A DNA stretch of 47,610 bases from the IMG/VR virus record IMGVR_UViG_3300040960_000305, positions 1 to 47,610 of that record, one strand, 5' to 3'. The DNA is from a virus. The notes under the pieces were generated by a model. It had not been told where the DNA came from. It was given only the letters and a program-made list of their open reading frames with translations, and ran no database searches. Numbering within the stretch: the first letter of the stretch is position 1; each line of letters begins with the position of its first letter. The position numbers and the translations under genes are program-made. Below, piece by piece: positions 1 through 47,610 of the stretch.

Positions 1-2
1 TT

Positions 3-428
3 TTAAATACACAAGAACCGGATTGGCATGATCCTGCAGTTTCAGGAGATGCAGCGCACGGGGCTATTGTAAAACATTATATCTTTGATGAAGATGACCC
101 AAGAAACTTTTACGTGTATCCAGGCGTGTCTGGTAATTCGTATGTAGAAATTGTTTACTCAGCTTCACCTACAGATCTATCAGCAGCTAGTGATACTATT
201 AGTGTTGATGATATTTATGCTAACGCTATTATAGATTTTGTTCTTTATAGAGCATATATGAAAGATGCGGAGTACGCAGGAAATTCTCAAAGGGCAAGTA
301 CACATTATCAGTTGTTTACAGCAAGTATAGGACAAGGTAACCAAGCTCAAATGTTGTTAGACCCTAATAATGATATGGTTTCTAATATAGGCGCTGTTCC
401 TAAGGTAATGCAACAGCAAGGTAGGTAA
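3..428 (+). CDS. Head-tail adaptor-like protein (DUF6682-like), 5' end missing
   Basis: The reading frame is open from base 3 with no start codon needed inside the window, so this is the C-terminal 141 residues of a longer protein. The visible part carries a segment (DDIYANAIIDFVLYRAYMKD, then a conserved AxxHYxxF) that I associate with phage adaptor proteins of the DUF6682 type, which connect portal and tail. It stands first in a row of adaptor and internal-virion genes, which fits. The next gene starts 2 bases after its stop. The family name is from memory of the motif; the adaptor role is inferred from position. Confidence 0.6.
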   Translation, partial: LNTQEPDWHDPAVSGDAAHGAIVKHYIFDEDDPRNFYVYPGVSGNSYVEIVYSASPTDLSAASDTISVDDIYANAIIDFVLYRAYMKDAEYAGNSQRASTHYQLFTASIGQGNQAQMLLDPNNDMVSNIGAVPKVMQQQGR

Positions 429-430
429 AT

Positions 431-1105
431 GTGGCAGCTTACTCTTCTTTAATAAAAGAAGTTCTACCCTATGTACCTTTATGCCCAGACTCTTTGGTAG
501 GACAAAATTTACGTTCTGCAACTATAGAGTTTTGTGAAAGATCAAAAGCATACGTTCTCGACATAGACCCTTTTAATACTATTTCAGGGGTCTATGAGTA
601 TGATTTTGATATACCTACAGGTACAGAGGTTCATCAAGTGTTGCTAATGACGCATGATGGCAATGATATGGACCCTATAAGTCCTCGTAGTTTAGAGCTA
701 AACTACCCAGATTGGAGGAATAGAACAGGACAACCTCACGTATATTTACAAAAAACTCCTACTACTTTTTGGATAGTGCCAGTTCCAAGTGGCTCAAAAG
801 AAGTTATAACTAGTGTTGCGCTAAAGCCGAGTAGGACATCAAACAATATAGATACAACTATATCCAACCAGTATAGAGATGCCATCATATATGGCACTTT
901 ATACAGATTACTTAGGATGCCAAATAGAGAGTGGACTGATATAGGAGCAGCACAAGAGTATCTATATCAGTTTAATCAAGAGATATCACAAGCAGAATTA
1001 AGGGCCCGAGGCGGAGACCTAGGGGTAAAAAGAACTGTTAAGTACAAAGGAATAGGATTACCAAGGAGACGGTATGGAAGGTACGGAAAGGAGATCGACT
1101 ACTGA
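431..1105 (+). CDS. Second phage head-tail adaptor-like protein
   Basis: A 224-residue protein starting with GTG; the ATG two bases upstream is out of frame and closes after seven codons. It is a soluble mixed alpha/beta protein with a helical N-terminus, a central beta-rich part containing PTTFWIVPVPSG, and a helical part (YRDAIIYGTLYRLL) like that of the gene before it. It ends in a basic tail (RRRYGRYGK). Paired adaptor genes of this look are common between capsid and internal-protein genes of podovirus-like phages. Its last 32 bases overlap the following gene, suggesting coupled translation. The structural role is inferred from place and general resemblance. Confidence 0.55.
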   Translation: MAAYSSLIKEVLPYVPLCPDSLVGQNLRSATIEFCERSKAYVLDIDPFNTISGVYEYDFDIPTGTEVHQVLLMTHDGNDMDPISPRSLELNYPDWRNRTGQPHVYLQKTPTTFWIVPVPSGSKEVITSVALKPSRTSNNIDTTISNQYRDAIIYGTLYRLLRMPNREWTDIGAAQEYLYQFNQEISQAELRARGGDLGVKRTVKYKGIGLPRRRYGRYGKEIDY

Positions 1106-1508
1106 GTTACCAGTTTATACTGACATACGAAAATGTTGGAATGTTATAAAAGCTGGCATAGTTGATATTTTAAAAGAAAATCCTTTACTAAGTTTCATTC
1201 CTGAAGATGTTTACAGTGAATGTGTAAATGAAAGGGCTTTTCTTTACACCTCTCCTGTAGGTTTTTTGATACTGACTATAGAAGTAGATCAGTTCACAAA
1301 AGACAAGACATTGTTGCTATGGATAGCGTATACTTATAACAAAGGAGGCCATAATTGGTTGGCCCATGATGAGTGGTTTAACGACTTAGCTAAAGAAGCA
1401 GGTTGTAAGTATCTCGAAGCGAGATCACGAGTTCCAGAAATGGAATCGTACACAAAAAAGATAGGCTGGGAGTTAGATACACGAATTTATAGGAAAGAAG
1501 TTAAATGA
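1074..1508 (+). CDS. GNAT-like acetyltransferase-fold protein
   Basis: A 144-residue protein whose N-terminal codons lie inside the 3' end of the adaptor gene. The pattern of a helix-rich N-terminus, a central strand pair (VGFLILTIEVDQF...LLLWIAYTY), a helix (WFNDLAKEAGCKYLEARSR) and a final GWELDTRIYRKEV resembles the GNAT fold, where the last strand often reads GFxxxxxxYxKEL. Small GNAT-like genes occur at this spot in several marine podovirus-like genomes and may be virion components rather than enzymes. I do not see a clear acetyl-CoA loop (R/QxxGxG/A), so activity is doubtful. Confidence 0.5.
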   Translation: MEGTERRSTTELPVYTDIRKCWNVIKAGIVDILKENPLLSFIPEDVYSECVNERAFLYTSPVGFLILTIEVDQFTKDKTLLLWIAYTYNKGGHNWLAHDEWFNDLAKEAGCKYLEARSRVPEMESYTKKIGWELDTRIYRKEVK

Positions 1509-2110
1509 GTAGTAAACCAAAACAATCTGAGTACCAAGCAACAGAGGCTGAAAAAGTACAAGCCAAAGTAGCTAAAGCAGAAAAAGATTATTTTAATCAG
1601 ATGTATAGCCCTTTATTAAGGGAAATGCGTGACATTTCTTTAAAAGAAAACTACGGAGGTTATGTTGCGGGTAGGGCTCAAGCTGACACTATGCAGTCTT
1701 TATCTGGTAAACCTTCTTTAATGGCTACTAGATCTGTAGACGCACAAGCAGATTTATTATCAGCTGCAATCGGTCAACAAGTGCAAGGTAGAAGTCAAGG
1801 TTTAGCTGCACAAAGGAACAGACAAGTTGGCGTTTTGGCTACTGCTAGAGGGCAGCAGGCTGATGCAACAACCGGCCTAGCAGGGGCAGCACGAATAGCG
1901 GCTTCTGATAGTTTACAATCCGCTGAAAGAAAACAAACGATAAGAAATGCAAACATGAAAGCCGGATTAAAAATAGGCGGTACTATGTTGGCACAAGGCT
2001 TTGAAAATATGGGCCAAACAGATGGTAGCTTTTTTAGTCCGGGTCCAAATGTATCTAGGACAGAAGGTGCTGCAGAACGTTTTAGAGAAGGTTTAAGTAT
2101 TTTTGGATAA
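1505..2110 (+). CDS. Putative internal virion (ejection) protein 1
   Basis: A 201-residue Ala/Gln/Gly-rich, mostly helical protein that overlaps the previous stop by four bases (ATGA). Residues about 85-145 are a long Q/A-rich helix (GQQVQGRSQGLAAQRNRQVG). Near the C-terminus lies a short hydrophobic glycine-containing segment (AGLKIGGTMLAQGF). This make-up is typical of the small internal core proteins that podoviruses eject with their DNA, such as T7 gp14. No enzymatic motif is visible. The next gene has similar composition, so the two may be diverged partners. The function is inferred from composition and gene order. Confidence 0.5.
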   Translation: MSSKPKQSEYQATEAEKVQAKVAKAEKDYFNQMYSPLLREMRDISLKENYGGYVAGRAQADTMQSLSGKPSLMATRSVDAQADLLSAAIGQQVQGRSQGLAAQRNRQVGVLATARGQQADATTGLAGAARIAASDSLQSAERKQTIRNANMKAGLKIGGTMLAQGFENMGQTDGSFFSPGPNVSRTEGAAERFREGLSIFG

Positions 2111-2117
2111 TATATAA

Positions 2118-2654
2118 ATGGCAAGAATTAATACATTAGCAGACGTAAATGATCCACAAGCGCTTTACGGCCAAATGGCTAGAGATGACTATGATAATTA
2201 CATAAGTGATTTTAGAGGGTTTGAAGAAACACTTTTAAGAGCCAGAGATGATACGAGTCTTATTGATAGCGCAAGACGGGATGCTAAAGTCCAAGAAAGA
2301 ATATCAAGAGAAATGCAAACCAGAAATGTAGAAAGGTATGGCGGAGCAGGGCTATCTAATGCTCAAAGGCAAGAACAAGCAAGGGCTTTACAAAGAGGGA
2401 CAAGTTTAGCTACTGTGGGTGGTATAAACAATGCGAGACTCGCACAAAGAGAGATTAACCAGTCCACTCTTGCTGATCTTATAAACATAGGACAGGGTAT
2501 TAACAGGAATGCTTTGTCCCAAATGAGTGACGCCGCTCAAATGCAAAGCAATAGATATAACGCGTACAAAAATGCTAAAGCACAGCATAGCGCACAAATG
2601 ATAGGTTTAGGAGGACAAGTAGGATCTGCATTACTTGCAGCTTTCTTAATTTAG
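2118..2654 (+). CDS. Putative internal virion (ejection) protein 2
   Basis: A 178-residue helical protein rich in Q, R, N and A. It ends in a hydrophobic stretch (MIGLGGQVGSALLAAFLI) that could insert in a membrane. No convincing Shine-Dalgarno sequence precedes the ATG, so translation may be coupled to the gene ending 7 bases upstream. It shares its overall plan (long polar helices, then a Gly-rich hydrophobic end) with the preceding protein. With the two large proteins that follow it would make up the internal core and DNA-ejection apparatus. The assignment rests on composition and position, not on a recognised domain. Confidence 0.5.
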   Translation: MARINTLADVNDPQALYGQMARDDYDNYISDFRGFEETLLRARDDTSLIDSARRDAKVQERISREMQTRNVERYGGAGLSNAQRQEQARALQRGTSLATVGGINNARLAQREINQSTLADLINIGQGINRNALSQMSDAAQMQSNRYNAYKNAKAQHSAQMIGLGGQVGSALLAAFLI

Positions 2655-2658
2655 AACT

Positions 2659-4962
2659 ATGGTAGAAACTTTCGCACAAGCAGCAGCAACTGGCCTTTCC
2701 GGACCCAGCAAAATTCAAAAAAATTTAACTACAAGTGCTGTAGCTAAAGCTACAAGAGAAGAACTAGATTCTAGAAAACAACAACAAGAGTTTGATAGAA
2801 ACTTAGAGATAGGAATAGAAGCAGGTATTTTTGAAAGAGATGGTAAAACTGTACGAGTAACAGCAAACGCAATAGAAAACTTGAATAAACTATCTCAAGG
2901 TAATAGAGAAACTGTAGCAAATGCTCTGCTAATGAATCAAATGATGGGTAGTTATACTTCTGAACAAGACGGCAAGCTTATTAAAAAGAAAAACAGACAA
3001 GTTTTTCCTCCTATGTTAGCAAAAAGTGGGGCCGTGCCTAACTCTGTTGAACAAGGTGCTGCTGCAGGTAACGCTAGTGATATTGAATTAAAAAAACAAT
3101 ATGTAAGTGGCGCTAAGCAAGGTTTTATTACACCGGCTATAAACCAAGAAGGTAAGTTTTCTATTTTAAATTTATTTGGTACTGATAAAGCAGATGATGT
3201 ACCTACGGTATATACAGAAAGCGAAGTTTTAGCGGGTTTAAATGCAAGGGCAGATAAGTTCAACATTGATGGGTCTAGACTTTTCCCTGGTCAGTATCGT
3301 GAGTTAAGAAGACTAGAAAGCACCGGCGAATTTGGTATCTCTAATTTAGGTGGCGGTACTGATGAAAGTTATATAGAGCTTGTTAATGGAGTTTTTGATG
3401 AGAATGTAGGCAGAGGGACCACTAATGCTTTCTTAAAAAATTTAGAAACTATGTACAATGCTAACCCTCGTTACTATGCAGATACAGTAACGCCGGCTTC
3501 TGTATCAGATCCTACTATTACACCCGGAAGCGAACAGGATATAGATATAACAACCCCAGGTGCAGCTCAAACTTTTGAACAGGCTTATCCATCATTACAA
3601 GGTTTAGACGGAGAAAGATTAGCTACAGAGTTAGAGAACCTACAAGAAAGTGGTCAATTAGATCAGTTCGGTGAACAACAAATTACTCAGATATTTACAG
3701 ATTTAAAAAATGAAGGAATAGGTTCTGTACCAGACCTAATTAAAAAACGTAGCGAGCAAAAGAAAAGCGTACAAGAACAGTATAAAGAAGTTTTATATTT
3801 AAACACAGTAGCGGCTAGACCAGATGCTACTGGCAAGTTAGTTTTACCAAATGGTAAAACACCTAAAGAAGCTACTGATGAGATGATTAATGCTTACTAC
3901 ACAGGCATACCAGATGGTGATGTAACAGCAAAAGACTTAGCAGCTAGCCAAAATGCTAGAAGAACAAATATTCTTGCCGATAAAACAGCAGAGACAAGCG
4001 CTGACCAAGAAAAACGTTTATTCTATACAGCAATGACAACCAGGATGAAGAACCAAGACGACAGTGCATTAGATTGGAGAAAACAAATTTTCCAAGAAAC
4101 AAAATGGTATAGAGGTTTACAAGATGAGGCTAATGAAAAAGCTTTAGAAATATGGAATAAAAACCAAGAAACATATAAAAGCGAAGTTAATTCAATAACA
4201 ACTGGTCAATATGCTGGAGGTATTTCTTTTACTGACGCACAAGCAATAACTAGACGTTTGATGCAAGACCCTAGTCAGATACAAAAATGGAGTTTATTTT
4301 TCCAAGGTAAATTAAAAGACGATACCGAAAAGAATGTTCAAGATTCTATAAAAGTTCGTCAATTTCAAAATCAATTAAATAGTATCGGTAAAAACTATTA
4401 CAACAATGAAAAGAAAAGCGAGTTAGGTAGCAAATATGTAGAAGGAGCAGAAGAAGCGTTCTTAGCAATTGCTGGGGATGACGAAAAATTCAAAGCTGAT
4501 CTACAAAAAATGTGGAACGAAGACGGGCACAACATTTATGCATATAACTATGCGCAACCTGCTGGTTTCCTAGAACACAAGTTCATGCAAGAAGAGTTTA
4601 TCTTACAAAAAGTATTAGCAACTTTAGAAAACGATGAGTCCTTCTGGAACGGTATTTTTGGGCTTATTCCTGGTATAGGAGAAAGCTTTGAAGAGTATCT
4701 CATTAACTTTAAAGCTGATGATGTAAGAACACCTATGTTGTTAAATAGCTTAAAAGACTCACTTGCTGTTGTTTATGAAAATGGTAACCCAGTAAGAATT
4801 GCTGCTATAGATGCTAACGGTGCTGAATTAGAGGAGTCTGTAAAACTAATTGACTTAGTAAGAACACAAGGTGTGTCAGGGCTTGAGTATAATTGGCTTA
4901 TAGAAAACTTATCTGCAATAGGGGATACCGAACAAAGAGAAGAACCAACCGGCGGGGTTTAG
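2659..4962 (+). CDS. Large internal virion protein (767 aa)
   Basis: A 767-residue, polar, predominantly helical protein without signal peptide, placed between two small ejection-type proteins and the 2093-residue giant. Size and place match the T7 gp15-type internal core protein. I recognise no catalytic domain. The middle third (about residues 260-480) is rich in charged helices, and one hydrophobic patch (SFWNGIFGLIPGIGESF) occurs near residue 660. The stop is followed by the next ATG after one base, so the two large proteins are almost certainly made from one transcript in a fixed ratio. Confidence 0.55.
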   Translation: MVETFAQAAATGLSGPSKIQKNLTTSAVAKATREELDSRKQQQEFDRNLEIGIEAGIFERDGKTVRVTANAIENLNKLSQGNRETVANALLMNQMMGSYTSEQDGKLIKKKNRQVFPPMLAKSGAVPNSVEQGAAAGNASDIELKKQYVSGAKQGFITPAINQEGKFSILNLFGTDKADDVPTVYTESEVLAGLNARADKFNIDGSRLFPGQYRELRRLESTGEFGISNLGGGTDESYIELVNGVFDENVGRGTTNAFLKNLETMYNANPRYYADTVTPASVSDPTITPGSEQDIDITTPGAAQTFEQAYPSLQGLDGERLATELENLQESGQLDQFGEQQITQIFTDLKNEGIGSVPDLIKKRSEQKKSVQEQYKEVLYLNTVAARPDATGKLVLPNGKTPKEATDEMINAYYTGIPDGDVTAKDLAASQNARRTNILADKTAETSADQEKRLFYTAMTTRMKNQDDSALDWRKQIFQETKWYRGLQDEANEKALEIWNKNQETYKSEVNSITTGQYAGGISFTDAQAITRRLMQDPSQIQKWSLFFQGKLKDDTEKNVQDSIKVRQFQNQLNSIGKNYYNNEKKSELGSKYVEGAEEAFLAIAGDDEKFKADLQKMWNEDGHNIYAYNYAQPAGFLEHKFMQEEFILQKVLATLENDESFWNGIFGLIPGIGESFEEYLINFKADDVRTPMLLNSLKDSLAVVYENGNPVRIAAIDANGAELEESVKLIDLVRTQGVSGLEYNWLIENLSAIGDTEQREEPTGGV

Positions 4963-4963
4963 T

Positions 4964-7900
4964 ATGTCAGACCCAATTCTTGACTTCATAAAATCTCAAA
5001 ATGAAGAAAGAACTTCCGGACCTTATGACCCCATTGCAGGGTTTAGAAACAATCTTGATAAAGTCAGTGGGGCAGACACTATGCGTGGGGGCCCTGAGTT
5101 TGCAAGTGAGTTCGAATCTATAGCACCAGACGACCCTGCAGACAGAGTTGCAGCAGGATACAGAAAAGGCGTAGGACAGTTTACTGCTGACATGATGTAC
5201 AGCAAGGCCGCCTTTCAAGCTTTGTTAGGAGATGAAGAAGGGGCAAGGCGCGCTGTTCAACTAGGAATAAAACAAGCGGATGAGGCTTCTAAAGAAGTAG
5301 GTGCCTTAGACATGGCACAAGAATGGGAAAAGTTTCTAGACGCACCAGACTTTGAATCTTTTATGAGAGCTGCACCTGCAACTGTAGGAGAGACAGGGCT
5401 ATCTGCGCTTACTTCAATTACTGGTGCTTTAGCAGGGGTTGCTATTGCTGCATATACTGCACCTGCTACCATACCTACTGTAGCCGCAGCAGCTTTGACT
5501 GGCGCAGCTGGTAAAAAATCTTTAAACAAAATTACTAAACAACTAGCTTTTACTCATTTTACAAAAGATATTATTGCAGAATCAGTAAAAAGAGCAGCTT
5601 TAAAAAAGACTCTTACTAAGCAACAGAAAGACGTAATGAATGCTGTATATAAACAGTATCAAAAAAATGCTTTAAGCAAAAGAAAACTATATGGGTCTGT
5701 TGCTGGTGTGACTGCTGCTGAGTTCCCAAGAACTACTGGACAAGCTTTTTCAACTTACGCAGATCAAGATATGTACGATCCTATCAGCGCCGGTTTATCT
5801 ATAGCACAAGGTGGTGTTACCGCAGTAATTGGTGGGGCTACAGAGGGCTTAGTCCTTAATAAATTAGTAGGCGCATTTGCAAGGTCTACCGCTTTTAAAT
5901 CACGTCTAACTCCAGCAGGAGCAAACTACAAACCACCTAGCGTAGGAAAAGAAGCTGCCGCAGCCCTTGGTATAAGTGCCGTGGGGGAACCTACTACAGA
6001 AGTGCTTCAGTCTGCTGTAGAGGCTGGTCAGAAGTTTGGAATGTATGATCCACGTTTAGACGGACAGTTAGACAAAGAATATACCAGACAACAAGCTGCT
6101 TTAGATTTACAAATATCTGCTTTAGCAGGGTTAACAGCTGGCGGAACCTTTGGTGGTGCAGGTGCTGTATCTGTAGGAGCTGTTACAGGAGCACAAAACT
6201 TATTAAGAGAATATCAACAACGTGATGCTTTAACTAATATGATCTACGCTAAGTATGGAGAAGGTGGCACGGGCGTACAAATAGAACCTAAGCAATGGAT
6301 TAGAGATCAGTTTGATGCTTTAGGAGATCCAACAAATGACAAAGACACTATTTGGATAGATGTTAATAGCTTAGATGAATTTCAAGAGTTTTTAAATGAA
6401 CGGGAACAAGAGTTTAAAATTATAGGGGAACAGAAATATGGTAATGAAAAAATTCTAGAAGCTCTACAAGGCGGGAAAGTAAACCCAAATTATTTATTTA
6501 GGTACGATATGGCAAACCAAGATACACAACTAGGCGGTATCTTACTTTCAAGAGACCCTCAGAAAATACGAGGTTTTCAACAAGTCATGGAAAATAATAT
6601 GCCTAGTCAAGCTTTATTAGATAATGAACTAGCACGAGTATTAGGCTACCCAAGGACTAGACAGAATTCAGATCAGTGGGTAGTACAAGTTAGAAACAAA
6701 GAAACGGGTGGACTTGTTCATTATCATCAAACAGGAGATCCAAAAGAAGATGGAGGGGTACATCTCGAGAATGCTAAAAAATTATTTAAGAACTCACCTA
6801 AATATAGCTACGAGATTGTAGATGCCGAAACTCATTTAGAAGAAAGACGAAACTTAGTAGATGACCCTGCAGTAGATTTATCAGAAGTAAAACCTATTTT
6901 AACGGAAGAACAAGCAGCTGAAGCTACAGGTAGAACTAGTGCTAAAGATGCTGAAGGCATGACAGGCCTTAGAGACGAAACTGGTAGGTATGCACAAGCT
7001 GCGGATGTAGTAGAAGACCCTGTTGCTGTTACTCCTCGTAAAGAAGAAGGTGCAGAGCCTATTAGGAATAGAAACAATAAAGCTTGGGCAAAACCAAATA
7101 CGCAATACCTACAAGATCAAGCGCCAAATAGTGAACTTATTAAGAACGCTAGATTAGCTACAGACCCACAGTTTCGTGCTGAGTTTGATCAAAATATTAA
7201 TGAAAACAACTATTCTAGGATTTTATTAGAAGCTTTTATCAAACAACAAGATAGGTTTGGAGATGTAGATACACAAACTAACACTGAACTTGTTTATAAA
7301 ATAGACCCAGAAGGTGAAGGTTTTGTTATTAACAAGTATAGGAAGCCATTACAGAAGCTAGAAACATATGAACAAGCTAAGCCAGAGTTTGATAGAGTCA
7401 TTAGAGAAGCTAAAGGCAGAGGTAGAAAACAACGAACAGTAGTTCGTGGAGACGGTACTACAGAAACAAGATACGCAAACAGTCCTTTTGCTATAACAAC
7501 TAGAGAACCAGACGGTAATTTTTCTATGCCTCAACCTGTAGATATGCCAACTATAGTTAATAACTACAGAAAGATATTACAAAGGATGGGAGTGTTACCT
7601 AATGAACAATACTACCAAAGCCTTGCAGATACCTTTACTAGTGTTTATGGCACTTTGCTAGAAGACCCAGATTATCAAATAACATTCAAAGGCGAACCTA
7701 TAACAGATCAAAGTTTTGCTGACCCTGAGTTTGTAGTTTATACAGAGGGCGGAGGACAACTTGAATATAGTCTTTCTGATCTTATTGCTAAAGGTGCAGA
7801 GGAGTCTTTAGGCATCAGTGAACAAGCTACTCCTGGGCAGGTGCAAGATATAGAACGTAGGATACAAGAGAAACAAGAGGAGATAAGTGCGCTAGAACAA

Positions 7901-10900
7901 CAGATAAAAGACCTACAAGAACTCCGTCAACAAAACGGTAAGTTTACACCTGAACAGTATAACCAGTTTATAACTCTGATAGATCAGTTGTACGGACCTA
8001 AGGTAGGACAAAAAAGAAACGGACCTAACAATTTATACATTCAAAAAAACCAATTAGAGCAAAGTTTACGACAAGCAGAACAAGAAGGGGGTAACACTAC
8101 GTTAGATCCTAGGAATGATATAGATGATATGACTGACCCAGAAAACCCCGGGGACTTCCAAAATCAAGATTCTGTAGAACAATATTGGAATGAAGAGTTT
8201 GAACATTACGCCAAACAAGGTTTCACTAGAGCAAAGATAGGCACAAAGAAAGAAGAAAAAACAGTAGACGAGCCTAAGATACCAAAAACTGTTGAGCCTA
8301 TTCAGTTAAGTGAAAGGCTAGCAAATGCAACTCCAGAAAGTATTAAAAGGTATTTTAGAACTGTAGGTAAAGTTGCTAAAAAACATTTAGGTCTAAAAAA
8401 ACCTCTTTTGATTTTTACTCAACAAGAAACTATTAACATCAAAGGAGCAGCAGATACCATACCAGGTGTTAAGCGTCTTCTTATGGAACAAGCAAAAGGT
8501 AACTATGATGCTTATGTAGACGCTGTTAATCAAAGGTTAAACGAAATAAAAGATGATGTAATGGTTCAGAGCAAAGGAGTTGCAGGTTATATGCAAGGTT
8601 TTGGTGGACAGTTTGATATTATAGTTTTAAGAACTCCTGAAAATCTTACTGAGTTTAACTTCGGTCTTATGCATTTAGTATTAGGACATGAAATGGGTCA
8701 TAGTTTCTTTAGAGAATCTATGAATAAACTTTTAAAAAATCCTTTGCTTAGAAGATACTTTATGAAAGAGTTTGAAAAAGCTAAAGCTGCAAGTCCAGAA
8801 GTTGGGCAATACTTTGAAAATAATGGTTTTGAAGAATGGTTTGTAGATAAAGTGTCAGCTGCTTTATTCGATTTGGACAAAGGTACAATACTTAAATCTA
8901 AAGACTTAAGTGATAATTATATAAATACAATGGCACAAGCTTTAAAAGCTTTTTATGATGCAAAACAAAAACTTGCACCTCTTTCACCAACATCTGAAAG
9001 TGCATTAGACCAAGGCAATGCGGCTTTCTTTCAAGGTAGGTTTACTTACGATGAGAGCGTAGGCGAATTTATGAAGGGTATAGATGGCATTTTAAACGAA
9101 AGAACTAATTTAAATTTTCAAGATAGAGTTCATGCTGAAGAGCTTATAGATGGTTTATTTGGTAATAGACCAAGCTTGAAGTTTATGCGTAAGATAAACA
9201 AAGATGCAATGAACATGGTAAAAACAGGTAAAGTACCACCATGGTTTACTAAGTTATTTTTTACAGCTCGCGGTTTCTTAGATACTCTAGGTAAAGAAAA
9301 AGGTATAGGTAAAGAAATAGGTCAAATCTTCCACAAGGTTAGTGGAGAACAAGGCACACCTGGTATGATAAATGAGGCTAATAGAAAGTTAAACGAACTA
9401 GTTAATGAGTTAGTAAAAAGACTTGAAATGGATGCAAAGCAAGTAGATGGCTTTGATGCAGTAGTACAAGGCATAACTGGTATAAACGAGAGCGCATTTA
9501 CTCAAGAAGAAATAGATGCTTTTAGAGAAGCACAAGACGAAAAGAAACCAACCGAACAGTTATCACCAAAAGCACAAGTCGTACGTAAGTTTTTATTTGA
9601 TGTCTATGATATTTTAGAATTAGAAAAGTATGAAATATTTAAACGTGATCCCGAAACTGGTCAGTTTTATAAAACTAATATCCAAAGAAGAGCTAACTAT
9701 TTCCCTCGTATTATATTGATTGCTGATATAGCAGCTAAGCCTGAACTTAAAGCAAAGCTCATAGAACTTCTTATAGAAGCAAACCCAACCACTAAACCCG
9801 CAGATGTTGTAAAAGCTGTAGAAAAAATAATTGCAAACAATGAAAAGAGTGTAGACACCAGCAGCAAGTTAGATGAAGACTCCGGGTATGGCTTAGGTAT
9901 GCCAGAAGAAAGGGCTAATTTATGGGAAGGATTAGATACTCCTACGCTCGTTGAAGAAGGATTAGCTGCCCCAGGAGAAGTGGCAATATTAGAATACCTT
10001 AGAGATATAACCAGACAAGTTGAATTGCAAAAAAGAGGGGGTAGTAGAAGAATTAGGAACCTTATAGATCAGCTGCCTGCAGAAGAACAAGGACATGCAA
10101 AAGATGCTGTCAATGCTATGTTAGGTAGAGTAGATCCTATACGTCATAGCGCTTGGAGGCATATGAATGATGGAGTGCTTACCCTTAATGTACTTACTCT
10201 TTTAGGTATGGCAGTATTTGCCTCAGTGCCAGACTCTGCAGGTCCAATACTTAGAAGCAGAGAGTTTGACTTAAGAACTATTACTAAAAACATATTTGAT
10301 GCTCTGGGTAAAGGCGAAGCAGAACAACTTGCAAGAGACATAGGTGCTAATGGTAGAGAAGCTGCAGCCCAAACAATCTTATACGCAGGCGAGCTTGATG
10401 GGACAGCCTTATGGGCTAAAAAAGCTACTAACACCTGGTTTAGAATTACACAGTTAGAAAGATGGACAATCTTTACTAGAAAATTTGCTGCAGGTATGGC
10501 TAGAGATTTCTTAATAAAACATGCTGACATAGTTTCCAAAGGTTATGAAGGCGACCCAGATGTACTGTTATCAGAAAGGTACTTAAAAGATTTAGGGGTA
10601 ACAGCAGAACAGATACAAGCTTGGAAAGACAGTGGTAGTGATATAGACCAACACGCCGAGGTTAGGACAGCGTTGGGTAGGTTTGTAGACGAAGCTATTG
10701 TAAGACCTAATGCAGCAGAAAGACCTGTTTGGGCATCTGATCCACACTGGGCCATAGTCTGGCAGCTAAAATCTTTCTATTATGCTTATGGTAAAAATAT
10801 TATGGGCGGTCTATTTAGAGAAGGTAAAACTAGATATGGTGAGACTGGTAATATAACTCCAGCTATAATGCCACTTTTCTTTGGGGCTGCTTTGTTGATG

Positions 10901-11245
10901 CCTTTGACAATGATTGGTTGGGATCTAAGAGAAAGATTTAAAATAGGATTATCTTACGTACTACCGGGTATAAGTCCTAATGATCCTGGTGTAAATTATA
11001 GGGCATCTAAAGATATGTCAGGTGGTAAATACTGGTTTGAAGTTTTAGATAGAAGTGGTATGTTAGGTCCTGGTGCTTTGGCTTTACCGCTTGTTATGGA
11101 GGATAAACAATACGGCAAAGGGCCTCTTATTCCTATACTAGGTCCTGGAGCAGAAAGAGCGTATGATTTACTACAGGGAGAAGCAGAACCTTTTGATTAC
11201 TTCCCTGTATATAGTCAGCTCGACACTAGAGCATTAGAGAGGTAA
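4964..11245 (+). CDS. Giant internal virion protein with zincin-type (HExxH) protease domain
   Basis: A 2093-residue protein, the last of the internal-protein series, in the place of T7 gp16. Residues about 135-180 are an Ala/Gly/Thr-rich hydrophobic stretch. Residues about 960-1000 form a coiled coil. A metalloprotease-like motif HEMGH is at residues 1242-1246, followed about 45 residues later by E1290-E1291 in a helix (FEEWFVDKVSAALFD), a plausible third zinc ligand. Near the C-terminus (about 1960-1990) lies a hydrophobic segment (AIMPLFFGAALLMPLTMIGW) preceded by WQLKSFYYAYGKNIMGG. This resembles C-terminal regions of phage polyvalent proteins (LPD38-like, from memory). Ejection into the host, membrane channel formation and proteolysis are inferred. 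No muramidase domain is evident. Confidence 0.65.
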   Translation: MSDPILDFIKSQNEERTSGPYDPIAGFRNNLDKVSGADTMRGGPEFASEFESIAPDDPADRVAAGYRKGVGQFTADMMYSKAAFQALLGDEEGARRAVQLGIKQADEASKEVGALDMAQEWEKFLDAPDFESFMRAAPATVGETGLSALTSITGALAGVAIAAYTAPATIPTVAAAALTGAAGKKSLNKITKQLAFTHFTKDIIAESVKRAALKKTLTKQQKDVMNAVYKQYQKNALSKRKLYGSVAGVTAAEFPRTTGQAFSTYADQDMYDPISAGLSIAQGGVTAVIGGATEGLVLNKLVGAFARSTAFKSRLTPAGANYKPPSVGKEAAAALGISAVGEPTTEVLQSAVEAGQKFGMYDPRLDGQLDKEYTRQQAALDLQISALAGLTAGGTFGGAGAVSVGAVTGAQNLLREYQQRDALTNMIYAKYGEGGTGVQIEPKQWIRDQFDALGDPTNDKDTIWIDVNSLDEFQEFLNEREQEFKIIGEQKYGNEKILEALQGGKVNPNYLFRYDMANQDTQLGGILLSRDPQKIRGFQQVMENNMPSQALLDNELARVLGYPRTRQNSDQWVVQVRNKETGGLVHYHQTGDPKEDGGVHLENAKKLFKNSPKYSYEIVDAETHLEERRNLVDDPAVDLSEVKPILTEEQAAEATGRTSAKDAEGMTGLRDETGRYAQAADVVEDPVAVTPRKEEGAEPIRNRNNKAWAKPNTQYLQDQAPNSELIKNARLATDPQFRAEFDQNINENNYSRILLEAFIKQQDRFGDVDTQTNTELVYKIDPEGEGFVINKYRKPLQKLETYEQAKPEFDRVIREAKGRGRKQRTVVRGDGTTETRYANSPFAITTREPDGNFSMPQPVDMPTIVNNYRKILQRMGVLPNEQYYQSLADTFTSVYGTLLEDPDYQITFKGEPITDQSFADPEFVVYTEGGGQLEYSLSDLIAKGAEESLGISEQATPGQVQDIERRIQEKQEEISALEQQIKDLQELRQQNGKFTPEQYNQFITLIDQLYGPKVGQKRNGPNNLYIQKNQLEQSLRQAEQEGGNTTLDPRNDIDDMTDPENPGDFQNQDSVEQYWNEEFEHYAKQGFTRAKIGTKKEEKTVDEPKIPKTVEPIQLSERLANATPESIKRYFRTVGKVAKKHLGLKKPLLIFTQQETINIKGAADTIPGVKRLLMEQAKGNYDAYVDAVNQRLNEIKDDVMVQSKGVAGYMQGFGGQFDIIVLRTPENLTEFNFGLMHLVLGHEMGHSFFRESMNKLLKNPLLRRYFMKEFEKAKAASPEVGQYFENNGFEEWFVDKVSAALFDLDKGTILKSKDLSDNYINTMAQALKAFYDAKQKLAPLSPTSESALDQGNAAFFQGRFTYDESVGEFMKGIDGILNERTNLNFQDRVHAEELIDGLFGNRPSLKFMRKINKDAMNMVKTGKVPPWFTKLFFTARGFLDTLGKEKGIGKEIGQIFHKVSGEQGTPGMINEANRKLNELVNELVKRLEMDAKQVDGFDAVVQGITGINESAFTQEEIDAFREAQDEKKPTEQLSPKAQVVRKFLFDVYDILELEKYEIFKRDPETGQFYKTNIQRRANYFPRIILIADIAAKPELKAKLIELLIEANPTTKPADVVKAVEKIIANNEKSVDTSSKLDEDSGYGLGMPEERANLWEGLDTPTLVEEGLAAPGEVAILEYLRDITRQVELQKRGGSRRIRNLIDQLPAEEQGHAKDAVNAMLGRVDPIRHSAWRHMNDGVLTLNVLTLLGMAVFASVPDSAGPILRSREFDLRTITKNIFDALGKGEAEQLARDIGANGREAAAQTILYAGELDGTALWAKKATNTWFRITQLERWTIFTRKFAAGMARDFLIKHADIVSKGYEGDPDVLLSERYLKDLGVTAEQIQAWKDSGSDIDQHAEVRTALGRFVDEAIVRPNAAERPVWASDPHWAIVWQLKSFYYAYGKNIMGGLFREGKTRYGETGNITPAIMPLFFGAALLMPLTMIGWDLRERFKIGLSYVLPGISPNDPGVNYRASKDMSGGKYWFEVLDRSGMLGPGALALPLVMEDKQYGKGPLIPILGPGAERAYDLLQGEAEPFDYFPVYSQLDTRALER

Positions 11246-11253
11246 AATTAGTT

Positions 11254-11628
11254 ATGGCTTACTCAGACACAATTAAATTAGTAGTAGGGGACACACTACC
11301 AGAGTTGACCTTTACTTTAAAAGATAGCAACACAGCTGCAGCAGGACAAACGTTAGATGTAGAGAATGATGCTACATGGGCTCCTATTGATTTATCAAGT
11401 GGTACTGTAAGATTTAGAATTAGAGAAGTAGGACAGACAACAGTATTACAAACAATAACAGCTAGTATTACAGATGCTACCGGAGGCGAATGTGCTTTGA
11501 CTTTTCCTACAGGTACTTGGACAGCTGCTGGTACGTATGAAGGTGAGTTAGAGTTTACTAAATCAAACGGACAAATACAGACAGTACAAGACCTAGTCAA
11601 GTTTAAGGTGCGTGACGATTTTGATTAA
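11254..11628 (+). CDS. Small tail protein, BppU-N-like beta-sandwich
   Basis: A 124-residue beta-rich protein: LVVGDTLPELTFTLKD at the start, a central VRFRIREVGQ, and a final VKFKVRDDF. This order of strands is what I know from the N-terminal domain of baseplate upper proteins and similar small tail proteins that join fibres to the tail (BppU_N type). It overlaps the following repeat protein by one base (TAATG). A connector role between tail and fibre is inferred from the fold impression and from the fibre genes that follow. Confidence 0.5.
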   Translation: MAYSDTIKLVVGDTLPELTFTLKDSNTAAAGQTLDVENDATWAPIDLSSGTVRFRIREVGQTTVLQTITASITDATGGECALTFPTGTWTAAGTYEGELEFTKSNGQIQTVQDLVKFKVRDDFD

Positions 11629-12848
11629 TGGCCTTCCGTGCAAAACTTAGCTATGTAGATCTAAAAGCGACCGTATCTTTTTCTGAGATACGCGTCATTG
11701 TTTCTCAAGAAGAAACCCGTACAAGTCTAAGTTTTACAGACGCTAAAACGTCCGTACACAGTCAACTAGTACAAACGCTAGTTCAATATGTCAATCTAAA
11801 TTCTTTAGTACAATACGTAAATCTATCTGCTGTAGATGTTTTATTAGACGCAGATAGTAAGAACTTATATTTCATACCACAAAACGATTCACCAAACGCT
11901 GTCAGTGTAACTATGTTAGAGGATACAGCCTTTGATGTAGGTAAAACACTTACTGATTCTTACGGTTTTGTTGATGAACCTGCTTTAGGGGTAGGTAAAG
12001 CAGTTTCTGACTCTATTGCTTTTGGTGAAGTAGTACAAACTCTAATTACTTTTATTCGTGATTTTAGTGATTCTTACAGTTTTACAGATAGCCAAGCTTT
12101 AAGCGTAGAACCTGTATATACAGATAGCTTTAGTATGGGTGACGCAGCTCCTACGTTTAATCTTAATAAAACTGCTACGACAGATTCTTTTGGTTTTACT
12201 GATACAGACGACTGGAGCTTTACTAAAAGCCTTACTGATACCCCTACTCTAGTAGATACTGCCCCTAGTTTTACAACTACAACAACTAAAACAGACTCTT
12301 TTGGATTTACTGATAGCCAAGCTTTAAGTTTTGCTAATGTTGTACCGAACAACGAAGCAGTACTAACGGATAGCCCTGCCTTAGCACCAAGTTTAGGTAA
12401 AACAGACAGCTTAAGCATGGATCAAGTTTTCTCTAGAGTTGTTACTTTTGCTAGATCATTTAGCGATACTGTATCTTTAGACGATATAGCTTCTGTTGAT
12501 GACCCACTACAAACAGATGTAGATTCAGCTAAAACTAACGTTTTTGGTTTTACAGATGACCATTCGTACACATTCAGTAAGATACTAAGCGACACGTACG
12601 GAATGTCTGACAGTCCTGCAATAGAAGCTAGTAAACCTTTTGCAGATTCTTTTAGCTTTACAGATGCCCCTATTGTAAGTTCGTCTTTAGCTAAAACAGA
12701 CAGTATTTCAGTTTCTGAAGCATTATCTTTAAGTCTTGGCAATTCTTATACAGATAGTGCTACAATATCAGAAGTTATAAATGTTGTTACCGTACGAAGC
12801 CACAGCGTTATTAACGCGGCTGGATTAAATGTCGGGACACTAAACTAG
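11628..12848 (+). CDS. Tail-associated protein with about 14 tandem TDSxxFTD-type repeats
   Basis: A 406-residue protein. After an N-terminal 110 residues that include a duplicated LVQYVNL motif, residues about 110-385 consist of roughly 14 imperfect units near 20 residues long. Each opens with [TSA]D[ST] followed by a hydrophobic/aromatic alternation, as in TDSFGFTDSQALSFA (two near-identical copies), TDSYGFVDEPAL, SDSYSFTDSQAL and ADSFSFTDAPIV. Alternating Ser/Thr/Asp with hydrophobics suggests a beta-solenoid or beta-sandwich array. Lying between a connector-like gene and the main fibre genes, it is probably an exposed appendage or adhesin. Host-surface binding is inference. Confidence 0.55.
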   Translation: MAFRAKLSYVDLKATVSFSEIRVIVSQEETRTSLSFTDAKTSVHSQLVQTLVQYVNLNSLVQYVNLSAVDVLLDADSKNLYFIPQNDSPNAVSVTMLEDTAFDVGKTLTDSYGFVDEPALGVGKAVSDSIAFGEVVQTLITFIRDFSDSYSFTDSQALSVEPVYTDSFSMGDAAPTFNLNKTATTDSFGFTDTDDWSFTKSLTDTPTLVDTAPSFTTTTTKTDSFGFTDSQALSFANVVPNNEAVLTDSPALAPSLGKTDSLSMDQVFSRVVTFARSFSDTVSLDDIASVDDPLQTDVDSAKTNVFGFTDDHSYTFSKILSDTYGMSDSPAIEASKPFADSFSFTDAPIVSSSLAKTDSISVSEALSLSLGNSYTDSATISEVINVVTVRSHSVINAAGLNVGTLN

Positions 12849-12856
12849 GAGAAACT

Positions 12857-13282
12857 ATGATAAAAGACGGTTTAACTTTAAAAGGTAAGTTAGCAATCGC
12901 TATAAATGGCGAAACAGTCAAAGAAGTAGATAACCTTGTTGTTACGGATGGCAAAGAATATGTAGCTAGTAGAATGAAAGATGCTAGTGCTACTGCTATG
13001 TCACGTATGGCTATTGGTACAGGTAGTACTGCAGCCGCAGCAAGTGATTCTGCATTGGGAAGTGAGGCAGCTAGGGTTGCTTTAACTTCTACTACTGTTA
13101 GCGGAGCGGATGTTACTTATGTTGCTACATTTGGCGCAGGTACAGGAACGGGTGCTATTACAGAAGCAGGTATATTAAATGCAGCTTCTAGCGGAACTAT
13201 GTTATGTAGAACAGTATTTTCAGTTGTAAACAAAGGTGCGTCTGACTCAATGACAATTACCTGGACTGTAACAGTTTCTTAA
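12857..13282 (+). CDS. Small phage structural protein (tail or baseplate)
   Basis: A 141-residue Thr/Ser/Ala/Gly-rich beta protein with a strong Shine-Dalgarno (AGGAG) before its ATG. Its plan is NLVVTDGKEYVASRM, then MAIGTGSTAAA, a central variable part, and a final SMTITWTVTVS. This is a common small virion-protein type found just upstream of long tail fibres in marine phages. The gene lies 8 bases after the repeat protein and 17 bases before the 2348-residue fibre. I cannot name a family with confidence; tail or fibre-base assembly is inferred from context. Confidence 0.5.
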   Translation: MIKDGLTLKGKLAIAINGETVKEVDNLVVTDGKEYVASRMKDASATAMSRMAIGTGSTAAAASDSALGSEAARVALTSTTVSGADVTYVATFGAGTGTGAITEAGILNAASSGTMLCRTVFSVVNKGASDSMTITWTVTVS

Positions 13283-13299
13283 TTTTTAAGGAGTAAGCT

Positions 13300-16200
13300 G
13301 TGGCAGTTGTTTTTAAGAACAATGCAAAAACAACACTTGCATCTGGCATAACGTCCTCGGCCACATCTATTACGGTTGCGGACGGAAGCGTTTTCCCGAC
13401 GCTAACTGGTAGTGATACATTTTTTTGCACCTTCGACGATGGAACCAACATTGAAATTGTTGAGGTCACAGCTGTATCTTCAAATACCCTAACAGTAACT
13501 AGGGCTCAAGATAACACCAGCGCAACTTCTTTTTCTACCGGTACCGTAGCTGAGCTAAGGCTTACTGCTGCTATTCTTGAACTTTTTCCACAAGTAGACG
13601 CAGGTGAAGTTACTGCCGATGAATTTATCGGAGATCTTCGTGGTGCAGTCATATTTAAAGCTCAGGCAGGCGAAGCTGTTTCCAAGAGTGACGCGGTTTA
13701 TGTGTCAGGTATCTCTGGCAATACCCCAGTAGTTTCTTTGGCAGATGCAGATGATGCAAATAAAATGCCCGCTTTTGGCTTGGTATTAACAGCCGCCTCA
13801 GCCAATGGATCTACAGAAGTTGTAACTTTTGGTACTATTTCAAGCGTTGATACTTCTGCATTTAGTGTTGGTGATACTTTGTATGTTTCTACAAACGCAG
13901 GAGGGCTAACCAACTCAAAACCAACAGGCGAAGCCTCTTTAATACAAAACATAGGTAAAGTACAAAGATCTCATGCCTCAGCAGGATCTATCAAGGTAGG
14001 TGGTGCGGGGAGAACAAATGATGTCCCAAACCTTAATGACGGTAACATATTTATAGGTAACGCATCTAACCAGGCAACAACAGCCTCCTTAAACACCAAG
14101 ATAGAAGACTATTTAGATGCCAACGGCACAACCTTCCCAGACAGCGTAAAAGCTCAGTTTGGTACAGGTAATGATTTGCAAATTTATCATACTGGTTCAA
14201 ATAGTGTTATTACAGATACTGGAAGTGGTGACTTAAAAATAAGAGCTAACAATCTGCTTTTAGAAGCATACGCAACTGAAGATGATTATTTAACAGCTAT
14301 TGATGGTGGTGCGGTTACTATTTTTTATGATGGTTCACCAAAACTAGCCACAACCTCAACAGGCATAGACGTAACAGGTACAGTAACTGCTGATTCTGTT
14401 GAAGTAGATGGACTTCTCCATATTGACGGCTCTGATAATAGCAATGTAGCTAGTTTTGCTTTAACAAGAACAGATGCGTCTTGGTCTATTGATAATGAAA
14501 CAAACTTTAGGATTTATGGAAACACTGGTGACACAACCAACCCAGCAACAAAGCGTTTCGAAATAGGTACAGGCGGAGACATCTCCTTCTACGAAGACAC
14601 AGGAACTACAGCTAAGTTCTTTTGGGATGCTTCTGATGAACGATTAAATCTAACAGGCTCTGATTACCAGTTTGGTATAAAGCAAGGTTCTAATCAGCCT
14701 TGGTATAACAGAGCTGTTTCTGATGGTAGTTACAGGATACATTTAAATGGTACAGGCGATATACTAACCGCCACCTCAACAGGAATTGACGTAACAGGCA
14801 CAGCCACGATGGATGGGCTGACTGTTGATGGTGCTGCAAACTTTGGTGCTGCTGTTGATGGTATTATAAATTCAGACTTTTCTGTGTTTATTAATATTGA
14901 TGCTAATAATAACTCTACAGGTGATTCTTTTCATATAGCAAGAAATTCAACAGATGGCTCTGGACCAAAAATGCTGTCTGCTTATGAAACAGGAGACATC
15001 TCCTTCTACGAAGATACAGGAACTACAGCTAAGTTCTTTTGGGATGCAAGTGCTGAATCGCTTGGAATTGGAACGACTAGTCCTTCTCAAGCACTTGATG
15101 TTGTAGGTGCTATCAAAGTATCAGATGGTATTTTAAATGCAGGTGCAGCAGGTTCAGCAAGTGTATTTAACGAAGACGGCACTACTGCTGACTTTAGAGT
15201 TGAATCTAGTGGTAACACTCATATGCTATTTGTTGATGGTGGATTAAACAGAGTTGGAATTGGAACTGCTAGTCCTAATCAATTGTTACATTTATCTGCT
15301 AACGGTCCAGTATTAGCTTTAGGTTCTTCTGGAACTTCTGACCCTAGAATAGATTTTTATGACCAAAACACTACAACTATTGGGGCAGGAATATTTTTTG
15401 ACCAAGATGCAGACTCATTAAAAATACTTAGAACTGTATCAGGTTCTGCAACAGATGGAATAATATTAGATTCTTCAGGCAACTTGTTGGTGGGAACTAC
15501 TTCAGCCTACGGCACTACAGGCACAACTATAAACGCGGCAGGGTTAGTTTATTCATCTGCTGATGGAGATAGAGCAGGACAGTTTGACAGAACTACAAGT
15601 GACGGTGAGCTTGTAAGGTTTTCAAGGGCAGGCACAACAGTTGGAAGTATTGGTTCACAAGGTGGTGATAGTTTAACTATAGGTAATAGTGATACAGGTC
15701 TTTTAATTACTGATAGCAATAATGCTATTCACCCTTGGAATGTTTCTACAAATGCAAGTCGTGATGGAGCTATTGACTTAGGTCGTAGTTCACATCGCTT
15801 CAAAGACCTCTACCTTTCAGGTCAGATTAGCACTAATGATACTGGTGGTTTATCTATTACTGCTGACTCTGTAAACAGAGGTATATTAAACCTTAGTACT
15901 AGCACAGCATATCAACTACTCGGCGGTAGTTATTATGGTTATACAGGCTATAAAACTGGTGGCTATCATAGATTCTTTGGTTCTGATGGTGTTGAGGATA
16001 TGAGACTGGATGCCTCGGGGAATCTGTTGGTGGGGGCTACATCAGAATCAACATGGGAAAGTGCTAAAGGATTTAGAGCAAGACAAAGTGGCTCAACAAC
16101 CATAACAAGAGATGGAAACCCACCTTTATATGTAAATAGACTTACTAGCGATGGTGATATTGCAGTATTTAAAAAAGGTACAACAACAGTTGGAAGTATT

Positions 16201-19200
16201 GGTAGTTCTTTTGGAAATCGTTTATATATAGGCGATGGTGATACCGCTATAAGATTTGCAGATGATTTAGATACTATAGTTCCTTGGAATGGCTCTACTA
16301 ATACTCTTAGAGATGATGCAATTGATTTAGGTGAATCTTCAGGTAGATTCAAAGACCTCTACCTTTCAGGAACAGCTAGAAGTAATACCGTTTCTATTAA
16401 TGGAACTACAGTAATAGACTCCTCTCGTAATTTAACGAATATAGGAACTATCTCTAGTCTTGCTATAACTTCTAGTGGTCTTTCTTATCTTACCCAAGTA
16501 GATTCAAGTGAGTTTAGAAATACTACTCGCGTAAGTACTGCTACAACACCTGCAAATACAGCAGGTTGGTTTAAGATTGCAAAAGTTGTAAGGGGTGCAG
16601 GTAGAATATTGTTATCTTTTACAGGTGGTAATCATAGCCCTGATACTTACGTTATTGATTACTATAAAAACTGGTCAACAACAGGTTCATTGTTTTTAAA
16701 AAATTTACAAGGAGTATCATATATAACAAAAGCAAAAATAAGACAAGATAGTGGAGATAGTAATTACTATGTAGAAATTTATTGTGCTTCTAATTCAAAT
16801 GGTCTTAGCTTTCAAGTTTATCATCAAAGACTACAAGGATTTGCTAATAGTGGTAATGAAGTATATGGTGGCTCTTTAAGTGCAGGTTCTACAAGTGGAA
16901 CAGACATTGTAAGTGAGCAAAGTTTTGTACCTAAAGGTATATGGACTGAAGGAATAGAAGCGGATTACTATTATGGTGATGTAAATATTCTTACAGGTGC
17001 TTTAAAGATAAATGGACAACCAGTAATAAATTCTTCGCGTAATTTAACAGTTGGAACTATCTCATCAGGAGCAATCACAAGCACAGGCGAAGTTGAGGCT
17101 ACTGCTTTAGATATTAATGGCAACGGTGATATTAGCGGCAATCTAACTCTCGGTGGTTATCTAGCAGGTCCCGCTACCTTTACAATTGATCCAGCAGCAG
17201 TAGGAGATAATACAGGAACAGTTGTTATTGCAGGTAATCTACAAGTCGATGGTACAACAACTACAATTAATTCTACTACTCTTACAGTCGATGATAAGAA
17301 TATTACTTTAGCTAGTGGCTCTGCAAATGCAGCTGCTGCTAATGGGGCAGGACTTACAGTTGATTGTGGATCTGGTACTGATGCTACATTTACTTATGAT
17401 GGCACAAATGATGAGTGGGATTTTAATAAAGATATAAATGTAACAGGAACTATATCAAGTGCTGGTGGAACCATGACAGGAGCTTTAAATATTGGAGCAG
17501 CCATTGGTTCAAGAGCAACCACATTAAGTATTGAAGGAGATTCGAATAGTAGTCCTTTTGCAGTAAAATGTTCTGATAAAGCAACGGTATTTAGTGTTTT
17601 ACCTTGGAGTGGTGGTGAAACTTATATAGCATCGGGTGTTTACTATGATGATGGATCATGGGTGCACGCAAGTGCCGATGCAACAAACTGTTTAATAGCA
17701 CTTGATGGATCTGGTGTCTCATGGTACTCCTCAAATAATTCATCAGGTAGCTGGAATGTAGCTGATAACGTTAGTTTGTGGAATTCTTCAGGATCCTGGG
17801 TTGGGGGTATTGCTAGCTCTGGATATAACAATTCAAACTGGGATACAGCATACAGCTGGGGTAACCACGCAAGTGCTAATTACTTAACATCATTTGATAT
17901 AACAACTCAAACAGACCCAAAATATTTAAGAAGTGATGCAAATGATACATTCACAGGAACTCTTACAACAGGTGAATTACAGATATTTTCATCTCATCCT
18001 GTTCACACTGGTTATTCTGGAATAGCAAATACAGAGGCTTGGACTACTACTACTGAGCAATATATGATAATCAGTGCGGGTACGGACACATATATTAATG
18101 GTGATTCTGTTATTATTCGAGCAGGAAATAATTCGAGTACTAATGAAATGACAATTAGTACTAGCGGAACAACAATAGGTGGTAACACTGTATGGCACGC
18201 AGGTAACGATGGTTCTGGTTCAACCCTAGATGCAGACAAATTAGATGGTTCAGAAGGAGCAGTTTACTTCAAATCTCCATCAGATGTTTCTGGGTGGCAA
18301 AATTCAAATAGAAACTTTAGTGTAAGAAGTGGCGGTAATGCTGTCGGTCTTCATATGGAAGAGTCTGATGGAACATTTGGATTTCAGCTTTATGGTGATA
18401 GCGGCGCTTATGGGTTTTTAGATGGAGAGTGGGCTAGTTGGGATATACGAAAAGTAGTAAATGGTGCTTTTAGTGTTGATGAAGGAGCAGGATTAAAACG
18501 AGTACTTAACGAAGCTAACTGGTCTTCTTATGTTACTTCAGTTTCTGGAACCTCTGGAGGTCTATCAGGTTCTCCGAACATAACTGTTGGTACTATCTCT
18601 AGTGGTGCTATAAGTTCAACAGGTAACTTAGATGTTGATGGAATCATTGACAACACTAGAAATAATGGAAATGTGTCAGCTCCTAACAATTCAAACCATA
18701 CAGCAGGTACAAGAATTAAGTTCTATGATGCAGGTGCAACTGCTTGGTATGCAATGGGTATTGAATCAATGCATTTGTGGTTTACTTCTGACGGAGGGTA
18801 TAAGTGGTACGAAGATTCAGTAGAAAGAATGACCCTTAGCAGTGGTGGAAATTTAAGTCTTAATAGTGGCAACTTAACAATCAAAGGTAATGATGGTTTT
18901 AATGCTACAGGTGAAACCGCAAGTATTTATTTAGGGGATGGTAATTCAGAGATTAGAGCAACATACGATGGCGGTACTAAGTTTTTCCTAAATGGTACAG
19001 ACCGAATGGAAATAGAGGGTGGCACTGGAAATCTTAACTTAAAAACAGGCAACCTTGAAATCAATTCAACAACAGTAATAGATTCGTCAAGAAATTTAAG
19101 AAGTATACCATTACAAAACTTAGGGTCTCCTCTATCAAACACTGAACATGCTGTTGTTAATATTGGTAGAGTTGGGGGAGCAGGAGAAACAAGAGCAATA

Positions 19201-20346
19201 GATATATGGGGGTCTTGGTCTGCAGGAGAAAGCAAATCTATAACTGCTGTTCATGGTTCTTCTTCTGCACAAATAGTTGGACAAATAAACTTTATTCATG
19301 ATAGCCCTGGTTCAAGAATGAGATTTGGAAAATTATATCAGAGTGGAGATTCAAGTGTTTATCCAATGATACTTGATAGTAGTAGTACAACTGGTGCTAG
19401 TTTAGACGTAACAAATGATCAACATTCTACAGGTAATGCAAATCGAACCTTTGGTACTGCTACGAGTAGAAAGAAAAAAGGTGCTTTTCATGTCAAGGGA
19501 GGTCAAGGAGGCATAAGTGGTAATGCTTATGTAACTGGAATAACTTTTCCAGGTGCTGACGAAGATGAAACTCAAGCAGGGTTGTACTGCTCACAAAACA
19601 GTAGCACAGGAACATCATTATCTTTGATGTGTACAGATAGCTATAATAATGGACCAAAAGAATACTTTACTGTGCTTGATAGCGGATACTGTAAAGTGAT
19701 GGCGAATACTTTAGACGTCTATGATCAAGTTTATGCAAATACAAAGGGATCTCATTTTTTAATAATGGGTGATGCTGCCTATTCAACATCTAGTAATTAT
19801 ATTGGAATGAAAACTTCTTTTCAGTCAGGAGCCAATGACTATATGATAATTTCAGGAGTCTCAGATGGAGAGACTTATGTATCAGCTAAAGATGGTTCTG
19901 CTGTTACTATTAGAGGTGGTGGTAATAGATCTTCCAATCAAATAACAGTTCCTGATGGCACAACTATAACTGCAACAACTTCTGATTTTAGAGTTACAGG
20001 TAATGTTACAGCCTATGCTTCAGATGCAAGATTAAAAACTAATATTAAAACTATTAAAAACCCTATAGAAAAAATTAAAAAAATTAGAGGTGTTGAATTT
20101 GATTGGTTAGATAACATTGAAAACTTTAACCCAAAGCATAAACATGAAACTGGTGTGATAGCTCAAGAAATAGAAGAAGTCATACCTGATGCAGTCTCAC
20201 CTGCACCTTTTAATGAAGAATACAAAACTGTAGATAAAGAAAAAATAGTAGCTTTATTAATTGAAGCTATAAAAGATCAACAAAAAGAGATAGAATATAT
20301 GAAGTCAGAAATTGAAACTTTAAAGGAGAATAATAATGGCAATTAG
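13300..20346 (+). CDS. Very large tail fibre/spike with C-terminal S74 intramolecular chaperone
   Basis: A 2348-residue protein that starts with GTG behind a good AAGGAG site. The shaft is Ser/Thr/Gly/Asp-rich and built of recurring modules: GDISFYEDTGTTAKFFWDAS (twice), RFKDLYLSG (several), TTVGSIGS, and paired INGTTVIDSSRNL elements. The last ~108 residues are a Peptidase_S74 chaperone. ASDARLKTNIKTI begins it, with the expected nucleophile Ser2241 just before Asp2242, followed by GVIAQEIEEVIPDAV and a C-terminal coiled coil. In this family the chaperone trimerises the fibre and then cleaves itself off before the Ser. The protein is the likely main receptor-binding fibre. Its first ~60 residues (AVVFKNNAKTTLASG type) are probably the tail-attachment end. 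Confidence 0.85.
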   Translation: MAVVFKNNAKTTLASGITSSATSITVADGSVFPTLTGSDTFFCTFDDGTNIEIVEVTAVSSNTLTVTRAQDNTSATSFSTGTVAELRLTAAILELFPQVDAGEVTADEFIGDLRGAVIFKAQAGEAVSKSDAVYVSGISGNTPVVSLADADDANKMPAFGLVLTAASANGSTEVVTFGTISSVDTSAFSVGDTLYVSTNAGGLTNSKPTGEASLIQNIGKVQRSHASAGSIKVGGAGRTNDVPNLNDGNIFIGNASNQATTASLNTKIEDYLDANGTTFPDSVKAQFGTGNDLQIYHTGSNSVITDTGSGDLKIRANNLLLEAYATEDDYLTAIDGGAVTIFYDGSPKLATTSTGIDVTGTVTADSVEVDGLLHIDGSDNSNVASFALTRTDASWSIDNETNFRIYGNTGDTTNPATKRFEIGTGGDISFYEDTGTTAKFFWDASDERLNLTGSDYQFGIKQGSNQPWYNRAVSDGSYRIHLNGTGDILTATSTGIDVTGTATMDGLTVDGAANFGAAVDGIINSDFSVFINIDANNNSTGDSFHIARNSTDGSGPKMLSAYETGDISFYEDTGTTAKFFWDASAESLGIGTTSPSQALDVVGAIKVSDGILNAGAAGSASVFNEDGTTADFRVESSGNTHMLFVDGGLNRVGIGTASPNQLLHLSANGPVLALGSSGTSDPRIDFYDQNTTTIGAGIFFDQDADSLKILRTVSGSATDGIILDSSGNLLVGTTSAYGTTGTTINAAGLVYSSADGDRAGQFDRTTSDGELVRFSRAGTTVGSIGSQGGDSLTIGNSDTGLLITDSNNAIHPWNVSTNASRDGAIDLGRSSHRFKDLYLSGQISTNDTGGLSITADSVNRGILNLSTSTAYQLLGGSYYGYTGYKTGGYHRFFGSDGVEDMRLDASGNLLVGATSESTWESAKGFRARQSGSTTITRDGNPPLYVNRLTSDGDIAVFKKGTTTVGSIGSSFGNRLYIGDGDTAIRFADDLDTIVPWNGSTNTLRDDAIDLGESSGRFKDLYLSGTARSNTVSINGTTVIDSSRNLTNIGTISSLAITSSGLSYLTQVDSSEFRNTTRVSTATTPANTAGWFKIAKVVRGAGRILLSFTGGNHSPDTYVIDYYKNWSTTGSLFLKNLQGVSYITKAKIRQDSGDSNYYVEIYCASNSNGLSFQVYHQRLQGFANSGNEVYGGSLSAGSTSGTDIVSEQSFVPKGIWTEGIEADYYYGDVNILTGALKINGQPVINSSRNLTVGTISSGAITSTGEVEATALDINGNGDISGNLTLGGYLAGPATFTIDPAAVGDNTGTVVIAGNLQVDGTTTTINSTTLTVDDKNITLASGSANAAAANGAGLTVDCGSGTDATFTYDGTNDEWDFNKDINVTGTISSAGGTMTGALNIGAAIGSRATTLSIEGDSNSSPFAVKCSDKATVFSVLPWSGGETYIASGVYYDDGSWVHASADATNCLIALDGSGVSWYSSNNSSGSWNVADNVSLWNSSGSWVGGIASSGYNNSNWDTAYSWGNHASANYLTSFDITTQTDPKYLRSDANDTFTGTLTTGELQIFSSHPVHTGYSGIANTEAWTTTTEQYMIISAGTDTYINGDSVIIRAGNNSSTNEMTISTSGTTIGGNTVWHAGNDGSGSTLDADKLDGSEGAVYFKSPSDVSGWQNSNRNFSVRSGGNAVGLHMEESDGTFGFQLYGDSGAYGFLDGEWASWDIRKVVNGAFSVDEGAGLKRVLNEANWSSYVTSVSGTSGGLSGSPNITVGTISSGAISSTGNLDVDGIIDNTRNNGNVSAPNNSNHTAGTRIKFYDAGATAWYAMGIESMHLWFTSDGGYKWYEDSVERMTLSSGGNLSLNSGNLTIKGNDGFNATGETASIYLGDGNSEIRATYDGGTKFFLNGTDRMEIEGGTGNLNLKTGNLEINSTTVIDSSRNLRSIPLQNLGSPLSNTEHAVVNIGRVGGAGETRAIDIWGSWSAGESKSITAVHGSSSAQIVGQINFIHDSPGSRMRFGKLYQSGDSSVYPMILDSSSTTGASLDVTNDQHSTGNANRTFGTATSRKKKGAFHVKGGQGGISGNAYVTGITFPGADEDETQAGLYCSQNSSTGTSLSLMCTDSYNNGPKEYFTVLDSGYCKVMANTLDVYDQVYANTKGSHFLIMGDAAYSTSSNYIGMKTSFQSGANDYMIISGVSDGETYVSAKDGSAVTIRGGGNRSSNQITVPDGTTITATTSDFRVTGNVTAYASDARLKTNIKTIKNPIEKIKKIRGVEFDWLDNIENFNPKHKHETGVIAQEIEEVIPDAVSPAPFNEEYKTVDKEKIVALLIEAIKDQQKEIEYMKSEIETLKENNNGN
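14575..15047 (+). repeat. Direct DNA repeats inside the tail fibre gene
   Basis: Bases 14575-14630 and 14992-15047 are 56-base copies that differ at one position (gaagacac against gaagatac). Both encode GDISFYEDTGTTAKFFWDA. A second pair of exact 23-base copies lies at 15799-15821 and 16348-16370. Protein-level constraint alone would allow many silent changes, so near-identity suggests recent duplication or gene conversion. Homologous recombination between copies would remove or add whole shaft modules in frame. Confidence 0.8.
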
Positions 20347-20608
20347 TAGTACAACAAGAGTTCAAAGAATAGAGGTTTACCCTGCACAAGACTCATCTGC
20401 TGCAGATACTGCAAACGCAAAACATGAAATTGTCATGGTTGTGTATGAAAATGTTTTATCTGGAACAGGCGGTGACGCTCACTTAGATGGTCAGATCTCT
20501 ACGCAAGTAAAACATCTACACAAATTTGTAGAAGATGGCGGAGATGCTACAGATCTATCAGGCGAAGATGCCTTAGTACAAACAGTTTGCGGTGCTATCT
20601 GGGCATAA
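20336..20608 (+). CDS. Small hypothetical virion-associated protein (90 aa)
   Basis: A 90-residue protein whose ATG lies 11 bases inside the fibre gene, behind a good Shine-Dalgarno (AAAGGAG). It has a beta-rich N-terminus (TTRVQRIEVYPAQDS) with a HEIVMVVYENVLSG strand pair and a C-terminal helix ending CGAIWA. I recognise no family. Coupling to the fibre gene and its place before another tail protein suggest a fibre accessory or small structural protein; that is inference only. Confidence 0.5.
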   Translation: MAISSTTRVQRIEVYPAQDSSAADTANAKHEIVMVVYENVLSGTGGDAHLDGQISTQVKHLHKFVEDGGDATDLSGEDALVQTVCGAIWA

Positions 20609-20612
20609 ATAA

Positions 20613-21341
20613 ATGCCACTGCCAACAACTAACATCAGCTTAAACGCTATTCATGTAGAAGTTGGCGGAACATCTGGCACTACTGTATCTTTAAATGATG
20701 CGGATGTTAGAGGCATAGGAGCACCAGATTCCACTTATGATGGTGGCGATGGTATCAATACAACAAGTGGTACCACTATATCTATTGGTGAATTTAGAAA
20801 TGCACAAGATGCATCACTAAACACTTGGCCATTATCAGGACTATCTACTGCTCCAGACCCATGGGGCTTTCAAAGTTATACTAGTTCCTTTTACGCACAA
20901 GTAGGTTGTAACTACGCTCAAAAAGTAGACACTGCTAACGATAGATTAGAGCACCGTTTTACCACTTTTAATTCAGGTGCCCCTCAAACATTTACCTATG
21001 CATATCAAGGCTACGTAGGATTAGACAGTGCTACCTTTGAAGCAAAAGCAGTGTATAGCACTACTACTTCAGGGGCTGGCACCTCATCAACAACAGGTCC
21101 AACTACTAATACCTGGACAACTGTAAGTACCAGCACTTATTCTCCTCTATGGCAATGGTTAGCAACAGTAAGTAGTGGTAGCGGAACTAGATACGTCAAT
21201 GGTAGTGTAACTTTTTACATGAGAGCCTCTTTAAGCGGAACCTATTATCCAAATTCAACGGGTTACGACAGTGGTTCTAAAAACATATCCCTAAGTGCAA
21301 CCAGAGGCACAGCAGGACCTGCAGGACCTGGAGGACCATAA
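20613..21341 (+). CDS. Putative tail protein with collagen-like C-terminal end
   Basis: A 242-residue protein rich in Thr, Ser, Gly and Tyr. The first 65 residues hold a motif seen at the start of several phage tail proteins (ISLNAIHVEVGGTSGTTVSL, later ISIGEFRNAQ). The middle is a low-complexity beta-type region (STTTSGAGTSSTTGPTTNTW). The last residues are GTAGPAGPGGP, a short collagen-like Gly-x-Pro stretch. It overlaps the next small gene by one base (TAATG). A minor tail or fibre role is inferred. Confidence 0.5.
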   Translation: MPLPTTNISLNAIHVEVGGTSGTTVSLNDADVRGIGAPDSTYDGGDGINTTSGTTISIGEFRNAQDASLNTWPLSGLSTAPDPWGFQSYTSSFYAQVGCNYAQKVDTANDRLEHRFTTFNSGAPQTFTYAYQGYVGLDSATFEAKAVYSTTTSGAGTSSTTGPTTNTWTTVSTSTYSPLWQWLATVSSGSGTRYVNGSVTFYMRASLSGTYYPNSTGYDSGSKNISLSATRGTAGPAGPGGP

Positions 21342-21496
21342 TGAGTATAGGACCTATAACCAATGTTCCTTATGTTATTGTCAAGCACGATGAAACTACT
21401 TTTACTATAGTAGATAATAACACTGAGGAAGAGATACAAACCTTTACAACACTAGAAGAAGCAGAAGAATATATGTGGACTAATCTAATTGATTAG
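21341..21496 (+). CDS. Small hypothetical protein (51 aa)
   Basis: A 51-residue ORF beginning at the TAATG junction with the preceding gene and ending TAG at 21494-21496. The protein begins MSIGPITNVPYVIVKHDE and ends in an acidic helix (TLEEAEEYMWTNLID). The pattern of two beta strands, a turn with DNNTEEE, two strands and a helix is a credible mini-domain. The one-base overlap and lack of a gap argue that it is real. Function unknown. Confidence 0.55.
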   Translation: MSIGPITNVPYVIVKHDETTFTIVDNNTEEEIQTFTTLEEAEEYMWTNLID

Positions 21497-21514
21497 TTAT
21501 AATATTTTAGATTA
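21481..21514 (+). promoter_or_regulatory. AT-rich hairpin with internal TATAAT
   Basis: TAATCTAA (21481-21488) and TTAGATTA (21507-21514) form an exact 8-bp inverted repeat with an 18-base loop spanning the stop codon of the 51-aa gene. The loop holds TATAAT (21499-21504). It could be a weak terminator or mRNA processing site, or the -10 of a promoter for the following genes. I see no convincing -35 box. Confidence 0.3.
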
Positions 21515-21535
21515 ACTTAATTAAGGAGTAATTAA

Positions 21536-21826
21536 ATGGATAATAACCAACCCCAAGAACCACAAACTTTAAACTTTGAAGGCGACAATTACAACGTTTC
21601 TGACCTAACACCTAGGGCCGCTCAAGAGTTTAATACTTTGTTTCGTATTCAGAATGAAATAAATGAGTTAGCTTACCAGCTTAAAAAAAGCCAAGCTGCA
21701 CAAACAAAGATCACTGAAGACGTAAAAGTTATCTTAAAAGAAGACAAAGTAAAACCTGCCGAGGATGACAAACAGATTATAGTGGAAGACGAGGTAAAAG
21801 CAGAAGACGATGCTTCTGTTAACTAG
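21536..21826 (+). CDS. Small acidic coiled-coil protein (DUF6447-like?)
   Basis: A 96-residue protein with a strong Shine-Dalgarno (AAGGAG) 8 bases before ATG. It opens with a short beta hairpin (LNFEGDNYNVSDLTPRAAQE), followed by a helix (RIQNEINELAYQLKKSQAAQ) and a highly charged Lys/Glu/Asp tail. The pattern (small strand pair, 'DLTPxAxxxF', then coiled coil) reminds me of short phage proteins called DUF6447, but I am not sure. It stands between tail genes and the small lysis group; its role is unknown. Confidence 0.5.
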   Translation: MDNNQPQEPQTLNFEGDNYNVSDLTPRAAQEFNTLFRIQNEINELAYQLKKSQAAQTKITEDVKVILKEDKVKPAEDDKQIIVEDEVKAEDDASVN

Positions 21827-21859
21827 TCAATAAAATACTTCATATGGTACACTTAGCAT

Positions 21860-22057
21860 ATGGCAACAACTAAACAAACTATATCTAAACTTGAAGCGCA
21901 CGAACGTGAGTGTGCTATTCGCTATGAGAACATAGAAAAACGTTTAGATAAAGGAGATAGAAAATTCGATGCCATGGATACTAAATTCACAAGATTAATA
22001 GTAGGTCTTTATGTCCTTATTGCAGTGGCTGCAGGCGTCGATAGATTTTTCTCCTAA
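21860..22057 (+). CDS. Small coiled-coil protein with C-terminal membrane segment (holin/XhlA-like)
   Basis: A 65-residue protein: a charged helix/coiled coil (residues 6-45) followed by one transmembrane segment at about 45-60 (RLIVGLYVLIAVAAGVDRFF). This N-coiled-coil, C-TM plan is like haemolysin XhlA-type phage lysis accessory proteins. It ends 10 bases before the lysozyme start. A role in endolysin release or membrane disruption is inferred from topology and neighbour; a second, clearer holin candidate is at 29353. Confidence 0.5.
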   Translation: MATTKQTISKLEAHERECAIRYENIEKRLDKGDRKFDAMDTKFTRLIVGLYVLIAVAAGVDRFFS

Positions 22058-22067
22058 GAGGGAGACT

Positions 22068-22520
22068 ATGGACATAGAAAAGTGCAAAGCAGAAATTAAA
22101 CGTCACGAAGGTGAAGTATTAGAAATCTATTTAGATAGCTTAGGCTATAAAACATTAGGGATAGGTCATCTATGTCAACCAAGTGACCCAGAGTATGATT
22201 GGGAAGTAGGTACACCTGTTTCTCAAGAAGTTGTTGACCTTTATTATGAAGATGACTTCAATAAACACTTAGCAGAAGCTATTCATGTGTTTGGTACCGA
22301 AGAAGGTTTTTACAATTTACCTCAAAATATCCAACATGTTTTAGTAAATATGTGCTTTAATTTAGGAGGCACCAGACTTTCTAAGTTTAAAAATATGCTA
22401 AAAGCTTGTAGAGAGCATGATTGGAAACAAATGGCTGTTGAAATGGAAGATAGCAAGTGGTTTAAACAAGTAGGAAGAAGGAGTCGAGAACTACAAGAAA
22501 TGGTTCTTAATACTATATAA
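22068..22520 (+). CDS. T4-type lysozyme (GH24 endolysin)
   Basis: The start is set at ATG 22068 because a strong GAGGGAG site precedes it; a longer frame from 22011 would overlap the previous gene and lacks a ribosome site. The 150-residue product is a muramidase that cuts peptidoglycan at lysis. The catalytic triad of the T4 lysozyme family is visible with exact spacing: Glu14 (RHEG), Asp23 (YLDSLG) and Thr29 (KTLGIGHL), 9 and 6 residues apart as in T4. The C-terminal helical lobe has LVNMCFNLGG and the usual RRSRELQEM end. There is no signal peptide, so it needs a holin to reach the wall. It lies within the tail gene block. Confidence 0.9.
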   Translation: MDIEKCKAEIKRHEGEVLEIYLDSLGYKTLGIGHLCQPSDPEYDWEVGTPVSQEVVDLYYEDDFNKHLAEAIHVFGTEEGFYNLPQNIQHVLVNMCFNLGGTRLSKFKNMLKACREHDWKQMAVEMEDSKWFKQVGRRSRELQEMVLNTI

Positions 22521-22530
22521 TGATTAAAGT

Positions 22531-24522
22531 ATGGCATATTTTAAACTTATTACATTCGGAGGACTCGCACCACGAATATCTCCACGTCTTTTAAAAGACA
22601 ACCTAGCGCAAACTGCTACGGATGTTAATTTAGAGAGTGGACGTCTTGTACCTATTACAGACAACTCAGACACTTTAACTCTCTCTAATTCTTCTAGACA
22701 AAGTATATTTAAATACACGGATAGCCCAGAACGTTGGCTACAGTTTGACGATGATGTTGATGTAGAGTTAGGCCCCATTGCTGGTGATACAAACAACACT
22801 GCTTACTGGACCGGGGACGGTGGCTTTCCAAAAATGGGCCGTAGTTCCGATATTATTGGTGGTTCGGTATATCCCAACAACTCTTATAGGTTAGGGATTC
22901 CTGCGCCAACAGCTGCGCCTACAGTAGCTGCGGTGGCTGCAACTACTTTTGATGGGCTTTTAACAACTACTAATGGCTCTTCTACTGTTACTATAACTAC
23001 CGAGACAAGTGGGGCTGCTGCAGCTCATAGTCTTTCTGTTAATGAACACGTTAAGTTAACAGGGTTTAGTACTATTAATGGTATAAGTGCTACAGCTATT
23101 AATGGTAGTTATCGTGTAAAAGCCGTGCCAACTACAACTACTTTTACAGTAGAACTGTCCGAGGCTGCTACAGCTAGTGGTAATTCTAGTGTTATATCTA
23201 ATGGTGTAGAAATAGGTGGCAACTCTGAAGCTGACTTAGATTACGAAACTTCTTATGTTTATACTTTTGTATCTGCTTACGGAGAAGAAGGACCCCCATC
23301 CGCAGCATCAACTGTTATAACTACTGATGATAATATGTCAGTATCTATTACAGGGTTAGAAACATCTCATTCCAAATCTAACCTTAACTTAAGTAAAAAA
23401 CGTATTTACAGATCGAACACAGGTTCTAACACTACAGCTTTTCAGTTTGTAGCAGAAGTAACTTTAGCTACAACTAGCTATACAGACACATCTAGAAACA
23501 GTGAACTTGCTGAGTTAATCCCGTCCACGTACTGGATCGGTCCCCCAGATGATGACACGAGCCTATACCCAGATGGGCCTATGAAGGGTTTAGTAGCTTT
23601 ACCTGGTGGTGTCTTTGCTGGTTTTACAGGCAAACGTGTTTGTTTCTCTGAGCCATTTTTACCACACGCCTGGCCCGCTGCATATAGAGTAACACTTGAA
23701 GAAGAAGTTGTAGGTATAGAAGTAGCAGGCAACGGGGTTATTGTTGGCACCAAAGGCACACCTTACTTGATTACAGGTAGCGATCCGCAGTCTATGACAG
23801 CTATACGTATGGAAGCTGGACAAGCGTGTTTGAACAAACGTTCTATGGTTGATATGGGTCCTTTTGTTATATATGCAGGCCCGGACGGATTAGTGGCAGC
23901 TGCGGGCACAGACGTACGAATACTAACTGAATCCATATTGTCACCTAGCCAATGGCAAGCTTCTTACTACCCAGCTACTATGACAGGTTTTCTTTGGGAA
24001 GGCAGGTACGTAGGTTTCTATGATACAGGTAGTGGTTACGGAGGCTTTATCTTTGATCCTAGGGAAGGCGTTGATGGCGCTTTAGTAGATTTAGATGCAA
24101 GTGCTTTGATACGTGGCGGTTTTACAGACCCAGACGACAGTCAGCTTTATTTAATAATTGCAAACAAGATAGAAAAGTTTCAAGGTTCTAGCACCGCAGT
24201 TACTTATAACTGGAAATCCAAAGAGTATGTACCTCCTAGACCCACTAGTATGGGTTTTTTAAAAGTAGATGCAGAGGCTTACCCCGTTACGCTAAAAGTG
24301 TACGGAGATGGTAGTGTGATTTACCATGCAACAATATCTACATCTGGCAATGCTTACGCTGTAGCTGGTACTACACCTTCGTTCGGTTCGGTTGGAATAC
24401 CAGAGCCTCTTGTACGTTTACCTGCTAGTGTTCATACTTCTTTTGCTATTGAAGTAGAAAGCGCTAAAACAGTAAATGAAGTATGTATTGGAGAATCCAT
24501 AGATGAATTGAGGCAGATTTAA
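22531..24522 (+). CDS. Tail hub/nozzle-like beta-propeller protein
   Basis: A 663-residue beta-rich protein. The N-terminus (FGGLAPRISPRLLKDNLAQT, then LESGRLVPI) is a conserved signature of phage tail proteins that set out a DNA-tube ring. Recurrent motifs such as GVFAGFTGKRVCFSEP, VGTKGTPYLITGSDP and YAGPDGLVAAAGTDVRILT look like propeller blades. An inserted immunoglobulin/FN3-like part occupies about residues 125-270. I read it as a nozzle or hub protein comparable with P22 gp10 or T7 gp12, on fold impression only. It overlaps the next gene by one base. Confidence 0.55.
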   Translation: MAYFKLITFGGLAPRISPRLLKDNLAQTATDVNLESGRLVPITDNSDTLTLSNSSRQSIFKYTDSPERWLQFDDDVDVELGPIAGDTNNTAYWTGDGGFPKMGRSSDIIGGSVYPNNSYRLGIPAPTAAPTVAAVAATTFDGLLTTTNGSSTVTITTETSGAAAAHSLSVNEHVKLTGFSTINGISATAINGSYRVKAVPTTTTFTVELSEAATASGNSSVISNGVEIGGNSEADLDYETSYVYTFVSAYGEEGPPSAASTVITTDDNMSVSITGLETSHSKSNLNLSKKRIYRSNTGSNTTAFQFVAEVTLATTSYTDTSRNSELAELIPSTYWIGPPDDDTSLYPDGPMKGLVALPGGVFAGFTGKRVCFSEPFLPHAWPAAYRVTLEEEVVGIEVAGNGVIVGTKGTPYLITGSDPQSMTAIRMEAGQACLNKRSMVDMGPFVIYAGPDGLVAAAGTDVRILTESILSPSQWQASYYPATMTGFLWEGRYVGFYDTGSGYGGFIFDPREGVDGALVDLDASALIRGGFTDPDDSQLYLIIANKIEKFQGSSTAVTYNWKSKEYVPPRPTSMGFLKVDAEAYPVTLKVYGDGSVIYHATISTSGNAYAVAGTTPSFGSVGIPEPLVRLPASVHTSFAIEVESAKTVNEVCIGESIDELRQI

Positions 24523-27500
24523 TGGCTACCAAAGGCACCAAAGTACCTGCTATAAAAAATGTTCCTTCAAGAGTTGATCCAGAACTAAGGTCTACTTTAG
24601 ATTCTATTAAAGAAGCTTTAGAAGTAAGGCTAGGTAGAAGAGGTGATCCTAGAGATAGGGCTGTTACTATAAGAGAACTCATAGACTCTGGTCTCGCCAA
24701 AGAATTAAAAGACAATCCTTTTAACCCTAACAGCGGTACTACCTCTACAGGTATAGCTCCGCCTGGTGATGGGCCAGGCGACTTAACCACCCCTCCTGCC
24801 CCTACAGGGCTAAGCGCATCGGGTGTTTTTACAGCAGTCATTCTAGATTGGAATATTGCTACTTATGGTAATCATGCATACACAGAGATCTGGAGATCAG
24901 AGACGAACGAGATAGGTGGTGCAGTTTTACGTTCTACTACTAATGCTTTTGTTTATACCGATGAAGTTGGCTATGGTAGCACCTATTACTACTGGGTAAG
25001 GTTTGTTACTACTAGTGATGTGCCTGGACCTTTTAATGCTACCGAAGGAGTAAAAGCAGAAACAGCAGTAGACATAGGGGCAGTTATGACTGAGCTATCA
25101 GAAGAACTTTCTAATATGCCAGGCTTTAATACTTTGTTAAGTGATATAGATGTTACTATTGATGGTGTTACCTTAAGTCTACAATCTACTCTAGAAGGCA
25201 TAGATACGGCAGCAGATGCAGCTCAGACTGCTGTTAACAATTTAACCACTAACACACCAAGGGTTATAAGATCTACTAGCGCACCAACTGCTAGGGGTGA
25301 CAGCAGCAGTTTACAAACTGGAGATATATGGATTGATACCGATAACGGTAATGAGATATTTATTTATACAGGCTCTACTTGGGCAGCTTCTACCGCAGGT
25401 TCTACTTCATCTTCTGATACAACTTTGCAGACACAGATTACAGCTAACGGTAACTCTATTTCACAAAACGCAAGTAACCTTTTATTAGTAGCTGGGGTAA
25501 GTGATGCGGCTGATATCTCTACGTCTGTAAATATAACCTCTTTAAATTCTTCTATATCTAATGCTGAAACTGATATTTCTGCTAACGCTAACGCAATAAG
25601 TGGGTTAACAACTAGAGTAAGCGCAACGGAAAACGATATTACTACTATAACTAGTGACGTTACAGAACTAGAAAGCACACTTGCTGGTTACTCTGGTACC
25701 TCCACTGTAGCTACTGCTTTGAGTGGGTTGCAAACACAGATAACTTCTAACGACACTGATATAGCAGATGCTAATACTGCCATAAACACTAAAGCAAGTG
25801 CAGCTTCTGTTACTGCTTTAGATGTATCTCTTAGTAGTTTAGAGACAGAAGTAGATGGTAAAACTAAAACTTTTGCTCAGGATAACCCTCCTACTTCTTT
25901 GGCTATAGGAGACCTATGGATAGACACTAATGATGGCAATAAACTTTATAGGGCCGAGTCTGTTGGCGCGGACCAAGTTACTTCTGGAGAATGGGTTCTT
26001 GTACGAGACGGCGGTATAGCAGTCAACGCCGGAGCTATCAGTACTTTAGATTCTACCGTAACACAACAAGGGCAAACTTTAACCTCTAACTCTAACAATA
26101 TTACGTCTTTGCAAAATGCTTTATCGGGCTACACAGGCTCAGGTGCAGTATCAAGTGCAATCAATACTATTAACTCTAACGTTGCGCTAAAACCTATTAC
26201 TTTTCATCAGGCTGGAATACCTACTGCCTTAGCTATAGGTGACATATGGATGGATTCAAACGATGATAACAAAATCTATAGAGCAGAGTCAGTAGGTGCG
26301 GACGAAATAAAAGCAGGCGAATGGGTATCCGTACGAGATGCAGGTATTAGCTCAAACGCTCAAGCTATTACAGCGTTGCAGAATACAGTCAACGACGGGA
26401 CTACAGGTGTAGCGGCAACTGCATCGGCTTTAAGCAGTCTAGAAACAAACGTAAATTTAATACCCACTAACTATTATCAGTCAACCGCTCCTTCTTCTGG
26501 TTTAACTACTGGTGATATATGGGTAGATAGTGATGATAACCAAATGTATAGATGGAATGGTAGCTCTTGGGGAAGCATAAGAGATGCAACTATTAGTTCT
26601 AACTCAACTGCTATTACTGCTTTACAAAATACCTTAACAGGCTACTCTGGTTCTACTACAGTTGCTTCAGCTATTAGCGGGTTATCTACTGACATAAGTC
26701 AAAATGCTACCAATATAAGTTCTAATGCGTCTGATATCAGCGACCTTGAAGCTACTGTAAATAATCCTAGTACCGGTGTGGCAGCAACAGCCGGTGCCTT
26801 ATCTAACTTAACAGTGTCTGTTAATGCTATTCCTGCACAATTCTATCAGTCCACTGCTCCTTCTGCTTCTGACTCAAGTTTAGGAGACTATTGGGTAGAT
26901 TCAGATGATGAGCAACGTTATAGATATAATGGTAGTGCATGGGAAAGTATAAGAGATTCTTTAATCACTTCTACTTCTAGTTCTCTAACTTTATTAACAG
27001 CAACTGTAGGAGGTAATACATCTGACATTACGGATTTAACACAAGCAGTATCTGATGAAACCCAAGCTAGGTCTACAGCCATTTCACAACTTTCAGCAAC
27101 AGTAGATAATAAAACTCAAACTTTTGTAAGCAACAACTCACCTACCGCAGTTGCTACAGGGGATCTTTGGATAGATTCTGACGATAACAATAAACTATAT
27201 AGATGGAATGGGTCTTCTTGGGTCCTAGTAAGAGAAACAGTAAATGACACTAAAGCTACCGTGTTTGCCCAGTCTAGCCAACCTACCGCTTCTGCTGTAG
27301 GAGATATTTGGTTAGATACTGATGATGACGATAAAGTTTACAGATGGACTGGTTCAGCCTGGAGTCCTGTAGGTATCCCTACACAAGCATCTGTTACTAC
27401 TCTATCTAACGCCGTGTCCGATATAGAAGGTAATGCTTCTGCTTCGTACGTTCTCCAGGTAAATGCAAACGGGTCTGTAGCTGGCATGGTCATAGAAGCG

Positions 27501-28406
27501 AATGCCTCGGCTGGTGGTACGGCGTCCGCGGTCCAGTTTGTAGCAGACAAGTTTGCTATCTGGAATGATGCTAGTGCTTCTACTGCACCTTTTATTGTAA
27601 GTAGCAATCAAGTCTTTATGAAAGACGCTATGATTCAAAACGCTGCTATTACTGCAGCTAAAATACAAGACCTAGCAGTAGAAGAAGCTAAGATAGATGA
27701 CCTAGCTGTAACTAATAGTAAAATAGCTAACGCTGCTATTACGAACGCTAAGATACAAAATGCAACTATTGAAGGCGCCAAAATTAAAGATGCTGCTATT
27801 ACAAATGCTAAGATATTTGATTTAAATGCTGAAAAAATAACAGCAGGTTTTATTGATGCAGATAGAATAGATGCTGACAGTATTACTGCAGATAAAATAG
27901 ACGTTACAGACTTAACTTTGCCGGTAGTTCATAGTGTTGTAAGTGGTGGTGCTATAGGGTTCTGGATGAACAACACTATGCGTGTAAAACGAGTTGGTGA
28001 GATAGGTACAGAACCTGGAATCTATACTGGATATGTTAGAGTTTTTGGTGGTCCAGGACAGGTAAAGACCTTAGAGGTTGTTGTTGGTGACGGTACTTTT
28101 GGTTCTGGGTCTAGTTTTGATATTAGAAGTGATTTTGTTTATGACAGTGGTTCTTTAAATGGGGCTTCTAATCAAATTCCAATCGTAACTACAGGCGGTG
28201 CACAGTTTTCTTCTGGGGCAAGTAAATACTGGTCTAGAGTAGATAGGTTTACCCAAACCTATTCTATTGCCCAGTTAAGTTTTAGTTTTAGAAAAACAAG
28301 TAATAATACAACCCCTACCTATTTATACATTAATGCTCAAGGCGATGGGAATTATAGATATTTATCTAATGTAGAGTATGCTTTTTACAGGTTCTCGGAG
28401 TCATAA
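24522..28406 (+). CDS. Central tail tip/fibre protein with FN3 domain and GDxWxDxDD repeats
   Basis: A 1294-residue protein. Residues ~88-180 form a fibronectin type III domain (PTGLSASGVFTAVILDW ... YYYWVRFV). The middle (about 245-950) alternates coiled-coil segments (NASDISDLEATVNN type) with seven copies of a small module: GDIWIDTDNGN, GDLWIDTNDGN, GDIWMDSNDDN, GDIWVDSDDNQ, GDYWVDSDDEQ, GDLWIDSDDNN and GDIWLDTDDDD. Most are followed by a YRWNGSSW-type ending. Residues ~1010-1130 match the C-terminal part of lambda J-like tip proteins: a helix-stalk region (IANAAITNAKIQNATIEGAK) ending in ADSITADKIDVTDL. A receptor-proximal tip or side fibre is likely. Confidence 0.65.
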   Translation: MATKGTKVPAIKNVPSRVDPELRSTLDSIKEALEVRLGRRGDPRDRAVTIRELIDSGLAKELKDNPFNPNSGTTSTGIAPPGDGPGDLTTPPAPTGLSASGVFTAVILDWNIATYGNHAYTEIWRSETNEIGGAVLRSTTNAFVYTDEVGYGSTYYYWVRFVTTSDVPGPFNATEGVKAETAVDIGAVMTELSEELSNMPGFNTLLSDIDVTIDGVTLSLQSTLEGIDTAADAAQTAVNNLTTNTPRVIRSTSAPTARGDSSSLQTGDIWIDTDNGNEIFIYTGSTWAASTAGSTSSSDTTLQTQITANGNSISQNASNLLLVAGVSDAADISTSVNITSLNSSISNAETDISANANAISGLTTRVSATENDITTITSDVTELESTLAGYSGTSTVATALSGLQTQITSNDTDIADANTAINTKASAASVTALDVSLSSLETEVDGKTKTFAQDNPPTSLAIGDLWIDTNDGNKLYRAESVGADQVTSGEWVLVRDGGIAVNAGAISTLDSTVTQQGQTLTSNSNNITSLQNALSGYTGSGAVSSAINTINSNVALKPITFHQAGIPTALAIGDIWMDSNDDNKIYRAESVGADEIKAGEWVSVRDAGISSNAQAITALQNTVNDGTTGVAATASALSSLETNVNLIPTNYYQSTAPSSGLTTGDIWVDSDDNQMYRWNGSSWGSIRDATISSNSTAITALQNTLTGYSGSTTVASAISGLSTDISQNATNISSNASDISDLEATVNNPSTGVAATAGALSNLTVSVNAIPAQFYQSTAPSASDSSLGDYWVDSDDEQRYRYNGSAWESIRDSLITSTSSSLTLLTATVGGNTSDITDLTQAVSDETQARSTAISQLSATVDNKTQTFVSNNSPTAVATGDLWIDSDDNNKLYRWNGSSWVLVRETVNDTKATVFAQSSQPTASAVGDIWLDTDDDDKVYRWTGSAWSPVGIPTQASVTTLSNAVSDIEGNASASYVLQVNANGSVAGMVIEANASAGGTASAVQFVADKFAIWNDASASTAPFIVSSNQVFMKDAMIQNAAITAAKIQDLAVEEAKIDDLAVTNSKIANAAITNAKIQNATIEGAKIKDAAITNAKIFDLNAEKITAGFIDADRIDADSITADKIDVTDLTLPVVHSVVSGGAIGFWMNNTMRVKRVGEIGTEPGIYTGYVRVFGGPGQVKTLEVVVGDGTFGSGSSFDIRSDFVYDSGSLNGASNQIPIVTTGGAQFSSGASKYWSRVDRFTQTYSIAQLSFSFRKTSNNTTPTYLYINAQGDGNYRYLSNVEYAFYRFSES

Positions 28407-28753
28407 TGGCAGTACATAATTTTAATTACACTTATGCTTATGTTAGTTGTAAGGCTACTCCTAAAAGTGTTAGCGATAGGACTTTAATAGTAAGAGAGAT
28501 AACAGTTGCTATTACAGCTACAGACCAAGCAGATTCTACTCAGTCTTTAACTTTAGAACAATCTAAAGTTGTAAACCACAATCATTTAAAAAGTGCTGAA
28601 ACTTTACCAGAAAGTTTTATACAGATAGATAATATTACTAATCAACAAATGATTGATTGGTTTACAGAAGGCGTAACTACAGAAGATTTAGATGGTTACT
28701 TTACCTGGCAGTTGTATGGCTGGGAAGAAGTAGACCCTACCGTGGAGGAATGA
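28406..28753 (+). CDS. Small hypothetical phage protein (115 aa)
   Basis: A 115-residue protein overlapping the tip gene by one base (TAATG). It is a mixed alpha/beta protein with a central strand region (RTLIVREITVAITAT) and a helix that begins TNQQMIDWFTEG. No known motif is visible. Tight coupling to the tip protein suggests a tail-assembly helper or minor tail component, as small genes at this place often are. The function is not determined. Confidence 0.5.
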   Translation: MAVHNFNYTYAYVSCKATPKSVSDRTLIVREITVAITATDQADSTQSLTLEQSKVVNHNHLKSAETLPESFIQIDNITNQQMIDWFTEGVTTEDLDGYFTWQLYGWEEVDPTVEE

Positions 28754-28764
28754 TAAGATAAAGC

Positions 28765-28959
28765 ATGGCGTACAAAAGAAAAACAACCAGGAAGAAGCCA
28801 ACACGTAAGAAGTCTCTTACTACAAGACAAGAGGCAAGTATGAAAAGGCATTCTAAAAATCATAGTGCAAAGCACATGAGGTACATGAAGAACCTTATGA
28901 TGAAGGGTAGTACTTTTACTGCTGCACATAAAAAGGCACAAAAAGCTGTAGGAAAATAA
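28765..28959 (+). CDS. Small, very basic protein (64 aa)
   Basis: A 64-residue protein with about a third Lys/Arg/His: MAYKRKTTRKKPTRKKSL at the start and AAHKKAQKAVGK at the end. It has two possible helices and no hydrophobic core of note. Such peptides may bind nucleic acid or be packaged with DNA; nothing in the sequence decides it. It starts 11 bases after the previous stop and shares one base with the nuclease gene (TAATG), so the two are probably translated together. Confidence 0.55.
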   Translation: MAYKRKTTRKKPTRKKSLTTRQEASMKRHSKNHSAKHMRYMKNLMMKGSTFTAAHKKAQKAVGK

Positions 28960-29381
28960 TGTACGAGTATAAGTGTGGTGTAACTAGAATCGTTGATGGT
29001 GACACAGTTGATTGTGAAATAGACCTAGGCTTTGACATTGTATATAAGTCTCGTGTCAGACTATACGGGATCGACACGCCAGAGTCACGAACAAAAGATT
29101 TAGATGAAAAAGCCAGAGGTAAACTAGCTTCTGATTTTTTAGCACAGCATATATTACATGCTGACAAATTAGTAATACAAACAAAACTAGACAAGAAAGG
29201 GAAGTTCGGTAGAGTTCTAGGCGTTATCGTTGCAGATGGCGTGGATCTAAACCAAGCGCTTATAGACAATCATTTAGCTGTTGCCTACACAGGGCAAAGT
29301 AAAGATGATGTAGAAGCACAACATTTAGCAAACAAGGAGGAGCTGTTAAAGCTTGGAAAATATGAAGAAGTTATTAACTAA
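28959..29381 (+). CDS. Thermonuclease-like (SNase family) nuclease
   Basis: A 140-residue protein of the staphylococcal nuclease fold, which cuts DNA or RNA with Ca2+. The active-site pattern is intact: Asp15 in VDGDTV (Asp21 of SNase), Arg34 and Asp39-Thr40-Pro41-Glu42 in RLYGIDTPE (Arg35, Asp40, Glu43), and Arg85 in KFGR (Arg87). No signal peptide is visible, so it acts in the host cytoplasm or is released on lysis. It sits between a basic protein and the holin. Host nucleic acid breakdown or processing near lysis is a reasonable inference. Confidence 0.85.
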   Translation: MYEYKCGVTRIVDGDTVDCEIDLGFDIVYKSRVRLYGIDTPESRTKDLDEKARGKLASDFLAQHILHADKLVIQTKLDKKGKFGRVLGVIVADGVDLNQALIDNHLAVAYTGQSKDDVEAQHLANKEELLKLGKYEEVIN

Positions 29382-29832
29382 TATCGTAGGGAGCGTAGCT
29401 CCAACATTAGGTGCAGCACTAGGTGGCCCATTGGGTGGCATGGCTGGTGATGTTATATCTAAAGTTTTAGGTGTAGAAAACAATCCAGCATCATTAGAAA
29501 AAGCAATTGCTACTGCAACTCCAGAACAGCTGATGGAGATAAAGAAAGCAGAGATAGAGTTTGAAAAACAAATGAAAGAACTTGATGTTGATATCTACAA
29601 AATAGAAGCTGAAGAAAAGAAAGATGCACGTAAACATTTCTCTAAAGATTGGACAGCAAGAATCATAGGTATAGCCATGGTTGGTGGTTTTCTTGGTTAT
29701 ATCTTTCTCGTAACGCTACAACCACCGGAGCAAAATAGTGAGGCCTTGATTAATCTCGTGCTAGGCTACTTAGGTGGCTTAGCGTCTGCAGTTATATCCT
29801 TCTACTTCGGGACCTCCAATAAACAAGACTAA
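29353..29832 (+). CDS. Three-helix holin (GTA_holin_3TM-like)
   Basis: A 159-residue membrane protein. The N-terminus is a glycine-rich hydrophobic segment (VAPTLGAALGGPLGGMAG), followed by a charged middle (residues ~45-100) and two transmembrane helices (RIIGIAMVGGFLGYIFLVTL and LGYLGGLASAVISFYFG). This plan and the closing YFGTS are typical of holins of the phage/gene-transfer-agent 3TM type, which permeabilise the inner membrane for endolysin. The start could be TTG 29353, 12 bases after an AAGGAGG, or ATG 29362. Either overlaps the nuclease gene by 20-29 bases. Confidence 0.75.
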   Translation: MENMKKLLTNIVGSVAPTLGAALGGPLGGMAGDVISKVLGVENNPASLEKAIATATPEQLMEIKKAEIEFEKQMKELDVDIYKIEAEEKKDARKHFSKDWTARIIGIAMVGGFLGYIFLVTLQPPEQNSEALINLVLGYLGGLASAVISFYFGTSNKQD

Positions 29833-29885
29833 TAGAATCTGTTATAACCCTAATACAAGAAGTAGAATTTCCTATTGCAGCAACT

Positions 29886-30182
29886 ATGAAACTAGATTGG
29901 TTTATCTACAAACTAATTATGCGTATTGTAGATGGCATGGAGACAAAACTTGATACAGTTGATGAAAAAGTAGAGTCGCAAATAGCAGCTATAGAAGAAC
30001 GTCTTGGTACAAAACTTGACGCACAACATGGTATTTTAGTAGCATTAATAGATAGGGTTCGTAGTTTGGACAATGAAATCATTAGACAAGATACGTTAAT
30101 TAAAACCATTTTAGGAGTGCCGCAGCTAATTGACAGTAACAAGATAGCTAAGGCAGACAGAGATGACCAAAGAAAAGATTAA
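29886..30182 (+). CDS. Small coiled-coil protein upstream of csgF
   Basis: A 98-residue protein with a hydrophobic/amphipathic N-terminus (MKLDWFIYKLIMRIVDGM), then a long heptad-type helix (KLDTVDEKVESQIAAIEERL) and a charged tail. Its stop lies 20 bases inside the csgF gene, so it is probably the first gene of that transcript unit or a translational leader for it. No known family. It might be peripheral to the inner membrane through its N-terminal helix. A role in the curli-like cassette is only suggested by coupling. Confidence 0.5.
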   Translation: MKLDWFIYKLIMRIVDGMETKLDTVDEKVESQIAAIEERLGTKLDAQHGILVALIDRVRSLDNEIIRQDTLIKTILGVPQLIDSNKIAKADRDDQRKD

Positions 30183-30711
30183 AAAGAAACGCGGTAGACC
30201 AAGCAAGGCTGAACTTAAACGTAGAAAAGAAGAAGCTGAAAAAGATAAAATTATATGGTTTGTAATGGCTGTAGGAGTTGCTTTAATTATAGGTATATTT
30301 ACACAAAATATATCGGCAGATGAAATGGTCCATAAATTTAAGAGCCCATCCTTTAGTGGAGTAGGCACCTCTTCGCATTATCTAACTATTGAGAATCAAG
30401 AGTATAATAGAAAAGAAGCTAATAAGGCTGAACTGAAAGCCTATAAAGAACAGTTAAAAAGGGACGCCGAGAACACTACACTTGCCAGGTTCATACGTAA
30501 CCTAGAAAGTAGGATCTACGCACAATTGTCTAGGCAATTAGTAGATGCACTATTTGGAGAAACACCTAGTACATCAGGTGTTTTGGAGTTAATGGGTAAT
30601 ACTATTGAGTATTCTGTAAGTGAAGACGGCACTATGATAACGTTGAAAATTACAGATGCTGAAGGAAATACTACAGAAATTACCGTACCTATTGGTTCCT
30701 TTACTTTCTAG
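30163..30711 (+). CDS. csgF: CsgF-like curli assembly factor with basic N-terminal extension
   Basis: A 182-residue protein. Residues 54-182 match CsgF in order: MVHKFKSPSFSG (E. coli MTFQFRNPNFGG, the stretch that plugs into the CsgG pore), a variable Asn/Glu part, a helix (LARFIRNLESRIYAQLSRQL), and a final beta part (NTIEYSVSEDG ... TTEITVPIGSF). In bacteria CsgF caps CsgG and places the nucleator outside the cell. An odd N-terminus precedes this: 28 mostly charged residues containing KKRGRPSK (an AT-hook-like RGRP), then a hydrophobic signal segment at 30-48 and ISADE, where cleavage is plausible. It overlaps csgG by 56 bases. Confidence 0.85.
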   Translation: MTKEKIKKKRGRPSKAELKRRKEEAEKDKIIWFVMAVGVALIIGIFTQNISADEMVHKFKSPSFSGVGTSSHYLTIENQEYNRKEANKAELKAYKEQLKRDAENTTLARFIRNLESRIYAQLSRQLVDALFGETPSTSGVLELMGNTIEYSVSEDGTMITLKITDAEGNTTEITVPIGSFTF

Positions 30712-31474
30712 TTGTGCGTCATTACTGTTTGACCCAATAGAAAACAATATAGCCCCGGTACGACATATAGAAGAAGCTACTATAGATGAGCTAGTTATTA
30801 CTAAGCTCGCAGATGTTCGTACGCCTACCAGAAAACCAACAGTAGCAGTGTACGCAACTGCATTTACAGACCAAACAGGACAGAGGCTTAGTAACTCTAT
30901 GTATGCAAGTTTCTCTACAGCTGTTACCCAACAGCCGAGTGCATACTTAATCAAAGCTTTAAAGGATGCAGGTAGCAATAACGATGGTTTCTTTACCGTG
31001 GTCGAACGCATAGGTATAGATAACCTCACAAAAGAAAGACAAATCATAAGAAGTGGCAGAGAGCAGAATAATGACAAGAATAAACTAGGCACGCTTTTGT
31101 TTGCTGGTTTGTTATTAGAAGGTTCTGTTGTTGCTTATGAAGCAAACGAGACTAGCGGCGGTGCTGGGGCTCGTTATTTAGGTGTTGGTATATCTAAGGC
31201 CTACCGAACTGATACATTGACGATCCAGCTTCGTTTAATATCAGTTAGTAGTGGTCAATTGCTGATTGAGAAATTAGTAACTAAGACTATTCTTAGTGTA
31301 TCATTAACAGACGACGTGTTTCGCTTTATCGAGGATGGCACTGAGCTAGTCGAGATAGAAAGTGGTGTAGTTAGGAATGAGTCAGGAAGTCTTGCTCTGC
31401 GCTCTGCTATAGAAACCGCCGTGCTAGGAATTATCACGGAGGGTGAACAAGCTGGATATTGGAGCTACAAATGA
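30656..31474 (+). CDS. csgG: CsgG-like outer-membrane curli secretion lipoprotein
   Basis: A 272-residue protein closely following CsgG, the nonameric outer-membrane channel for curli subunits. Signs are a lipoprotein signal peptide with lipobox LSSC (Cys20, followed by Ala, so outer-membrane sorting), FSTAV (86-90), VERIGIDNLTKERQIIR, LLEGSVVAYEANETSGGAGARYLG, TKTILSVSL, VFRFIE (221-226) and SAIETAVLGIITEG. The pore-constriction segment differs. E. coli has Tyr51, Asn55 and Phe56; here Phe86 is kept, Asn is Ser85, and a one-residue insertion shifts the Tyr to residue 83. The first 19 codons lie inside csgF in another frame. It probably forms a pore in the host outer membrane late in infection. 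Confidence 0.92.
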   Translation: MLKEILQKLPYLLVPLLSSCASLLFDPIENNIAPVRHIEEATIDELVITKLADVRTPTRKPTVAVYATAFTDQTGQRLSNSMYASFSTAVTQQPSAYLIKALKDAGSNNDGFFTVVERIGIDNLTKERQIIRSGREQNNDKNKLGTLLFAGLLLEGSVVAYEANETSGGAGARYLGVGISKAYRTDTLTIQLRLISVSSGQLLIEKLVTKTILSVSLTDDVFRFIEDGTELVEIESGVVRNESGSLALRSAIETAVLGIITEGEQAGYWSYK

Positions 31475-32169
31475 AAAAACTCTTACCCTTACTGTTGGTT
31501 GGTTTTTTGTATGCAGATAACGAAGTATATATAGATCAGTCTGGTAACAACGCTAATATAGACTTAGAGCAATTAGGTTCGTCTAATATTATTGGTGGTC
31601 TCAACGCTGTGTCAGGCACTATGACTGCTCTTGATCTTGATGGTTTAAATCTAACTTTAGATATAAACCAAATAGGTAGTTCAAACAAATTCCTTGGTGA
31701 CATCTTAGGTGATGGCATTACAGGTTTTTTTGAGTTTGACGGAGACAGTAATGACTTCACAATACAAGTAGACCCCACTGACACCTATGGTGCAGACGAT
31801 GGTAACTTCAATGTAGATGTAACAGGTTCAAGTAATGACTTTACTCTGGATATAGGTACAACTGCTCTTGCTTCTACACTTGACCTAGACTGGATTATTC
31901 AAGGCGACTCTAACACACTCGACTTTGATATAAACTATGATTTAGGTACATCCTATGTAGATATTGATGGCGACTCTAACACTGTAAACTTTAGTGGTAG
32001 TGGTAAACAAGGTGGATATTTCTACCTAGACCAGACAGGCAATGGCAGAACATACAACATTACACAATCATCTACGTTGGCGGCCGATTGGCTTAAGATT
32101 ATTTCTAATGGTGGTAGCGGTACTGTGTGCGTCATTCAAAATGACGGCGGCACAACAACCGGCTGCTAG
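31471..32169 (+). CDS. Curlin-repeat secreted protein (CsgA/CsgB-like)
   Basis: The start is at ATG 31471, which overlaps the csgG stop (ATGA) and follows a GGAG; a TTG further up is less likely. The 232-residue product begins with a signal peptide (MKKLLPLLLVGFLYA, cleavage before Asp16). It then has curlin-type units: VYIDQSGNNANIDLEQLGSSN, split here as VYIDQSGNNANIDL and EQLGSSN, followed by INQIGSSN, FEFDGDSNDF, VDVTGSSNDF, WIIQGDSNTL, VDIDGDSNTV and YLDQTGNG. The G[SD]SN turns recur about every 20-35 residues with flanking alternating hydrophobics. It is more acidic than CsgA and ends with two cysteines (CVIQNDGGTTTGC). It is the probable cargo of the CsgG channel; amyloid formation is inferred. 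Confidence 0.8.
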   Translation: MKKLLPLLLVGFLYADNEVYIDQSGNNANIDLEQLGSSNIIGGLNAVSGTMTALDLDGLNLTLDINQIGSSNKFLGDILGDGITGFFEFDGDSNDFTIQVDPTDTYGADDGNFNVDVTGSSNDFTLDIGTTALASTLDLDWIIQGDSNTLDFDINYDLGTSYVDIDGDSNTVNFSGSGKQGGYFYLDQTGNGRTYNITQSSTLAADWLKIISNGGSGTVCVIQNDGGTTTGC

Positions 32170-33196
32170 TATTGGAGATATATCAGAGCTTACAGGCACT
32201 GCTGAAGTTATAAGAGATCAGCCTTACGGGGCTGAGCTCGACTTTCCTATCCAACAGATGGACGATGTTCGTACGACTGTTGGTAGGATAGCTATTACTT
32301 TTTTAGATGACTCTATTGTTAAATTAACCGAGCACTCAAAGCTCGTTATTACTGAATATATCTACGACCCAGACCCATCTAAAGGCAAGATGGCAATGAA
32401 GTTTGCCAATGGGACTGCTAGATTTATTAGTAGCAAACTAGGCAAAATTGATAAAAAGAATATTAGACTATCTACACCTACGGCTGACATTGCTATTCGT
32501 GGAACCGACTTTACGTGTACTGTGGATGAGCTTGGACGTTCGCTTATTATTCTATTACCTGATGCTAATGGTTTATCTAGTGGTGAAATACTTGTCACAA
32601 CTGCAGCTGGTACTGTTACGCTTAATAAGCCATACGAAGCAACAACCGTAGATGTGTGGGAAAACTCACCTAGCAGTCCTGTTATATTAGACCTAACACT
32701 AGATGTTATAGACAACATGTTAATTGTTGCTCCTCCGGATGAAGAAAACTTATCCACAGAACAATCCACAGCGTACGTAGCAGATAGTGGCGCTTTATTG
32801 GATATAGATTATTTAGAATTTAGTGAGCTAGAACAAGATTACTTAGCCGAAGATGCTTTAGAGTTCACAGAATTAGACATAAACTTTTTAGATGTAAACT
32901 TTTTTGAAGATTTATTAGCAATCATAGAAGAAGTAGATGAACTAGAAACAAACAACTTATCCACAGGCACACTGGTTCAAGGTACAGAAATTGGTCAGGA
33001 TTTAGAAACACAAATAATTACATTACTTCAAGGTGAGCAAATTGCTTTCCAAAGAAAGATAACGCAAAACGCTCAGTTGACCGTAGATGCTTCGCAGGGG
33101 TACACTATTATATTAATACAGGACGGTAAGTACCAACAGATTGTAGTAAACGGTGGAGGCAATTCTACTATAACAATTACCCAGGGGTCAGGATGA
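32042..33196 (+). CDS. FecR-domain periplasmic protein with curlin-like C-terminus
   Basis: A 384-residue protein if begun at ATG 32042, overlapping the curlin gene by 128 bases; ATG 32108 is the other option (362 aa). The longer form gives a better signal peptide (basic RWRPIGLR, then LFLMVVAVLCASF and MTAAQ). Residues ~45-205 are a FecR domain (GDISELTGTAEVIRD, KLTEHSKLVI, FANGTARFIS, TPTADIAIRGTDF). Residues ~225-320 are very acidic and rich in Leu/Phe. The last 30 residues (GYTIILIQDGKYQQIVV, GGGNSTITITQGSG) resemble a curlin repeat (E. coli LTITQHGGGN). It overlaps the cyclase by ATGA. FecR proteins carry signals in the periplasm; here it may read the fibre or pore state. Confidence 0.8.
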   Translation: MAEHTTLHNHLRWRPIGLRLFLMVVAVLCASFKMTAAQQPAASIGDISELTGTAEVIRDQPYGAELDFPIQQMDDVRTTVGRIAITFLDDSIVKLTEHSKLVITEYIYDPDPSKGKMAMKFANGTARFISSKLGKIDKKNIRLSTPTADIAIRGTDFTCTVDELGRSLIILLPDANGLSSGEILVTTAAGTVTLNKPYEATTVDVWENSPSSPVILDLTLDVIDNMLIVAPPDEENLSTEQSTAYVADSGALLDIDYLEFSELEQDYLAEDALEFTELDINFLDVNFFEDLLAIIEEVDELETNNLSTGTLVQGTEIGQDLETQIITLLQGEQIAFQRKITQNAQLTVDASQGYTIILIQDGKYQQIVVNGGGNSTITITQGSG

Positions 33197-34947
33197 AGAA
33201 ATGGATTTCGTTACTAGCAATACCAATACTAGCTATACCACTGCTGTTTAACTGGCAGGCAATAGAAATACTTAAATTAAAAACATTTGATGCTTTCGTA
33301 CAAAAACAAGATCCATCTGGCTGGTTTGTAACCTTAGATATAACAGAAGAAGATGTAGCAGCTGCAGGTGGGTGGCCGTACCCGCGCCAGGACTTGGCAC
33401 GTATTCATTTAGATTTGTTAGAAGCAGGAGCTTTAGGTGTAGGTTGGGTTGTTGCTTTTCCACAAGCAGACAGATTTGGTGGGGACCAAACATTTGCAGA
33501 TGCTTTGGTACAAGGCGCCAGTGTTATTGCTACTTTTGAAGGTGGGGCTTCTTACGCACCAACTACAGGCACAGTTATATTAGGGGACGGTATACCTATA
33601 CAAGCTATAGAAGCTCAAGGTGTTATTGGAAATGTACCCGTGCTAGCAGAGTCAGCTTATCAGGGGCTGGCAGTTGCACGAACTGATGTAGATAATTTAG
33701 TTAGACGTTTACCTTTATTGTTACAGACACCTGATGGTTGGACGCCGTCGTTTGGTATACAAGTAATGAAAATGATTGGTGGCGCAGATACGTACATAAT
33801 TAAAGGGCAGCAAGGGCAGATCGAAGAACTAACTGTACCTAACTACGCACAAATACCTGTAGATAGCATTGGCCGGCGTTGGGTATCTTGGGTTGATACG
33901 CCAAGCACAAGCCTGGAAGAGATGAATGTACGAGATAAGTTTGTGTTTGTGGGGGTGAGTGCAAAAGGTGTTATGCCTCAAATAGCTACGCCAGTTGGAT
34001 TGTTGTACCCACATGAGATACAAGCTGCACTAGCTGAGAGTATGACAATAGATGTACCAGCTATACCAGGCAACGCTTTATTATATGAATTAATTATATT
34101 AGTTACGGTACTAACATTAGCCATAGTTATAATACGTACATTGGGGCTCGTCGGGACTTTAGTAGGGACCGTGGGCCTCGTATCGTTGACCGCGGTTGGT
34201 GGTTGGTACTTAATTGCATCTAATATCCTTATAGATGTCACTTATAGTATATTATCAGCTATACTTATATCTATTCAAGAATTCTATTTACGCTTTAACG
34301 AACAATTTAAACTCAGACAATTGATAAAGAAACAGTTTGAACACTACTTAGATCCGAAACAAGTTGCACGATTGCAAAACAACCCTGACTTATTAAAGCT
34401 AGGTGGAGAAAAGCGTACTTGTACATTTTTGTTTACAGACGTCAGGGGGTTCACGAATCTGTCCGAAAAGTTATCTCCTGAAGAAGTAACAGATATAATG
34501 AATAAAGCTCTTACCGCACAAGTTAAATGCATCCAGGCACATGGTGGTATGGTAGACAAGTTTATAGGCGACGCATGTATGGCCATCTTCAATGCCCCCC
34601 TTGAGATAGATGAACATGAAAAACGTGCCGTCGCCTGTGCCCAGGATATGCGTACGGCTATGCGCATGCTGCAAAAAGAATTGCCCGAACCGATTGCTAT
34701 AGGCATAGGTGTTAATACAGGTGAAGCAGTTATAGGTAATATGGGCTCGGATAATAGGTTTGACTATTCAGCAATAGGAGATGCTGTGAACACGGCTGCA
34801 CGATTAGAGAGTGCAACGAAAGAAGCTGGAGTGGATATATTAATTGGTGAGTCTACTGCTAAAAAGTTAATGCCTTATGATCTGACACTATTAGCTCCTA
34901 TTAAAGTAAAAGGTAAAGCAAAAGCTTTGAAGGTGTATACTATATAG
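33193..34947 (+). CDS. CHASE2-domain class III adenylate cyclase
   Basis: A 584-residue membrane enzyme that should make cAMP from ATP. The order is TM1 (about residues 4-20), a periplasmic CHASE2 sensor domain (~22-290, with GWPYPRQDLARIHLDLLEAG), three TM helices (~295-362), then the cyclase domain (~405-584). Catalytic residues are complete. Metal-binding Asp416 (FLFTDVRGF) and Asp460 (KFIGDAC) are 44 apart as in known enzymes. Lys456 is the base-binding Lys, Ser526 is at the purine-selecting site, and Asn533 and Arg537 (NTAAR) are the transition-state pair. Ser rather than Asp at 526 is seen in class IIIb enzymes. It is translationally coupled to the FecR gene and directly abuts the HNH gene. 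Confidence 0.92.
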   Translation: MKKWISLLAIPILAIPLLFNWQAIEILKLKTFDAFVQKQDPSGWFVTLDITEEDVAAAGGWPYPRQDLARIHLDLLEAGALGVGWVVAFPQADRFGGDQTFADALVQGASVIATFEGGASYAPTTGTVILGDGIPIQAIEAQGVIGNVPVLAESAYQGLAVARTDVDNLVRRLPLLLQTPDGWTPSFGIQVMKMIGGADTYIIKGQQGQIEELTVPNYAQIPVDSIGRRWVSWVDTPSTSLEEMNVRDKFVFVGVSAKGVMPQIATPVGLLYPHEIQAALAESMTIDVPAIPGNALLYELIILVTVLTLAIVIIRTLGLVGTLVGTVGLVSLTAVGGWYLIASNILIDVTYSILSAILISIQEFYLRFNEQFKLRQLIKKQFEHYLDPKQVARLQNNPDLLKLGGEKRTCTFLFTDVRGFTNLSEKLSPEEVTDIMNKALTAQVKCIQAHGGMVDKFIGDACMAIFNAPLEIDEHEKRAVACAQDMRTAMRMLQKELPEPIAIGIGVNTGEAVIGNMGSDNRFDYSAIGDAVNTAARLESATKEAGVDILIGESTAKKLMPYDLTLLAPIKVKGKAKALKVYTI

Positions 34948-35193
34948 ATGCCAAGAAATTATAAATTAGAATACGAACGATATCATAAGTCACCTGAGCA
35001 AAAAAAACGTCGTGCGGCACGAAATAAAATACGCAGACAGTTATTAAGTAGTGGTAGAGTTAGAAAAGGTAGTCGTGTTGATGTACATCATAGGGATGGA
35101 AATCCAGAAAATAACTCTCCAGGCAATATTACTTTGCAAGACAGGTCAAAAAACCGTTCTTTCGCCAGAAATAGCAAATCTCAGAAAAAATGA
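34948..35193 (+). CDS. Small HNH endonuclease
   Basis: An 81-residue, strongly basic protein whose ATG follows the cyclase stop without a gap. The HNH core is visible: VDVHHRDGNPENN with His47-His48, then NITLQDRSKNRSF with Asn60 and Asn69. The N-terminal half (EQKKRRAARNKIRR) is Lys/Arg-rich and would hold DNA. Free-standing HNH genes of this kind are common in marine phages as homing endonucleases or packaging helpers. Placed at the end of the curli/cyclase block, just before the strand switch, it may mark the edge of an acquired segment. That link is inference. Confidence 0.75.
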   Translation: MPRNYKLEYERYHKSPEQKKRRAARNKIRRQLLSSGRVRKGSRVDVHHRDGNPENNSPGNITLQDRSKNRSFARNSKSQKK

Positions 35194-35251
35194 CCTCACA
35201 GAATCGCGTCTAACGCATTTTGTTAAGGTACTTAAAGCCTTAGGTCTAAAA

Positions 35252-35515
35252 CTATCTAAAATCGTTTGGCGGGCTTGTACGTGCGTCCTCTGCGTTTTCT
35301 TCTTTTTCGAGTGTTTTAATGAGTCTTTTTAGATACCATTCGGCTTTTAAGACATCTTGTAGCCCTTTTTTGGCTTCGTAGCGCCACATATACTTTTGAA
35401 TGTTACCTTTAAGATAACCCTTGAAGGCTTCAGAGGTCATACTTTCTTCAATTGCCACAATACATTCCACGTTTCCTGTGTTGTAATGCGGAGGTGAGTT
35501 TACATAATCAGTCAT
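35252..35515 (-). CDS. DUF3310 family protein
   Basis: An 87-residue protein that matches the small DUF3310 family found in many phages. The match includes NSPPHYNTGNVECIVAIEES at the start, then FKGYLKGNIQKYMWRYEAKKG and LKAEWYLKRLI. The conserved His, Glu and Lys-Tyr-xx-Arg pattern is intact. The function in phages is not established; some are annotated as nucleotide kinases without proof. It has a good AGGAG site, overlaps the upstream nuclease gene by 8 bases, and is the last gene of the minus-strand DNA metabolism block. Confidence 0.85.
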   Translation of the reverse strand: MTDYVNSPPHYNTGNVECIVAIEESMTSEAFKGYLKGNIQKYMWRYEAKKGLQDVLKAEWYLKRLIKTLEKEENAEDARTSPPNDFR

Positions 35516-35909
35516 TTGTTTCTCCTAAACAAAAATGTGTTAATCCTTTTACAAACATTGTAAAAGATATAGCTTGTTTTTGAAATTCTTTTAGTGTGAT
35601 GTGTGTGAGTGTAAAGTCTTCGGTAATGTACACGAGATCCCCAGATGCAAAAACTACGTACGTGAAGACGCCATGTTCTTTCTGGCGAGTAAGCCAAATG
35701 CGCTGTTGCTCAGATAAGTTAATTTTTATTTTTGAGTTAAGCTTTGCAGGCAAGTCTTCTTTGTACTTATATTCGACCCAACAATGATTGCTGGGACCTG
35801 AGTAGTAAGTGTCCGATACACCTCCGTGGTAAGGATCATTAATCTTCCACCTATAAATTTCTTTAGGCAGTTTTTTGTGAACCTTATTTATGAACTCCTT
35901 TTCACGCAC
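35508..35909 (-). CDS. PD-(D/E)xK endonuclease-like protein
   Basis: A 133-residue protein that starts with GTG. A nuclease core is visible: Glu17, Asp33 (GGVSDTYYSG) and Glu46-x-Lys48 (WVEYKYK), the D...ExK pattern of the PD-(D/E)xK fold as in VRR-NUC and endonuclease I-like phage enzymes. The stretch WKINDPYHGGVSDTYY is typical. T7-like phages use such enzymes to resolve branched DNA or break host DNA. The start is not certain, since the best Shine-Dalgarno-like sequence (AAGGAG) lies just inside the frame. It overlaps the DUF3310 gene. Confidence 0.7.
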   Translation of the reverse strand: MREKEFINKVHKKLPKEIYRWKINDPYHGGVSDTYYSGPSNHCWVEYKYKEDLPAKLNSKIKINLSEQQRIWLTRQKEHGVFTYVVFASGDLVYITEDFTLTHITLKEFQKQAISFTMFVKGLTHFCLGETND

Positions 35910-35934
35910 ATCCTGAGTATAGCATACGTACTTA

Positions 35935-35957
35935 GGTGCGAACCATTCGTTCGCACC
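35935..35957. promoter_or_regulatory. Perfect 9-bp hairpin between minus-strand genes
   Basis: GGTGCGAAC (35935-35943) and GTTCGCACC (35949-35957) form an exact inverted repeat with a 5-base loop in the 63-base gap between the 35973 and 35909 genes. It is GC-richer than its surroundings. No U-run follows on either strand, so it is better read as an mRNA stability or processing element, or an operator, than as a standard terminator. A TATACT sequence lies between it and the next minus-strand start. Confidence 0.55.
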
Positions 35958-35972
35958 CGTACGAACACTTAC

Positions 35973-36647
35973 CTAGGATTTAGCAAATGTTTTGTTGTAA
36001 AAACCTTTTGCAATTTCGTAAGTTTCTTCTTTTAACCAACCAACGTTGGAAACAGAAATGTTCATGAACCGTTGTCCAGCTTTGTTAGCTGTTTGCACGG
36101 AAGACATTTTCCATAAAGAAGAAAATCTATCGCCCCCTAACTTAGCAATTTGTGTGTTCCATTCTCTAGAAACTTTTAGCTTAGAGATTGAACAGTCAAA
36201 TAAGAAAGGTATATCTGATATATCTCCTGTTTTCTCATCTACTTTTAATAGTGTATGAGTTTGAGTTCTGTTTATATCATAGTCCTCTACTTTAAGACCT
36301 TCATCTTCTAAATGTTGTAGTGCTTCTGCTTGAGAGTTAAAAGTCCCTGCAAGACCACCACCTTTTTCTAATTGTTTCCACACTACAAATTCTTCTTTGA
36401 AGTGTACGTTAACTAGATAAAGTTCTTTACCGTAGTTTTCTTTAGTTACAGTATTAATGAAGTCACCTACTTTAGCGCCTTCAATATACTCGCTATGGTT
36501 TTCATCTACTTCGTTTGATAACTGCTGCAGCTGTTTCAAACGTGGCGTAGATAAATGCTCTGAGTTAATGTTTTCATTACCCAGATTTGTGCCATTCTTT
36601 ACATGAGCTGGCATGGTGCTCGTTACTATACTTATATCATTAGACAT
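35973..36647 (-). CDS. Putative single-stranded DNA-binding-like protein
   Basis: A 224-residue protein with a good AAGGAG site. Features are VGDFINTVTKENYGKELYLVNV followed by FKEEFVVWKQLEKGGG, read here as two separate segments, then ISKLKVSREWNTQIAKLGGD, and finally FSSLWKMSSVQTANKAGQRF and VGWLKEETYEIAKGFY. This layout (beta-rich core, conserved K/R-W near the end) is that of a conserved protein in marine podovirus replication modules which may act as single-stranded DNA-binding protein. It stands beside helicase and nuclease genes, which fits. I do not see a standard OB-fold signature, so the role is only likely. Confidence 0.45.
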   Translation of the reverse strand: MSNDISIVTSTMPAHVKNGTNLGNENINSEHLSTPRLKQLQQLSNEVDENHSEYIEGAKVGDFINTVTKENYGKELYLVNVHFKEEFVVWKQLEKGGGLAGTFNSQAEALQHLEDEGLKVEDYDINRTQTHTLLKVDEKTGDISDIPFLFDCSISKLKVSREWNTQIAKLGGDRFSSLWKMSSVQTANKAGQRFMNISVSNVGWLKEETYEIAKGFYNKTFAKS

Positions 36648-36677
36648 TGAACGTTCTCCTTTTTATCTAAATTAATA

Positions 36678-37046
36678 TTATGCTGACCTGAAATTAATTC
36701 TGGTCAACTCCGTACTTTTAACACCAGGTACATCAGTACCAGTTGCTATAAGTTCTCTGTAAGCCGTTGCAGACACACGTTTTTGCAAAAGCTCAAACTG
36801 ACCTGTGTCTGTTACGTGCTGGTGCAATGCATCCCAATCTTCTACAGTTGGCACAATCTCATTTTTAAGTGAAATTGTACAAATATCATTAGAAATTTTG
36901 TCGAGCCCTTGCTCTTGCATTCTAATAGATATTTGACTTTCTAGTTCGCGTTGTTGTGACTTCAAAAGTTTTTCTTCTGATTGCACGACTTTAATTTGAT
37001 TACGAACTTTAGCTGTTTCTGCTAATAAATCATTTAGTTTTTTCAT
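36678..37046 (-). CDS. Small coiled-coil protein of the replication module
   Basis: A 122-residue protein overlapping the helicase stop by four bases. Residues 1-50 are a coiled coil (AKVRNQIKVVQSEEKLLKSQ). The second half has ISLKNEIVPTVEDWDALHQH and LQKRVSATAYRELIATG, a conserved unit in marine phage genomes with no known function. The coiled coil followed by a small domain brings Gam-like nuclease inhibitors or helicase partners to mind, without specific evidence. Coupling to the SF2 helicase suggests they work together. Confidence 0.5.
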   Translation of the reverse strand: MKKLNDLLAETAKVRNQIKVVQSEEKLLKSQQRELESQISIRMQEQGLDKISNDICTISLKNEIVPTVEDWDALHQHVTDTGQFELLQKRVSATAYRELIATGTDVPGVKSTELTRINFRSA

Positions 37047-38389
37047 GATACCTCCTTTAAGATATGTAATAAGTTTTCCATACGACCTAACTTAGTATTA
37101 AGTTTTTTATACACCTCAGGTTCCCATGTTCCTCTAGCTTGGATGAGTATTGTTTCAGTCTTTTGTGTTTGACCTGCACGATAGATACGCTGGTTGAATT
37201 GTTGGTAGTGCTCAGCATTATATGTAGGTGAACACCAGATTACTGTACTAGCTTTAGTCAATGTAAGACCGTGGCCGGCTGACTGTGGATGACAAAATAG
37301 AACTTTAATTTGTCCTGCTTGGTACCTAGATACTATGTCTTTTCTACGTTCAGCTGGTATAGAACCATCAATGATCTCGAACGTATAGCCTTCTTTCTGT
37401 GCTAACTCTACTAGTGCATCACGTTCGTGCTTCCAGTTAAATGCTACGAGGCTGTGGGCCCGTTGTCCGACAAGTGTCATAACTATGTCGTATCTTTCTT
37501 GGTGTACAAACTGGACAACGCCGTCTTCATCATACACAGCGCCTGTCACAAGTTGTAGCAGTTTTTTGACACGAGCTGCTGCATGCACAGCGTTGACTGT
37601 ACCTGACTTAGTATATAAGACAGACTCATCTGCCAGCGTTTTGTATTGTTTTTGTACGTTAGGAGTCAGCCTAGTGTTGACTGTACGTACAATATTATCT
37701 GGTAGATCCATGCAATCAGACAAAGCAAACCGTATAGATATGTCAGATAGCTTGTTAGCTACAGCTTCTTCTATGCCAGGCTTATCAATCCATTCATTGG
37801 CAAAGCCATTAAACTTTGGTGTACAAGCTTGGTGTCTGAATGCATAGAATCTAGAGCCCAGACGTTCCCCGCCATCGACGAGGAAGACTGGATGCCAGAT
37901 ATCTAGAATAGTATTACTATTAGGAGTACCAGACATGGCAATCCTATTAGTAAAATATGAGATAATTTTGTTGAGATTTTTACTACGTTTGGCTTCTCTA
38001 TTTTTAAAAGCGGTAAATTCGTCAATAACGATTGTATCGAACTGCTTACAATATTGTGGATTTTTTTGTAAGAAGTTGACAGCTTCAAAATTAGTGATGA
38101 CCATTTCGTTTGTATCATCTTCAAATATTTTTGCACGATTTTTTGCATAAGCTACTCCATATTTTATTTGAGGTTGGAACTTACTTATGTCCTCCCCCCA
38201 CGCTGCTTCCAATATTGAAAGTGGCGCCAAGACTAATGTCCTGCCCCCAAGTATAGCATGGGCGTCTAACACTGCACGTGTTTTACCAGTGCCTGGGTCT
38301 GACGTAATCAGACAACACTTGGTATCTACTATAAAATCTGTTGTTGTTTTTTGATGCGCGTAAGGCGCAGGGATATTATTATTTATCAT
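37043..38389 (-). CDS. SNF2-like SF2 helicase/ATPase
   Basis: A 448-residue protein with a full set of SF2 motifs: Walker A DPGTGKT (31-37), motif II IVIDEFTAF (Asp123-Glu124), motif III SGTP (153-156), and motif VI QRIYRAGQ (400-407), whose arginines complete the ATP site. The QRIYRAGQTQ ending is the hallmark of the SNF2 side of SF2. It likely remodels DNA or displaces proteins in replication or recombination. The start has a good TGGAG site. A 61-base gap separates it from the upstream RecB-like gene and may hold its own promoter. Confidence 0.85.
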   Translation of the reverse strand: MINNNIPAPYAHQKTTTDFIVDTKCCLITSDPGTGKTRAVLDAHAILGGRTLVLAPLSILEAAWGEDISKFQPQIKYGVAYAKNRAKIFEDDTNEMVITNFEAVNFLQKNPQYCKQFDTIVIDEFTAFKNREAKRSKNLNKIISYFTNRIAMSGTPNSNTILDIWHPVFLVDGGERLGSRFYAFRHQACTPKFNGFANEWIDKPGIEEAVANKLSDISIRFALSDCMDLPDNIVRTVNTRLTPNVQKQYKTLADESVLYTKSGTVNAVHAAARVKKLLQLVTGAVYDEDGVVQFVHQERYDIVMTLVGQRAHSLVAFNWKHERDALVELAQKEGYTFEIIDGSIPAERRKDIVSRYQAGQIKVLFCHPQSAGHGLTLTKASTVIWCSPTYNAEHYQQFNQRIYRAGQTQKTETILIQARGTWEPEVYKKLNTKLGRMENLLHILKEVS

Positions 38390-38450
38390 CTATACTCCAC
38401 CATTGCGTTCGGTGTTATTTGGGTGAACGCTTATGTAATGTTAATTATAC

Positions 38451-39206
38451 TTAACTTATGCCCCATTCACAATGGGGTTCTGGACCTTTGCCAAAAGAAC
38501 ACCACCTACAGTTATAAGTACTTGGGTTAGGTGGAAATTTAGTAGCAGTAGTCATAGCTACAGCTCGCTCATGTAGCTTTGGCATAAAAATCATAGCTTC
38601 ATCTCGCGTGTAGGTTTGCTCCATCGTAGTTCCATGATCTAAATACCACATTTCTGTGTTAAGTATTTCTAAATCAGGATACATGAAGAACGTGCCGATA
38701 GCATAGATGAGCGCTTGTTGGCTGTGCGCGATTTCATTGCCCATCTGTTTACCAGTCTTGTAGTCTATGACACGAGCTGATGTCTCGGATTCATGTACCA
38801 AAGCATCTAGTTTGATCCGTGCCCAAGTGTCAGGAGAAATCCAACCTGTGGGTTCCCACTTTTGGGTAAACCCCCATTCTCCTTCAGTTTCGACTTTTCC
38901 ATCTGCAAAAAGTTGTTTTAGCTCTTCAAAATTTTGAGAAAATTTTCTGAGTGCTTCTGGTAATTCGCCTAGTTCAGAACGTACGAACTGTTCTGCCTGA
39001 TCATGTATGCGTGTACCGCGTTCTGCTGCAGGGCCAAAGTCTTCTTGTACACGTTTTACTTTAGATATGTAGGTTCTGTATGCGCAAGACTCGAAGGTTT
39101 TTAAGGCCGAGTACGACCATGCTGGTACTAGACCTAGTTCTAAATCCTCCGTGACCTCAACTGTTGAAATTAGGTCTGGACGTTTGGGTGATGTTAGATT
39201 CTCCAT
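38451..39206 (-). CDS. RecB/Cas4-like PD-(D/E)xK nuclease with Fe-S cysteines
   Basis: A 251-residue nuclease. The catalytic pattern is His68 (GTRIH), Asp134 (RIKLDAL), Asp148-x-Lys150 (RVIDYKTGK) and a Gln motif (SQQALIYAIG). Four cysteines, Cys41 plus Cys233, Cys236 and Cys246, are arranged as in the Fe-S cluster of Cas4 and AddB (one upstream, three at the C-terminus). It would be a 5'-3' exonuclease in phage DNA recombination or end processing. Its first 50 bases overlap the primase-helicase gene in another frame. There is no Cas1 or CRISPR array nearby. Confidence 0.85.
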   Translation of the reverse strand: MENLTSPKRPDLISTVEVTEDLELGLVPAWSYSALKTFESCAYRTYISKVKRVQEDFGPAAERGTRIHDQAEQFVRSELGELPEALRKFSQNFEELKQLFADGKVETEGEWGFTQKWEPTGWISPDTWARIKLDALVHESETSARVIDYKTGKQMGNEIAHSQQALIYAIGTFFMYPDLEILNTEMWYLDHGTTMEQTYTRDEAMIFMPKLHERAVAMTTATKFPPNPSTYNCRWCSFGKGPEPHCEWGIS

Positions 39207-41646
39207 TTTCTAATAAATTCAAATCCCTTTCGTCGAAATGTTCTTTTATTAACTGTTCTCGAACATTATTATCTATTTTCCATGTCAATACAACCCCGCG
39301 AGGTATGCCGGCTGTACGATCTTTACTAATACGCTTACGTGCTGTTTTAATATTTAGTCGTGACATAGCTTTAGAGAAGTCTCTTTGTGACATAGTATTA
39401 CGACTGTCTGTTAGAGTATCGTACACAACTTTGAAATGAGCTAGTGGTATTATTGTTTCATTACCAAGACTAGCTATCCATTCTTTTACATATCTTTGTG
39501 ACGTACTTACGCCACCAGCATCAAAGGTGTTTGTAAGTGGTATATCTAACACATCTGTAAAATACTCGAGGTTACGTGTACGAATTGCATTTGCAAATTC
39601 TTCAAGAACAGACATAGATACTTCTTTCATTTCTTTCTTCGCGTCGTTTTCCAGCGCTGTATGAGCCATACGTACGTCAACTTTAAATTTATTTAACACG
39701 CCTGCAAGAATATATAACTCGGGTTCTAGTGCATCTAAGTTTTGTAATAGTTCTGGGTAGGCTTGTTCTATTTTTTCTTCTTGTCGTGGTGCTACGTTAT
39801 ACCTTCTGTCGCTGTCTTCGATCTTGACCGCGTCTGCTCTGTTTGTAAGAAAAATAAAGTTCGTAAAAGACGGCAGCTCAATCTGGTTTGTACGCATAGC
39901 TCTAATAGTTAAATTAGGTTCTGTGATTTGGTGTTTTAGTTTATCGGCCATTTTACCAACAGAGCCTGAGTCAGCCATACGAAACTCATCAACTACTAAG
40001 AACAATGCAGTACGCATATATAAGTTGAACTGTTCTTCTATATTTTCTAAGGCTCTCATTGGTGTTTGCATTTCACCAAACAGTGGTTTTAATATTTTGT
40101 GTACAAACAAACCTTTACCAGTGCCCGGTATGCCCGTAAATATCCATGCAGTCATTGTCTTTTTTCTGTATTGGTATATGTAAGCTAACCAATTCATAAA
40201 GTGTTCAAACTCAGGTTTGCCATTACCGAGGGCATGCATCATAAGTTTGTAAAAATTAGGTGCAATCTTTTGGATCTGGATGGCTTCACCGTACGATAGT
40301 TCTTTTACGTTTTCTTCGCTACGCAGCATATATGGCGTACGTCTAAATAAATTTACTGAGTATGGAACGGTCTCCAGGTCAATACCTTTATCACTGCTAG
40401 GATCGAATACGACACGAGCATCAGGAACAAAGTCCATGGTAGGGCGACCATGAGACTTAAGAAAATCATTGATAGAGCTTTTGCCCGTTGGTGTAAGGGG
40501 ATACTCGTCGTCAAATTGTTGTTTTGTTTCATCATACACTCCGTTGTAATAGGTATCCGTGAAGAAGTCACGTAATACAATTGGTTTCTTTTTAGTTTCG
40601 TTATCTATCTTATCTGCAAATATTTCAAAAATACTACGATAGAAATCTGGGTCTGCTTTTTCTATTTCCCATACAGGTTCACCTTTAAAGTTATACATGT
40701 AATGTGGGTTAGTTAATAAAAAGTAATACCCTCCGCTGTCACCATTGTTTACATTGCAGTTAACAAAAGGTTCGGACACGCGTGTGATCTGGATGGTCAT
40801 TTTGTCTGGGTTTTGCAATACTTCGTGTGCTTCTCCAGCAACATTGACCGTAGTTACTTTACCAACTCTTTTAGGAAGGTTGTTTTTCTTCCTTAAATTG
40901 TCTTTAATCTGCAAACCTAGGGTGTGTACCTTTTCAGGATTAACACCAATTAAAGACGAGGAGATTTCAAGAACAGGCGAACCACGGTCAATCTTGATGA
41001 ACCTACCTTTTGGATAGGGGTCTTTTACATTAACAAACTTAGGTGTTGCAATGTAAATTAGTTTACTATTATCTGCGACAGATGGGTCTAGTATGTACGA
41101 AAGACTTTGACCATTAGCTGATAACTTAATTTGTTCTGCAAGAAACTCTGTTTTATAGTTAATCATACGAATAAAATCTTTTAGAGTCTTTGGGTGTACG
41201 GGCATATCTAATAAAAAGAAAAGGTGTAATGACACAGTATCTTTTTTAAAGCCTAAAGACGCACTAGCCTGAGCGATATAACTTACATTATGAAATACTT
41301 CTGGAAGTTGTAAGACTATTTTGTCGGCCAGTGCTTGTAGGTCTCCTGGATTAGATGTATGTAAACCGTCTACATCCAGCACTAACAGCTGCGTAGTTTT
41401 TGCACGTTCGGACATAAAGGCTCGGGGTTCGTTGTCCAGTGTTCGTTTTAACGAACCTTTGTGTAAACATGCACCTTTGTCAGCTTGTTCTATTAGTAAT
41501 GTATATAATTTGTTTAGTCCTTTTTTGTCTACAGATATATCAAAATGTTCTGAACTAAAGTCTTTGACTAGTGGATATGACTTGATGCCATCTTCTGATA
41601 TTTCTTTGGACAGGGGTTTTTTAGCGTTTAAAAACACAACTTCCAT
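39157..41646 (-). CDS. AEP primase - SF3-type helicase fusion
   Basis: An 829-residue replication enzyme. The N-terminal part shows archaeo-eukaryotic primase motifs: Asp91-x-Asp93 in LLVLDVDGL and the S-x-H of SLHLFFLLD (Ser139, His141). The C-terminal part is an AAA+/SF3 helicase: Walker A GIPGTGKG (505-512), Walker B VVDEF (551-555), and a sensor-1-like FIFLTNR around 598-603. It would unwind and prime phage DNA. A strong AAGGAGA precedes the start. It follows csrA by 2 bases and sits next to the DNA polymerase gene, as a replisome set. Confidence 0.85.
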   Translation of the reverse strand: MEVVFLNAKKPLSKEISEDGIKSYPLVKDFSSEHFDISVDKKGLNKLYTLLIEQADKGACLHKGSLKRTLDNEPRAFMSERAKTTQLLVLDVDGLHTSNPGDLQALADKIVLQLPEVFHNVSYIAQASASLGFKKDTVSLHLFFLLDMPVHPKTLKDFIRMINYKTEFLAEQIKLSANGQSLSYILDPSVADNSKLIYIATPKFVNVKDPYPKGRFIKIDRGSPVLEISSSLIGVNPEKVHTLGLQIKDNLRKKNNLPKRVGKVTTVNVAGEAHEVLQNPDKMTIQITRVSEPFVNCNVNNGDSGGYYFLLTNPHYMYNFKGEPVWEIEKADPDFYRSIFEIFADKIDNETKKKPIVLRDFFTDTYYNGVYDETKQQFDDEYPLTPTGKSSINDFLKSHGRPTMDFVPDARVVFDPSSDKGIDLETVPYSVNLFRRTPYMLRSEENVKELSYGEAIQIQKIAPNFYKLMMHALGNGKPEFEHFMNWLAYIYQYRKKTMTAWIFTGIPGTGKGLFVHKILKPLFGEMQTPMRALENIEEQFNLYMRTALFLVVDEFRMADSGSVGKMADKLKHQITEPNLTIRAMRTNQIELPSFTNFIFLTNRADAVKIEDSDRRYNVAPRQEEKIEQAYPELLQNLDALEPELYILAGVLNKFKVDVRMAHTALENDAKKEMKEVSMSVLEEFANAIRTRNLEYFTDVLDIPLTNTFDAGGVSTSQRYVKEWIASLGNETIIPLAHFKVVYDTLTDSRNTMSQRDFSKAMSRLNIKTARKRISKDRTAGIPRGVVLTWKIDNNVREQLIKEHFDERDLNLLENGESNITQTSRPNFNS

Positions 41647-41648
41647 AA

Positions 41649-41834
41649 TTAAATCTCCTTTTCTAAGTATACTTCTTCTCTATCTATCCGTACAGATTTG
41701 TCTGCTTGGAACCCTAGTTTGCATTGGGTAGGTGATATATTTGTTACCGTTACAGTACAGATTACTCTTCCATTCTGTTGTACGACAACTTTGTCACCTT
41801 TCTTTCGAGTCAGTATTAAGTTTTTATTTGTCAT
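41649..41834 (-). CDS. csrA: CsrA/RsmA-type RNA-binding regulator
   Basis: A 61-residue protein that matches CsrA along its whole length: NLILTRKKGDKVVVQQNG (E. coli MLILTRRVGETLMIGDE), then TVTVTNISPTQCKLGFQADKSV and IDREEVYLEKEI. The two RNA-binding regions are kept, with Leu8-Thr9-Arg10 and Arg50 (E. coli Arg6 and Arg44) in DREEVYL. CsrA dimers bind GGA motifs in mRNA leaders and change translation or stability. The start overlaps the DNA polymerase stop by 11 bases, and the primase-helicase begins 2 bases after it, so it is an integral replication-operon gene. It may redirect host carbon and biofilm regulation or time phage translation. Confidence 0.88.
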   Translation of the reverse strand: MTNKNLILTRKKGDKVVVQQNGRVICTVTVTNISPTQCKLGFQADKSVRIDREEVYLEKEI

Positions 41835-43620
41835 ATACTTGGCTTACGCCTCCCTCAGCGTCGAGCGGTAGATCTTGACACCACTCTGGGGCTGTACGCA
41901 TGATTTCTATAATTTTATTCATTGTAGCATCAGCATTGTATTCTGAGCCAATAGCAATTATTTCGTCATGTACTTGTAAAACAATGTCTACTTCAGGCAA
42001 TGCCTGTATCTCTAGCATCTGATCGGTGATGACCAGCCTAGCTAGTGCTTGTACGACGTTTTCTGTAACTCGAGGTCCATGTGTACGAATCATTTCACGT
42101 TCAGTGTTGTATAAAAATTGACCAGCTTGGTAACGTAAGTTTGGATAACTTAATCGCATGCCATTTGGTAATTCTAGTGCGTGTCGTTGGATCGTAAGTG
42201 GCCCGTACTTTAGTCCGATACCACGTGGGTTAATCATTTGAAAGAGTGAGTCTTTCATACCTGACCAGAGCCTTGGTATGTTTGGATACATGCCACGATA
42301 CTGCATAACAATAGCTTGAGCTGTAGCATCTCCTACGTCCACGGATGGGGAGCCAGTTTTCAGCGTTGCTTGGAACTTGTCGGCTCCCATACCGTACCCG
42401 AGACCGAGAATAGCTGTTTTACCTACGTATCTTTCTAATTTGTCAGCTTTTGTAATCGTACGACCATATATCTGGGTTGCAAACTCACAGTACACATCGC
42501 GACCTGTAGCAAAAGCCTGAACTAGGTCATGTTCTTTAGCTAGCCATGCCAGCATACGTGCTTCAATATTAGACAAGTCAGCTATATAAAGTTTTTGTCC
42601 TTCAGGCGCCATCAGTGCCGTACGTAACTTTGAACCCCGGGGGAGGTTTTGTAAGTTAATTTTATCTGAGCCACCGAATCTGCCTGTGTGTGCGGCATAG
42701 TAACGCAGCGGAATACTGAATGTGCCGTCAGGGTTGGTAGAATCTATGAATCGTTGTGCTCTAGTTTCTTCGATACGAGACTTTACCATCTCCCTAGCAT
42801 CCCATATGTTTTTATGTTCTGGATACATGTTGCACATTTGTATGTAAGCGCTGTCGTTTTTACCGAACGCAGGTATTTGTTTGCCAGTAGTTGGGCTTTT
42901 CTTTGTAGGCACAGTTATACCTAGCGATTCTAGATGGTCTTTGAACTTTACTTGTGAAGCTAGCACTTCTCGTGTAACGCCTGAGTCCTGGATCGCTTGT
43001 TCTGTGCGTGTTGTTATGTCATCTTTGTAGGCTATCAGTGATCCGCGGTCCAGCATAAGCTTTGGCTCTACAAACATACGTACAGTCAGATCTATAATCT
43101 GAAGCTCTTTGTTTGGATAACCAGCGCTGTAGCTTTTAAACAGTTCGTACGTCAAGTCGACGTCCTGGATACAATAACCGCCGATCTGTGCATCGAGCTC
43201 TGGGTCCAAGTCACGTACGCTTTTGGCATTTACAAGTTCTTCACCTTTACGTTTTGTTTCGTCGTTTGGAAACTCTCGTTTGCATGCATTAGCAAGGCTT
43301 GCGGACATGTTTGGATAAAGGCCACGGGACATGGCTGCAGTATCATAATAAAAAGCAGGCCTGTAACCATAGTATTGTGTCAGTATGTAGGCATCAAACA
43401 AAGTGTTGTGGCATACAACGGCAGTCGCTGCCCAATCAATTTGTCCGAGTATTTCTGGTGTTTCTTCTTCGTTGTACCATTCAGTTGGTCCGTTTTCTAC
43501 TTTGATACCAACCCCCCATACTTTGAAGTCTGGATGGTTAACATACTGTACAGTGCTCATCTTAGTGAGAGACAGTTGTACGTCGTAGTAAGTCTCAAAG
43601 TCTAAGTAAATTTTTTGCAT
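41824..43620 (-). CDS. Family A DNA polymerase with 3'-5' exonuclease
   Basis: A 598-residue polymerase. The start is at ATG 43620, behind GGGAG; the ATG 12 bases upstream has no ribosome site. The exonuclease motifs are Asp7-Phe8-Glu9 (YLDFETY), Asn72-x3-Asp76 (CHNTLFD) and Tyr149-x3-Asp153 (YCIQDVD). The polymerase motifs are A (Asp348, ADLSNIEAR), B (RYVGKTAILGLGYG, from Arg397) and C (His551-Asp552, QVHDEI). It lacks a 5'-3' nuclease domain, as in T7 polymerase, but is shorter. It starts the run polymerase, csrA, primase-helicase and nuclease. Confidence 0.93.
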   Translation of the reverse strand: MQKIYLDFETYYDVQLSLTKMSTVQYVNHPDFKVWGVGIKVENGPTEWYNEEETPEILGQIDWAATAVVCHNTLFDAYILTQYYGYRPAFYYDTAAMSRGLYPNMSASLANACKREFPNDETKRKGEELVNAKSVRDLDPELDAQIGGYCIQDVDLTYELFKSYSAGYPNKELQIIDLTVRMFVEPKLMLDRGSLIAYKDDITTRTEQAIQDSGVTREVLASQVKFKDHLESLGITVPTKKSPTTGKQIPAFGKNDSAYIQMCNMYPEHKNIWDAREMVKSRIEETRAQRFIDSTNPDGTFSIPLRYYAAHTGRFGGSDKINLQNLPRGSKLRTALMAPEGQKLYIADLSNIEARMLAWLAKEHDLVQAFATGRDVYCEFATQIYGRTITKADKLERYVGKTAILGLGYGMGADKFQATLKTGSPSVDVGDATAQAIVMQYRGMYPNIPRLWSGMKDSLFQMINPRGIGLKYGPLTIQRHALELPNGMRLSYPNLRYQAGQFLYNTEREMIRTHGPRVTENVVQALARLVITDQMLEIQALPEVDIVLQVHDEIIAIGSEYNADATMNKIIEIMRTAPEWCQDLPLDAEGGVSQVYDK

Positions 43621-43697
43621 ATCCACTCCCATGCTTTTTTAAGGTCAGCGTTAAGGTTTTCTAGCATCATTGCTATATCATTTAATTCTTTTTTCAT
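43602..43697 (-). CDS. Possible tiny ORF (31 aa) overlapping polymerase start
   Basis: An out-of-frame ORF that starts inside the end of the preceding 63-aa gene and ends 19 bases inside the polymerase gene. It would encode a single helix (MKKELNDIAMMLENLNADL ... WEWICKKFT). The ribosome site (GGAG 14 bases away) is poor. It may be a coupling peptide that carries ribosomes across the 57-base gap to the polymerase start, or may be chance. Confidence 0.25.
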   Translation of the reverse strand: MKKELNDIAMMLENLNADLKKAWEWICKKFT

Positions 43698-43869
43698 TGT
43701 CCCATTGCTCCGTATATTTTTCTGCAACCATGCCTTTTTGCGCAAGTTCTTGTACTCTATCCCAAGCCATGCCTAATTCTATTATTTCGTTGTTATGGAT
43801 TTTGCCAACAAAACTAGATATAAATTTATCTATTGTTTCGATATCTTCTAAGTCTATTTCGGTATTCAT
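43678..43869 (-). CDS. Small acidic hypothetical protein (63 aa)
   Basis: The start is at ATG 43869, directly behind AAGGAGGAACT; a longer frame to 43905 lacks a ribosome site and overlaps its neighbour more. The product begins MNTEIDLEDIETIDKFISSF and continues with a helical part (ELGMAWDRVQELAQKGMVAE). It is acidic and wholly helical. Overlap with the preceding 70-aa gene is four bases. No family is recognised; it is an early-type small gene of the replication operon. Confidence 0.5.
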   Translation of the reverse strand: MNTEIDLEDIETIDKFISSFVGKIHNNEIIELGMAWDRVQELAQKGMVAEKYTEQWDNEKRIK

Positions 43870-44078
43870 AGTTCCTCCTTGAACTTTTTTATTTTCGTAC
43901 ACCAATCTAGATACTCGCTGCGCTTTGCACGCTCCCAGCCTATTTGTTTACTAGTGTACATATTATATGCAACAGAAATCTTTACATATTTCCATTGTAT
44001 AAACGGCAAGTCTGCTGGATCGTTGTAAGTGTACGGATGTATCGGGTTACGTTTAACATAAACGTGGGTTGGGGGCAT
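43866..44078 (-). CDS. Small basic hypothetical protein (70 aa)
   Basis: The first gene of the minus-strand polymerase operon, with GGAG 7 bases before its ATG. The 70-residue product is rich in Tyr, Trp and Lys (MPPTHVYVKRNPIHPYTYND; YTSKQIGWERAKRSEYLDW). It has no membrane segment and no known motif. Basic and aromatic content would suit nucleic-acid or polymerase binding, but that is a guess. It is divergent from the + gene at 44177, sharing an upstream region of about 98 bases. Confidence 0.5.
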   Translation of the reverse strand: MPPTHVYVKRNPIHPYTYNDPADLPFIQWKYVKISVAYNMYTSKQIGWERAKRSEYLDWCTKIKKFKEEL

Positions 44079-44100
44079 CTAATTACTCCGTTAATTAAAC

Positions 44101-44129
44101 TTGACAAAATCCATTTCTGTCTTTATGAC
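44101..44129 (+). promoter_or_regulatory. Sigma70-type promoter for the 44177 gene
   Basis: TTGACA (44101-44106), a perfect -35 box, is followed after 17 bases by TATGAC (44124-44129), a 4-of-6 match to the -10 box, with AT-rich sequence around it. It stands 48 bases before the only + strand gene on this side of the genome. Host RNA polymerase use is inferred. Confidence 0.6.
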
Positions 44130-44135
44130 TATAGA

Positions 44136-44157
44136 TATTACCTAATAATGGGTAATA
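44136..44157 (+). promoter_or_regulatory. Inverted repeat at the probable transcript start
   Basis: TATTACC (44136-44142) and GGTAATA (44151-44157) are an exact 7-bp inverted repeat with an 8-base loop. They begin 7 bases after the -10 box. It could be an operator or a 5' hairpin that protects the mRNA, a common device in strongly expressed phage genes. A GGAG ribosome site follows at 44166. Confidence 0.5.
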
Positions 44158-44176
44158 ACACAAATGGAGAAGCAAT

Positions 44177-44587
44177 ATGGCATCAACATATAAATCAGAC
44201 ATGGTTAATGGTAATCAGTCATTCAAACCGTTCCCAAGCGGAGCTGTTGGCGTAAGATACGCTAAGTTTGAAGCTAGTACTGCATTAGTATTAAACGATG
44301 TTATTCAAATTGTTGACGTATTCTCTGGTGAAACTGTGCATGATGTAATCATCAAATGCGACGACCTAGATACAGGTTCAACATTAGTTCTTGACGTAGG
44401 CGACGGCACAACTGCTGACTACTACATCGATGGTTCTACTGTTGGTAGAGCAGGTGGTAGTGATGAGAAAGATGCTAACGTAGCACCAAAAGAATACTCA
44501 GCTGATGATACAATTGACATTCTTGTACAAGCCGCACCAGCAGGTGGTGGTACAGGTACAATTGAGTGTTGGGTATACGTATCATAA
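44177..44587 (+). CDS. Isolated + strand gene, probable virion or surface protein (136 aa)
   Basis: A 136-residue beta-rich protein with its own promoter and ribosome site, placed alone between minus-strand operons. It begins MASTYKSDMVNGNQSFKPFP and has GVRYAKFEAS, LNDVIQIVDVFSGETVHDVI, a DVGDGTTADYYIDG turn, and a Thr/Gly-rich end with GTIECWVYVS. No signal peptide or membrane segment is seen. The composition is that of small capsid decoration or tail proteins of marine phages. The moron-like setting (own promoter, hairpins after) suggests expression independent of the main programme. The product identity is not recognised with certainty. Confidence 0.55.
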   Translation: MASTYKSDMVNGNQSFKPFPSGAVGVRYAKFEASTALVLNDVIQIVDVFSGETVHDVIIKCDDLDTGSTLVLDVGDGTTADYYIDGSTVGRAGGSDEKDANVAPKEYSADDTIDILVQAAPAGGGTGTIECWVYVS

Positions 44588-44589
44588 GA

Positions 44590-44631
44590 AAAAACGCATA
44601 GCCCAAGCCGGGACACCGAATCTTGGGCTAT
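44590..44631 (-). terminator. Intrinsic terminator for leftward transcripts
   Basis: Read on the minus strand, a 10-bp perfect stem ATAGCCCAAG / CTTGGGCTAT (44631-44622 with 44607-44598) is followed by GCG and TTTTTT. It would stop transcription coming from the right just before the convergent + gene. On the + strand no U-run follows, so it is not a standard terminator in that direction. Confidence 0.7.
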
Positions 44632-44635
44632 ACTA

Positions 44636-44652
44636 ATGCCACTCCTTGGCAT
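44636..44652 (-). promoter_or_regulatory. Hairpin with AGGAG loop, possible CsrA site
   Basis: ATGCCA / TGGCAT form a perfect 6-bp stem with a 5-base loop. On the minus strand the loop is AGGAG and the local sequence CAAGGAGTG is near the CsrA consensus (CARGGAUGU with GGA in a loop). No start codon follows at a fitting distance, so it is not an ordinary ribosome site. Confidence 0.4.
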
Positions 44653-44781
44653 GTTTAGGCGGGGAACAATGTGCATTCTGGCCATTGATTGCTTAGCTAA
44701 CCAGCTAGACTATTTGATTACACACGCTAGTCATTCCTATTTTGGTGCAACCCCTTTTCGCAAAACTAAACTTTAAAAATT

Positions 44782-44835
44782 GAGATAACCGTTAGATCTG
44801 TGTAATTACTCACATACGAATCTAACAGCTATCTC
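44782..44835. repeat. Nested three-helix inverted repeat
   Basis: Three collinear pairings are GAGATA/TATCTC (44782-44787 with 44830-44835), GTTAGAT/ATCTAAC (44791-44797 with 44820-44826) and TGTG/CACA (44799-44802 with 44811-44814). They form one long hairpin of 17 bp with two small internal loops and an 8-base apical loop. The sides with mismatches (acc against agc) look like RNA internal loops. Confidence 0.65.
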
Positions 44836-44856
44836 TCGAGGTAATTACTCCCCGAT

Positions 44857-44929
44857 TTTAGTATCAAGTTATATCTTAGACTATGAGGTTTGATATAAAC
44901 CCACGCGCGTAACTTCAAATGATACTAAA
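44857..44929. repeat. Nested two-helix inverted repeat
   Basis: TTTAGTATCA/TGATACTAAA (44857-44866 with 44920-44929) is a perfect 10-bp outer stem. TTATATC/GATATAA (44869-44875 with 44892-44898) is a perfect 7-bp inner stem. The side between 44899 and 44919 holds the self-complementary ACGCGCGT, which may form another contact. Confidence 0.65.
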
Positions 44930-44934
44930 CTTAA

Positions 44935-45036
44935 TTGACTCTCTATCTCCACACACATTTGCTAGTAGGCGGCAAGTTTTAAACTAGTTATAGCGCGCTG
45001 TGCCTCAGTCGGGTGGCTCTTCCTCAAGAGAGTCAA
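44935..45036. repeat. Long-range stem with alternative local hairpins
   Basis: TTGACTCTC (44935-44943) pairs exactly with GAGAGTCAA (45028-45036). Inside are CTAGT/ACTAG (44962-44966 with 44983-44987) and the palindrome AGCGCGCT (44992-44999). A local hairpin CTCTT/AAGAG (45017-45021 with 45026-45030) uses bases of the long stem, so the two forms exclude each other, as in a switch. Confidence 0.55.
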
Positions 45037-45038
45037 AC

Positions 45039-45230
45039 TTAGTGCAGTACTGGACCTTGCATATGCCCTTCTTCAACGAATTGTTCCCATTCGCCTTGGA
45101 AGCCACAAGCAAGTAGTATGCAAAGTTTTACATCTTCTTCGGTTAGATGATGTTTTATAGATGCAGCTTCGATACCTATTTGCATAGCTTCTTCGCCTAC
45201 ATCCATCATGGCTGATTTAAGTCTGCCCAT
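45039..45230 (-). CDS. Small hypothetical protein (63 aa)
   Basis: The start is at ATG 45230, which follows AAGGAG by 5 bases; the longer frame to 45254 has no such site. The 63-residue product has an N-terminal helix (GRLKSAMMDVGEEAMQIGIE) and a second part (LTEEDVKLCILLACGFQGEW). It is soluble and acidic. The start overlaps the previous gene by 14 bases. No family is recognised. Confidence 0.5.
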   Translation of the reverse strand: MGRLKSAMMDVGEEAMQIGIEAASIKHHLTEEDVKLCILLACGFQGEWEQFVEEGHMQGPVLH

Positions 45231-45408
45231 ATTCGCTCCTTGGATAATACTCATTGAACTTCATTTCTGCTTGTTCAGATGTGAGTATCTTTTCATTGTA
45301 CTGTTTACGTTCAAAGTTAACAGCATCTATCCAGCTGCTCATATTAGCTTCGTATGAGTAATCTGGGTTATATTCCCATGGTTTTTCTTTCACAATTGCT
45401 TCCCCCAT
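45217..45408 (-). CDS. Small hypothetical protein (63 aa)
   Basis: A 63-residue polar protein rich in Tyr, Glu and Asn (MGEAIVKEKPWEYNPDYSYE, then WIDAVNFERKQYNEKILTSE). It begins at a TGATG junction with the upstream gene behind GGAG, so translation is coupled. No motif or membrane segment is seen and the function is unknown. Confidence 0.5.
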   Translation of the reverse strand: MGEAIVKEKPWEYNPDYSYEANMSSWIDAVNFERKQYNEKILTSEQAEMKFNEYYPRSEYGQT

Positions 45409-46244
45409 CAGTCATCTCCTAATAGTTTATTAGTTAATATTACCTCATTCATCTGTTCTTTCAACTCATTAGGTATAATCTGATCTGGCGTCATACGATT
45501 AGCTTGAGCTGGTTTCTTTTTAGTTAACATACGTTGCATGTACTCATCAGGTACTAGACCTTTACCACCAGGCCATTCGTCAATGAACCTTTTTAACGTA
45601 GTAATCTTAGATATATACTCTTTAAAAGTTTCTACGTCAGTATTAACTTTGATTTCTATTTTACCTATTGGTGATAATTGTGCGCAAAGCTCAGGATCAC
45701 TAATAAGAATAGCCATGTTGCCTACATGTGGCGCATATTGTGTTTGACCCCAACCTCTGTGATATGTGATGTTAAGTTGAGTCGGTGCATAAAAAGGCTG
45801 TAAGTCTGTTAGTTTTACAGGAATATCGCCTTCTACATAGTTGTCAGAAGCAGGTTTAATTTTATTTTCTGAACTATATTCATCTTTGTATTCAGTATGC
45901 CAACTATGAATATAAGTACCATCTTCATGTGCTGGTCTGTTTGGATTACAAATAAGACCAAGTTCTGTTGAAGTTCTAACAATAGATTCAGTTACTTTAT
46001 TGTTGTTATTATAAGAATAACCATCGGTTACATACCTATTTCTGACAGCGTCTAACGTTTCAGCATGTGCTTCTTGCAGTTGGCACAGTGCCGAGAACTG
46101 TGGATCGTTGTCCGTGATTCGGTTTACAATCGTATCAATTGCACCTTGCACGTTATGTGCTTGACGGTACGCACTATACAATTGTTGTTTATAGTTTTCT
46201 GTTATTTGGTCACGTAATGTTTGTGACATTTGTACACTAGCCAT
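45408..46244 (-). CDS. Hypothetical phage protein (278 aa)
   Basis: The start is at ATG 46244, placed behind GGAG; a longer frame to 46280 overlaps the upstream membrane gene. The N-terminal third is helical (MSQTLRDQITENYKQQLYSA, ALCQLQEAHAETLDAVRNRY). The central part is beta-rich with an Asp-Gly-Thr turn (EDGTYIHSWHTEYKDEY). The C-terminal third (FKEYISKITTLKRFIDEWPG, KLLGDD end) is helical. It resembles conserved marine phage proteins of unknown function near MoxR/VWA genes. I cannot assign a role. Confidence 0.45.
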   Translation of the reverse strand: MASVQMSQTLRDQITENYKQQLYSAYRQAHNVQGAIDTIVNRITDNDPQFSALCQLQEAHAETLDAVRNRYVTDGYSYNNNNKVTESIVRTSTELGLICNPNRPAHEDGTYIHSWHTEYKDEYSSENKIKPASDNYVEGDIPVKLTDLQPFYAPTQLNITYHRGWGQTQYAPHVGNMAILISDPELCAQLSPIGKIEIKVNTDVETFKEYISKITTLKRFIDEWPGGKGLVPDEYMQRMLTKKKPAQANRMTPDQIIPNELKEQMNEVILTNKLLGDD

Positions 46245-46246
46245 AA

Positions 46247-46570
46247 TTAATTTCTCCAGTCTGGTTGTATAGTTTTCCAACGCACTCTAGGTTTGATAAC
46301 TTTCATACCCAGAGGCAGTTCTACATTTTCTTTTTCGACTACTAGTTTTTCGTGTGTCATTGTTTTCTTAAGAATAAATAACACAACAGAAGCACACAGA
46401 CCGCCGATCATAGCAGCAGCCATACCGCTGAAGGTACCGTAAAAACAGACCATTAGCGTGATTGTGATTAGTACGTCAACAAAGATATCGTTACCGATTG
46501 TTTTACGACCGCCAGCTTTAAGCGCCAGCAAAAGCAGCCCTAGCGCGGACAGTATGCCTACTAGTAACAT
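46247..46570 (-). CDS. Small membrane protein with three hydrophobic segments (107 aa)
   Basis: A strong AAGGAGG site stands 4 bases before the ATG. Residues 2-18 (LLVGILSALGLLLLALK), 30-50 (VDVLITITLMVCFYGTFSG) and 51-68 (AAAMIGGLCASVVLFILKK) are membrane helices. A soluble basic/acidic tail of about 40 residues follows. This type is widespread in marine phages without a known function; holin-like, antiholin or superinfection-exclusion roles are possible. It overlaps the 50-aa gene upstream. Confidence 0.55.
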   Translation of the reverse strand: MLLVGILSALGLLLLALKAGGRKTIGNDIFVDVLITITLMVCFYGTFSGMAAAMIGGLCASVVLFILKKTMTHEKLVVEKENVELPLGMKVIKPRVRWKTIQPDWRN

Positions 46571-46670
46571 CGTTCCTCCTTTGCCAGGCTAGAAAAGCCA
46601 TGTATGCAAATTGAATTAGTTCGATAAGAATCCACAATGCTGTGGTAATTGTACCGACAATATTAGTCAT
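46518..46670 (-). CDS. Small membrane protein (50 aa)
   Basis: The start is at ATG 46670, 8 bases behind GGAGG. The product has one transmembrane helix (IVGTITTALWILIELIQFAY, continuing to MAFLAW) and a basic C-terminus (QRRNDVTSRHTVRARAAF). The last 53 bases overlap the next membrane gene in another frame. It shares one base with the gene upstream. The topology (basic end in the cytoplasm) fits an inner-membrane peptide. Function unknown. Confidence 0.45.
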   Translation of the reverse strand: MTNIVGTITTALWILIELIQFAYMAFLAWQRRNDVTSRHTVRARAAFAGA

Positions 46671-46849
46671 TAGATTAACCTCCATAATAAATAGAATATA
46701 CACCCGAGGCCGACCCCGACTCCGAGCAGTAGCAATGAGTAATGAATACTTGTTGCAAGACCGAATAATAAAAACAATATAGCTGTGCCGGTCAACACAG
46801 ACACACCAAACTCTTTGATGTATTGCTTACATTTTGATAACTTCACCAT
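46670..46849 (-). CDS. Small membrane protein with two TM helices (59 aa)
   Basis: The start is set at ATG 46849, after a weak GGA; the longer frame to 46909 lies wholly in the VWA gene. The product has a basic N-terminus (MVKLSKCKQYIKEFG) and two membrane helices (VSVLTGTAILFLLFGLA and SLLLLGVGVGLGCIFYLLW). It overlaps the VWA-like gene by 23 bases. It is the first of three small membrane genes in a row. A membrane-disturbing or exclusion role is possible but not shown. Confidence 0.45.
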   Translation of the reverse strand: MVKLSKCKQYIKEFGVSVLTGTAILFLLFGLATSIHYSLLLLGVGVGLGCIFYLLWRLI

Positions 46850-47610
46850 AAGGTGCTTCCTCCATACTAGTTGACACAAACAACACTGGATAATGTGGTT
46901 TGTCTCCAAAATCTTCTTCAGCTACTTCGAGGTCAGTAAGATACACAAGAGCAGCAACACTAGGATGATGCTCATTGACGTAATCAATTACTGGACTGAT
47001 TCGAGTGCCACCTCTACCTTCGTACGTGACTTTAAGTGGCAATGATTCGCGTGTGTATTCACATGCGTTTTGCACATCATAGTCACATTGTATAAACTGC
47101 ACGCGCTCAGGGTTAAGCTCATGCAATATGTACGAAGTCTCGGAAGTAAACTGTGCTAGCTCATCATCTGTTATAGAGCCAGATGTATCTACAGCAATCG
47201 CTATCTCTTCGAGACAGGGATTATGGAGAGCAGGTAGATACAGACCTCTGGATATGAATCGTCTGTTAGGACGAGCCCATGTAAAATCAGATTTGTTGTT
47301 CGCACGTAAGAAACGAGCCAACACAGCTTTCCAATCGACTTTTGGATCTGTAATTTCTGACACCAGCGACTGCATGTTAGCAGAGAGTTTACCTTGTGCT
47401 TTGGCAGCTTCAGCTGCTTGGTTAACTGCTACTTGCAGTTCCGATTCAATAGCACTAGCAGTACCGCTTGTACCATCGGAATTGGGATGATCCAGCACGC
47501 CACCACAACCACCACCATCTACATACACTGCGTCCCATCCCTGAGGAGGTTCAGGTAGCATATTGTAGATAGCTTCGGTAGTCATGTTTTCGTACTGGTC
47601 ATCCACCAGA
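46827..47610 (-). CDS. VWA-like (DUF2201-type) protein, 5' end missing
   Basis: The frame is open to the window edge, so the N-terminus is missing. The visible ~260 residues include a Gly-rich linker (DGGGCGGVLDHPNSDG), a helical part and a VWA-like domain with an intact metal site motif IAVDTSGSI (D-x-S-x-S), later TYEGRGGTRI and ALVYLTDLEV. DUF2201-type proteins usually have an N-terminal putative metallopeptidase part and work next to a MoxR AAA+ ATPase; such a gene may lie to the right of the window. The phage role is not known; protein remodelling is inferred from the family. Confidence 0.75.
   Translation of the reverse strand, partial: LVDDQYENMTTEAIYNMLPEPPQGWDAVYVDGGGCGGVLDHPNSDGTSGTASAIESELQVAVNQAAEAAKAQGKLSANMQSLVSEITDPKVDWKAVLARFLRANNKSDFTWARPNRRFISRGLYLPALHNPCLEEIAIAVDTSGSITDDELAQFTSETSYILHELNPERVQFIQCDYDVQNACEYTRESLPLKVTYEGRGGTRISPVIDYVNEHHPSVAALVYLTDLEVAEEDFGDKPHYPVLFVSTSMEEAPYGEVIKM

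Follow-up and report, generated by a model that had tools for sequence, protein, structure and literature searches.

A predicted row of exchangeable structured-RNA modules in an intergenic region of phage genomes

The intergenic region and its surroundings

The window analysed here is the whole 47,610-nucleotide stretch of viral DNA in IMG/VR record IMGVR_UViG_3300040960_000305. Within it, a gap of 451 bases (44588-45038) that holds no long open reading frame separates the end of a plus-strand gene at 44587 from the end of a minus-strand gene at 45039. The initial annotation had singled out this gene-free stretch, and the nested inverted repeats that it described there are present as four repeat pairs between 44598 and 45036 (44598-44607/44622-44631, 44782-44797/44820-44835, 44857-44866/44920-44929 and 44935-44944/45027-45036). 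When folded as RNA, the minus strand of the gap reaches -136.4 kcal/mol compared with -113.4 kcal/mol for shuffled sequences (z = -3.5), and none of 100 shuffles folds as well. The plus strand is more stable than 99 of 100 shuffles (z = -3.1).

Pairing that is kept through double changes in homologues is stronger evidence than folding energy. Homologous loci were collected by a search with the plus-strand gene P0001, which gave 29 loci in viral contigs, and by a scan for the small-hairpin pattern of module T, which gave 56 contigs. A wider scan added a few more, and the distinct sequences numbered 52. The evidence base for all modules consists of metagenome contigs. Comparison of these sequences indicates a structured-RNA locus on the minus strand that is laid out as a row of separable modules, with the order M, X3/X2, X1 and T along that strand (Table 1).

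Two other genes of the window may be mentioned. An HNH endonuclease gene (phrog_1314, 46827-47606, minus strand) lies about 2 kb from the array and could bear on local gene conversion. A plus-strand gene at 33193-34947 encodes a CHASE2-domain adenylate/guanylate cyclase that is found with 71-96% identity in nine of 14 related records and shares about 32% identity with the cyclases of Methylophilales phages and of Pelagibacter phage HTVC008M; it is likely a host-signalling gene.

Table 1. Coordinates of genes, modules and linkers at the locus
Feature	Position	Strand	Remarks
Neighbouring gene, 136 aa, no family match	44177..44587	+	Convergent with the array; module T lies just past its stop codon
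Module T, two hairpins	44595..44654	-	Covariation; conservation next to a diverged gene
T hairpin 1	44596-44607 with 44622-44633	-	U-run after the stem in this window
T hairpin 2	44636-44640 with 44648-44652	-	Loop AAGGAGU on the minus strand, like Shine-Dalgarno
Module X1	44658..44762	-	Covariance model R2: 101 bits in the window
Module X2	44774..44857	-	Folds at -34.0 on minus versus -21.4 on plus
Module X3	44856..44930	-	Stem TTTAGTATCA/TGATACTAAA around further helices
AAACTTA linker	44927..44933; second copy about 45035-45041		At both ends of module M
Module M	44934..45037	-	Covariation; model 97.6 bits in the window
Minus-strand gene, 71 aa, no family match	45039..45254	-	Immediately precedes the array on the sense strand

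Structures and covariation of the modules

Module T adjoins the same P0001-like gene, directly after its stop codon, in 52 distinct sequences. An alignment of 28 distinct sequences has standard pairs in 99.6% of pair cells, with double changes in four pairs, one invariant U.G pair on the minus strand and another pair that varies from A-U to G-U. The identity of T is 92-96% where the third codon positions of the neighbouring gene are only 45-64% identical, a near-invariance that fits both strong constraint and recombination.

A 3' RNA ending at an intrinsic terminator had been proposed for this end of the region. That proposal would suit the window, where a clear U-run (GCGUUUUUU) follows the stem, but less so the relatives at large: the first eight bases after the T stem contain at least five U in only 23 of 52, and termination therefore does not appear to be the conserved feature of T. 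A terminator scan at its own thresholds did not list T.

Other roles considered for T were rejected. The GGA and AAGGAG loops had raised the idea of a CsrA sponge or ribosome decoy, but no such motif occurs in X1, and in four relatives (L088, L089, L091 and L093) the loop of T has become AAAGAGU. A short open reading frame starting in T is incompatible with changes in loop length that shift the frame, and a role in packaging near the genome ends is incompatible with the varying position of T in records that are 56-64 kb long; in one of them the neighbouring gene of T is divided between the two ends. As separate observations, the gene at 45254 has a ribosome-binding site (CCAAGGAGCGAATATG) that a flank of the T hairpin (CCAAGGAG) matches, and one related record (G018) has a T-like hairpin (CACACAGGAGGTGTG) with a real start codon downstream.

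Module M has a constant frame around a changing interior. Its outer helix P1 (GACUCUC/GAGAGUC) is followed by a conserved internal loop (UUGAGGAAGAG opposite AGAUA), a helix P1b and an exchangeable interior, in which the loop of a hairpin, P2, forms a pseudoknot with a downstream strand. The interior varies greatly in sequence while keeping this plan, and it is also found, as Z, within its own, separate outer stem. In 27 sequences, 98.0% of pair cells are paired and double changes occur in 37 cells at six pairs, as against zero to two pairs with double changes in slid controls. The P2 arms are 93% Watson-Crick compared with 36% after reshuffling of arms among sequences, and the pseudoknot is 84% compared with 32%, both contrasts being inflated because the P2 and pseudoknot stems were chosen as best matches. 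The 14 distinct arm pairs of P2 are the stronger point.

X1 is preceded by a UUUUGCGAAAA hairpin (about 44760-44770) and consists of an outer GGGG/CCCC helix, a GACUA/UAGUC hairpin whose loop forms a pseudoknot with UUGCAC, and a variable hairpin. Pairing is kept in 98.2% of cells with double changes in 14 cells, which sit, like the other double changes of X1, in the outer helix and the variable hairpin. Eleven further distinct sequences have 100% of cells paired and 15 doubly changed, in an alignment made by fitting to the model and hence biased in its favour. In X2, a long hairpin (44782-44835) is followed by UUUUU on the minus strand and by a smaller hairpin (about 44838-44856), and X3 accompanies X2 in all three homologues seen. 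A further module of 180 bases, R, comes from relatives; its alignment, of only three sequences, shows double changes at 11 pairs.

Covarying helices are thus present in M, T, X1 and R; for T, M and X1 this is the outcome of the very check, covariation in homologues, that the initial annotation had named. Relatives without T do have simple terminators at the same place, as would be expected if the gap were an ordinary convergent terminator region with chance hairpins. That reading is already refuted because the helices covary. Conservation in several phage groups and E-values as low as 1e-27 for covariance-model matches also stand against it, and its probability is close to nil.

The RNA strand

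A G.U pair is informative on one strand only, and such pairs were counted against A.C cells. On the minus strand, T has G.U in 30 pair cells against two A.C cells, and X1 has nine against two. The alignment of X2 and X3 from three homologues folds at -54.3 kcal/mol on the minus strand versus -37.1 on the plus strand, and R at -49.3 versus -39.7 kcal/mol. A same-strand reading frame starts 44 to 268 bases past the X1 core in 17 of 17 loci that have any downstream reading frame, with mechanical overlaps of opposite-strand frames at some X1 loci as well, and modules at other sites share the orientation of the flanking genes. Since G.U pairs, folding energy and same-strand genes agree, the minus strand, on which the region had originally been read, is taken as the RNA strand for T, X1, X2/X3 and R.

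M by itself is neutral, with one G.U cell against two A.C cells, and it is placed on the minus strand by association. Its single-sequence folds are often better on the plus strand, so that M taken alone fits either strand.

Gain, loss and exchange of modules

Beyond T, the next gene is usually on the minus strand among the 52 distinct sequences. The distance to it ranges from 0 to about 490 bases and is typically 0, 110, 200, 300 or 380, stepped lengths that correspond to whole modules being present or absent. Relatives hold zero to four modules in this space, in 16 combinations. Among the closest relatives, L004 has the whole gap, L002 is without the end beside 45039 and L016 has only both ends. 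For more than 1 kb around the site, L002 and the window do not differ except for the clean absence from L002 of 108 bases, which correspond to module M plus one AAACTTA copy. The sister phages L088 and L089, with 98% identical gene DNA, have the same M and X1, and the first carries a module Y where the second carries a module V.

Modules can also be nearly identical next to diverged genes. Identity is 96-100% in three pairs of loci despite neighbouring genes that are only 57-76% identical: Z is 100% identical between L068 and L070 (gene DNA 73%), X1 is 98% identical between L037 and L088 (gene DNA 71%), and M is 96% identical between L016 and L040 (neighbouring protein 57%). On a tree of the neighbouring gene (47 sequences, 16 array types), which is short and may itself recombine, the array requires at least 24 changes and the state of M at least 13. 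A few loci (L033, L045 and L031) have a small open reading frame between T and the next gene. In L033 and L045 this is a minus-strand frame (MTDINKK...) between T and M, so the site takes up small genes too.

The initial annotation had suggested a candidate structured RNA. Its helices do covary in homologues, but they belong to several independent mobile modules, and a single long RNA is rejected because the modules are gained and lost separately. According to the main interpretation, to which we assign a probability of roughly 95% from sequence comparison, the untranslated part of minus-strand phage transcripts contains RNA modules that stand in a row, fold independently, pass between phages as units and are optional and stackable.

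Common short linkers (AAGTTTAG, GAACATG) occur at the module junctions. Together with the shuffling of modules and a T that hardly varies however far its neighbour has diverged, they could point to a DNA-level device in which the palindromes are recombination or linker sites, like PeSL cassettes, and the RNA is incidental. Conservation of G.U on one strand and pseudoknots need single-stranded RNA, however, and the modules hold one orientation relative to genes, which makes a DNA-level device very improbable beside exchanged RNA modules.

Modules in other phages and at other sites

A scan with the Z core found four contigs without T (L099-L102), and a scan with the X1 core found 15 further contigs with covariance model scores of 72 to 103 bits. 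Two records (G014 and G018) belong to the lineage of the window by their DNA polymerase and P0001 homologue. Their modules lie about 6 kb from the P0001 site, within an operon and in sense orientation, and the P0001 site of G014 has a plain terminator, as in other relatives without T. Where G014 has X1 only, G018 has Z, another stem module and X1. Many modules at other sites lie in the 5' untranslated regions of the following genes.

X1, Z and R appear in phages with different replication genes. Against ten other module-carrying records, the polymerase of the window has one marginal match and its helicase three matches at 28-29%. A Rep/UvrD-type helicase and another primase are present in G022, and a DnaB-type primase/helicase with a family A polymerase in G019 and L099. 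R occurs together with X1 in L130.

Several side observations concern these contigs. Stem-enclosed blocks of about 100 bases directly precede X1 in L117, L119 and L122 (GTGTGACTAG../CTAGTCACAC and others) and probably represent a further type of module whose outer stem changes. Long stretches around X1 in L120 (11.9 kb) and L116 (12.5 kb) consist nearly entirely of small reading frames, with one or two of at least 180 aa, and may contain more unannotated RNAs. The DNA polymerase frames of G003 and G008 have one in-frame TAA each in an otherwise near full-length match.

Possible functions

The likeliest function of the modules is that of trans-acting, accessory and gene-independent non-coding RNAs, a tentative proposal that we rate at a little less than an even chance. 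The minus-strand transcript would read through the gene at 45039-45254 into the modules and could stop at T in this window. The modules would outlast the mRNA, either as a 3' RNA or after processing, and each would act alone, most likely on a factor of the host or the phage and in trans. In M, a common factor could recognise the outer frame (P1, internal loop and P1b), with the target determined by the changing interior. By gaining, losing and exchanging modules, phages would be able to adapt to their hosts, as they do with accessory genes.

The lack of a fixed partner gene and the stacking of up to four modules fit accessory RNAs better than the control of one gene. Accessory RNAs are also favoured by the occurrence of modules at 3' ends, between genes and before genes, and by their being optional in near-identical phages, while the combination of a constant frame and a changing interior in M suggests a common handling factor with variable targets. 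Three points count against accessory RNAs: no phage isolate has the modules, the strand signal of M is neutral, and many modules are in 5' untranslated regions, a position that would suit cis control too.

If the modules instead act in cis on their mRNA, they might set cut sites for host RNases and protect mRNA ends from exonucleases, the different modules being interchangeable versions with the same job. Every copy lies in an untranslated gap between genes of its own strand, the stems of X2 and R are long, and several modules end in a stem followed by U-runs, each of which is compatible with such elements. The elaborate conserved loops, the pseudoknots and the exchange between unrelated phages exceed what stability hairpins need, and near-identical phages do without the modules. 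We consider cis-acting elements unlikely overall, although they are the most serious competitor to accessory RNAs.

An antitermination role like that of put is distinctly less probable still. In that case the host RNA polymerase, bound by modules of the nascent RNA, would run through T and other terminators and go on to transcribe minus-strand genes further downstream, for example the replication operon below 43905. A terminator-like hairpin does come right after the modules here, followed by further minus-strand genes, the modules are gene-independent and are found in small-gene operons or next to replication genes, and the putRNA of phage HK022, a phage RNA of about 70 nt, is a precedent (PMC9378689). 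This putRNA, however, consists of two stem-loops and the folds here are others (their sequence relation was compared through Rfam only), up to four unlike modules occur in one place, and many relatives that have T carry none.

A more far-reaching version of the accessory-RNA proposal is speculative and rather unlikely, less so than antitermination. The modules might constitute a shared pool of mobile non-coding RNA effectors in combinatorial arrays, in which interchangeable pseudoknotted domains, presented on a constant frame like that of M, would neutralise or redirect factors of the host, possibly its defence systems. If true, this pool would parallel, at the RNA level, the islands of anti-defence genes.

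Most of the structured non-coding RNAs known from phages are either large single molecules or elements that belong to particular genes. The small RNA folds predicted here are mobile units that are optional, stackable and exchanged across different replication machinery. If they act in trans, they would represent an exchangeable RNA effector layer in phages that is invisible to gene annotation. At least four new Rfam families (T, M, X1 and Z/R) are possible.

Comparison with known systems

The initial annotation had recognised no known RNA class, and database searches agree. Neither the whole window nor L099-L102 has a match at curated scores in Rfam 15, including the GOLLD and ROOL families, and permissive limits returned only chance-level matches far below gathering scores. 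Array DNA has no match in 50,697 phage records, nucleotide and protein searches of phage isolates found no match for the array, other modules or the neighbouring gene, and the M pattern gave five hits in 84,980 prokaryote species, all due to chance and without a paired stem. ARAGORN found no tRNA in the 47.6 kb window, a record that may be incomplete, and a scan for sigma-70-type promoter-like sites found none inside the array. Known self-cleaving ribozymes are made less likely by the lack of Rfam matches. A riboswitch would be a conserved aptamer tied to the genes of one pathway; conserved folds do occur here, but the genes beside them change from site to site and are found both before and after the modules.

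GOLLD and ROOL are large, pseudoknotted non-coding RNAs that occur in phages and prophages and whose function is unknown; GOLLD is often longer than 800 nt, and tRNA islands are often close to either RNA (PMC12286853). The modules share with them the character of phage non-coding RNAs with pseudoknots, but they are separate units of about 60-190 nt, with no tRNA in the window and no Rfam match. The HK022 putRNA, of about 70 nt and two stem-loops, binds RNA polymerase and suppresses termination in cis whatever the gene (PMC9378689). The modules may be likened to it as a structured RNA of early phage transcripts with gene-independent action (both being features of putRNA; PMC9378689), and T is of similar size. 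There is one copy of putRNA per operon, whereas here many folds are stacked and exchanged.

PeSL cassettes of T4-type phages, as far as they are described where cited in PMC4503421, combine an intergenic early promoter with a stem-loop and are a proposed aid to gene shuffling. On that description they resemble the modules as short intergenic cassettes with a stem-loop that are tied to modular shuffling, and they differ in that here the RNA folds themselves are exchanged and the array has no sigma-70-type promoter-like site. The manA, wcaG and PhotoRC-II RNAs are structured domains in untranslated regions of marine phages that were found by comparison (PMC2864571). They are tied to particular genes, in contrast to the modules, which have no fixed gene or Rfam match. 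Structured RNA domains in bacterial 3' untranslated regions are highly unusual (PMC2864571). Since none of GOLLD/ROOL, manA/wcaG/PhotoRC-II or PeSL fits, the comparison points to the modules as a new kind of structured RNA relative to Rfam and the open-access literature.
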